This document shows positions 1 to 33,946 of a DNA stretch of 33,946 nucleotides, one piece after another. Position 1 is the first letter of the stretch, and each line of letters opens with the position of its first letter. This DNA comes from a virus, in the IMG/VR virus record IMGVR_UViG_3300046096_000517, positions 1-33,946 of that record; one strand, 5' to 3'. The notes under the pieces are model-generated. The model made no database searches. It was not told the DNA's origin and worked only from the letters and a program-made list of their open reading frames with translations. The translations under genes and the position numbers were made by a program.

Positions 1-126
1 TTCCCTACCCAAAATCACAAGATTAAAAGTCATTTTATAGCCATAATAATAAGCTGGTGCAGCCAATATCCCTAAAAGTGATAAATAAAAATGGTCTATT
101 GGCAAAAAACAAAAGCACCTAAAAAC
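1..126. repeat. Terminal direct repeat, left copy
   Basis: Bases 1-126 are identical to 33820-33945; the next base differs (A at 127, G at 33946). A minus-strand gene is open across the joined ends. The repeat therefore marks a circular or terminally redundant molecule and is most simply the k-mer overlap of a circular assembly, although a short physical terminal repeat is not excluded by sequence alone. Confidence 0.93.
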
Positions 127-378
127 AGTCATATAACCCATTTTTACATTATTATGCCAACCCTTATTTTGAAACTTTGCATGACCCATTGCAATTGTCA
201 ACCACGCACCAATAAAAGAAATCCCCGTTATGTATGGATTGTTGGTTGCGATGTATATCAATATTGAAATTGGTATAACATAAAAAATCAACCTGTTACC
301 AGTAGTTCCCCATATTTGTTTTCCAGTTCCTCGCTCACGATATAAAAAAGCAAGTATTATTGGTAATAAGTATATCAT
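1..378 (-). CDS. Late-operon membrane protein, N-terminal 126 codons (gene crosses the contig join)
   Basis: ATG at 376-378 follows a good ribosome site (AAAGGAAG). The frame stays open to base 1 and continues at 33819-33733 when the ends are joined, giving 154 residues. The N-terminus (MIYLLPIILAFLYRERGTGK) is hydrophobic, followed by further hydrophobic stretches (IFYVIPISILIYIA; ITGISFIGAWLTIAMG; and YLSLLGILAAPAYYYG beyond residue 90), so about four to five membrane segments are likely. It is the last gene of the minus-strand late operon, after the i-spanin-like and holin-like genes. That position suggests a role in lysis or in altering the host envelope, but I do not recognise the family and give no specific function. 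Confidence 0.8.
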   Translation of the reverse strand, partial: MIYLLPIILAFLYRERGTGKQIWGTTGNRLIFYVIPISILIYIATNNPYITGISFIGAWLTIAMGHAKFQNKGWHNNVKMGYMTVFRCFCFLPIDHFYLSLLGILAAPAYYYGYKMTFNLVILGRE

Positions 379-463
379 TTAACTTCCTTTCATATATAAA
401 ACCCAGCTACTAAAAGATTTTATTTGTCAATTAATTCCAACAAATCCGCCTTTTATTAATCTA

Positions 464-901
464 CTATTTTGTCACCTGTTTAATCCATAGTTGGCAAGCC
501 GTTAATTGCTCTACTTGTTTATCAGCATCATTTGCTAATTTTGCAATATAGGCTTTATCTTTTGTAGAAAGTCCGTCGTTACAGGAGGTTGCATTATACT
601 TGCTGGTGGTATTAACTTTGGACACTGTGCTACTGGTTGCGTACAATTCGTCAATGTAAGAGTTATAATCATCATTGAAACTATTTTGTGCATCTTGCAA
701 ATCCCTATCTATTATATTGCTTGCGGTATTTATGTTGCGTTCTTTTTCTATAGCAACCTTTTCCATTTTGGAAACAGTTGCCTCCCAGCGTGATTGCACG
801 CTATTTGCACCTGCATTGTAACCAACTAGCGCAGATAGGGTTATACCGCCTATAAACGCAAATAAACGCCAGTTATTTGTTAGTATCTGTAGGAACTGCA
901 T
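464..901 (-). CDS. Rz-like inner-membrane spanin (i-spanin)
   Basis: 145 residues with one N-terminal membrane segment (about 13-31, LFAFIGGITLSALVGYNAGA) followed by a long charged helical region (about 35-95) predicted to be periplasmic. This is the layout of Rz-type i-spanins, which together with an outer-membrane lipoprotein fuse inner and outer membranes in the last step of lysis of Gram-negative hosts. Cysteines sit near the C-terminus (about 107 and 136). The start overlaps the end of the holin-like gene by 29 bases, consistent with a coupled lysis cassette with the endolysin upstream. No clear Rz1 lipoprotein (signal peptide plus lipobox) was seen nested or downstream, so this could be a unimolecular or unusual spanin. 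The identification rests on topology and context, not on sequence motifs. Confidence 0.6.
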   Translation of the reverse strand: MQFLQILTNNWRLFAFIGGITLSALVGYNAGANSVQSRWEATVSKMEKVAIEKERNINTASNIIDRDLQDAQNSFNDDYNSYIDELYATSSTVSKVNTTSKYNATSCNDGLSTKDKAYIAKLANDADKQVEQLTACQLWIKQVTK

Positions 902-1085
902 ATTTATATTCCATAAATTTTGACCCTAGAAAATTAGCAACCCACATTGTGCAGTAAATTGCAAAATTTGCTTCAGTTGGCTTATATATTAGCACGCCAG
1001 ATGAAACAATAAAAGCACCGATTGCAATTAATCTTGTCATACTAAAAATATTGTGACTATCTTGTAAAAACTGTTGCCATTTCAT
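873..1085 (-). CDS. Holin-like small membrane protein
   Basis: 70 residues. A short amphipathic N-terminus (MKWQQFLQDSHNIFSMTR) is followed by two hydrophobic segments (about 18-34 and 40-55) and a short polar tail (KYAVPTDTNK). This size and topology fit a small phage holin, which forms the inner-membrane holes that start lysis. It lies directly between the endolysin and the Rz-like gene, whose start it overlaps. I do not see a diagnostic holin motif, so the name rests on context. The start is the ATG at 1083-1085, preceded by AT-rich leader sequence with a weak ribosome site. Confidence 0.6.
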   Translation of the reverse strand: MKWQQFLQDSHNIFSMTRLIAIGAFIVSSGVLIYKPTEANFAIYCTMWVANFLGSKFMEYKYAVPTDTNK

Positions 1086-1189
1086 AATTTGCCTGTATAT
1101 TAAATTTATCCTACCGTCTACTTGGGTAGTGAGTTAAGGGGTTGTAAAGAACCTTTCAGTTGTGAAACTCATAAATCTTATTCCTTAAG

Positions 1190-1226
1190 CCCTGCAAAGT
1201 TTTTTTATTCTCTTTGCAGGGTTTTT
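1190..1226 (+). terminator. Intrinsic terminator (plus-strand orientation)
   Basis: Perfect 10-bp stem CCCTGCAAAG (1190-1199) and CTTTGCAGGG (1212-1221) with a 12-base loop, followed by TTTTT (1222-1226) on the plus strand. No plus-strand gene lies just upstream. It sits just past the stop of the minus-strand endolysin, where it would block rightward read-through into the antisense of the late operon. On the minus strand the stem lacks a T tract but could still act as a weak pause or processing site between endolysin and holin. Confidence 0.7.
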
Positions 1227-1665
1227 ACCTTGTTTCATACATCTTCTTTTCAGCTTCACGCCTGCGAGTTAAACCAGCCAAAACTTTACCACCTGCTTTA
1301 TTAAAAAGTAAAATTCGCTGCCCTGCCAAAACAGGATAACCAGTATTAATATATCTCAAAACTGAACTTTTTGCAAATACTTGTAATCCAATATTAAAAG
1401 CCAGGCTAACTATTGCAGCAAACTGGTTTTCAGTCACTTGAACTTTTAGCAATTTACTTATACCTTTTTCAAAATGTTCTAAATCCTGCTTCAATAATTC
1501 ATCAGCTTTTTCTTGAGTAATAATATCGTTATATTGCAAATTATCTTCAGATAAAACCAGATGTCCCCAACCCACAGTATTAAAACCTACAGCGTCTTTA
1601 TAAACCTTAAGACGGCAACCTTCAAAATCTTTTATAAGTTGCAAACCTTTATTATTGATTTTCAT
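1225..1665 (-). CDS. Endolysin, GH24 (T4-type) lysozyme
   Basis: 146-residue muramidase that cleaves the glycan strands of peptidoglycan at lysis. The catalytic triad has the spacing of T4 lysozyme: Glu15 in KDFEGC, Asp24 in YKDAVG and Thr30 in FNTVGWGH. The downstream FNIG region and the C-terminal GLTRRREAEKKMY are typical of the family, and the length matches phage GH24 enzymes. There is no signal-anchor segment, so export probably depends on the holin. The start (ATG 1663-1665) overlaps the stop of the 101-residue gene by four bases (ATGA-type coupling). Confidence 0.95.
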   Translation of the reverse strand: MKINNKGLQLIKDFEGCRLKVYKDAVGFNTVGWGHLVLSEDNLQYNDIITQEKADELLKQDLEHFEKGISKLLKVQVTENQFAAIVSLAFNIGLQVFAKSSVLRYINTGYPVLAGQRILLFNKAGGKVLAGLTRRREAEKKMYETR

Positions 1666-1967
1666 TTTACAGCTTTCTTTATTTGTTTTTGTGTGACCTT
1701 CAATCCAGCTTCTTTATTCCAGCTTTCTAAATCAGTTTTACCAACATAAAAGATATATTCATGCTTAATTTCAAAACCCAATCTATCAGCTATTTGAATT
1801 ACTTGTTGCCATTGTGGGCTGCTAGGATTATGATTAATTTCACCATTGTCGTATAAAAGCAATAAAACAAAACTAACCATTGCAGGCTCTTTTTTAATAT
1901 CCAAAATCAAATCAACCTTTGCACATTCAGATATTAATAAATTTAATGCGTTTTCTAAAACTAACAT
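1662..1967 (-). CDS. Small late protein of unknown function
   Basis: 101 residues, mostly helical, with a hydrophobic patch (MVSFVLLLLYD, about 30-40) and a Lys-rich C-terminus (KVTQKQIKKAVK). It sits tightly between a holin-like gene and the endolysin: its stop overlaps the endolysin start by four bases and its own start follows the upstream stop by one base. It may assist lysis or host lysozyme control, but I recognise no family. Confidence 0.75.
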   Translation of the reverse strand: MLVLENALNLLISECAKVDLILDIKKEPAMVSFVLLLLYDNGEINHNPSSPQWQQVIQIADRLGFEIKHEYIFYVGKTDLESWNKEAGLKVTQKQIKKAVK

Positions 1968-1968
1968 T

Positions 1969-2217
1969 TTAATGCTTTATAAAGCCTAACAGCCATTGAA
2001 CACCTGCTAAAATTCCAGTTCCTAAAGTCCCAGCAAGCAATAAAGAAGCCGTATAAGCACCCTTACCCCTGTTCATTACAGCAATTAGAGATTTAATATC
2101 ATCTTTAATAAGATAAACCTCGCTTTTAAGACTGTCATATTGGGCTTTATTTTGTTCTCGTAAGCCTTCTATTTTCGTCTCAACAACTGCTATTCTTACT
2201 TCGGGGCTGTCATTCAT
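1969..2217 (-). CDS. Coiled-coil plus single-membrane-segment protein, XhlA/holin-like
   Basis: 82 residues. The first ~50 are charged and helical (VRIAVVETKIEGLREQNKAQ), predicted coiled coil, followed by one membrane segment (about 55-77, TASLLLAGTLGTGILAGVQW) and a short basic end (FIKH). This layout matches small accessory holin proteins of the haemolysin-XhlA type. The start overlaps the preceding gene by ATGA. A second holin-type protein in the same cassette as the 873-1085 gene would make a two-component holin or holin/antiholin pair. That is inferred from topology and position only. Confidence 0.65.
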   Translation of the reverse strand: MNDSPEVRIAVVETKIEGLREQNKAQYDSLKSEVYLIKDDIKSLIAVMNRGKGAYTASLLLAGTLGTGILAGVQWLLGFIKH

Positions 2218-2525
2218 GCAATAACTCCGCCGGCAAAATCAGGGTGATTATCTATTAACCATTCCTCTGCCAAATTATTAACAGCTGATATATTATTAGC
2301 TTGTGTAATGTCAAAATCAATCAATTCGTAATCTGATTTCATTTCAACTTTTACTCCATTGCTATAAAATGTAACATTCGCAAAATCTTTATCACTAACA
2401 TTAATAACATTTTCAACTGCAGCCTTATCAATAACATACTGCATTGGCATGCCCTTAAAGCGAATAAAAATACTGCTATAATTTGGATTAGTAGCTAATT
2501 GTTCTTTTGTATTAAGTTTTATCAT
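2214..2525 (-). CDS. Small tail-fibre-associated protein, unknown
   Basis: 103 residues starting at ATG 2523-2525 with ribosome site AAGGAA. The frame is open further upstream, but that extension lies antisense-shifted inside the spike gene and has no ribosome site, so the internal start is chosen. The protein is acidic and mixed alpha/beta (for example RFKGMPMQYVIDKAAVENVI), with no membrane segment. Its place after the receptor-binding spike suggests a tail-fibre assembly or accessory role, but no family is recognised. Confidence 0.75.
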   Translation of the reverse strand: MIKLNTKEQLATNPNYSSIFIRFKGMPMQYVIDKAAVENVINVSDKDFANVTFYSNGVKVEMKSDYELIDFDITQANNISAVNNLAEEWLIDNHPDFAGGVIA

Positions 2526-2535
2526 ATTAAATTCC

Positions 2536-3894
2536 TTATTGTAACTTTTGAATAACAGGCTCTGATACATAAAGCGTTCCAGAACCGCCCGATACAACAC
2601 CAAAATTACACAACATAGCCATATTTCCAGCGGTTGATGCGTTTGTAAAAAATGGTCTTGTTGCAATAACAAAAGCACCTTTGCCAGTGTAATTTTTGTA
2701 ATCACCAGCATTTGCAGGTAAAGCCGTTCTTACATGATTTGTAAATACTGCTGAATTAGTTATAATTGTATCAAGTTTTTTCAAAGAACTACCTGTAACA
2801 TCATAACCAACTAGCATTTTTGCATAATACCAGCCGTCACTTGCTGGAATTGTACCAGTAAACGCAACAACACCAACATAATCACTATCAGCAGTTGAAC
2901 CACTTACTGTGATTTTATTAACTCTCACAGCACTTTGCTTATTAAATAATTGCGATTGTGTTTCATTATAAGCAGTAGCCATTGATATGATACTTGAAAC
3001 ACCAACAATCGTACCACTATAACGTTGTGCATACCAATTAGTAGGCAACCCAGCAGCACCTGAAACACCTGCACCGTAAGAGCCACCTGTTCCAGATAAA
3101 AAGGAGTTATTAACCAAATTTGAATTAGCTTGATTATTACTTCCGTCACCGTTTGAAGTACTCATTAAAGACGTTTGAGCGTAGAACATTTTATATAAAA
3201 TATCAGTCAAGCAGCCTTGCTGCCCAATAAACCCAGCAGCTTCACCGCCACCCGCAGCATTTAAATGTATGTAAGAGCCAGCTTCATTTAAAAAATAAGT
3301 AAGATTAGGAGTATTATTATAAGAATTTACAAAGCTAGAATTATCAATCACTGAATTTGCAGGATTGTAAATAATAGCACCCATATTATTGTTTAAATTC
3401 CAATCAATAATGCTATCCCAAATAAAAGCCCTGTCAAACAAAGCCGTCCCACCCTCACTTGACCGAGGCAAAGTCATTCCTAAAAACAAAGTAACACCAG
3501 CATTTTTGCAAGCTGTAATAATAGTTTTTAAATTTGCAACTGAAGTATCATGATTAATTGAATTGTAAACATCGTTTGATACCGATTCAACGCACAAAAT
3601 AAATTTATAACCAGATGCAATTGCCACACTTAATTGATTTGTAATTATTGTTGTTGATGTTACACCGCTAACCGCAATATTTGAACGAATTATCAAGGGT
3701 GAACCAGCACGCCAATTTGCGACATTAACATAGCCTCTATCATAACTTGCACCAACTCCACCAGATGCAAAAGTAGCGTCTGAAGTATCACCGTAAGCCC
3801 CGATAGAGTTGCCAATAATGACCGCATCTCTTTTTGTACTTGCAACTATTAAATTATTGATATTTTGTGAATTTGGTTTTACACTAAAACTCAT
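2536..3894 (-). CDS. Tail spike with SGNH-hydrolase (esterase) domain
   Basis: 452 residues. The N-terminal ~230 look like an SGNH/GDSL hydrolase: block I is GNS with nucleophile Ser30 (AVIIGNSIGAYGD), a block II-like Gly lies in AVSGVTS (about 77), block III is Asn108 in ESVSNDVY, and the catalytic His is 210 in SYIHLNAAGG. The usual Asp three residues before the His is a Ser here, so the charge relay may differ. The remaining ~220 residues are Gly/Ser/Thr/Asn-rich and probably beta-structured, as in virion spikes. Such domains de-acetylate or hydrolyse host surface polysaccharide during adsorption. The start overlaps the previous gene (ATGA). Confidence 0.72.
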   Translation of the reverse strand: MSFSVKPNSQNINNLIVASTKRDAVIIGNSIGAYGDTSDATFASGGVGASYDRGYVNVANWRAGSPLIIRSNIAVSGVTSTTIITNQLSVAIASGYKFILCVESVSNDVYNSINHDTSVANLKTIITACKNAGVTLFLGMTLPRSSEGGTALFDRAFIWDSIIDWNLNNNMGAIIYNPANSVIDNSSFVNSYNNTPNLTYFLNEAGSYIHLNAAGGGEAAGFIGQQGCLTDILYKMFYAQTSLMSTSNGDGSNNQANSNLVNNSFLSGTGGSYGAGVSGAAGLPTNWYAQRYSGTIVGVSSIISMATAYNETQSQLFNKQSAVRVNKITVSGSTADSDYVGVVAFTGTIPASDGWYYAKMLVGYDVTGSSLKKLDTIITNSAVFTNHVRTALPANAGDYKNYTGKGAFVIATRPFFTNASTAGNMAMLCNFGVVSGGSGTLYVSEPVIQKLQ

Positions 3895-4199
3895 ATCCCT
3901 TTTCCTTTGCTTAAATATACCTTGCCAGCACCGCTTGCAAGCATTACAGCGACAAAATCAGCATCAGCAATATCAATAACTGAAACACCGCTACCAACAG
4001 CAAAAGAGCTTGATGTTGCTGTTGCAGACTCCAAGCCCCAAGCAACAAAAGCTACTGAACCGCTTTCATTTAAAATATACAAATCAGTATCATTATAAAT
4101 TCCGCCTTCAATACCTTTGGCAGCTGTAAATTGCACTTGTTGAGATGTAGTTGTCGCATCTATTGTTTTATTTTCTATTGGATTAAAATTACTAGACAT
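3891..4199 (-). CDS. Small Ala/Ser-rich virion (fibre-associated) protein
   Basis: 102 residues, beta-rich, with many Ala, Ser, Thr and Gly (AVGSGVSVIDIADADFVAVM). It resembles small phage structural proteins found between fibre genes. It has no signal peptide or membrane segment. It overlaps the SGNH spike start by four bases, so it is probably a fibre or spike partner. The role is inferred from position. Confidence 0.72.
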   Translation of the reverse strand: MSSNFNPIENKTIDATTTSQQVQFTAAKGIEGGIYNDTDLYILNESGSVAFVAWGLESATATSSSFAVGSGVSVIDIADADFVAVMLASGAGKVYLSKGKGI

Positions 4200-4208
4200 A
4201 AGTCACCC

Positions 4209-4388
4209 TTATAAATTATTATATTCTTCTTCAGTATAAATATCGTTACCAATATTACACTGCCCTATTTCTGCTTTATCACTAAAAACTATGCGAAAAT
4301 CACCTTCAATTGAGAAACTAGAACCTAACTCCAATTCTATAACATTTTCTATTAAATTATTTGAATTATTTACAATTCCTGCCCTCAT
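4209..4388 (-). CDS. Small protein downstream of tail fibre (59 aa)
   Basis: ATG at 4386-4388 preceded by a strong ribosome site (AAGGAAAA); stop at 4209-4211. The sequence begins MRAGIVNNSNNLIENVIELE and ends near DIYTEEEYNNL. The pattern (short beta strands, NVIELE, then VFSDKAEIGQ) resembles the small proteins that follow tail-fibre genes in many phages and act in fibre assembly or capping. It fills an otherwise unexplained gap between the fibre and the 102-residue protein. Confidence 0.75.
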   Translation of the reverse strand: MRAGIVNNSNNLIENVIELELGSSFSIEGDFRIVFSDKAEIGQCNIGNDIYTEEEYNNL

Positions 4389-4398
4389 AAAATTTTCC

Positions 4399-5445
4399 TT
4401 AAGCTGAACAATATTCAGTTATATAAACCACACCATTTGCACCATTCCCAGCAGCACCAGTTCCGCAACCACCACTACCGCCGCCGCCGTATAATTTGCC
4501 ATTTTTACCAGCCTCATTGTTTAAAGTTGTTGGTTCACCACCACTGCCCCAGTGAGAGCTTCCACCGTCACCATTGCCACGAAGAGAGCCACCAGTTGAA
4601 CCATTTTGACCGCCAATTTCAAGCTCCGCACCTGCCGAAACAGTAATACCGCCTGCACCACCAGCACCACCAGTTGCACCTTCAAGACCGCCAGTTCCAC
4701 CAGTGCCAGCAGCCAAAACACCAAGTGAGCTATTGCCACCTGAATTGCCATTATTGCCCGAAGCACCGCCAGTCCCACCCGCTCCGACCGTTACAGCTTT
4801 TGAAGCCCCGATTGTTGCTTTAGAAAAAATCGCACGATTAAAGCCAGCACCGCCACCGCCACCACCGCGAGCAACACTACCACTACCACCACCACCACCA
4901 CCACCACCTACTAATTCAGCAATGCAATAAAGCATATTAGTATTAGGGGTGTAAGTTCCGCTTGTCGTGAAAATTTGCCTGCGAATTACAAGCCCAGATG
5001 CAACCGAACTGGATAGTTGAAATTTCGCACCGTCGTAATGAATATAATAAAAAATTCCAGAAACAATCTCCCCCCCCGTTAATGCAGTTAATGAAGTGCC
5101 CAATAATTTTTCAAGTGCAATTGCACCAGCTCCATTTACATTTACCGTAACAGAGCCTGTATTGCTAGATGTAGCTTTAAACTTCACCCTTAATCCGTCA
5201 ACCAAAGCCGAAGCTGGTGATGTTGTTAATGTTATGGCGTTTGCAGTACCGCCAACGGTTGCAAGCGAAAAAACTTCATTTTGATAATCTTTATAATTAA
5301 CTAGCGGAATACCACCAATAGTTGAACCGTCACCAATAACTAATCTTTTATTAGTTGTGTCAACAATAGGTTCTGCCAATACAGGGGTTGCAGCTGCAAC
5401 TTCCGCATTAGTTCCACGCCTTAATTTTAATTCAGTGCTACTCAT
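4399..5445 (-). CDS. Tail fibre with glycine-rich receptor-binding domain
   Basis: 348 residues. Residues 1-50 (STELKLRRGTNAEVAAATPV, then VDTTNKRLVIGDGST and IPL) match the N-terminal virion-attachment motif common in phage fibres. Residues about 50-150 form a beta-rich shaft. Residues about 175-340 are extremely Gly-rich, with polyglycine loops (GGGGGGGGSGS, GGGGGGAGF, GGSGGCGTG) like polyglycine-sandwich adhesins. It probably recognises the host receptor. Two slippage-prone tracts lie inside: a run of eight G on the coding strand (5070-5077) and eight GGT codons (4885-4908). The start overlaps the tip-protein stop by four bases. Confidence 0.85.
   Translation of the reverse strand: MSSTELKLRRGTNAEVAAATPVLAEPIVDTTNKRLVIGDGSTIGGIPLVNYKDYQNEVFSLATVGGTANAITLTTSPASALVDGLRVKFKATSSNTGSVTVNVNGAGAIALEKLLGTSLTALTGGEIVSGIFYYIHYDGAKFQLSSSVASGLVIRRQIFTTSGTYTPNTNMLYCIAELVGGGGGGGGSGSVARGGGGGGAGFNRAIFSKATIGASKAVTVGAGGTGGASGNNGNSGGNSSLGVLAAGTGGTGGLEGATGGAGGAGGITVSAGAELEIGGQNGSTGGSLRGNGDGGSSHWGSGGEPTTLNNEAGKNGKLYGGGGSGGCGTGAAGNGANGVVYITEYCSA
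4885..4908. repeat. Trinucleotide repeat (ACC)8 in fibre gene
   Basis: Eight uninterrupted ACC units on the plus strand encode a polyglycine run (GGT codons) in the fibre. Slippage in units of three would change the loop length without breaking the frame. Confidence 0.85.
5070..5077. repeat. Homopolymer of eight C (G on coding strand) in fibre gene
   Basis: Codons ACG GGG GGG GAG of the fibre (Thr-Gly-Gly-Glu, about residues 123-126) give eight consecutive G in an AT-rich genome. Loss or gain of one base would truncate the fibre before its glycine-rich domain. Confidence 0.9.
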
Positions 5446-7460
5446 ATTGACCCATAATCTAAATTTACTGCTGGCGGGGTATCCGTTATCAATCCGTAAT
5501 CTAAATTAGCAGTAGGAGCGGAAGTTATCAACTCGTAATCGTAACTAGTACCAACCCCGCTCGAAGCTGTTGCAATAGCGTTATAAATATATGACCAGTT
5601 GCTTTTAGAACCTATAACATTAATCGCCCTAATTCGCAAGTCATAATTAATATTTATGGCAGTACTCAATACATCACTTGATGTAATTTCTCCGTCCACA
5701 AAAAAGCTAGGTCGCCATGCCGTATCGGAAGAAATCTTAAACTGTATTTCATATTGACCGCCACTTTGCACGAAAGCATTGCTTGAGGGCCGCCAATTCA
5801 AAACTAAATTATAAATACTATCGCTGCCAGTTGTGGTAACGATGCGAGAGCTATAGCTTAAAGATTGCGGAACTGGGACGATAAACGGGTTGGGAAGGTT
5901 AGTATCAGGTGCAGATGCAAACGCTTCCGCATCACTTGCCGACCAATTATAAGAATTTGAATTTTCTTCTTTAAGTGTCAAAACAACACCTTGTTTTAAT
6001 TCAAAAGTAATTCCTGTAATTCTAAATACTTTTTCACTCCAGCCCCTAGCCGTATTATTCACTTTTACGGTGTCCCACACGCTATATCGTAAAGCCTTAT
6101 AATTACAGGGCATTACAACCGTTATTTGTTCGCGTGATTTTCTTAAAACAGTTTTAGCAATTCGCTGTGCTGCCTCATTATCTATCGTGTATGGCAGTTT
6201 AATTTCAGTATAAATTCGTTCATTATTATCTTGTGCTTCATAAGTTGAACTGACAACTTCGTTAAAAGATGCACTTTGCCAATCTTGTGAAGGTTCTATG
6301 TATAAACCCTTAACAGCATTAAATAAATTTGTGCGTGAAACTCTATTTTGAGATTTTATTGCACCAGCTAAATAACTTTCGTCTAAAACCGCACTTTCAG
6401 GCGTGTCATATCCACCCGCATATATTCTAAATTTACCCTCCGAGTTAGTCATAATTCCCAAAGATGCAGAAAATAAATCATCAATAGTATTGATAACTTC
6501 CCTGTTAGTATCAACTATACCATTTATAGTATAACGCTTCATTGTACTGGCGTCTAATTTCGTTATGCTTTCGTCACATAAATTAGCGGCAGCAATTGTA
6601 TAATTATCGTCTATTTCAGTTGCTAAAGCCCCGAAGCCAAAAGGCACATTTGAAATATCACGCGAATATAAATAATCCCTTTGGCATAAAGCAGCATTAT
6701 CCGACCAACCCGTTAAAAGCGTTCGCGGGTCGTAAACTTTTTTACCCTTCAAAACCACATTTAAGGTTGGCACTCCACTTTGAAAAATCTCGCTATTATA
6801 TTGAATACGCATGTAAGTATAGCACAACCCACGCAAGCGGTGGTTATCAGTCCAGTTACTAACTTCACTCACTAAAAAGCTATCAGCAACTTGCGTATCA
6901 TTCCCTAAATGTTGTTTTAATCTGATATATTTTTTACTATCCTTAACAAAAGGAGCTTCATTTACAAAACCGCTAGCGTCTAAAGTTATTAAATTATTGT
7001 CTATGTAAATCTCTTCAAAAGAATTACATTCATGGCAAGCATGAATTATTATCAGATGTAAAAATAAATTATCACCGCTTTGAGAAATTCCGTCACTATC
7101 TTGGGCGGAGTTTGTTGTTTCAACATAAGCTAAAGTTCCACCGATGCGAGCTTTTCCGTAAATTATTTTACCTGTGTCATCACTGGAACGAATAACACCT
7201 TTAAGACCGCTATTAGTTTCTAAAGCGATGCTATCAGTTTTACCACCCTTGCCACCGACTAAACTTCCACCTATTGAATTAATTCCGAAACTTACAAGCC
7301 CGCCAATTACTGCACCTAAAGCAACATCAAAAGCAACTGCCGCACCAATAGAACCCAAAATGCCAGCACCAAACAAAGCCCCACCAATAGCAAGTCCACC
7401 GATAGCAGCACTTGCATAAGAACCAGCAATAGCAGCGGCAATGATAATTGCAGGAGGCAT
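5442..7460 (-). CDS. Central tail-tip (host-specificity, J-like) protein
   Basis: 672 residues. A hydrophobic Gly/Ala-rich N-terminus (about 1-75, IIIAAAIAGSYASAAIGGLA) is typical of tail-tip proteins. It is followed by a conserved hub region (YGKARIGGTLAY; HACHECNSFEEIYID; VYDPRT at about 240) and a fibronectin-like C-terminal part (LVLNWRPSS...QYEIQFKISS). The protein closes the tail tube, contacts the receptor and carries the side fibre. The extreme C-terminus has three short repeats of the type YDYELIT / LDYGLIT / LDYGSI, possibly the fibre-docking peptide. It starts on the stop of the DUF6950-like gene (TAATG). Confidence 0.85.
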   Translation of the reverse strand: MPPAIIIAAAIAGSYASAAIGGLAIGGALFGAGILGSIGAAVAFDVALGAVIGGLVSFGINSIGGSLVGGKGGKTDSIALETNSGLKGVIRSSDDTGKIIYGKARIGGTLAYVETTNSAQDSDGISQSGDNLFLHLIIIHACHECNSFEEIYIDNNLITLDASGFVNEAPFVKDSKKYIRLKQHLGNDTQVADSFLVSEVSNWTDNHRLRGLCYTYMRIQYNSEIFQSGVPTLNVVLKGKKVYDPRTLLTGWSDNAALCQRDYLYSRDISNVPFGFGALATEIDDNYTIAAANLCDESITKLDASTMKRYTINGIVDTNREVINTIDDLFSASLGIMTNSEGKFRIYAGGYDTPESAVLDESYLAGAIKSQNRVSRTNLFNAVKGLYIEPSQDWQSASFNEVVSSTYEAQDNNERIYTEIKLPYTIDNEAAQRIAKTVLRKSREQITVVMPCNYKALRYSVWDTVKVNNTARGWSEKVFRITGITFELKQGVVLTLKEENSNSYNWSASDAEAFASAPDTNLPNPFIVPVPQSLSYSSRIVTTTGSDSIYNLVLNWRPSSNAFVQSGGQYEIQFKISSDTAWRPSFFVDGEITSSDVLSTAININYDLRIRAINVIGSKSNWSYIYNAIATASSGVGTSYDYELITSAPTANLDYGLITDTPPAVNLDYGSI

Positions 7461-7846
7461 TATTCAACCCTCCATGCTTTTTTATTTAACAAGGTAGGTA
7501 TAAAAATCAATCCGCTTTCGTTTAGAAAAATACTCTTAACACCCAGGCAAATCCCTAAAGCGTTTTGTTGTGTTGCTATAATATCACCTCGCCTTGCCAT
7601 GCGTTTATTAATAGGTGATAAAACGCTATCAACTAAATCTAAATGCGTGTCAAAACCTAATTCAGCTAAGTAGTTTTCAGCTTCTAAAGCATCACTATAT
7701 TTATTCAAATTCAGATTGTAAAAATCCTGCCCAGTGCTTAACAAAACCCACTTTGCAGCGAATAAACAGCAATCATTTTCACCCCAAGAAAAAACATGAT
7801 TTTCTTGAGTGTAAGTATCTAAAATTTCATTCCAATTTTCAAACAC
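7460..7846 (-). CDS. DUF6950-like / NlpC-P60-type tail-tip protein
   Basis: About 128 residues from GTG 7844-7846, chosen because it follows GGGGG at ribosome-site distance and overlaps the upstream stop; an in-frame ATG at 7889-7891 lies deep inside the upstream gene. The motif FSWGENDCCLFAAKWVL with a Cys pair, plus ARRGDIIATQQNALGICLG, fits the DUF6950 family of cysteine-peptidase-like proteins encoded between tail proteins and the J-like protein (lambda gpK position). A role in local peptidoglycan penetration is likely, though the catalytic His is not obvious. Confidence 0.72.
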   Translation of the reverse strand: MFENWNEILDTYTQENHVFSWGENDCCLFAAKWVLLSTGQDFYNLNLNKYSDALEAENYLAELGFDTHLDLVDSVLSPINKRMARRGDIIATQQNALGICLGVKSIFLNESGLIFIPTLLNKKAWRVE

Positions 7847-8405
7847 TTTTACGCCCCCAAAAAATCTCTTTATTGGCAGCCTGCGAAACAAACTCTAACC
7901 CTAAATCATTGGGAAAGCGTGCTTGCTGTGCTATGTTATTATACCTTCTTATTTGCGGTCGCTGCCAAGCACTCATAACATTTTCAACCGTTAAAGTAAT
8001 AGAAAGCGTGTCGCCTTCTTCAATGGCGGTTGTGTCCATTCGTCCCTTGTCTAAAAGATAAGGATTTGATACCAAAACGCCAGTTACTTTGTCTAAAAAT
8101 CCAATATATAAATTGGCAGCCCGCCCTTGGTATTGTTCACCCAAAACAACTGATATTAAATCATTAGGTAAACCTGTTAAAGTATAGGTAACAGTTTTCC
8201 TACCAAGCTCTCCAGTTTCTTCAATGGCACTAATTCCACCTAAAACACCAACCCCAAGCCAATCGTAACCATTCCATGTAATCGTTCCGATTAAATTGTG
8301 ACAACGAATAAAACCGCTTGAAAAATCTGCTTCAAAAAATAAAACAGGGTAAACTGTATCATCTATTACAGCATTTAAATTGGCAGTTGCAAGGCTTCTA
8401 GACAT
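7839..8405 (-). CDS. Tail protein (GTA/alphaproteobacterial phage minor tail family, DUF2163-like)
   Basis: 188 residues. Features shared with minor tail proteins of alphaproteobacterial phages are the opening (SRSLATANLNAVIDDTVYPV), FSSGFIRCHNLIGTITWNG, GISAIEETGELGRKTVTYTL and a C-terminal W-QR-P-RRYN-AQ pattern (WQRPQIRRYNNIAQQARFPN). Its place between the distal tail protein and the NlpC-like protein matches the GTA order. It is probably part of the baseplate or tail tip. It starts on the stop of the upstream gene. Confidence 0.75.
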   Translation of the reverse strand: MSRSLATANLNAVIDDTVYPVLFFEADFSSGFIRCHNLIGTITWNGYDWLGVGVLGGISAIEETGELGRKTVTYTLTGLPNDLISVVLGEQYQGRAANLYIGFLDKVTGVLVSNPYLLDKGRMDTTAIEEGDTLSITLTVENVMSAWQRPQIRRYNNIAQQARFPNDLGLEFVSQAANKEIFWGRKSV

Positions 8406-9004
8406 TAAAAAACCTCCATTGCGTCAAATGTTTTAGGTGAATAAATCCCGTTTTTATCACACTCCCACTGTGTCATTGTGTCACTGGTTAATATCATTCT
8501 GCACATAGACGGATTAAAAGTAATAGCAGCATTATCCGCTGGTGAATTTCGCAACATAGGCTTAAATGATAAAGTAACTTCACCACTTCCGTTTGAGTTT
8601 GCGTTAGCCGTAATTTGTTTTAATTCGCCATTGACCGTAAAATAATCACCAGCCATTGCATAATTAGTTATATTATTAGGGCAGCCGTCAATTAACAATG
8701 AACTTCCTGTTTGTGAAGCCCCCTTTACTAAGGGAGTTCCGCCCCATGAACCTAAATTATATTTACAATCCACATCATAACCGTAAAAATCATTTGTCAT
8801 TCCGTCCAATTGCAAAAAAAACGCACGCCAATTAATCCACTGCAAACGATTTAATGCGGGTAAACTATAGCTCGCACGCCACCTTGAACCACCAAGATTT
8901 AATCTTTGAATGTTACGATTAATTGGACTTGTAAAAGTTTGAGTGTTAGTTTCTAAATAAAAACTTGCACTTGTAAATTTATTTGACGGCATTGAAATTG
9001 TCAT
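8405..9004 (-). CDS. Distal tail protein-like minor tail protein
   Basis: 199 residues, beta-rich. The N-terminal NIQRLNLGGSRWRASYSLPA and INWRAFFLQLDGMTNDFYGY followed by a carbohydrate-module-like middle (about 90-150) and LTSDTMTQWECDKNGIYSPK are typical of the tail protein just after the tape measure in this phage type. It probably forms the ring at the distal end of the tube to which tip proteins attach. Its start overlaps the tape-measure stop by four bases. Confidence 0.72.
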   Translation of the reverse strand: MTISMPSNKFTSASFYLETNTQTFTSPINRNIQRLNLGGSRWRASYSLPALNRLQWINWRAFFLQLDGMTNDFYGYDVDCKYNLGSWGGTPLVKGASQTGSSLLIDGCPNNITNYAMAGDYFTVNGELKQITANANSNGSGEVTLSFKPMLRNSPADNAAITFNPSMCRMILTSDTMTQWECDKNGIYSPKTFDAMEVF

Positions 9005-10764
9005 CTTATCCCCACAACTTGAGAAGCCGAACCGCCTCTTTGAATACTACTAAAAACCGCATCATGTGCAGCCTTTGCAATTCGCGGTGCAGCGTCTTTA
9101 ATATGTGCAGTTATTAAAGAAGGCACATCGTTTGATATTTGAAAATTTTGTACAACTGTTACACCATTTGCACCATTCCCACCCCTTATTTGATTGGCTT
9201 GTGAAGCTGGTATAATCATTTCCCCCTTATGAACCTGTGCAATCATATCTGAAGGTAAATTATAAGCACCAACCGCAAAAGAAGGCAATATTGAGCTTAA
9301 TAAACCACTACCGCCTTGACCATTGCCAATTAAAGCAGTCGATAAAGGGTCGGTTATTGACCGCTGTATTATGGTTTTAGCTATTTGTTTAGCGAAGTTT
9401 TTCGCAGCATCACTTGCATTGTTAAAATCAATAATTGCACTTGCTAAACCGTCACTTAAAGCAGTTCGCATTTCTTCCGCACGCCTTGCAGCCTCATATT
9501 GTGCTTCCGCAATAGCATAATTGCTTTCAGCAACCAATCTATTTTTATCAGCTAATTGTTCAGCATTTTTAATCCCTGCTTTCTGTGCTAAGTCCAAAGT
9601 GCGATAATAAACCGCCATACCTTCCTGTTGTTGCGGAGTTAATGATTGAATTTTATATTGTCTTTCAAGACTTAAATTATATTCGTCAAGTGATTTTTTT
9701 GCGTTATCTAATTCTTTCTGTTTATTATTTGCTGATTTATCACCTTTAACTTCTGGCGTGAATTTAGTAGCAACTATCGTATTTTCAGCAGCAGGCGGAT
9801 TAATTTCCTTTAATGCGGAATTAACCTCATGTAATTGCGTTTTGAGTTCCGCCACCCGACTAATAGCAGTTTCGGTTTGAGCTTCTAAAGATGTAAATAA
9901 TATTCCATCAGCAAAAGAGGGTTGTTTGGTTGCTAAATTATCAAGATTAGCTTGCTCTTTTTTTAATCTTTCCGTTAAATCCAATTTCTTACTACCTAAT
10001 TCGGCATTGCCTAAACTGGTTAAATTCCCCTTTAATCGCTCTATAGAATTATTAATATCATTAATAATATTATAAGCTGTGACAAAAGCACCCTGAGCAA
10101 CTCTTTGAATTACAGCCCCCGCCGTATCCCATTTATCCGCAAAATCCGCCATGCGTTCAGTGTCTTCAGATGTGATAACTAAACCAAGCCTCTCGGCTTC
10201 GGCAATAGCGTTTCTAATACCTTCCGCGCCTTGATTAAAAAGCGGTGCTAAATCAGCTCCCGACCTTCCGAATATATCCATTAAGACTTTAGTTCGCTGT
10301 GACACAGTGCCAAGTCCTGCCACTTTATCCGCAATTTGCGTGAATTGCTCAATTGTACTTAGGTTTTGAAAATCCTTTATTGAAATTCCAATTTGTTCAA
10401 ATGCTTTCGGCGTGTCAATAAGGTTGTTATTCATAAACCTGAAAGCATTGGCTAGATTGCCAATTTCAACACCATTTTGCTTTGCGTAAAGTTGCAAACT
10501 AGACAAAGTTTCAACTGAAACACCCGTCTTGGTTGCCATTTCGTCTAGGGCGTCACCTGCTTGAATTGCGGAAAAAACCAAGTTTGAAAATCCGATACCC
10601 GCAACCAAAGGAATTAAACCCTTAAAAGCACCCGATAATCTATTTAAGTTTGATGACATGGCATTTGAACTTGACTGAACCGCAGCCGTTGCCTTAGTCA
10701 ACTCCGACTTAAAACCAGCTGCATCAGCTTTTATCGTTACAACTAATTCGTCAAGACTTGCCAT
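9001..10764 (-). CDS. Tail length tape measure protein
   Basis: 587 residues. The N-terminal ~220 show the tape-measure signature (LDELVVTIKADAAGFKSELT...GDALDEMATKTGVSVETLSS...FGRSGADLAPLF). A coiled-coil middle follows (about 230-450), then a hydrophobic Gly-rich part (IIQRSITDPLSTALIGNGQG) and FAVGAYNLPSDMIAQVHKGE, common near the C-terminus of such proteins. At about 0.15 nm per residue it predicts a tail near 88 nm, which is short for a siphophage. The protein is chaperoned by the two frameshift-related proteins encoded just upstream. Start ATG 10762-10764 overlaps the chaperone stop. Confidence 0.9.
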   Translation of the reverse strand: MASLDELVVTIKADAAGFKSELTKATAAVQSSSNAMSSNLNRLSGAFKGLIPLVAGIGFSNLVFSAIQAGDALDEMATKTGVSVETLSSLQLYAKQNGVEIGNLANAFRFMNNNLIDTPKAFEQIGISIKDFQNLSTIEQFTQIADKVAGLGTVSQRTKVLMDIFGRSGADLAPLFNQGAEGIRNAIAEAERLGLVITSEDTERMADFADKWDTAGAVIQRVAQGAFVTAYNIINDINNSIERLKGNLTSLGNAELGSKKLDLTERLKKEQANLDNLATKQPSFADGILFTSLEAQTETAISRVAELKTQLHEVNSALKEINPPAAENTIVATKFTPEVKGDKSANNKQKELDNAKKSLDEYNLSLERQYKIQSLTPQQQEGMAVYYRTLDLAQKAGIKNAEQLADKNRLVAESNYAIAEAQYEAARRAEEMRTALSDGLASAIIDFNNASDAAKNFAKQIAKTIIQRSITDPLSTALIGNGQGGSGLLSSILPSFAVGAYNLPSDMIAQVHKGEMIIPASQANQIRGGNGANGVTVVQNFQISNDVPSLITAHIKDAAPRIAKAAHDAVFSSIQRGGSASQVVGIR

Positions 10765-11331
10765 GTTTTTTTATCATTTCTTTTAATTCAGCAATATCAT
10801 CATCATGTAAATTACTTGGTTTTTTAATTCCCTTAGAAATTGCGTAACCTTCATAGGCGTCTGCTACTTCCCAAGTTGTTGCACCCCAAAAATCAGAAGG
10901 CGACCACCTCAAAACACCTAAACAGAATTGCCTGTATTCTTGCCATGCGAAACTAGGGTATTTTTCAACCCTGTTATCAACTCCCCCAACTTGCTTGCTA
11001 CCTCCGCACGCTCACTAGGTTTTGAAATACAAATTCGAATAAATAAAAACACTTGTAAGCACAAATTAACATAATTATCACTTGCAATTCCTAATTCCAT
11101 TATTTCATTTTGAATTTCTGATAATGGTTTATTTTTACCAGTTGACTTTATTAAAACAAAAATAATATTAGAAATTTCATTTAGTTTATAATTATAGCCT
11201 TTTTGTGCAATTTCAATAATACCAGTTTTTAAGCTATTTTCTATTGCTTCCAATAAATTAAAAGTGCCCTCAAACTGGTATAATTCATCACCTAGCAATA
11301 ATTCACCTTTCGGCTTTTGCGGCTCATACAT
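10751..11331 (-). CDS. Frameshift fusion tail assembly chaperone (G-T type, DUF2376-like C-terminus)
   Basis: A conserved DUF2376/rcc01693-like segment (FCLGVLRWSPSDFWGATTWE...LHDDDIAELKEMIKKHGKS) is encoded at 10751-11011 in the -1 frame relative to the upstream chaperone. In that frame there is a stop at 11012-11014 and no ATG, GTG or usable TTG before the conserved core. A -1 ribosomal shift within the overlap is therefore the simplest way to make it, as for lambda gpG-T. If the shift is at GGG (10984-10986, inside a run of five G) the fusion is 193 residues (116 + 77). The fusion is expected to bridge the tape measure and tail tube during assembly. The exact slip site is an inference. Confidence 0.72.
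10918..11331 (-). CDS. Tail assembly chaperone (GTA TAC / gpG-like)
   Basis: 137 residues. The start MYEPQKPKGELLLGDELYQF and FNLLEAIENSLKTGIIEIAQ match the gene-transfer-agent tail assembly chaperone family: a small beta N-terminus, then a helical body. It lies between the tail tube protein and the tape measure, the universal position of these chaperones. It is made at higher level than the -1 frameshift fusion, which shares its first ~116 residues. Its start shares a base with the stop of the preceding gene (TAATG). Confidence 0.82.
   Translation of the reverse strand: MYEPQKPKGELLLGDELYQFEGTFNLLEAIENSLKTGIIEIAQKGYNYKLNEISNIIFVLIKSTGKNKPLSEIQNEIMELGIASDNYVNLCLQVFLFIRICISKPSERAEVASKLGELITGLKNTLVSHGKNTGNSV
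10983..10987 (-). promoter_or_regulatory. Candidate -1 ribosomal slip site (GGGGG)
   Basis: On the coding strand TTG GGG GAG (10989-10981) contains five G. A Gly-tRNA on GGG can re-pair with GGG one base back and then read GGA in the chaperone frame. It is not a canonical X-XXY-YYZ heptamer. The nearby TTG AAA AAT is a weaker alternative. Confidence 0.45.
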
Positions 11332-11681
11332 TATTTCAACCTTATTGCCATAACATTAAGACCAGTAATTACATCAATGGTATAATTAACCCTGCCGTTA
11401 CTATCGTTAAATCTATCAACTGGAAAAACACCAATAAAAGTATGACCGTTATTCGTACCACTTCCAACTAAGGTAACGACTGTATCAGGTACAACAATAT
11501 CACCGAAACCTTGTTTATTTGTGTCATTTGCAGCAATAGTTAAAGTGCGTGCCGATGCGTTTGTGTTTTGAAAAAATAAAATCACATTCCCGCTATTATC
11601 AAAATTATCAGAAATAGACGCCGCCTGTAAAGCAGCATTCAGTCCTGTAAAGCCTAATTCTCTAATTGTTAAAGTTGCCAT
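11331..11681 (-). CDS. Small tail structural protein (beta-rich)
   Basis: 116 residues from ATG 11679-11681, preceded by AAGGATAT; the longer frame starting at 11711 overlaps the tube gene and lacks a ribosome site. The sequence (ATLTIRELGFTGLNAALQAA, VILFFQNTNASARTLTIAAN, FIGVFPVDRF) predicts a compact beta-sandwich such as decoration or tail-associated proteins. It lies between the tail tube gene and the chaperone pair. It is probably a virion component, but I cannot name the family. Confidence 0.75.
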   Translation of the reverse strand: MATLTIRELGFTGLNAALQAASISDNFDNSGNVILFFQNTNASARTLTIAANDTNKQGFGDIVVPDTVVTLVGSGTNNGHTFIGVFPVDRFNDSNGRVNYTIDVITGLNVMAIRLK

Positions 11682-11682
11682 A

Positions 11683-12087
11683 TTATATCCTTGTAAATGT
11701 TGTTGAACCACTTGATTTTAATGAAGCCGTGAAAGTAACAGCTCCTTGTTCTTCACCAGTTTCAACATAATTTTCAATGAAAAAACTACCTGCTAATTTA
11801 TCAGCATTTTGACCAAATAATTGAAACGGATTAATAGTACCAGCAATTGAATAACCTTTAAAAATTTTAAAAGTAGCCTCATCACCAACAATTCCGTCAA
11901 TATCAATATCAATTGATTGCGTGCCAGAACTTTCAAGTAATTCACGCCAGCCCCCACTATCTTTATTTGTAATATCCACTAAACCGTTATTAAGTGTCAT
12001 TTTAGCCACCTTAACGCCTGCTACCGTGCCACCCGTTCCGTCAAGTGCTAACTTTAGAACGAATAACCTTCCTTTTTGTTTTGCCAT
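11683..12087 (-). CDS. Major tail tube protein (TP901-1 family)
   Basis: 134 residues. The N-terminus MAKQKGRLFVLKLALDG and the pattern VAKMTLNNGLVDITNKDSGGWRELLESSGTQSIDIDIDGI, then FFIENYVETGEEQGAVTFTA, are typical of the TP901-1/GTA major tail protein, which polymerises as hexameric rings. The ribosome site GGAG precedes ATG 12085-12087. Position after the tail-completion gene and before the chaperones supports the call. Confidence 0.88.
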   Translation of the reverse strand: MAKQKGRLFVLKLALDGTGGTVAGVKVAKMTLNNGLVDITNKDSGGWRELLESSGTQSIDIDIDGIVGDEATFKIFKGYSIAGTINPFQLFGQNADKLAGSFFIENYVETGEEQGAVTFTASLKSSGSTTFTRI

Positions 12088-12093
12088 TTTATT

Positions 12094-12492
12094 TTACTCC
12101 ATTAAAATTGCACGAAGCCTTATGACACCGTGATAAAATCTATCGCTATTATTAATATTTTCCTGAAAACTCTCTTGGAACTCAACTCTTAACATTAATA
12201 AGTTATACTGTGTTAATGTAACAGAATTTTCTTGATTATGCAAGGCAGTATAAACACTTGATAAAATATCTTTTACGCTTTTGCGACCGTTTTTAGCATA
12301 ATCCCACGCATGAATTGTTAAAGTACACTCAACACCTTTGTCTGTTTTAGTGTCAAAATCAATCGCAGTATCATCACCAATCACAACATAAGGAGCAGCA
12401 ACGCTTTGTGGTACAAAGTCATAAATAGGAATAGTGGTTATTTGTGATTTTAACCTATTGAAAATTCCAACCTGCAAGACATTCAAATTCAT
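12094..12492 (-). CDS. Tail terminator / completion protein (DUF3168 family)
   Basis: 132 residues. LQVGIFNRLKSQITTIPIYD followed by VPQSVAAPYVVIGDDTAID and KGVECTLTIHAWD is the DUF3168 pattern of tail-terminator proteins, which cap the tail tube and join it to the head. ATG overlaps the previous stop (ATGA), indicating coupled translation in the connector gene block. Confidence 0.85.
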   Translation of the reverse strand: MNLNVLQVGIFNRLKSQITTIPIYDFVPQSVAAPYVVIGDDTAIDFDTKTDKGVECTLTIHAWDYAKNGRKSVKDILSSVYTALHNQENSVTLTQYNLLMLRVEFQESFQENINNSDRFYHGVIRLRAILME

Positions 12493-12929
12493 TTTATAGC
12501 ACCCCTTACAGTACTTTTCAACAAATCAGTAATTTTGTTTTTTGATTTTTCAAAAGCAGGAAACATAAAAGGGCGGGCTTCCATATTTTTAGTGCCAAAC
12601 TCAAGGCTTTTAGCATAATTTACAACGCCCTTACCCGCGATAATATTAACTTCTGCACCTTGTTTTAACTCCGTATTAATGCTATTTAACAACCTACCCG
12701 TATCATTTGCGGGTGATTGACCTGATGCTGACGCTTGATGCGTTATATTGCCTCTTTTATAAACATTGCCAGTTTTACCGCCTTCAGTAATGGATTTTTT
12801 TGCGGTAGTTTCAACTAATAATCCGCCCTTATAAACAGCCTTTCGCAATTCGCTTTCAATAGCATTTTTAATAACGCTAGAAGCATTTACGATTTTATCT
12901 AACCCAGAAATATCAAAAGTAAAATTCAT
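12489..12929 (-). CDS. HK97 gp10-type head-tail connector protein
   Basis: 146 residues from ATG 12927-12929, which overlaps the upstream stop as ATGA; a GTG start four codons earlier is possible. Features of the HK97-gp10 family are an N-terminal FDISGLDKIVNASSVIKNAI helix, VETTAKKSI, a basic loop with TGRLLNSINTE, YAKSLEFGTKNMEARPFMFPAF and a C-terminal helix. These proteins complete the neck between connector and tail terminator. Confidence 0.88.
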   Translation of the reverse strand: MNFTFDISGLDKIVNASSVIKNAIESELRKAVYKGGLLVETTAKKSITEGGKTGNVYKRGNITHQASASGQSPANDTGRLLNSINTELKQGAEVNIIAGKGVVNYAKSLEFGTKNMEARPFMFPAFEKSKNKITDLLKSTVRGAIK

Positions 12930-13258
12930 TGCGTTAAACACTTTAATTTTAAGATAGTATTATCGTAATTTTCGTTTATAACTTCTTTAATATCAAATAT
13001 AACATCATTATAAATCAATCTATTAGTAACAGTTACATCATTTCTATATCGCATTGTTATATTAACATCAACAGGTGCTTGTAATTGTGCAGATTGAAGT
13101 TTTTCATACCCTTTTACTGCTTCAATACCGACCCAAACATCAGCAACATTAACCCAATTAGAAGTAAAACCTCCCTGCCCGTCATTTGAAAGGATTTCTA
13201 ATTGCAAAGTTGCTCGCTTATTCATTGCAGCAAAAATATTTTGACCGCATTTAGCCAT
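12926..13258 (-). CDS. Head closure (head-tail adaptor) protein
   Basis: 110 residues from ATG 13256-13258. A second in-frame ATG at 13223-13225 (NKRATLQLEI) matches the usual beginning of the family and may be the true start, although neither has a strong ribosome site. DGQGGFTSNWVNVADVWVGI, VNITMRYRNDVTVTNRLIYN and VIFDIKEVINENYDNTILKL are the hallmarks of SPP1 gp16 / head closure proteins, which plug the portal exit after DNA filling. Confidence 0.85.
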   Translation of the reverse strand: MAKCGQNIFAAMNKRATLQLEILSNDGQGGFTSNWVNVADVWVGIEAVKGYEKLQSAQLQAPVDVNITMRYRNDVTVTNRLIYNDVIFDIKEVINENYDNTILKLKCLTQ

Positions 13259-13805
13259 AAACAACCCACTGTTTTAATATATTTTCACATGATACAGGCA
13301 ATTCACAAATAATGCGTTCATCGTACATCTTTGAAACATACATTAAAATCGCAACTTTTAATGTTTGTGGAACGCTAGCAGCCAAGCCGTAACCTGCCAC
13401 ATATTCAACTTCAAAACTTGCATTTTCACGCAATATAACATTAGTAAAGCCACTATCAATAACCAACCTTGCATTAACAACATCAAGAAAATATTTAGCA
13501 GCATCAATTGTTGAAATTGCATTATCTAAATCGTAAATTTTTAGAGTTGTCACAGATTGGATAGGTCTATTCAATAAATCAATACAGAAATTATTATTAT
13601 AAACATCGCTATAATCAGCAACTAATTTATAAGTTTGCGTTATTAATGCTCGTCTTGTGAATTTTTCAACGCCTTGTGTTGCAGCACCAATAAATAGATT
13701 TAATAAATCATCATCAGTTGTAAAATCAATTTTGCAATAGTTTTTTACTTCCGTAAGCGTTACAGGCAATTCCGCTGGTGATGTTGTTAAATTTACATTT
13801 ATCAT
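13251..13805 (-). CDS. Head-tail connector, gp6-like
   Basis: 184 residues. LTEVKNYCKIDFTTDDDLLN and AATQGVEKFTRRALITQTYK are the classic opening of HK97 gp6 / SPP1 gp15-like adaptor proteins, which bind under the portal. The C-terminal half continues with the conserved FEVEYVAGYGLAASVPQTLK and AILMYVSKMYDER. The start is coupled (ATGA) to the small gene upstream. Confidence 0.92.
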   Translation of the reverse strand: MINVNLTTSPAELPVTLTEVKNYCKIDFTTDDDLLNLFIGAATQGVEKFTRRALITQTYKLVADYSDVYNNNFCIDLLNRPIQSVTTLKIYDLDNAISTIDAAKYFLDVVNARLVIDSGFTNVILRENASFEVEYVAGYGLAASVPQTLKVAILMYVSKMYDERIICELPVSCENILKQWVVYG

Positions 13806-13996
13806 TTTTTATCTTTTTTTAATTTTGGCTCTATAACTTTTTTTTCTTTTGGTTCTATTGCCATAATCTCAATCCAATTATTTAATAAAGCAATTTCAGC
13901 AAGTGATTTATCTATATTAACTATTTCACCAACAATGAAAGAACGAATATTTACACCATTTTCGCTACCTGCGAAATTTTGAATTACTTTATACAT
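13802..13996 (-). CDS. Small basic protein between capsid and connector genes
   Basis: 64 residues. A short SH3-like beta core (YKVIQNFAGSENGVNIRSFI, then GEIVNIDKSLAEIALLNNWI) is followed by a Lys-rich tail (EKKVIEPKLKKDKK). Similar small proteins occupy this slot in many HK97-type phages, where they may be minor head components. Its leader contains the 14001-14032 hairpins, so expression may be tuned after the capsid genes. Confidence 0.72.
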   Translation of the reverse strand: MYKVIQNFAGSENGVNIRSFIVGEIVNIDKSLAEIALLNNWIEIMAIEPKEKKVIEPKLKKDKK

Positions 13997-14000
13997 AAAA

Positions 14001-14032
14001 CCCCTTGAAATAAGGGGAGGGTACCCTCCCCC
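14001..14032 (-). terminator. GC-rich hairpin cluster after decoration-like gene (attenuator)
   Basis: A perfect 18-bp palindrome GGGGAGGGTACCCTCCCC (14014-14031) overlaps a second hairpin CCCCTT (14001-14006) / AAGGGG (14012-14017) followed on the minus strand by TTTTAT. In this AT-rich genome such stems are conspicuous. Placed between co-oriented genes, they fit partial termination or RNA processing. Confidence 0.6.
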
Positions 14033-14039
14033 TATAAAA

Positions 14040-14471
14040 CTAAACAGAAATATTTAGATTGCCTCTAATTAACACTGCTGAAATTGGAGTACCAGTTCCG
14101 TGAGTGCCAGAAAAATCAGCTAGCAACTTTAAATATCGCTTAGTACCAACATAATTAAACCTATAAACCGTTGCGGTAGCGTGAGTAGCAATAAAAGACC
14201 TAATAATACCAGTGATTACTGCCACCGCATCGTTACCAGTAATATCGGCTGTTACCACATCTGTATAAGTCACATCGTCATCTGAATGAGTTAGCTTAAA
14301 ATCAATTTTATTCACACCAGAAAAAGTTATACCACCAACGCCAACACTCAATAGTATTGTTGCCGAGTTAGCACCCAATAAATCAATAGTAGTTGGCGTG
14401 TTGTCCGCTGCTAAAGTAGCAGCACCAATTACTGTAACTGGTGAAATTTCGCTTAAAAGTTCTCTTCTCAT
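14040..14471 (-). CDS. Putative head decoration / capsid-associated protein
   Basis: 143 residues, beta-rich and Thr/Ala/Gly-rich (ISPVTVIGAATLAADNTPTT, ITFSGVNKIDFKLTHSDDDV, VYRFNYVGTKRYLKLLADFS). It sits immediately after the major capsid gene and is bracketed by two GC-rich hairpins, a place where decoration or stabilising proteins are usual. The GTKRYLKL segment is common in such phage structural proteins. I call it decoration-like from position and fold expectation. Confidence 0.68.
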   Translation of the reverse strand: MRRELLSEISPVTVIGAATLAADNTPTTIDLLGANSATILLSVGVGGITFSGVNKIDFKLTHSDDDVTYTDVVTADITGNDAVAVITGIIRSFIATHATATVYRFNYVGTKRYLKLLADFSGTHGTGTPISAVLIRGNLNISV

Positions 14472-14491
14472 ATTTTTTAATCCTTATGTAA

Positions 14492-14511
14492 GGGGAGGTG
14501 TTACCCTCCCC
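14492..14511 (-). terminator. GC-rich hairpin after major capsid gene (attenuator)
   Basis: Stem GGGGAGG (14492-14498) / CCTCCCC (14505-14511), 6-base loop, followed on the minus strand by TTACAT. Its arms repeat those of the 14014-14031 palindrome. It probably lowers or segments transcription beyond the highly expressed capsid gene. Confidence 0.6.
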
Positions 14512-14518
14512 AGTTTTA

Positions 14519-15751
14519 TTATACTGAAATTTTCAAAATCTTAATTGCTTCATGTGTTACAACTTCACCACCTACACGGCGAGTTGATATGAATTTTACA
14601 AGACCTTGTTGAGTGTAAGGGTCACGCAATACGCGTAAACCAACTCTATCAACAATCAAGTATGCTTTTTTGAAGTCACCATAAGCAACCGACAAAGCAC
14701 CAGCAGCAATCGCAGGCATATCATCAGCAAACAATACAGGGCTACCATACATAGACATAGCAATCCCGTTGTTTTTATCATACATCATGTTGAAAATAGG
14801 ACGGTTGTCGCCAGATATACCAGTTTTGGCTTTCATTAAAGCACCATAAGTTGAACGCTTCATTAGCCATTTTGCGTTTGGCTGGTAAACTTCTTTTAAT
14901 GCGTTTTGAGTGTCAATTAAACCATTAACACCGCCCGAAGCATCTATAATAGAAGCAGCCGAACCACTGTTTATTTGCTGAACCTGTCCACGACCAGTGC
15001 CGTTAGCATAAGTCAAAATACCACGAGGGCGAGTAGTTAAATTGCCAGAAATAAAAGCGGTTGCTTCGGCTCTCGCAAATTTATCAGCTGTTTTGCCAGC
15101 TAGCCAGCTTTCAACATTTACGCTTGCATCATCAAGAAAATCTTGCGTAACTCTTACATTTGAATTCATGTTGCGAGCAAAAATCTGCGATTGATAAACA
15201 ACAGCAGTCGCTTCATTTGAACCAGCTGGAATTTCACCGTCCCAAACCGCTCCAGCTTCATCATCATCACCGATAAACTCAAATTTATCACTTGAAATTG
15301 AAACAGTATCAGCAAGTTGACGCATTGGCGAACTTTCAAAAACCTTAGTTTTAATAATTCCACCAAAAGTAGGGATAACTAAAAAGCCACCATTCGCATT
15401 TGAATTAATACTCATGTCTTTTGTCAACATTTTAGAACTGAAAGTTGATTTATTATCATTGTTCTGACGAACGAAAGCAGCAAATTCTTTTGATATTGCG
15501 TCTTCATCTGAAACTTTACCAAAGGTCATTAATGAGCCTGCTTTTTCTAAATCAGAAATACGCTTTTCATCAGCAGCACTTTTTGCCTGTAATTTTTGAG
15601 ATAATTCCATTGCATCACCAATAGATTTCTCTAAATTGTTTAATTTTTCAATATCCAAAGCATCAACTTTATCTTTGGTTTTAGTCATCATTTTTTGAAG
15701 TTCTGCAAAGTCATTCATTGCACCTTCAAATTTTGCTATAATATCAGTCAT
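14519..15751 (-). CDS. Major capsid protein, HK97 fold
   Basis: 410 residues. The first ~100 form a charged coiled coil (IAKFEGAMNDFAELQKMMTK to about ISDLEKAGSL), the scaffolding delta domain expected to be removed by the prohead protease. The shell domain follows: NANGGFLVIPTFGGIIKTKV, SPMRQLADTVSIS, GEIPAGSNEATAVVYQSQIF, TQDFLDDASVNVESWLAGK and the C-terminal AYGDFKKAYLIVDRVGLRVL...TRRVGGEVV, all typical of the HK97 family. It forms the icosahedral head. The start overlaps the protease stop by eight bases. Confidence 0.95.
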   Translation of the reverse strand: MTDIIAKFEGAMNDFAELQKMMTKTKDKVDALDIEKLNNLEKSIGDAMELSQKLQAKSAADEKRISDLEKAGSLMTFGKVSDEDAISKEFAAFVRQNNDNKSTFSSKMLTKDMSINSNANGGFLVIPTFGGIIKTKVFESSPMRQLADTVSISSDKFEFIGDDDEAGAVWDGEIPAGSNEATAVVYQSQIFARNMNSNVRVTQDFLDDASVNVESWLAGKTADKFARAEATAFISGNLTTRPRGILTYANGTGRGQVQQINSGSAASIIDASGGVNGLIDTQNALKEVYQPNAKWLMKRSTYGALMKAKTGISGDNRPIFNMMYDKNNGIAMSMYGSPVLFADDMPAIAAGALSVAYGDFKKAYLIVDRVGLRVLRDPYTQQGLVKFISTRRVGGEVVTHEAIKILKISV

Positions 15752-16385
15752 GTTTTTTTCCTATTAAATTATTAATGATTTCGCTGAATTTCTCAACGCA
15801 CTTAGTTAAATCATCATCTTGCGAAACATCACGCATTGCAACACGATAGCCTTTTGAAATAATCGCCTTCGCTATATTTCTTGAATAACCTGCATCACAC
15901 AGGAATTGTTCAAACTCACGCACATTTTGTGGAGCTTCTTTTAGTGATAATATTTTAGCTTTTTCATTGGCAGGGAATGTAACCAAACTAACTTCCCACA
16001 AATCCAATTCTTTTAAAAGCCTTGCATTATCCTTATACTCATAATCCACCACATCACAACCGATAGACATCTTATCTATAGCACCGATTGATATTAATTC
16101 TAAAACATCTTTGCCAAGAGTTGTGTTAGCAATAGTTCCTTCTATGTAAAGACCTTGCTCGTCCTCATATACTCTATTCCAAACCCCAACAACTTCAGCG
16201 GTTTTATGCTGGTATAGCATTTTAGGATTTTTAACTAAAATACTTTTAGCAAAAGCACCTTTAACAACAATATCATTGCTTAAATCAATATTGCCAAAAG
16301 TTGAAGCATAACCACTAACAGTTCTTTTTTCACCATCAGTTGATTTTATTGTTAAATCAAAAGTTTTTTCAATTTTCTTTTGCAT
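15744..16385 (-). CDS. Prohead protease (HK97 family, S78)
   Basis: 213 residues from ATG 16383-16385 (MQKKIEKTFDLTIKSTDGEK), which follows GGTGTGGAAT; the open frame extends 19 codons further, into the MuF-like gene, without support. TVSGYASTFGNIDLSNDIVV KGAF marks the family. Catalytic residues are His60 in MLYQHKTAEVVG and Ser107 in DKMSIGCDV. It cleaves the capsid delta domain during maturation. It overlaps the upstream gene by 17 bases and the capsid gene by 8. Confidence 0.92.
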   Translation of the reverse strand: MQKKIEKTFDLTIKSTDGEKRTVSGYASTFGNIDLSNDIVVKGAFAKSILVKNPKMLYQHKTAEVVGVWNRVYEDEQGLYIEGTIANTTLGKDVLELISIGAIDKMSIGCDVVDYEYKDNARLLKELDLWEVSLVTFPANEKAKILSLKEAPQNVREFEQFLCDAGYSRNIAKAIISKGYRVAMRDVSQDDDLTKCVEKFSEIINNLIGKKHD

Positions 16386-17070
16386 ATATCGCAATTCCAC
16401 ACCTACAGTTAATAACATTTTCAGCACTTGCCGACGGGTCACTTGGTCTATCCATTAAATCCCCGTCAACTTCAAATTTTTCATTTAACAAAATTACATT
16501 GCCACGCATTAAACGATGACTTTCCCTTGTGCGATTGTCATTTGTTGGAAGCCATTCTTTAACCAAAACAATTTCTAATTCTTTTTCAATCTCATTAGCA
16601 GTTTCCACAGTCGCATAAGTCGCCGCCGTATTAGTTTCAGTCCTAGCAATAGTCGCAGCACGAAAACCACTTAAACCAGTTAATTTACGAATATTAGAAG
16701 TTATAATATTACTGCCTAAGCCCTCGCTTAACCCTTGACTAATAATATTTTGAACATCGCTTCTAGCAGTATCACCAATAAGTTTAGATTTACTTAACGC
16801 TTCAGTTGAAGCCCACTCAAGTAAACGGCTGTAATATGTATATGATTTTTTAGTTAAATTTTTCGCCACTTTACCAGAAAATACTTTAATAGTCAATTCA
16901 TAATGATTATATAGAATTTTACGCAAATTATTCTCATAATCAGCATAGATAAACGATTTATCATCAGGATAATTTTCTGAAAAATCTTTAATATATTTAT
17001 TTCGTGATGCAATTAATTTTGGTCGCAATCTATTTTCCAACCTTCCAATATCGTAAATCCATGACTTCAT
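16369..17070 (-). CDS. Minor head protein, MuF / SPP1 gp7-like
   Basis: 233 residues. The N-terminal part is helical and charged. The C-terminal half has the MuF signature: LTGLSGFRAATIARTETNTA (about 131-150), EWLPTNDNRTRESHRLMRGN, and a terminal Cys-containing PSASAENVINCRCGIAIYAK. Proteins of this family are internal head components bound to the portal and may be ejected with DNA. The start is coupled to the portal stop (ATGA). Confidence 0.9.
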   Translation of the reverse strand: MKSWIYDIGRLENRLRPKLIASRNKYIKDFSENYPDDKSFIYADYENNLRKILYNHYELTIKVFSGKVAKNLTKKSYTYYSRLLEWASTEALSKSKLIGDTARSDVQNIISQGLSEGLGSNIITSNIRKLTGLSGFRAATIARTETNTAATYATVETANEIEKELEIVLVKEWLPTNDNRTRESHRLMRGNVILLNEKFEVDGDLMDRPSDPSASAENVINCRCGIAIYAKEN

Positions 17071-18263
17071 AACGGTTCACTCAATCCGACATCACCTACT
17101 AAATCAAGCGGAAGTTTTGAACTATCCACAAGAATTATGTTACCATTAGGAACTTCACCTAACCCCATTGCAATGCGTTTTTCGTTGATAGTCATCACAG
17201 TTGATGTTTCAATTCTTTGTGCTTTTTGAGAACGCAAAGGCTCTAAAGCAATAATCATCTCTTCGTCATACCAAAAATATTGATTAGCAGGCAAAAGAAA
17301 ACCCGACAAACTTGCCAGAACAGTTTGAAATAATGGCAAAATCGTATCAGTCCATAACGCAAGTTTTGCTTCAGCTAAATTTGCATAAGTACTATCGCCT
17401 TGAATACCTAATAATACGGGTGGGACGCCATAAACCAAAGCAATATCTTTTGCAGCCTTATTCATGGAGTTTAGAAAATCCATATCCTTTGCATTCGTGC
17501 CAAGTGCTTTCCAGTCCAAGCCGTTATCCAATAACAAGAATTTACTAGCTTTTTTAGAACCTGAATTGCGTTCAATTTGAGATTTTAATTGCTCTCTTTG
17601 TTCTGCTGATAATGACATGTTAGGGGGAGTGGTCAAAATACCGTCTGGGCGAGTTCCATTTTTTAATAAACCTAAATTCCACTGCGAACCATGATTGATA
17701 ATATCAATAGAAACTGAACAGGCGTCCATTGGTGATTTGCCGATAAATTTACTTTTCGGATTGAATAATTTTATATGTAATATATCACTTTTGCCAGTAG
17801 TTTGATTTACTTTTACATCAAAAGAACCATTCTTTTGCTGTATCAGATATTCAAGTGGGAAAATATCACCTTTAATTAAACTTATAGCATCAGGCGGTAT
17901 TACTGTTAAAGTTTTAGGTAACTTCTCACTATCCTTACCGTATATATAAGCGTTGCCATTTATTAATAAATTTAAAATAATTTCATTAATAAAATCATCA
18001 CGGGTTTTGAGTGGGCTTGGATTATTTAATAAATCTAAAACAGGCGATTTTTCTATCTCATTATCACCTTCAAACAACTTAATATCAATTGAAGCAATAC
18101 AATTTGCTATGCGATTAATACATGAATAAACTATCGGATTATAGCTATAACCTTCATTTACTTGAACGGTGTAATTACTATCATAAGCATAATTACTTAG
18201 TGATAACGCTGTAATTGGCAACTGTAAAGATTTTTCAACTTTTTTCTTAAAAAAATCAAACAT
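17067..18263 (-). CDS. Portal protein (HK97 family)
   Basis: 398 residues. Typical segments are YNPIVYSCINRIANCIASID, PSPLKTRDDFINEIILNLLINGNAYIYG, DILHIKLFNPKSKFIGKSPM and LNSMNKAAKDIALVYGVPPVLLG, ending in MTINEKRIAMGLGEVPNGN. The dodecamer occupies one capsid vertex and is the channel and packaging-motor docking site. It shares a base with the terminase stop (TAATG) and overlaps the MuF-like start. Confidence 0.95.
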   Translation of the reverse strand: MFDFFKKKVEKSLQLPITALSLSNYAYDSNYTVQVNEGYSYNPIVYSCINRIANCIASIDIKLFEGDNEIEKSPVLDLLNNPSPLKTRDDFINEIILNLLINGNAYIYGKDSEKLPKTLTVIPPDAISLIKGDIFPLEYLIQQKNGSFDVKVNQTTGKSDILHIKLFNPKSKFIGKSPMDACSVSIDIINHGSQWNLGLLKNGTRPDGILTTPPNMSLSAEQREQLKSQIERNSGSKKASKFLLLDNGLDWKALGTNAKDMDFLNSMNKAAKDIALVYGVPPVLLGIQGDSTYANLAEAKLALWTDTILPLFQTVLASLSGFLLPANQYFWYDEEMIIALEPLRSQKAQRIETSTVMTINEKRIAMGLGEVPNGNIILVDSSKLPLDLVGDVGLSEPL

Positions 18264-19708
18264 TAAAAACTTTCAAAAGTTATTGTAACATCTTTTGTTA
18301 CAATCATAGTTGTTATAGCATCGCATAAAGGGTCTATCTGGTCATCGTGTGCATGTGTATTATCACCTGTGAACGCTTCACATTCACTTATAAAATCGCT
18401 TAAATATGGCTTTTTGTCAAGTAAAACTACAAAACCGCTTTCAATATAGCTAATTACATCTAAAACCCGTGTAGTTTTATCTATATTTCGCTGAATTGCT
18501 TTTACAGGGATTAATGCAGATTGTTTAATATCTTGAATTAAACCAGTACCAGACGCCTTGTCTTCTATATTCAAATCTCTTAAAGTTCCAATATCAGTTT
18601 CAGCTAATTGTTTTATCCAAAAATCAATACAGTTTCTTTTTAATTGCGGAGCTTCCCACTTGCCTCTTATCTGGTCAATAAGATATATTTTTTTATCTTC
18701 ACCATAACCCCAGCACTGAAAAACACTAAAATCGTTATGCTCTTTCGTTTTTTGTGCAGTATCGCCGAAAATTTTTCTGTAAAGCATTTTAGGCAACACA
18801 TCAACACGCTTGAACCATTCACCTTTTATAATTTCGCCGCCTTGTATAATTGGATTTTGCTGATAAAGACTTTCAAAACTAGAAGTTGACATTGATTGTT
18901 TGCGTCTCATGATAAAGTCTAAACTTTTGTGTTCAGGAAACAAAACATCACCAATATTACGGTTTTTTTCTTGTTTTACCGCCATTGCAGGATAGTTTAA
19001 CAACCTTACCTCTTTACCGATATCACTTGCTAAAAGTCTGCCTATTGGGTCGTCCAAATGCCACCTTGTTAAAATACATAACAACCCAGCATTTTCAGAA
19101 AACCTTGTAAAAAAATCATCAGTAAACCAATCCCAAGTTTTGTCACGAACAGTTAAACTACCTGCCTGTTCCCTTCCCTTAATAGGGTCGTCCACTATAC
19201 CCAAATCTAAACATTCACCAGTTATACTACCTCTTACTGTGGTATTTCTAAAAAACCCTTCTTTGTTGTTATATTCTAACAATTCCCTATTGCGTGAGTA
19301 ATCGTTGTCATTACCGCTTTTTTGGTTTATTTTAGTATCAGGGAATATCTTTTTATAAATTTCATTATCATAAATCCGCTGCAATCTTAAATTCGCACGA
19401 ACACCTAAGCGTTCTGAAAATGATGTATATATTATTTTGTTGTCAGGATTTAAACCCGTCAACCAAGCGATAAAATCAATAACCTGATAACTTTTACCAT
19501 GTTGAGGGGGAGCGGTTATAACCAACATAGGCTTTTTATCAGATTGCAAATCATAATAGAATTGTTGCAATGCGTAGGCAATCTCTTTTTGCCACCAGCC
19601 TTTTATCATCTTTGGATTAATATATTGCCTGAACGCCCAGAATGATTGCCTTGCTTGTGCTATCGCTATTTGTTCTAATAAATTCAAATCACTCTTCAAA
19701 TATTGCAC
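18263..19708 (-). CDS. Terminase large subunit
   Basis: 481 residues; ATPase and nuclease that packages and cuts concatemeric DNA. ATPase motifs: Walker A at 66-73 (APPQHGKS), Walker B at 169-175 (LGIVDDP) and coupling motif LTRWHLDD at 213-220. Nuclease acidic residues are probably Asp316 (IFGDTAQ), Glu382/Asp383 (NIEDKA) and His454-Asp455-Asp456. The 22-residue overlap region at the start lies in the small-subunit gene (20 bases). The sequence type alone does not tell me whether packaging is cos or headful. The circularly closed assembly is compatible with either. Confidence 0.95.
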   Translation of the reverse strand: MQYLKSDLNLLEQIAIAQARQSFWAFRQYINPKMIKGWWQKEIAYALQQFYYDLQSDKKPMLVITAPPQHGKSYQVIDFIAWLTGLNPDNKIIYTSFSERLGVRANLRLQRIYDNEIYKKIFPDTKINQKSGNDNDYSRNRELLEYNNKEGFFRNTTVRGSITGECLDLGIVDDPIKGREQAGSLTVRDKTWDWFTDDFFTRFSENAGLLCILTRWHLDDPIGRLLASDIGKEVRLLNYPAMAVKQEKNRNIGDVLFPEHKSLDFIMRRKQSMSTSSFESLYQQNPIIQGGEIIKGEWFKRVDVLPKMLYRKIFGDTAQKTKEHNDFSVFQCWGYGEDKKIYLIDQIRGKWEAPQLKRNCIDFWIKQLAETDIGTLRDLNIEDKASGTGLIQDIKQSALIPVKAIQRNIDKTTRVLDVISYIESGFVVLLDKKPYLSDFISECEAFTGDNTHAHDDQIDPLCDAITTMIVTKDVTITFESF

Positions 19709-20117
19709 TTGGTAAGCCTCGTTTTTCAGCTTCAGCTTTTAATTCTTCTATTGTAAAATCAACTTTAACATTTTCAATTCTGCCACTATGGTTAATTTCA
19801 TTTTTGTCACACCACCCAAAACGATTTTTCATATTCATATACCAGAGAGTCGATGAGAAATCTTTGTCCTTGAGATTAATCCTTCCACTTCTTACCCACC
19901 ATGACTCCGACTTTGCACGCCCTCTTTTTATGGTCTCAGAAAATAATGACTCTCTATTAATTAAAGATGTAAAAGTTTCGTGGCATATATCCAAGTAATC
20001 AGCGTAAAACTCTATATCGCTACCGCCTTCAGAATAATGAATTAATGCCGCCTCTTGCCAATCAGCAGGAAGGTCTTTTAATTGGATTGGTGGACGCCCT
20101 GCTTTTTTATTTATCAT
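19689..20117 (-). CDS. Terminase small subunit
   Basis: 142 residues. GRPPIQLKDLPADWQEAALI followed by EFYADYLDICHETFTSLINR forms a helix-turn-helix-like DNA-binding N-terminus. FSETIKRGRAKSESWWVRSGR and SSTLWYMNMKNRFGWCDKNE are the conserved middle of this terminase family. It recognises the packaging site and recruits the large subunit. The ATG follows the stop of the 44-codon membrane ORF by one base, so it may be translated by coupling because no good ribosome site is present. Confidence 0.9.
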   Translation of the reverse strand: MINKKAGRPPIQLKDLPADWQEAALIHYSEGGSDIEFYADYLDICHETFTSLINRESLFSETIKRGRAKSESWWVRSGRINLKDKDFSSTLWYMNMKNRFGWCDKNEINHSGRIENVKVDFTIEELKAEAEKRGLPSAIFEE

Positions 20118-20118
20118 A

Positions 20119-20253
20119 TTAAAAACTCATTACGAATAACAGCCAAGCAACCAAACATATACTTGAAAGCCCGACTAGCTTTAATAAAACCTTACCGCCG
20201 TTTTTCATACTTAAAACAACCGCAAATAATAAAAATATTATAATGTAAATCAT
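20119..20253 (-). CDS. 44-aa membrane peptide at head of late operon
   Basis: MIYIIIFLLFAVVLSMKNGG then a second hydrophobic stretch (ICLVAWLLFVMSF): two membrane segments with a short basic turn (KNGGKVLLK). The ATG at 20251-20253 lies only about six bases beyond the -10 hexamer of the late promoter, so the mRNA would start at or next to the ATG (leaderless). The stop is one base before the terminase small-subunit ATG, so the ORF could carry ribosomes onto it. A coding role is likely but not proven. Confidence 0.55.
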   Translation of the reverse strand: MIYIIIFLLFAVVLSMKNGGKVLLKLVGLSSICLVAWLLFVMSF

Positions 20254-20259
20254 TATACC

Positions 20260-20288
20260 ATTGTAATATAATATATATTATAAGTCAA
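20260..20288 (-). promoter_or_regulatory. Late-operon promoter with AT palindrome in spacer
   Basis: On the minus strand: -35 TTGACT (20288-20283), 17-bp spacer, -10 TACAAT (20265-20260). The spacer is almost entirely the perfect 16-bp palindrome TATAATATATATTATA (20267-20282), a likely operator. It faces the terminase and all structural genes. Confidence 0.65.
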
Positions 20289-20328
20289 CAATCTTATAAT
20301 TTCCTATTTTTTAATCACCTCATTATAC

Positions 20329-20337
20329 TTATCCACA
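20329..20337 (+). promoter_or_regulatory. DnaA box
   Basis: TTATCCACA is the exact consensus DnaA box. It lies in a very AT-rich stretch between the late promoter and the 23-bp inverted repeat. Only one copy was seen here, so an origin role is tentative. Confidence 0.5.
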
Positions 20338-20351
20338 TTTATTTATCAGAT

Positions 20352-20404
20352 AATATACTACAATATAAGATAATAGCTGACATTATCTTATATTGTAGTA
20401 TATT
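20352..20404. repeat. Perfect 23-bp inverted repeat in divergent control region
   Basis: Left arm 20352-20374 and right arm 20382-20404 are perfect reverse complements around a 7-base centre (AGCTGAC). The right arm contains the -10 of the rightward promoter, so the repeat can be a high-affinity operator; as RNA it would form a long AU hairpin. The adjacent ribbon-helix-helix gene is the obvious candidate to bind it. Confidence 0.9.
20377..20404 (+). promoter_or_regulatory. Rightward promoter of small early operon
   Basis: -35 CTGACA (20377-20382), 16-bp spacer, -10 TATATT (20399-20404). The -10 and spacer coincide with the right arm of the 23-bp inverted repeat. The first gene starts at 20458 with ribosome site AAAGGAG. 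Confidence 0.6.
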
Positions 20405-20457
20405 GGTTCTTAAGAGAGGCAATTAAGCGTCTAAATAAATAAAAGGAGAATAAAAAA

Positions 20458-20619
20458 ATGACACAAGAAAACAAAACACAAAAAATAAGTTTTTTAATAG
20501 AACCAATCGTACATCAAAAAATATTAGAAATTGCACGACTTGAAAGTCGTACTTTAAGCTCAGTTGTACAAATGGCAATTAATGACAAAATTAACAATTA
20601 TGAAAGCAATAAAAAATGA
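20458..20619 (+). CDS. Ribbon-helix-helix (Arc/CopG-type) DNA-binding protein
   Basis: 53 residues. ENKTQKISFLIEPIVHQKIL gives a beta strand (KISFLIE) followed by helix A (IVHQKILEIARLE), a turn (SRT) and helix B (LSSVVQMAINDKIN), the exact RHH layout. Such dimers insert the paired strand in the major groove and bind tandem or inverted half-sites. It has an excellent ribosome site (AAAGGAG) and is the first gene after a promoter built into a 23-bp inverted repeat. Autoregulation, or control of the divergent late promoter, is therefore the likely role. Confidence 0.82.
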   Translation: MTQENKTQKISFLIEPIVHQKILEIARLESRTLSSVVQMAINDKINNYESNKK

Positions 20620-20813
20620 CAGCACTATCACAATATATAAATTTAATTAACGAATTAAGCGAAAAATTAGACCGTTTAAAAAACGCTTGCGATAATCATT
20701 TCAATACTAACCCAGATAATATTACTTATGCTGATTTATCTGAAATTAGCAATATTGATTACAAAATTAAACTAATTTGCGACCAAGTTTTCAAAGAAGG
20801 AGAATACAAGTGA
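20616..20813 (+). CDS. Small helical protein, unknown
   Basis: 65 residues, largely helical (ALSQYINLINELSEKLDRLK), with an acidic C-terminus. The ATG overlaps the RHH stop (ATGA), so it is translated with it, and its stop overlaps the next gene. A partner of the RHH protein is possible, but nothing in the sequence shows a function. Confidence 0.7.
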   Translation: MTALSQYINLINELSEKLDRLKNACDNHFNTNPDNITYADLSEISNIDYKIKLICDQVFKEGEYK

Positions 20814-20938
20814 CTGAAATCTTAATTTATAAAAACGGTATTTTGTCCGCAATTAAAAATAAAAATTTTATTGGTTATGAAATATATAATTGTTGTGGTT
20901 GTTTTGTTATCGCATTACCAAAACAACAAGCAGCATAA
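20810..20938 (+). CDS. Small Cys-containing protein (42 aa), unknown
   Basis: Starts at GTG 20810 with ribosome site AAGGAGAA and overlaps the previous stop (GTGA). The sequence TEILIYKNGILSAIKNKNFI continues to a CCGC cluster (YNCCGCFVIALPKQQAA). A small beta-hairpin protein is likely; three nearby Cys might bind metal. No family recognised. Confidence 0.62.
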   Translation: MTEILIYKNGILSAIKNKNFIGYEIYNCCGCFVIALPKQQAA

Positions 20939-20978
20939 CAAAAAATAATTAAGGAATTAAAAACAGGGAGTAAAAATA

Positions 20979-21248
20979 ATGTCAGTTTTTCAAAACTTAG
21001 TAAATAAATTATCTGAAAATAAAATCAGAAATGCAACGCAAAAAATTATAGATGTTAAATTGCAAAAACTTAACACGCCTATTGAAAAACAGATTAACAC
21101 ATTAATACTTTTTAAAACTGCTCATTATTCAGGGGCGTTAAGAAAAGAGAATTTTGCCTGTAAAAGCAAAAACATGTTTACATTTAGTTATTTATTAAAA
21201 AATGCTGAATATGCGTTATCATTAACAAATTACCCATTATATAATTAG
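20979..21248 (+). CDS. Small early protein, unknown (89 aa)
   Basis: Starts after GGGAG. Basic and helical (SVFQNLVNKLSENKIRNATQ), with a more hydrophobic C-terminal third (FTFSYLLKNAEYALSLTNYP). It is co-transcribed in the early operon. No motif tells its role. Confidence 0.7.
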   Translation: MSVFQNLVNKLSENKIRNATQKIIDVKLQKLNTPIEKQINTLILFKTAHYSGALRKENFACKSKNMFTFSYLLKNAEYALSLTNYPLYN

Positions 21249-21260
21249 AAAGCATTTACA

Positions 21261-21482
21261 ATGTTAATCAACAGCAAATTAACAACAATTATTAAAACTA
21301 CAATAATTTACATATTATTGTTAAGTTTAACAGCCAACTACTTTTTTTGCAACTACAATATCACATTATCACCAATTGAAAGGGAAGTGGAAACACCAAA
21401 GAAAACTGCAAAATATGATGCCAGCGAGGGCTGGGACGCTATTTATGCAAGTATTGAAAAAGCAGAAAAGAGTAAAAAATAA
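21261..21482 (+). CDS. Small membrane-anchored or exported protein
   Basis: 73 residues. A hydrophobic N-terminal segment (about 9-28, IIKTTIIYILLLSLTANYFF, followed by C) could be a signal anchor. It is followed by a charged soluble tail (IEREVETPKKTAKYDASEGW...EKAEKSKK). The tail probably faces the periplasm. Candidate for envelope-directed early functions such as superinfection exclusion, but this is inferred from topology only. Confidence 0.65.
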   Translation: MLINSKLTTIIKTTIIYILLLSLTANYFFCNYNITLSPIEREVETPKKTAKYDASEGWDAIYASIEKAEKSKK

Positions 21483-21506
21483 CAAACCACATAAGGATTT
21501 TTTAAA

Positions 21507-21584
21507 ATGGATAAAATATTACTTTTTATGATGCTGGCGTTTTACGCACTAATACCAATTTTGTATTTTGCGGGGCAGATATGA
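21507..21584 (+). CDS. Micro-membrane protein (25 aa)
   Basis: MDKILLFMMLAFYALIPILY then FAGQI: one hydrophobic helix. It is preceded by AAGGA and its stop overlaps the next micro-ORF (ATGA). Confidence 0.5.
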   Translation: MDKILLFMMLAFYALIPILYFAGQI

Positions 21585-21655
21585 TAACATTTTTAACGGC
21601 TATATTGGTTATATATTTTGCGATTATAACAATAATTTACAAAAACTTTAAATGA
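21581..21655 (+). CDS. Micro-membrane protein (24 aa)
   Basis: MITFLTAILVIYFAIITIIY then KNFK: one hydrophobic helix with a basic tail. The start is coupled to the preceding micro-ORF by ATGA, and its own stop overlaps another ATG (21652). Confidence 0.5.
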   Translation: MITFLTAILVIYFAIITIIYKNFK

Positions 21656-21741
21656 ATAAATCCAAACTAAAACTTCAATTAGCATTAACCGCAATAGCTT
21701 TGTGCATAATTCATAAAGTTATTGCGGTTTTTTTGCTATAG
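21652..21741 (+). CDS. Possible 29-aa ORF running through the terminator
   Basis: The ATGA overlap with the upstream micro-ORF opens 29 codons (MNKSKLKLQLALTAIALCII...). Most of it is the terminator stem, so the reading may be accidental or translation could influence termination. Confidence 0.25.
   Translation: MNKSKLKLQLALTAIALCIIHKVIAVFLL
21687..21734 (+). terminator. Strong intrinsic terminator of the small early operon
   Basis: Stem AACCGCAATA (21687-21696) pairs with TATTGCGGTT (21720-21729), and the helix extends inward by about eight more pairs (two G-U) to a 7-base loop. Seven T follow (21728-21734). It separates this operon from the convergent replication operon. Confidence 0.88.
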
Positions 21742-21789
21742 TGTTTATTCTTGTTTTAACGCATATTTTAAGCGTTGTTTTATTTTTGG

Positions 21790-22266
21790 CTATTTTATTA
21801 ATTGCAACTGATGCCTGAGATAAACAACTCTTTCTTCAGCAATTCGCCTCATTGCTAATTTCTTTTTTATCCTTTTTCGTAATGAACTTCCCAGTTCTTC
21901 AATCTCCTCTATATCCCACTCAACTGCACCTCTCATTAAATAATATTTTTTGTTGTATTTATTAATTAAATATTCAATTCTTTGTGAAAAATCATAAAAC
22001 ATATTACCCCCGAGCGTACTATTACATTCCTTGCACGAATAAACATACTCTCTTCCACGGAATATTCTTGTTTCAGAAAAATTTGAATATTGATGCGGGT
22101 AAACATGGTCACGATGATTGCCATATTGCCCACAATAACAACAAGTTTCTTTTACTTGCGAGTGATAGCGATATTTACATATATCTTTGCAAAATATTTG
22201 CCATTCCCTAGTTGTCTTAAAAATATCTTTGCAAAATTTACAACTTCTATTTCTTTGCTGAAACAT
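21790..22266 (-). CDS. HNH-type endonuclease-like zinc protein
   Basis: 158 residues. A Cys4 knuckle opens the protein (C9-x2-C12 ... C26-x3-C30). A second metal site follows: C42-C43-x-C45, then the HNH-like core HRDHVYPHQY (Asp53-His54) and SCKECNSTLGG (C78-x2-C81-N82). The C-terminal ~45 residues are a basic helix. HNH enzymes in phages nick DNA in packaging, homing or recombination. It lies downstream of the replication genes but has its own promoter. Whether it acts on phage or host DNA is not visible. Confidence 0.78.
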   Translation of the reverse strand: MFQQRNRSCKFCKDIFKTTREWQIFCKDICKYRYHSQVKETCCYCGQYGNHRDHVYPHQYSNFSETRIFRGREYVYSCKECNSTLGGNMFYDFSQRIEYLINKYNKKYYLMRGAVEWDIEEIEELGSSLRKRIKKKLAMRRIAEERVVYLRHQLQLIK

Positions 22267-22279
22267 AAAACCCCCTTAA

Positions 22280-22321
22280 AATGCGTACAAGAAAAATATC
22301 ACGCATTAAGCACCTTGTCAA
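22280..22321 (-). promoter_or_regulatory. Promoter and inverted-repeat operator for the HNH gene
   Basis: On the minus strand TTGACA (22321-22316), 17-bp spacer, TATTTT (22298-22293). A perfect inverted repeat AATGCGT (22280-22286) / ACGCATT (22301-22307) brackets the -10, suggesting repressor control. The rest of the 190-base gap (22322-22456) has no clear gene. Confidence 0.62.
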
Positions 22322-22456
22322 TATTTATACCGATTAGCATAGCTAGAAACGCAACTAATCTATTTTAACAGTGTATATTTACATTATTTTAAGCGTGCTT
22401 TGTGTTTTGGCTACCAGTTATCATTTTAACCGCTTCACGCTACCCATTTGCTATTT

Positions 22457-22831
22457 CTAGCGTGAATTACTAGTGATAAAACCCATTTTTATTAACCATG
22501 CCCGGTTTTTGTCTTTTTGTTCGGGTGAAATTGCGTAATTTTGTCCTATGATTTTCAAAATATCAAATGGAGTAGGCATTACAGAACTGGTTTTAATCCA
22601 TTCAATAAACGCTTTCTCAATTTCGTTTATATCGTGGTCTTCCAATGCTAAAATAAACATTTGCACAATATCGCTTAATGCTTCCTCTTTTTTTCCGTAA
22701 ACATTCAAAACATTAAAGCATTGCATAATTATTTTGCTAACCTGCTTTTTTTCAATAGACGCCAATTTCACGGAGTGCTTGCTCGGCAATTTGCTCAAGT
22801 CTTGATTGCTTTGTTTGGTTATTGCTTGCAT
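22457..22831 (-). CDS. Replication protein P-like / helicase-loader-position protein
   Basis: 124 residues from ATG 22829-22831 after AAGGAAAC; an upstream ATG at 22861 lacks a ribosome site. The protein is helical, with a conserved-looking block EIEKAFIEWIKTSSVMPTPF DILKIIG (about 75-101) that recurs in phage proteins encoded right after O-like initiators. The gene overlaps the end of the initiator gene by 80 bases in another frame. By position it should recruit the host helicase, but no loader ATPase motif is present. Confidence 0.62.
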   Translation of the reverse strand: MQAITKQSNQDLSKLPSKHSVKLASIEKKQVSKIIMQCFNVLNVYGKKEEALSDIVQMFILALEDHDINEIEKAFIEWIKTSSVMPTPFDILKIIGQNYAISPEQKDKNRAWLIKMGFITSNSR

Positions 22832-23456
22832 TGTTGTTTCCTTTTTGTTGTTTGAGTTCATAAAAATCTTGGTAATTGCTGCAAATTGATTGTTCTAAAA
22901 TTTCAGCAATATCATGTCCAGATGTATAAAATTTTGCTAGTTTACCAATCAAAAGCTCTTTTGCTTTATCAGTTGGCGTTTTCTTTATTGACTTTCGCAT
23001 TGCCAAGAAATCATTCCATAAATCCAGTGGTATAAAATCAGGAATTTCAATTTCAACTTTTTTATTATAATTTCTATCTGGTTTTATTGGTTCATAAAGG
23101 TTAGTAGGTTCTGTAGGAATTATTCCCACAGGAATTGCTGTAGGAATTGCTGTAGGAATTGCTGTAGGAATTATTCCCACACTATCCAAGCCTATAAACA
23201 CATAAGAGTTGCAATTCATTGCATATTTACCACTCTTTTTTTCCACTTTAATAAATCCATTGTCAGCAAGCCATTTAATAGCTGTTTGCACTGTTTTTTC
23301 GTCAATATTACAATAACTGGCTATTGTGCGAATTGAAGGGTCGCATCTTTGTGTTTTGTTGTTAAAATATTGATGCAATAAAATAGTAGCAATAAAAATT
23401 GCTTTTGAAGGGGCTTTACTTTCAGATAAAGCATCTATAAAATCAAATTTATTCAT
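22752..23456 (-). CDS. Replication initiator, O-like with winged helix N-terminus
   Basis: 234 residues. Residues 1-85 form a winged-helix domain (FIATILLHQYFNNKTQRCDP; RTIASYCNIDEKTVQTAIKW; LADNGFIKVEKKSG). Residues ~95-115 are a tandem peptide repeat (IPTAIPTAIPTAIPVGIIPT) encoded by DNA iterons. The C-terminal domain (FIPLDLWNDFLAMRKSIKKT PTDKAKELLIGKLAKF) resembles that of lambda-O-type phage initiators, which bind the helicase loader. Ribosome site GGAGG is excellent and lies inside a 35-codon leader ORF. The winged helix probably binds the iterons within its own gene. Confidence 0.8.
   Translation of the reverse strand: MNKFDFIDALSESKAPSKAIFIATILLHQYFNNKTQRCDPSIRTIASYCNIDEKTVQTAIKWLADNGFIKVEKKSGKYAMNCNSYVFIGLDSVGIIPTAIPTAIPTAIPVGIIPTEPTNLYEPIKPDRNYNKKVEIEIPDFIPLDLWNDFLAMRKSIKKTPTDKAKELLIGKLAKFYTSGHDIAEILEQSICSNYQDFYELKQQKGNNNASNNQTKQSRLEQIAEQALREIGVY
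23112..23181. repeat. Iteron cluster inside the initiator gene (candidate origin)
   Basis: Two copies of the 19-bp near-palindrome TGTAGGAATTATTCCCACA (23112-23130 and 23163-23181) flank two perfect 12-bp copies TGTAGGAATTGC (23139-23150, 23151-23162) and one imperfect copy (23127-23138). Iterons within the O gene define the lambda-type origin. Confidence 0.75.
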
Positions 23457-23556
23457 TTATACCTCCTATTAAACTCCATAAGAAAGCATAGAAGGGGAAG
23501 CCAATATAGCCATATCTGTGTAAATATAAAATTGCCTTGCGATAATATCTAAGCAT
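23449..23556 (-). CDS. 35-codon leader ORF coupled to the initiator gene
   Basis: ATG at 23554-23556 after AAAGG encodes MLRYYRKAILYLHRYGYIGF and continues to a stop at 23449-23451, eight bases inside the initiator gene. The initiator's GGAGG lies inside this ORF, so translation of the leader can expose or block it. A regulatory leader is likely; a functional membrane peptide is also possible. Confidence 0.45.
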   Translation of the reverse strand: MLRYYRKAILYLHRYGYIGFPFYAFLWSLIGGINE

Positions 23557-23571
23557 AACAATACCTTTGGT

Positions 23572-23645
23572 GTTTGCAATTTAGGACAGTTCGTAATTTG
23601 GTGGAGACAAGACAAGTCCGCAGCAAAAAAGCCTAAATTGCAAAC
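23572..23645 (-). ncRNA. Structured leader element of the replication mRNA
   Basis: A perfect 14-bp stem, GTTTGCAATTTAGG (23572-23585) with CCTAAATTGCAAAC (23632-23645), closes a 46-base loop that contains a further GGAC/GTCC pairing. It lies in the ~250-base untranslated leader between the leftward promoter and the leader ORF. It has no U tract, so it is not a terminator. It is probably a regulatory RNA structure controlling initiator expression; no known family recognised. Confidence 0.5.
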
Positions 23646-23711
23646 ATAAAAAAGGACATAAAAATAATCATTAATTGTCTTTCAAAATATCCGTTACGAG
23701 CGGATACCCTG

Positions 23712-23739
23712 ATTATAAATATTCAATTGCTAAAGTCAA
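23712..23739 (-). promoter_or_regulatory. Leftward promoter of the replication operon
   Basis: Minus strand -35 TTGACT (23739-23734), 16-bp spacer, -10 TATAAT (23717-23712). The expected start (~23705) is at a 6-bp hairpin TATCCG/CGGATA (23688-23693/23701-23706), which would cap the 5' end of the mRNA. Confidence 0.72.
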
Positions 23740-23769
23740 GTGTGAAAAATTAGATATTGACTTTTTATC

Positions 23770-23797
23770 TTGACAACTTATTGCAAGTTGGTATTAA
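23770..23797 (+). promoter_or_regulatory. Rightward promoter with operator palindrome
   Basis: -35 TTGACA (23770-23775), 16-bp spacer, -10 TATTAA (23792-23797). CAACTT (23774-23779) and AAGTTG (23785-23790) form an inverted repeat in the spacer, a probable repressor site. A further TTGACA lies downstream near 23813. It drives the recombination region. Confidence 0.65.
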
Positions 23798-23856
23798 TAA
23801 TTTTAACTGCTTGACATCAGTTTTTATAAAGGTTTTTCAATTTTACTTTTATATGG

Positions 23857-23926
23857 TTGTTTTAATGGCTTTGTTGCTATAGATTTACCTTGTCTATACC
23901 AATTTGTCAAATTGCCATTAAAACAA
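23857..23926 (+). promoter_or_regulatory. Nested hairpins in the leader of the recombination operon
   Basis: TTGTTTTAATGGC (23857-23869) pairs perfectly with GCCATTAAAACAA (23914-23926); inside it TATAGA (23878-23883) pairs with TCTATA (23893-23898). The outer stem ends about 10 bases before the ribosome site AAAGG of the first gene. A translational or anti-termination control element is plausible. Confidence 0.5.
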
Positions 23927-23944
23927 TCACCAAAGGAATATTTT

Positions 23945-24268
23945 ATGAAATTTAGTGAATTTATACAAGATTTTAGAGGCGGGCATTTAGATAATATGCT
24001 TACAACTCAATTTCAATCTGTAAACGAGGCAGTTAATAAACTGGACGAAAAAGGAATTATAACGCTTAAAATTACGATTGCCCCAGGCCGTGACAAACAA
24101 ATGAATATACAAACTAAAATCACTGCTAAAAAACCAAGCAATGACACTTTAGAAGCAATTATGTTTATGACCCCTGACAATAATTTAACTTCAAGTGACC
24201 CTAAGCAATCAGAGCTTTTTGTTAAAAAGCCAAAAGACAAAGAAGTTTATATTCAAGCAATCAAATAA
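23945..24268 (+). CDS. Small phage protein paired with DUF2303 gene (unknown)
   Basis: 107 residues from ATG 23945 with AAAGGAA ahead; an open frame 11 codons longer has no ribosome site and lies in the leader stem. KFSEFIQDFRGGHLDNMLTT and VNEAVNKLDEKGIITLKITI followed by a C-terminal SDPKQSELF resemble small proteins that precede DUF2303 genes in other phages. It may act with the recombination genes, but the function is unknown. Confidence 0.75.
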   Translation: MKFSEFIQDFRGGHLDNMLTTQFQSVNEAVNKLDEKGIITLKITIAPGRDKQMNIQTKITAKKPSNDTLEAIMFMTPDNNLTSSDPKQSELFVKKPKDKEVYIQAIK

Positions 24269-24279
24269 GGAGTTAAAAA

Positions 24280-25095
24280 ATGGAAAAAAACATTTTATAA
24301 GCAAAGCTAGAAAATATAGTAAATGTTAATACCGATTACTTAGTGCCATTTGCATTTTTAGGGAAAAATCAAGGAACTGAAAGTCTTGAAAAATTCCTAG
24401 ACAAACTATTGACAATAAAAGAAAATCGCAAATTTGATGATTTAAGAGGTTTTATTGAATATATTAAGCTGTTTCAATCTGACAAAACGATTGCATTTGT
24501 TAATCGCCAGCGAGTACAGATAGTTTTTGATTATCACAAAAAAGACACTGCTTCATGGTGCAATCATGCAATTGAATATAATTATATTCGCTCTAACCGT
24601 TGGACTTTGTGGGAAAAAGCAAATAACAAATGGTTATCACAAGAAGAGTTTGCTGATTTCCTTGATACTGGCTTGAATGAGATTGCTGCTCCTACGCAAT
24701 CAGAGGTTTTGTCTTTAGCCAAAGATTTTAGAGCAACTATAAACGCTGCGGTTGATAGTAAAATTGATGCTGGCGGTACAAGTTTTAATTACAGCGAAGA
24801 AGTCAAAGGGGGCAGCAAAACAAATATTGAAATTCCTGAATATATTAAAATTCAAGTTTCACCTTTTGATAATTTGCAAATCTTAAACGATATTATTAAA
24901 AGTGACGATAATAAAATTCCAGTTTATGAATTTTCAGCAAAATTAAGCTGGAAAATTTGTTTGCAAAATGGTAACAAAAAACCACAATTCAAATTAAAGT
25001 TAATTAATTTTGAAAATGCAGTTGATGAAACTTTAGAAAATCTTCAAAATGCAATTAAAGATTTAACCAGCTTACCAACTATTATTGGTGGTTAA
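24280..25095 (+). pseudogene. DUF2303-family protein with in-frame TAA at codon 7
   Basis: ATG 24280-24282 has an ideal ribosome site (TAAGGAG), but the frame hits TAA at 24298-24300 (MEKNIL-stop-AKLENIVNVN) and then stays open for 264 more codons. The body (WTLWEKANNKWLSQEEFADF LD; NYSEEVKGGS; IQVSPFDN) matches the DUF2303 family common in phage recombination regions. A GTG at 24343 could start a 250-residue product but has no ribosome site and removes the N-terminus. The options are a nonsense mutation, read-through, re-initiation or an assembly error. Confidence 0.72.
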
Positions 25096-25106
25096 TAGAT
25101 ACAGGA

Positions 25107-25133
25107 GGAAGTCGCTGCTTCTCGGGGACTTCC
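25107..25133. terminator. Hairpin between convergent genes
   Basis: GGAAGTC (25107-25113) pairs with GACTTCC (25127-25133) across 13 bases. No T tract follows on either strand. It lies between the DUF2303 stop and the convergent methyltransferase remnant, so it may be a weak bidirectional terminator. Confidence 0.4.
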
Positions 25134-25136
25134 CAA

Positions 25137-25282
25137 TTATAACAAGTTTCCCTGTCTGTATGCGTCATCAATACGCTTGCAAGCGATATCAAAATATTGC
25201 AAATTCTGTTCTATACCAATAAATTTACGCACGATTTACCCTGCAAGTTTAATGCTCTCTCTAAATCAGTTTTTATTGACAT
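25137..25282 (-). pseudogene. Remnant of a DNA methyltransferase (internal deletion)
   Basis: Starting at ATG 25280-25282, coupled to the VRR-NUC stop, the frame reads MSIKTDLERALNLQGKSC and then stops at TAG. In a different frame, just beyond, the DNA encodes KFIGIEQNLQYFDIACKRID followed by DAYRQGNLL and TAA (25137-25139). The second part is a classic C-terminus of N6-adenine/N4-cytosine methylases (R-K-F-I-G-I-E...Y-F-x-I-A-C-R-I). The middle with the FxGxG and DPPY motifs is missing, so this is a deleted gene with its two ends fused near 25226. Confidence 0.65.
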
Positions 25283-25283
25283 T

Positions 25284-25685
25284 TTAAGCCTTTATAAGTT
25301 GTTCAAATTTCATTAAATCATCAACCGATTGAACTAATAAATAAATACCTTTATTATTGCGTGTAATGTGTTCAAATTCTTTTTGTTCAGCACTTTGCAC
25401 ACCGACACTGCTTTTGCACTCAATCGCTAAAAATTGACCACTTTTTGTCATGCCAATAATATCAGGACTGCCCTTTAATCCAGCTTTGAAATACCCCCCT
25501 GCTTCAGTGACGAAACTCCCAGTGTTGTTACGCCATGCAAATATTTGATTAGCCTTTAACCAATCTAAACAGGCTTTTAATACTTTTTTCTCAAGAACTA
25601 CAGACGGTTTAATTGCCCTTAGCTTTTTTGCAGCTTGCATACTTAAATCTGGTAAAACTTCACTATACAGGATTGGTTTTTTCAT
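25284..25685 (-). CDS. VRR-NUC (PD-D/ExK) nuclease
   Basis: 133 residues. EKKVLKACLDWLKANQIFAW RNNTGS opens the fold; GSPDIIGMT supplies Asp75; LAIECKSS supplies the Glu89-x-Lys91 motif; SAEQKEF (about 98-104) is the conserved helix. VRR-NUC domains cut branched or flap DNA, and stand-alone phage forms are thought to act as resolvase-like enzymes. It overlaps the HTH gene upstream by four bases and is followed by the methyltransferase remnant. This minus-strand set interrupts the plus-strand recombination genes and probably entered as a unit. Confidence 0.88.
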   Translation of the reverse strand: MKKPILYSEVLPDLSMQAAKKLRAIKPSVVLEKKVLKACLDWLKANQIFAWRNNTGSFVTEAGGYFKAGLKGSPDIIGMTKSGQFLAIECKSSVGVQSAEQKEFEHITRNNKGIYLLVQSVDDLMKFEQLIKA

Positions 25686-25879
25686 TTTTTACCAGCCCCT
25701 AATCTTGTATCTCTAGGTTTATAAATCATAACAAAGTTTTGATATTTGTTATTTAATTTGATAACCTCTTTTCCAGTGACAATAATAAAATCCAACTTTT
25801 TAGCTTTTTTTATTTTACGCACACTTTCAAGCGAAATTCCCGCTTTTGCTGCAAACTCTGTTTTGCTCATATATTTCAT
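25682..25879 (-). CDS. Small HTH DNA-binding protein
   Basis: 65 residues. YMSKTEFAAKAGISLESVRK IKKAKKLDFIIVTGKEVIKL is an excisionase/MerR-like helix-turn-helix with a following beta wing. It has a divergent neighbour, and the intergenic inverted repeat at 25900-25941 is its probable operator. It is coupled to the VRR-NUC gene. Confidence 0.75.
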   Translation of the reverse strand: MKYMSKTEFAAKAGISLESVRKIKKAKKLDFIIVTGKEVIKLNNKYQNFVMIYKPRDTRLGAGKK

Positions 25880-25899
25880 TTAATATCACCTTAATAAAA

Positions 25900-25953
25900 A
25901 GTTTGCGTTACCGCAACTTTCTTGTTGACTTAACGCAAACTATACTGTATTTA
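25900..25953 (+). promoter_or_regulatory. Divergent promoter with 11-bp inverted repeat
   Basis: Perfect repeat AGTTTGCGTTA (25900-25910) / TAACGCAAACT (25931-25941), centres about one and a half to two turns apart. A plus-strand promoter TTGACT (25925-25930), 17-bp spacer, TATTTA (25948-25953) overlaps the right arm. It fits a repressor-bound operator for the small HTH protein. Confidence 0.65.
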
Positions 25954-25981
25954 TAGCAAACAAGCAATAACAAAGAAAGAA

Positions 25982-26413
25982 ATGAAAATGACATTAAGAA
26001 ATTCAACAGGCGGTTCATTAAATTACAATCCAGAACCAGATTATAAAGCGGATTTTTGCAACAACGAAATTGTGTTTATGCAAAATGCAGAAACAGATTG
26101 TAAAGAGATATTATCATTGGTTGCAAAAGCATTTATTGACAAAGATTATGATATTGATGTTGGTGATATGGAAGTTATAGAAAATGCAATTTCTAATGTT
26201 ATTCGTGACAAGTATGATTTTTTAGACGCAAAAAGAAGTTTAGAAAACAACAATCTTGATGATGATGTTTTTATTAGTTTAGGACAGAACACACAAGCAA
26301 AAATCTTAGTTAATGCAAAGTTTGAATTAACCGAGTACCAAGAATTAAAAAACAAGGGTTTAATTCGTAGCAATAATCAACAAGCGGTATTAAAGCCGTT
26401 TGAAACAATATAG
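25982..26413 (+). CDS. Phage protein of unknown function (143 aa)
   Basis: Acidic, helical protein (GDMEVIENAISNVIRDKYDF; KRSLENNNLDDDVFISLGQN) with a Gly/Ser/Asn-rich start. ATG 25982 is chosen; ATG 25988 is a near alternative. It is first in the plus-strand set after the 25925 promoter. No family recognised. Confidence 0.72.
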   Translation: MKMTLRNSTGGSLNYNPEPDYKADFCNNEIVFMQNAETDCKEILSLVAKAFIDKDYDIDVGDMEVIENAISNVIRDKYDFLDAKRSLENNNLDDDVFISLGQNTQAKILVNAKFELTEYQELKNKGLIRSNNQQAVLKPFETI

Positions 26414-26445
26414 ATGGGACAAACAAAGTTTTACGGAGATATGTT

Positions 26446-26649
26446 ATGAAATTTATTCTAATTATTGCACAACTTGCAGATAGTTTAACTTTTTGGTGGT
26501 TAATGATTTTGGGTTACATTTTTTTATATCGTGGTGATGTATTAAGTGCGAGTGCATTAATCTGTACAGCTGTTTTTTACCAAAGAGCATGGAAAGCAGA
26601 ATTGTTAAAAATGAAACTTGAAAAATTAACAAAAGAAACAAAGGAATAA
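26446..26649 (+). CDS. Small membrane protein
   Basis: 67 residues with GGAG before the ATG. Two hydrophobic segments (FILIIAQLADSLTFWWLMIL to about residue 28; VLSASALICTAVFYQRAW about 31-48) and a charged coiled tail (KAELLKMKLEKLTKETKE). Probably an inner-membrane protein of the early region; function unknown. Confidence 0.68.
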   Translation: MKFILIIAQLADSLTFWWLMILGYIFLYRGDVLSASALICTAVFYQRAWKAELLKMKLEKLTKETKE

Positions 26650-26652
26650 GTT

Positions 26653-26724
26653 ATAAAATTAGAAGTTGGCAAAAAATATAAAATGCAAAATGGTAAAGTT
26701 GTGGGAAAAACACAAAAATTTTAA
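26653..26724 (+). pseudogene. Small ORF with ATA in place of the start codon
   Basis: The 23-codon frame (IKLEVGKKYKMQNGKVVGKT...) follows GGAATAAGTT, the same leader that precedes ATG in several genes near 32.5-33.7 kb, but the start triplet here is ATA. KLEVGKKYKMQNGKVV resembles the N-terminus of small phage proteins. It is either inactivated by ATG to ATA or uses a rare start. Confidence 0.42.
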
Positions 26725-26745
26725 TAGTACAATGGGGATAATACG

Positions 26746-27525
26746 ATGAATATTTTGGATAGAAATGATGTTTTTGAAATCGTGGGTTTAATCACAAGCG
26801 AGGTTGAAAAATTGGGATACAATATTAAAAATCATATAATGATTTGTGGCTTAGAAATGATATTTGACCAACTTGTTGATATGTTAAATACCGAAAATGA
26901 AGTGGAATATATAAAAGACGACGAGATTTTAAAGTATTTGAAAATTGATGAAAATGATATGCCAAAATTTATAAAATTTAGTCAACCTCTTACTTGTTGG
27001 GAAAATGCAGAAAAAGCAAGAGTTGATAATCACAATAATTTATTGGCAGAAATTGACGGAAAATTTCAGCAAGTTTCTTTATTGTCTATTGCAGAAATGG
27101 AGGCATACATTGCTGAAATTTCATCTGACAATCGTGATTGGCAAGAATTTACTGAGCGAGCAAAAGAAGTAAAAACGGCTATAATTAATGCAGCTAATAA
27201 AGCAATAGGCAGTCGTAAACAATACGAGGCAGAACAGGCTGAGCTTATTAAATTTAGACAAGAAGAAGCGGAACGCAAGCAAAAAGAGCATGAAGAAAGC
27301 ATTGTTAAAAAAGCAATCCAGCAAGAACAAGATAAGCAGAACGCAGAACGCAAGCGTGAAGCCGATGAATTGGCATCAAGGGAAGCAGATAGAAAGCACA
27401 AAGCATCTATTCACAATAATATTTTAGCTTGTTTATTGGCAAAAAATATTAATGAAAATGACGCTGCAATTATTATTACAGCTATTGCCAAAGGCGAAAT
27501 AAATAATGTTAAAATATTATATTAA
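26746..27525 (+). CDS. Coiled-coil phage protein upstream of the annealing protein
   Basis: 259 residues. Residues ~85-150 (WENAEKARVDNHNNLLAEID) and a long Glu/Lys-rich coiled coil (~165-225, FRQEEAERKQKEHEESIVKK) precede a conserved-looking tail HNNILACLLAKNINENDAAI IITAIAKGEIN (about 221-255). This tail is shared by proteins encoded next to ERF/RecT in many temperate phages. It probably supports recombination, but the mechanism is unknown. Confidence 0.72.
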   Translation: MNILDRNDVFEIVGLITSEVEKLGYNIKNHIMICGLEMIFDQLVDMLNTENEVEYIKDDEILKYLKIDENDMPKFIKFSQPLTCWENAEKARVDNHNNLLAEIDGKFQQVSLLSIAEMEAYIAEISSDNRDWQEFTERAKEVKTAIINAANKAIGSRKQYEAEQAELIKFRQEEAERKQKEHEESIVKKAIQQEQDKQNAERKREADELASREADRKHKASIHNNILACLLAKNINENDAAIIITAIAKGEINNVKILY

Positions 27526-27537
27526 GGGGGGAATAGA

Positions 27538-28239
27538 ATGAGTGAAATAGCAGTACAATCAAATAATATATTAGATATTATAGCGCAAAATCCGACAATG
27601 GATTTAGATAAAATGTCTAAATTAATGGATATGCAAGAGCGTATTTTAACAAAACAAGCCGAGATTGAATTTAACGAAGCTAAGGCAAAGTTACAATTTC
27701 CAATCCTTGAAAGAACAGGAAAGGGGTTTAATAACAAAAATGTTGCTGATATTTCAGATATTGAGAAGGTATGCAATCCTATTTACACGAAGCAGGGATT
27801 TTCAATTTCTTTTAAGTGCGAGCAAACAGATAAATCAGTAAAAGTAATTGGTATTTTATCGCATCAAAAAGGGCATAAAGAGCAATCCGAGATTGTCTTG
27901 CCAATAGATATATCAGGCAATAAAAACGCTGTGCAAGCGATAGGCAGCACAATAACTTACGGCAGAAGGTATTTGTTAATGATGCTCTTAAATCTCGCAA
28001 GCAATGATGATGCGGACGCAACTAATATTAAAACATCAATGACCATAAATGATGACCAATTAACAGAATTATCAATTTTGCTTAATGATGCTAAAATGAC
28101 GCAAGAAATACTTGATAAATATAACATCAAGCAACTAAATGAATTAAATCTTACATCTTTTGAGCTTATTAGAAACAATGCTTTGCACCGAATAAGAAAG
28201 AATAACCTAGCGAGCAAAACACAGGAGATAAAGGAATGA
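27538..28239 (+). CDS. erf: ERF-family single-strand annealing protein
   Basis: 233 residues. FPILERTGKGFNNKNVADIS (about 54-73), an FSISFKCEQ strand and GSTITYGRRYLL (136-147) with NLASNDDADA are the ERF signature. It anneals complementary strands exposed by the exonuclease encoded next, for recombination and genome circularisation. Ribosome site AAGGGGGG is very strong. It overlaps the exonuclease start by four bases, a two-gene recombination unit. Confidence 0.92.
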   Translation: MSEIAVQSNNILDIIAQNPTMDLDKMSKLMDMQERILTKQAEIEFNEAKAKLQFPILERTGKGFNNKNVADISDIEKVCNPIYTKQGFSISFKCEQTDKSVKVIGILSHQKGHKEQSEIVLPIDISGNKNAVQAIGSTITYGRRYLLMMLLNLASNDDADATNIKTSMTINDDQLTELSILLNDAKMTQEILDKYNIKQLNELNLTSFELIRNNALHRIRKNNLASKTQEIKE

Positions 28240-28871
28240 TATTCTATAGAGATTTAGAACAGGGTAGCGATGAATGGTTAAAGGCTAGGCTTGGCATATT
28301 AACCGCTTCCAATTTTGACCAGCTTTTAACGCCTGCAAAAATGCAACGCTCCGCAAGTGCAGATGCTTATGAAAATTGGCTAGTTAGTGAAATAATTAGT
28401 GGCAAGGTGCAACAATTTTACAAGAATGAAGCAATGCAGGCAGGTAACGATAACGAGCCGTTAGCAATAGCTTATTATCAGGAGTTAAACGACACTATAG
28501 TTGCTGGGGTCGGATTTATAACCGATGATTTAGGGCGGTATGGTTGCAGCCCTGACGGCTTGGTTGGTGATGACGGAATGCTTGAAGTTAAGTGTCCGCA
28601 AGCTAACACCATGATTGACTATTTGCTATTAAATGCGGACGGTAAACCTTTCGCATCAAAATACTATTCGCAGGTGCAAGGGCAGTTGTGGGTAGCTGAA
28701 CGCAAATGGTGCGACCGCTTTATATGGCACGGAGATTTAGGGCATTTGCAAACACGGATAGAACGCAACGAGGAATTTATCGCAAGGCTTGAAACTGAAG
28801 TTATGACCAGTTTAGACAACATCAAGGCAAAGTTAGAAAGGCTTGGGCATGGCAACAAAATCTTATGGTAA
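28236..28871 (+). CDS. YqaJ/lambda-type recombination exonuclease
   Basis: 211 residues. DLEQGSDEWLKARLGILTAS, NEPLA (Glu74), SPDGL (Asp107), MLEVKCP (Glu117-x-Lys119) and YYSQVQGQLWVA are the PD-D/ExK motifs of the family. The enzyme degrades the 5' strand at DNA ends to make 3' tails for the ERF protein. It is translationally coupled to it (ATGA). C-terminal helices (RIERNEEFIARLETEVMTSL) end the domain as expected. Confidence 0.95.
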   Translation: MIFYRDLEQGSDEWLKARLGILTASNFDQLLTPAKMQRSASADAYENWLVSEIISGKVQQFYKNEAMQAGNDNEPLAIAYYQELNDTIVAGVGFITDDLGRYGCSPDGLVGDDGMLEVKCPQANTMIDYLLLNADGKPFASKYYSQVQGQLWVAERKWCDRFIWHGDLGHLQTRIERNEEFIARLETEVMTSLDNIKAKLERLGHGNKILW

Positions 28872-28895
28872 CATACAAATTAAAAGGATAATCAA

Positions 28896-29102
28896 ATGAA
28901 ATTTTTTATAGACACAGAAACAACTGGATTGCCAAACTTTAGAATACCAGTAGCAGATGCTAGTAATAGCGGTATAGGGTTTAAGCCAGAATTTAGCGGT
29001 GTGCCAATGACTAAGCAAATTCACGCATTACAGCATTAAAAGGGAGTTGTGGAAGTGGTTAGCATGGTTTACCCAGTTGATAATAAATTTACAGGGGTAT
29101 AA
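28896..29102 (+). pseudogene. Remnant of DEDDh 3'-5' exonuclease (epsilon-like)
   Basis: ATG 28896 after AAAGGATAA encodes MKFFIDTETTGLPNFRIPVA, where FIDTETTGLP is the Exo I motif of DnaQ-like exonucleases. It stops after 47 codons (TAA 29037-29039), then continues in frame as KGVVEVVSMVYPVDNKFTGV to a second TAA (29100-29102). A normal domain is about 170 residues, and Exo II and III are absent. It is a truncated and nonsense-interrupted gene. Confidence 0.6.
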
Positions 29103-29105
29103 ATT

Positions 29106-29465
29106 ATGAAATACTATTACGGCAACCTAGCAGATGCACTGCAAGCAATGAAGCATGATATTAAGATTGCCGATGAAAGTTTAGATGCGTTTGTAAGCGA
29201 ACGATTAGATGTTGCTTATAATAATGTCTTACAGGACGCTTCTAATGTTTTTAATCATAAATTTAAATTTTATGTAGCAAAAGAAAGCGAGCATTTATTA
29301 GAACCGCAAGAACACGATAGAGACTTCTTAGGTTATGAGTATATTAATCCATATAAGAAACTTCAGTGGTATAGGGGTGTAAATGAATTGCCTTTTGAGA
29401 AAAGTAAAACCGCCTTCCGCAATGGCATGTATTTTCCACAACCAAAGGAATTAAAAGATGATTAA
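29106..29465 (+). CDS. Phage protein of unknown function (119 aa)
   Basis: Mostly helical and acidic (YYYGNLADALQAMKHDIKIA, YVAKESEHLLEPQEHDRDFL), ending GMYFPQPKELKDD. Its stop overlaps the next ATG by eight bases. No recognised domain. It shares the recombination operon. Confidence 0.72.
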   Translation: MKYYYGNLADALQAMKHDIKIADESLDAFVSERLDVAYNNVLQDASNVFNHKFKFYVAKESEHLLEPQEHDRDFLGYEYINPYKKLQWYRGVNELPFEKSKTAFRNGMYFPQPKELKDD

Positions 29466-29775
29466 ATATATGCATGAAGGAGATTATTCTTGCTGGATAA
29501 TTAATCCAAGACCTGATGGAAAATTACATGGAGTAATTACCAATAGTTTTCCGCACTTAAAAGAGGCTTTAGAAAAAAACATTAATGTTCTATTAATAAC
29601 AACTGAACAATTAAAATTTATGTATAATTGCGATTTAGGTGAAAAATGGAAAAGATTAGCCGCCTTGCCGCCAGTATTTACGCACCATAACGGCAAGATT
29701 GTTGCAATAATAAGAGCAAAAGAAATTCTTACTAAAAAGTGTAATATGCGAAAGGTTAAAAATGAGCAAACTTAA
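29458..29775 (+). CDS. Phage protein of unknown function (105 aa)
   Basis: Begins MIKYMHEGDYSCWIINPRPD, compact alpha/beta, ending with a basic helix (EILTKKCNMRKVKNEQT). It overlaps both neighbours by a few bases. No family recognised. Confidence 0.72.
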   Translation: MIKYMHEGDYSCWIINPRPDGKLHGVITNSFPHLKEALEKNINVLLITTEQLKFMYNCDLGEKWKRLAALPPVFTHHNGKIVAIIRAKEILTKKCNMRKVKNEQT

Positions 29776-30223
29776 AAAACAAATAGAAACTTATTTATTT
29801 AATGGTAAAATTCCCGATATTCGCAACCAAGAAATAAACGATTTTCTTGCAACTTTGCATAAAAACCAGAAAGTTAAAATAACTATTGATGCGACGAAAA
29901 AGCGTAGCAAAAATCAGAATAATTTTTACTTTGGTTATATTATACCACCAATAAAAGACTTTTTTAGAGAAGTTAGCGGTGAAAACTTTACCAGTGAAGA
30001 AACTCACGACTGGGTAGTAACGAATGTTTGGAAACATACTGAATATGTTGATATTCTTGGTATAATAACACAACGCAGAAAAAGCAGCACTGAAAGCGAT
30101 ACGCAACTTTGGGAAACTTACCAAAATATAACGAGGGCATACTTTGCCAATTTAGGCTTGCAGCTTCCGTTTCCTGTTAAAGAAATTGACGAATTTAAAA
30201 AAAATCATTGCAGAGCAGTATAA
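29762..30223 (+). CDS. NinB-like recombination-associated protein
   Basis: 153 residues. ATKKRSKNQNNFYFGYIIPP IKDFFREVSG (about 44-75), followed by WVVTNVW and TYQNITRAYFANLGLQLPFP, resembles proteins of the NinB/Orf neighbourhood of lambdoid phages, which mediate annealing on SSB-coated DNA. The Lys/Arg-Ser-x-x-Gln-Asn-x-x-Tyr pattern is the best evidence. Placement after ERF and exonuclease genes agrees. The assignment is tentative. Confidence 0.55.
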   Translation: MSKLKKQIETYLFNGKIPDIRNQEINDFLATLHKNQKVKITIDATKKRSKNQNNFYFGYIIPPIKDFFREVSGENFTSEETHDWVVTNVWKHTEYVDILGIITQRRKSSTESDTQLWETYQNITRAYFANLGLQLPFPVKEIDEFKKNHCRAV

Positions 30224-30224
30224 A

Positions 30225-30515
30225 ATGATAATACAAACATATTTAACAATACCAGATGATAGTTTTCAAAGTATTAATTTTGATAAAGTTAAGCAAATAT
30301 TAGAAATTAACCATTTTATCTATCAACATCAAATTGATGATAAAATGCACTATATTAAACATATTTCTGATAAACCATACCAATATAACAGTATAACTTT
30401 TTTTTATAATAAAAGTTATGAACTATATAGACAAAGTTGCAAGGGTTTAATAAAAACTTTAATGAGCTTAACCAATAAAAACTTCCATGAAGTATTGGTA
30501 GATATACAGGATTAA
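30225..30515 (+). CDS. Unknown protein (96 aa), end of recombination operon
   Basis: ATG 30225, directly after the previous stop; the frame open upstream overlaps the NinB-like gene. IIQTYLTIPDDSFQSINFDK and Tyr-rich HYIKHISDKPYQYNSITFFY suggest a soluble alpha/beta protein. It ends six bases before a convergent gene with no obvious terminator between. Confidence 0.68.
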   Translation: MIIQTYLTIPDDSFQSINFDKVKQILEINHFIYQHQIDDKMHYIKHISDKPYQYNSITFFYNKSYELYRQSCKGLIKTLMSLTNKNFHEVLVDIQD

Positions 30516-30520
30516 TTTAT

Positions 30521-31045
30521 TTATCTGTAGTTTTTTGCTTTTAATATTGCATTAGTAATATCTTTGTTTTTAATATGTATATTTAATGCTTTTGTTTTTT
30601 GAGTTACTAATTCTATAATTTGCCCAAAAGATTGTTTTTTATTGGTGGCAACAATCAACTTCCAATCACAATTAAGCGTATTTTGTTTAATTTTTTCTTC
30701 TATTTTTTCTTCTATTTTTTGTTCTAAAACTTCAATAATTTCTTGTTTTTCTGTTAGGGTTTTACGACTAGCAATAACAGAACATTGTTTACTGCAATAT
30801 ATTTTATTGCTCCTAGTGGTATCAAATTTAATACCACATGATTGGCAACTTTTAGTCATCATCTTTGCTTTTTTAATTTCTGTTTTTTTAATTTCTGCTA
30901 ATACAACCGTTTTTTGATAATGCATTTCACATAATGAATAAAGTTTACCATTTACCTTTGGTTTGCGTGGTTGTTTGCAAAAACACAAATCTTTTGCATA
31001 AAGTTTTTTTATTTTTTTATAATATTTTTGTGCATCAGTTAGCAT
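30521..31045 (-). CDS. Zinc-finger/coiled-coil protein, unknown
   Basis: 174 residues from ATG 31043-31045 after GGAG; GTG at 31054 is an alternative. Two Cys clusters: CFCKQPRKPKVNGKLYSLC (about 24-42) and CQSCG...YCSKQC (about 70-91, FCS-type zinc finger). Then comes a coiled coil with a 12-bp tandem repeat (EEKIEEKI) and a basic C-terminus. FCS-type fingers bind RNA or DNA or mediate dimerisation. Possibly a regulator. Confidence 0.65.
   Translation of the reverse strand: MLTDAQKYYKKIKKLYAKDLCFCKQPRKPKVNGKLYSLCEMHYQKTVVLAEIKKTEIKKAKMMTKSCQSCGIKFDTTRSNKIYCSKQCSVIASRKTLTEKQEIIEVLEQKIEEKIEEKIKQNTLNCDWKLIVATNKKQSFGQIIELVTQKTKALNIHIKNKDITNAILKAKNYR
30690..30725. repeat. Three tandem 12-bp units (ATTTTTTCTTCT)
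   Basis: Units at 30690-30701, 30702-30713 and 30714-30725 (last with one change) encode Lys-Ile-Glu-Glu repeats of the coiled coil. Unit-length changes would keep the frame. Confidence 0.85.
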
Positions 31046-31214
31046 TTTTAACACTCCATTTTTTACAGCTATCAGTTTCTTGAACTACAGGCGCTAAAGC
31101 AGCTTGATTTTCTTTGTGATTAACAACGCAAACCCCGCCATGTTGATTGTGGTAATATTGGCAATTTGCACAAATTGGTTTATCCATACCATACATAAAC
31201 ATAGTCTTTTCCAT
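31035..31214 (-). CDS. Small Cys-rich protein (59 aa), metal-binding pattern
   Basis: ATG at 31212-31214. ICANCQYYHNQHGGVCVVNH ... PVVQETDSCKKW gives Cys-x2-Cys, a third Cys at about 33 and a fourth before KKW, with His between. This four-Cys pattern is widespread in small phage proteins and probably binds zinc or iron. It overlaps the start of the zinc-finger gene. Confidence 0.7.
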   Translation of the reverse strand: MEKTMFMYGMDKPICANCQYYHNQHGGVCVVNHKENQAALAPVVQETDSCKKWSVKNAN

Positions 31215-31281
31215 TTTTATTTTTCAATTATTAAAACATTGTTAAATTTTTCTGGTAAACTCTTAAGAAAATTTATTAATA

Positions 31282-31485
31282 TTAATTGATGCTTTGTAGT
31301 CCATTATTTATCGCGCCAATGAAATCCATGTCTATTCTTACAATTACTTTTATGTCAGTTCCCAAAATTTGGCTGCAAGCATTTTCAATTGTTTTGATTG
31401 TATTATCTATGGGTATTTGCTCATATACACCATATAGAAAATCAGTCGCGCTTAAATAAATTTCTTTATTCACTTTCACCACCAT
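31282..31485 (-). CDS. Small protein, unknown (67 aa)
   Basis: VVKVNKEIYLSATDFLYGVY then IDNTIKTIENACSQILGTDI, alpha/beta. It overlaps the end of the coiled-coil gene by 20 bases. The start codon is uncertain (ATG 31483-31485; GTG 31473 also possible). Confidence 0.55.
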   Translation of the reverse strand: MVVKVNKEIYLSATDFLYGVYEQIPIDNTIKTIENACSQILGTDIKVIVRIDMDFIGAINNGLQSIN

Positions 31486-31627
31486 ATTTTAATTTGTGAC
31501 CTTCCTTTTGCAGGCGTTTAATAGTATCTGCTTGTAAACTTGCTAATCTCTCTAATTCTGCAATTCTATTTTCTAGTTGATTGTTAAAACAATCATTGTC
31601 CAGTGGTGTTAATAAATTGTCTTTCAC
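31466..31627 (-). CDS. Small coiled-coil protein (53 aa)
   Basis: GTG at 31625-31627 after AAAGGATAT, overlapping the HTH gene's stop (GTGA). Residues 15-45 (NQLENRIAELERLASLQADT) form a leucine-zipper-like helix. Coupled with the HTH gene, so it may modulate it. Confidence 0.6.
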   Translation of the reverse strand: MKDNLLTPLDNDCFNNQLENRIAELERLASLQADTIKRLQKEGHKLKYGGESE

Positions 31628-31827
31628 TTTATATCCTTTATTACTTTATTTATTAAAATCATCAACTGTGGGCTTGCGTTTTGGCTTCCATTTACAATGT
31701 GCCTTATGCTAAATTCACTAACCCCGCACAATTTGGACACAATTTTTGCAGGGTGCTTGTTTCTTTGCAAAGCAATATTTGCCTTATAAACAGCTAATTT
31801 TTTTTCGTACCATTTATCAAAATCCAT
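31624..31827 (-). CDS. Cro/CI-like small HTH regulator
   Basis: 67 residues from ATG 31825-31827, after AGGGATAT; a 13-codon longer start is less supported. HPAKIVSKLCGVSEFSIRHI VNGSQNASPQLMILINKV is a helix-turn-helix of the XRE type with no C-terminal dimerisation or cleavage domain. It faces a plus-strand promoter across a region rich in repeats, the layout of a small phage switch. It is the only lysogeny-like regulator I see. Confidence 0.68.
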   Translation of the reverse strand: MDFDKWYEKKLAVYKANIALQRNKHPAKIVSKLCGVSEFSIRHIVNGSQNASPQLMILINKVIKDIK

Positions 31828-31856
31828 ATTAATTATATCCCTATATTTATTATTAC

Positions 31857-31885
31857 AATATAGCATTAAAATAATTACGCAACAA
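31857..31885 (-). promoter_or_regulatory. Promoter of the small HTH regulator
   Basis: Minus strand -35 TTGTTG (31885-31880), 17-bp spacer, -10 TATATT (31862-31857). Upstream, the near-repeats AATTATTTTTGTTG and AATTATTTTTGCTG (about 31880-31915) could be operators. Confidence 0.5.
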
Positions 31886-31915
31886 AAATAATTGCACTCA
31901 CAGCAAAAATAATTT

Positions 31916-31943
31916 TTGACTATTAAAAAAATAAGTGTAGGGT
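31916..31943 (+). promoter_or_regulatory. Possible promoter of the accessory operon
   Basis: -35 TTGACT (31916-31921), 16-bp spacer, -10-like TAGGGT (31938-31943). The -10 is poor, so activity may need an activator. Confidence 0.38.
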
Positions 31944-31949
31944 AATTAT

Positions 31950-32001
31950 GTCAACGGCAGTTTTTTTAACTTTAATAAATATATATACCCCTGTCGTTGA
32001 C
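31950..32001. repeat. 11-bp inverted repeat in accessory-operon leader
   Basis: GTCAACGGCAG (31950-31960) and CTGTCGTTGAC (31991-32001) match in 10 of 11 pairs across 30 bases, just before the first gene. It could be an operator or a leader hairpin. Confidence 0.6.
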
Positions 32002-32026
32002 GCTTAACTTAGTATTGGAAAAATTT

Positions 32027-32269
32027 ATGTTAAATGTAGAAAAACAAATAAAAAGATGTGCAGTCGCACAAGTTAATAGGGCAATTAGAAATTCAGAACT
32101 TTTGGTATTGCTCTTAAATAATTTTAGAGATGGTGACCTTGCTTTCTCTAATTACAATGAAATTAGAAAAGCCAATAATGAAATAACAAAATCAATTCAT
32201 GAGGCAAACGCTTATTACAACGCCTTAAATGTACTTGTAAATCCTTATGGCATCAAGAAAACAACTTAA
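32027..32269 (+). CDS. Small helical protein, unknown (80 aa)
   Basis: ATG 32027 after GGAAA; a TTG start ten codons upstream lies in the inverted repeat. LNVEKQIKRCAVAQVNRAIR and FSNYNEIRKANNEITKSIHE are amphipathic helices. First gene of the accessory operon. Confidence 0.65.
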   Translation: MLNVEKQIKRCAVAQVNRAIRNSELLVLLLNNFRDGDLAFSNYNEIRKANNEITKSIHEANAYYNALNVLVNPYGIKKTT

Positions 32270-32286
32270 CACTTAACGAGGTACTT

Positions 32287-32358
32287 ATGTTTTTCTATGA
32301 ATTTGGCGGTGTATGTGTGTTTTTTGTGGTAGCTTTTAAGTTGGCAGGAGTTTTATGA
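32287..32358 (+). CDS. Micro-membrane protein (23 aa)
   Basis: MFFYEFGGVCVFFVVAFKLA GVL: a single hydrophobic helix after an ACGAGG ribosome site. Its stop overlaps the next ATG (ATGA). Confidence 0.45.
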   Translation: MFFYEFGGVCVFFVVAFKLAGVL

Positions 32359-32537
32359 CTGAATATTCCGCAACAAATTTAATCTTTCAAACTGCTAAAA
32401 TTACAGCAGTAGGAATAGGGTTTATCGCTATTGCTAAACTTGGATATGATAGAGAAGTTGCCCAAGATAAAGTGAAACAGTTACTAAAAGAATTAAATAA
32501 CGCAGAAATAGAAAACAAAAACTTAAGGAATAGGTGA
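32355..32537 (+). CDS. Small membrane-anchored coiled-coil protein
   Basis: 60 residues: one hydrophobic segment (about 16-31, ITAVGIGFIAIAKLGY) and a charged coiled tail (DKVKQLLKELNNAEIENKNL). Coupled to the micro-ORF before it (ATGA). Its end lies in the repeated translation-start cassette. Confidence 0.6.
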   Translation: MTEYSATNLIFQTAKITAVGIGFIAIAKLGYDREVAQDKVKQLLKELNNAEIENKNLRNR

Positions 32538-32549
32538 ATAAGTTATGAA
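32524..32549 (+). repeat. Translation-start cassette, copy 1 (26 bp)
   Basis: Identical to 32819-32844; ends in ATGAA of the 34-aa ORF. The core GGTGAATAAGTTATGAA also occurs at 33653-33669. Confidence 0.9.
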
Positions 32550-32649
32550 TAATGAACTTGCAAAAATATTTTTCGGGTTACTGTTTTTATTAATGATTGT
32601 AATTATATCAATGGTTGTTGGCAGTGAAAATATAAATATTTTAAAATAA
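32545..32649 (+). CDS. Micro-membrane protein (34 aa)
   Basis: MNNELAKIFFGLLFLLMIVI then ISMVVGSENINILK: one membrane helix with a short polar end. Preceded by the repeated leader GGTGAATAAGTT. Confidence 0.5.
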   Translation: MNNELAKIFFGLLFLLMIVIISMVVGSENINILK

Positions 32650-32660
32650 AGGAAAAGAAA

Positions 32661-32828
32661 ATGAAAAGAGCAATTACTGTGCTATATGACGGAATAAAAA
32701 CCGAAGTAAAGATTAAAAATAATCACCTAATTGTACCAGAAGGCGTTAAATCTGTTGATTGCAGCTATAATAAATTAAAAGAGCTAGAATTGCCAGAAGG
32801 CGTTGAATTGGTTGGTTGTAAGGAATAG
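32661..32828 (+). CDS. Leucine-rich-repeat fragment (55 aa)
   Basis: ATG 32661 after AAGGAAAAG. Residues ~20-55 contain about one and a half LRR units (HLIVPEGVKSVDCSYNKLKE; LELPEGVELVGCKE), the pattern of longer LRR proteins (LPEGV...C..N.L..L). The ORF stops abruptly at TAG within the shared leader, as if a longer protein was cut where that cassette begins. Confidence 0.55.
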   Translation: MKRAITVLYDGIKTEVKIKNNHLIVPEGVKSVDCSYNKLKELELPEGVELVGCKE

Positions 32829-32844
32829 GTGAATAAGTTATGAA
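32819..32844 (+). repeat. Translation-start cassette, copy 2 (26 bp)
   Basis: Identical to 32524-32549; provides the ribosome site and ATG of the 264-aa gene. An 18-bp part recurs at 33652-33669. Confidence 0.9.
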
Positions 32845-33634
32845 GATTGAAAAAGAAGTGGTTTGTGCGTTTGATTTACATTACAAAAGCCTTAATTCTT
32901 TCACACATATACCAGCAGAAACCAAATATGAATATGACTTGATTTCTTTGGATAGTTATATAGTTTATGAAGAAGAAATGCAAATAAATATACCCGTTTG
33001 TTATTATATTGATAGCACTATACCTTCTAATATTTTTGATATGATACAAAAAGATATGATAATTAAATCAATTAAGACATGGTGCATACATTATTTGGCA
33101 GACATGGGGCTTAAAGAGGTAGAATTTCACAAAGAATTAATGAAAAGAATTGAGCAAGTGGAAAAAGCGAACATTTCCAAAGAATGCAGACAATATATTT
33201 TAAGTAAACTTATTGAAAAACATGATTTTTCATTTTTCAAGATAGAAAACCTTGTAATATTTAATGAAAAATCTTTAGGGCTGCCTTTGACAAATATAGA
33301 AAGTTGTGAAAAAGCAGTACAATCCCTATTAAGAGATTGTGAGATTATGTTTAATAATCCCATGATTAACATCACATCAGACTGGGGCGTCGTTGGTGTG
33401 ACAAACTTGCTCACGCACCATTACACACTTGAAACTATTGATTTTGTGCTTCTTTGGCAACCAAAGAAAAATTTTGATACTTCAAAAATTAATAGTTATC
33501 ACACATGGTTTAATCAATTAGAGCGAAGGAAACCTAATATAAAAAGATTATTGACTTTTGAAAAAAATAAATTTGAGAAAATTAAAAAGATGTTAGTTAA
33601 GCATTTTGAGGATTGTTACGAAAGAATTAACTGA
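32840..33634 (+). CDS. 264-aa accessory protein of unknown function
   Basis: Largest unrecognised gene. Start ATG 32840 with the repeated leader AATAGGTGAATAAGTT. Sequence: beta-rich N-terminus (VVCAFDLHYKSLNSFTHIPA, EEEMQINIPVCYYIDS), then helices (IQKDMIIKSIKTWCIHYLAD; EFHKELMKRIEQVEKANISK) and a basic C-terminus (IKRLLTFEKNKFEKIKKMLV). There is no signal peptide or membrane segment. It is flanked by small membrane genes and probably acts in host takeover or phage-phage exclusion, but nothing in the sequence shows this. Confidence 0.7.
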   Translation: MKIEKEVVCAFDLHYKSLNSFTHIPAETKYEYDLISLDSYIVYEEEMQINIPVCYYIDSTIPSNIFDMIQKDMIIKSIKTWCIHYLADMGLKEVEFHKELMKRIEQVEKANISKECRQYILSKLIEKHDFSFFKIENLVIFNEKSLGLPLTNIESCEKAVQSLLRDCEIMFNNPMINITSDWGVVGVTNLLTHHYTLETIDFVLLWQPKKNFDTSKINSYHTWFNQLERRKPNIKRLLTFEKNKFEKIKKMLVKHFEDCYERIN

Positions 33635-33651
33635 CATAAAACAATTTAAGA

Positions 33652-33669
33652 AGGTGAATAAGTTATGAA
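33652..33669 (+). repeat. Translation-start cassette, partial copy 3 (18 bp)
   Basis: AGGTGAATAAGTTATGAA is shared with the two 26-bp copies and provides the start of the 23-codon ORF. Confidence 0.85.
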
Positions 33670-33736
33670 AATATTGAACAAATACAACCAAAAAACAATA
33701 TTAATGATGTGCGGGTTAGAAATTGAAGATTATTAG
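33665..33736 (+). CDS. Possible 23-aa ORF at end of accessory operon
   Basis: MKILNKYNQKTILMMCGLEI EDY starts in the repeated cassette and ends overlapping, on the other strand, the stop of the membrane gene. It may be a truncated gene end. Confidence 0.35.
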   Translation: MKILNKYNQKTILMMCGLEIEDY

Positions 33737-33945
33737 AATAAAAATAAGCACATTAAAACCAATCCATAAACTGCCCCAGTAAAAAATTCGCCCCACTCTA
33801 AATCATCAACAGTGCAAAATTCCCTACCCAAAATCACAAGATTAAAAGTCATTTTATAGCCATAATAATAAGCTGGTGCAGCCAATATCCCTAAAAGTGA
33901 TAAATAAAAATGGTCTATTGGCAAAAAACAAAAGCACCTAAAAAC
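33733..33945 (-). CDS. Late-operon membrane protein, C-terminal part (continues at base 378-1)
   Basis: The last 28 codons lie at 33733-33819 and the part beyond 33820 repeats bases 1-126. The C-terminus ends with a hydrophobic helix (FFTGAVYGLVLMCLFLF). See the entry at 1-378 for the full 154-residue protein. Confidence 0.8.
   Translation of the reverse strand, partial: VFRCFCFLPIDHFYLSLLGILAAPAYYYGYKMTFNLVILGREFCTVDDLEWGEFFTGAVYGLVLMCLFLF
33820..33945. repeat. Terminal direct repeat, right copy
   Basis: Identical to 1-126; G at 33946 differs from A at 127. See left copy. Confidence 0.93.
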
Positions 33946-33946
33946 G

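Follow-up and report, generated by a model that had tools for sequence, protein, structure and literature searches.

A predicted -1 frameshift fusion of a GTA-gp10-type tail assembly chaperone with a TAC_6 (DUF2376) domain at a candidate G_GGG_GAG slip site in a phage genome

Anatomy of the tail chaperone locus

The window analysed here is the whole of a 33,946-nucleotide stretch of viral DNA (IMG/VR record IMGVR_UViG_3300046096_000517, positions 1 to 33,946). Two overlapping reading frames lie on its minus strand among tail genes (Table 1). Gene 1 starts with ATG at 11331 and stops with TAG at 10920–10918. The second ORF is in the -1 frame relative to gene 1; it is bounded on the 5' side by a stop at 11014–11012 and ends with TGA at 10753–10751. 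The overlap between the two is 91 nt, and a run of five G residues (G5) occupies 10987–10983. The gene order is tube, tail protein, gene 1, TAC_6, tape measure, and distal tail. Upstream of gene 1 are the tail tube gene (PF06199) and a gene for a 126-aa tail protein, and downstream is a tape measure gene (phrog_9483, E=4.7e-33), followed on its 3' side by genes for a distal tail protein, a DUF6950 protein, and a J-like protein. Therefore, with tube genes upstream and the tape measure gene downstream, the locus is in the lambda G/GT position. The portal, large terminase, and major head protein genes are located further upstream. Elsewhere, the tail fibre gene (4399–5445) contains an eight-G run at 5070–5077 (minus strand), which may be a tract of variable length; in this sequence the reading frame is unbroken.

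Table 1. Coordinates of the features at the tail chaperone locus of the window; the last row refers to loci in other phages.
Feature	Position	Strand	Basis
Gene 1, tail assembly chaperone, gpG-like / GTA-gp10-like (Phage_TAC_11), 137 aa	10918..11331	-	ORF, profile, fold
-1 frame ORF, T-like, 86 aa	10751..11011	-	Open frame, TAC_6 match
TAC_6 / DUF2376 domain (PF09550), -1 frame only	10850..10951	-	Pfam and profile from relatives
Candidate slip site G_GGG_GAG	10981..10987	-	Gene-1 codons TTG GGG GAG; -1 frame GGG GGA GTT
GGAGGT Shine-Dalgarno-like element, candidate frameshift stimulator	11000..11005	-	12 nt 5' of slip site
Possible hairpin downstream of slip site, core stem AGGGU/ACCCU	10948..10979	-	Weak prediction
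Tape measure protein gene, directly downstream of pair	9001..10764	-	phrog_9483 match
Tail tube protein gene (PF06199), upstream of pair	11683..12087	-	Pfam match
Unannotated gaps, open in -1 frame	L135:3512-3691, L136:3443-3598, L137:3665-3847		

Among the 190 ORFs of the window, gene 1 is the top match of its own jackknife profile, i.e., a profile of its relatives minus this phage (E=2.8e-4). Against Pfam PF11836 (Phage_TAC_11, GTA-gp10) it scores 12.4 bits, under the Pfam cut-off of 27.8 bits, and this cut-off is exceeded by gene 1 of the relatives L002, L056, and L101. The AlphaFold model of gene 1 is confident (pLDDT 88.9), and Foldseek finds it similar to predicted phage proteins, one of which is annotated 'Tail assembly chaperone protein' (probability 1.00, E=3.0e-3, TM 0.54–0.61). 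Neither a sequence comparison nor a fold comparison (no E below 0.001 in the latter) links gene 1 to a solved structure, and a protein search of GenBank phages with gene 1 gave no match. Gene 1 is linked to Phage_TAC_11 only through the three relatives, the jackknife profile, and the fold.

The -1 ORF contains SFAWQEYRQFCLGVLRWSPSDFW, a match to Pfam PF09550 (Phage_TAC_6, DUF2376) with E=7.1e-4 and 20.4 bits against a curated cut-off of 23.4. Several relatives in the TAC_6 profile pass this cut-off, and a jackknife profile of the relatives, with this phage excluded, picks the -1 ORF at E=4.6e-21 among the same 190 ORFs. On this sequence evidence, the TAC_6 match of the -1 ORF is real. The Pfam and jackknife matches bear out an earlier, sequence-only reading of this DNA, which had placed a DUF2376-like segment in the -1 frame only. 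The same reading reported the 5' stop and the lack of a start codon ahead of the conserved FCLGVLRWSP, and both are as described: no ATG, GTG, or TTG occurs in the -1 frame 5' of SFAWQEYRQFCLGVL, nor does any CTG, ATT, ATC, or ATA when the codons are read by eye. The earliest candidate start in this frame is TTG 10912, within the conserved domain.

Frame relation and heptamers among relatives

Beyond a near-identical contig and a single distant relative, single-sequence scans of IMG/VR gave no matches, and an alignment query was needed. This query, run on viral and bacterial collections, yielded with the earlier matches 74 unique loci with gene 1 and TAC_6, of which 51 form a non-redundant set at 85% nucleotide identity; this set includes L001, the twin of the window. 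In every one of these 51 loci, TAC_6 is read in the -1 frame relative to gene 1, and 34 of them are without any start codon across the overlap and on to position 5 of the domain. Phase conservation alone is no proof of frameshifting because ATGA-type overlaps also give the -1 phase. An in-phase X_XXY_YYZ heptamer is present within the overlap in 46 of 51 loci, compared with a mean of 4.2 and a maximum of 11 in 500 codon shuffles. The overlap has 0.048 heptamers per codon pair, and the part of the same genes upstream of it has 0.002; the commonest heptamers are GGGAAAC, AAAAAAA, AAACCCT, GGGAAAA, and GGGAAAG. A frameshift fusion of the GTA-gp10-type chaperone with the DUF2376 segment is, as judged from sequence, very probable.

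The proposal of a -1 fusion, likely at the G5 run, is upheld here by the absent start and by the -1 phase of all 51 loci, whereas the claim that its partners or its slip site are unusual is not. The pairs keep the -1 frame throughout, and a canonical in-phase heptamer is present in nearly all (46); GTA-gp10/DUF2376 pairs are thus usually arranged for slippage. An alignment of homologues had been suggested as a check on whether the frame relation and the G run are conserved. The frame relation is conserved, and a slip site lies in the overlap of most relatives, as counted above. In L025, the closest divergent relative (its J-like protein is 54% identical), the codons aligned to TTG GGG GAG of the window are ATG GGA AAG, i.e., lambda's GGGAAAG, which supports a slip at this position.

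Some members of the family do provide TAC_6 with its own start. In L101, L103, and L124, which are alphaproteobacterial GTA or prophage copies, it is an ATGA/TTGA overlap, and in others, e.g., L006 and L114 (5' ATG), it is an ATG or GTG on the 5' side. The sequence-only reading held that a homologue with an independent start would speak against the fusion; since such starts exist in some relatives (L101, L103, L124, and L006), that objection applies to parts of the family only, and not to this phage or its nearest relatives. Among the alphaproteobacterial GTA/prophage copies, overlapping starts in L101, L103, and L124 stand beside slip heptamers in L125 and L128 (CCCTTTC, with no start 5' of the domain), and the -1 phase is kept.

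Ribosomes of this phage that terminate at the gene-1 stop could, in principle, reinitiate at TTG 10912, a few nucleotides past that stop, and make a free 53-aa protein with no frameshift, as is conceivable from the starts used by L101, L103, L006, and L124. However, this product would lose the conserved SFAWQEYRQFCLGVL part of the TAC_6 domain. L025 has no start codon whatsoever near the domain, the strong Shine-Dalgarno (SD) sequence is about 90 nt from TTG 10912 and cannot serve it, and reinitiation leaves the heptamers of the 46 relatives unexplained. An own start codon was weighed and rejected, and reinitiation is considered very unlikely.

One of the 74 loci, L057, is off the -1 phase by an extra A in an A run near 778–830 when compared with L059, probably a sequencing error or a recent indel. 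A one-base sequencing or assembly error, or a real inactivating indel, could similarly have split a once-continuous gene in the window: homopolymers are prone to indels and the junction falls in one, and L057 versus L059 resembles such a case. Against this, a second IMG/VR contig with the same frame is 99.98–99.99% identical over 6–10 kb and ungapped across the site, and an isolated base-calling error is therefore unlikely. In addition, the -1 relation is kept across very diverged phages, and both halves are intact and conserved. A sequencing error was thus also weighed and rejected, and a split gene is hardly credible.

In syntenic phages of Roseobacter and Pelagibacter, the -1 ORFs are of another T family and went unmatched by the TAC_6 profile. 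In the cultured Roseobacter phages CRP-406 and CRP-811 and the cultured Pelagibacter phage HTVC202P, the interval that separates the putative chaperone from the tape measure gene is an unannotated gap (Table 1), and gene 1 ends AAA AAC TAA with an in-phase A_AAA_AAC. Because the -1 frame stays open through the gap, which follows a terminal slip heptamer, the annotation of these phages probably overlooked a frameshifted protein that is T-like but not TAC_6.

Slip site and candidate stimulators

G_GGG_GAG is an in-phase slippery sequence inside the overlap. It is not a classical X_XXY_YYZ heptamer, yet it is a described motif. In the genes of this phage, in-phase G_GGG_GAN occurs three times in 6352 codon pairs, which gives 0.014 expected per 30-codon overlap, and both GGG and GAG are minor codons. 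A scan of the 91-nt overlap found no other in-phase heptamer. The G5 site is most likely where slippage would take place. A -1 shift elsewhere in the overlap, e.g., near TTG AAA AAT, or transcriptional slippage at the G run would be conceivable, as the overlap is long and G runs are able to slip. However, other in-phase heptamers are lacking in the overlap, the position of G5 coincides with the L025 heptamer, and G_GGG_GAA is present within the L002 and L056 overlaps. Five Gs are short for polymerase slippage. Transcriptional slippage and other slip sites in the overlap were weighed and rejected, and shifting by either route is regarded as improbable.

A G5 site in place of a standard heptamer had been called unusual in the sequence-only reading, which does not agree with the literature: GGGGGAA is already described for tail chaperones (PMC10885494, PMC5506516), and G_GGG_GAR, in the form G_GGG_GAA, is within the overlap of L002, L056, and L113. 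GGGGGAA is the sequence of all of the roughly one thousand 'fivetwo' motifs that PRFect reports in the SEA-PHAGES data, and the explanation given is that tRNA-Glu re-pairs with GGA through a G:U pair (PMC10885494). The annotation of the corynephage phi16 tail assembly genes includes GGGGGAA together with an internal SD and a pseudoknot (PMC5506516). The motif class is thus already published, and literature support for slippage at G_GGG_GAR comes from annotation. A systematic E. coli assay covered X_XXZ_ZZN heptamers and Z_ZZN tetramers only, and G_GGG_GAR is outside that set (PMC4066793). Reporters gave 6–7% shifting for two other tail-chaperone frameshift genes (PMC3711429).

Upstream of the slip site, GGAGGT pairs with the anti-SD at -10.8 kcal/mol, the strongest among the 51 relatives, most of which lack a strong upstream SD. 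Its spacing of 12 nt fits the 9–14 nt that stimulates -1 shifting (PMC5009743). Pairing of -10 kcal/mol or better forms only 8 clusters in 19,066 sense coding positions; therefore, the chance of an SD being placed within the stimulating range is estimated to be of the order of 0.3%. Downstream, the core stem of a predicted hairpin begins about 5 nt past the slip site. The hairpin was dropped as evidence for frameshifting, as it is not significant against shuffles (z = -1.4).

Proposed mechanism and comparison with known systems

It is highly probable that the pair is a tail assembly chaperone locus that works like lambda G/GT, in which a -1 slip at G_GGG_GAG gives the fusion. Most ribosomes would read gene 1 to its own stop and produce a 137-aa gpG-like chaperone. 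A minority of ribosomes would slip by -1 at G_GGG_GAG (10987–10981), where tRNA-Gly would re-pair from GGG to GGG and tRNA-Glu from GAG to GGA with one G:U pair. The resulting fusion of about 193 aa would consist of gene-1 residues up to 117 followed by approximately 10981–10754 (76 aa), with the junction ...ASKLGE-VDNRVEKYPSFAWQEY..., and its C-terminal part would be the gpT-like TAC_6 domain. The internal GGAGGT, and perhaps also the small hairpin, may stimulate the slip. By analogy with lambda, the gene-1 product may coat the tape measure protein and the fusion may recruit tail tube subunits. Shifting presumably does occur at this locus; its efficiency, the exact slip codon, and a biological need for the fusion are likewise presumptive.

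A more tentative idea, which we consider rather doubtful, is that the lineage swapped the canonical GGGAAAG, kept in L025, for G_GGG_GAG, in which the A-site tRNA-Glu would form a mid-codon G:U pair, so that efficiency would depend on the near-perfect internal SD. If true, the locus would be a natural case of a strong stimulator compensating for a weak slip motif.

The locus adds a well-supported predicted case of chaperone frameshifting in the GTA-gp10/DUF2376 families. In the family, the -1 phase is nearly universal, while members differ in their slip site and in how the second protein is made, by a slip or from an overlapping start. The T half is truncated or missed by gene callers that rely on finding a start codon.

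Like lambda G / G-T, the pair is located between the tail tube and tape measure genes and its second domain has no start of its own, and the closest divergent relative has lambda's GGGAAAG. Unlike lambda, the T part belongs to the TAC_6/DUF2376 family, the slip site is G_GGG_GAG, and there is a strong internal SD. The GGGGGAA chaperones of the SEA-PHAGES set and phi16 share the G5 slip with a Glu codon in the A site, and an internal SD and a downstream structure are described in phi16 too; here, in contrast, GAG replaces GAA, and the phage has 34% GC and is not an actinophage. Alphaproteobacterial GTAs and prophages have the same GTA-gp10 (PF11836) and DUF2376/TAC_6 (PF09550) families in the same order and phase, but in several of them an ATGA/TTGA overlap start replaces, or accompanies, a slip heptamer. 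The -1 cassette of E. coli dnaX also combines an upstream internal SD, a slip site, and a downstream hairpin, although its heptamer is A_AAA_AAG, it serves another gene and purpose, and the hairpin here is weak.
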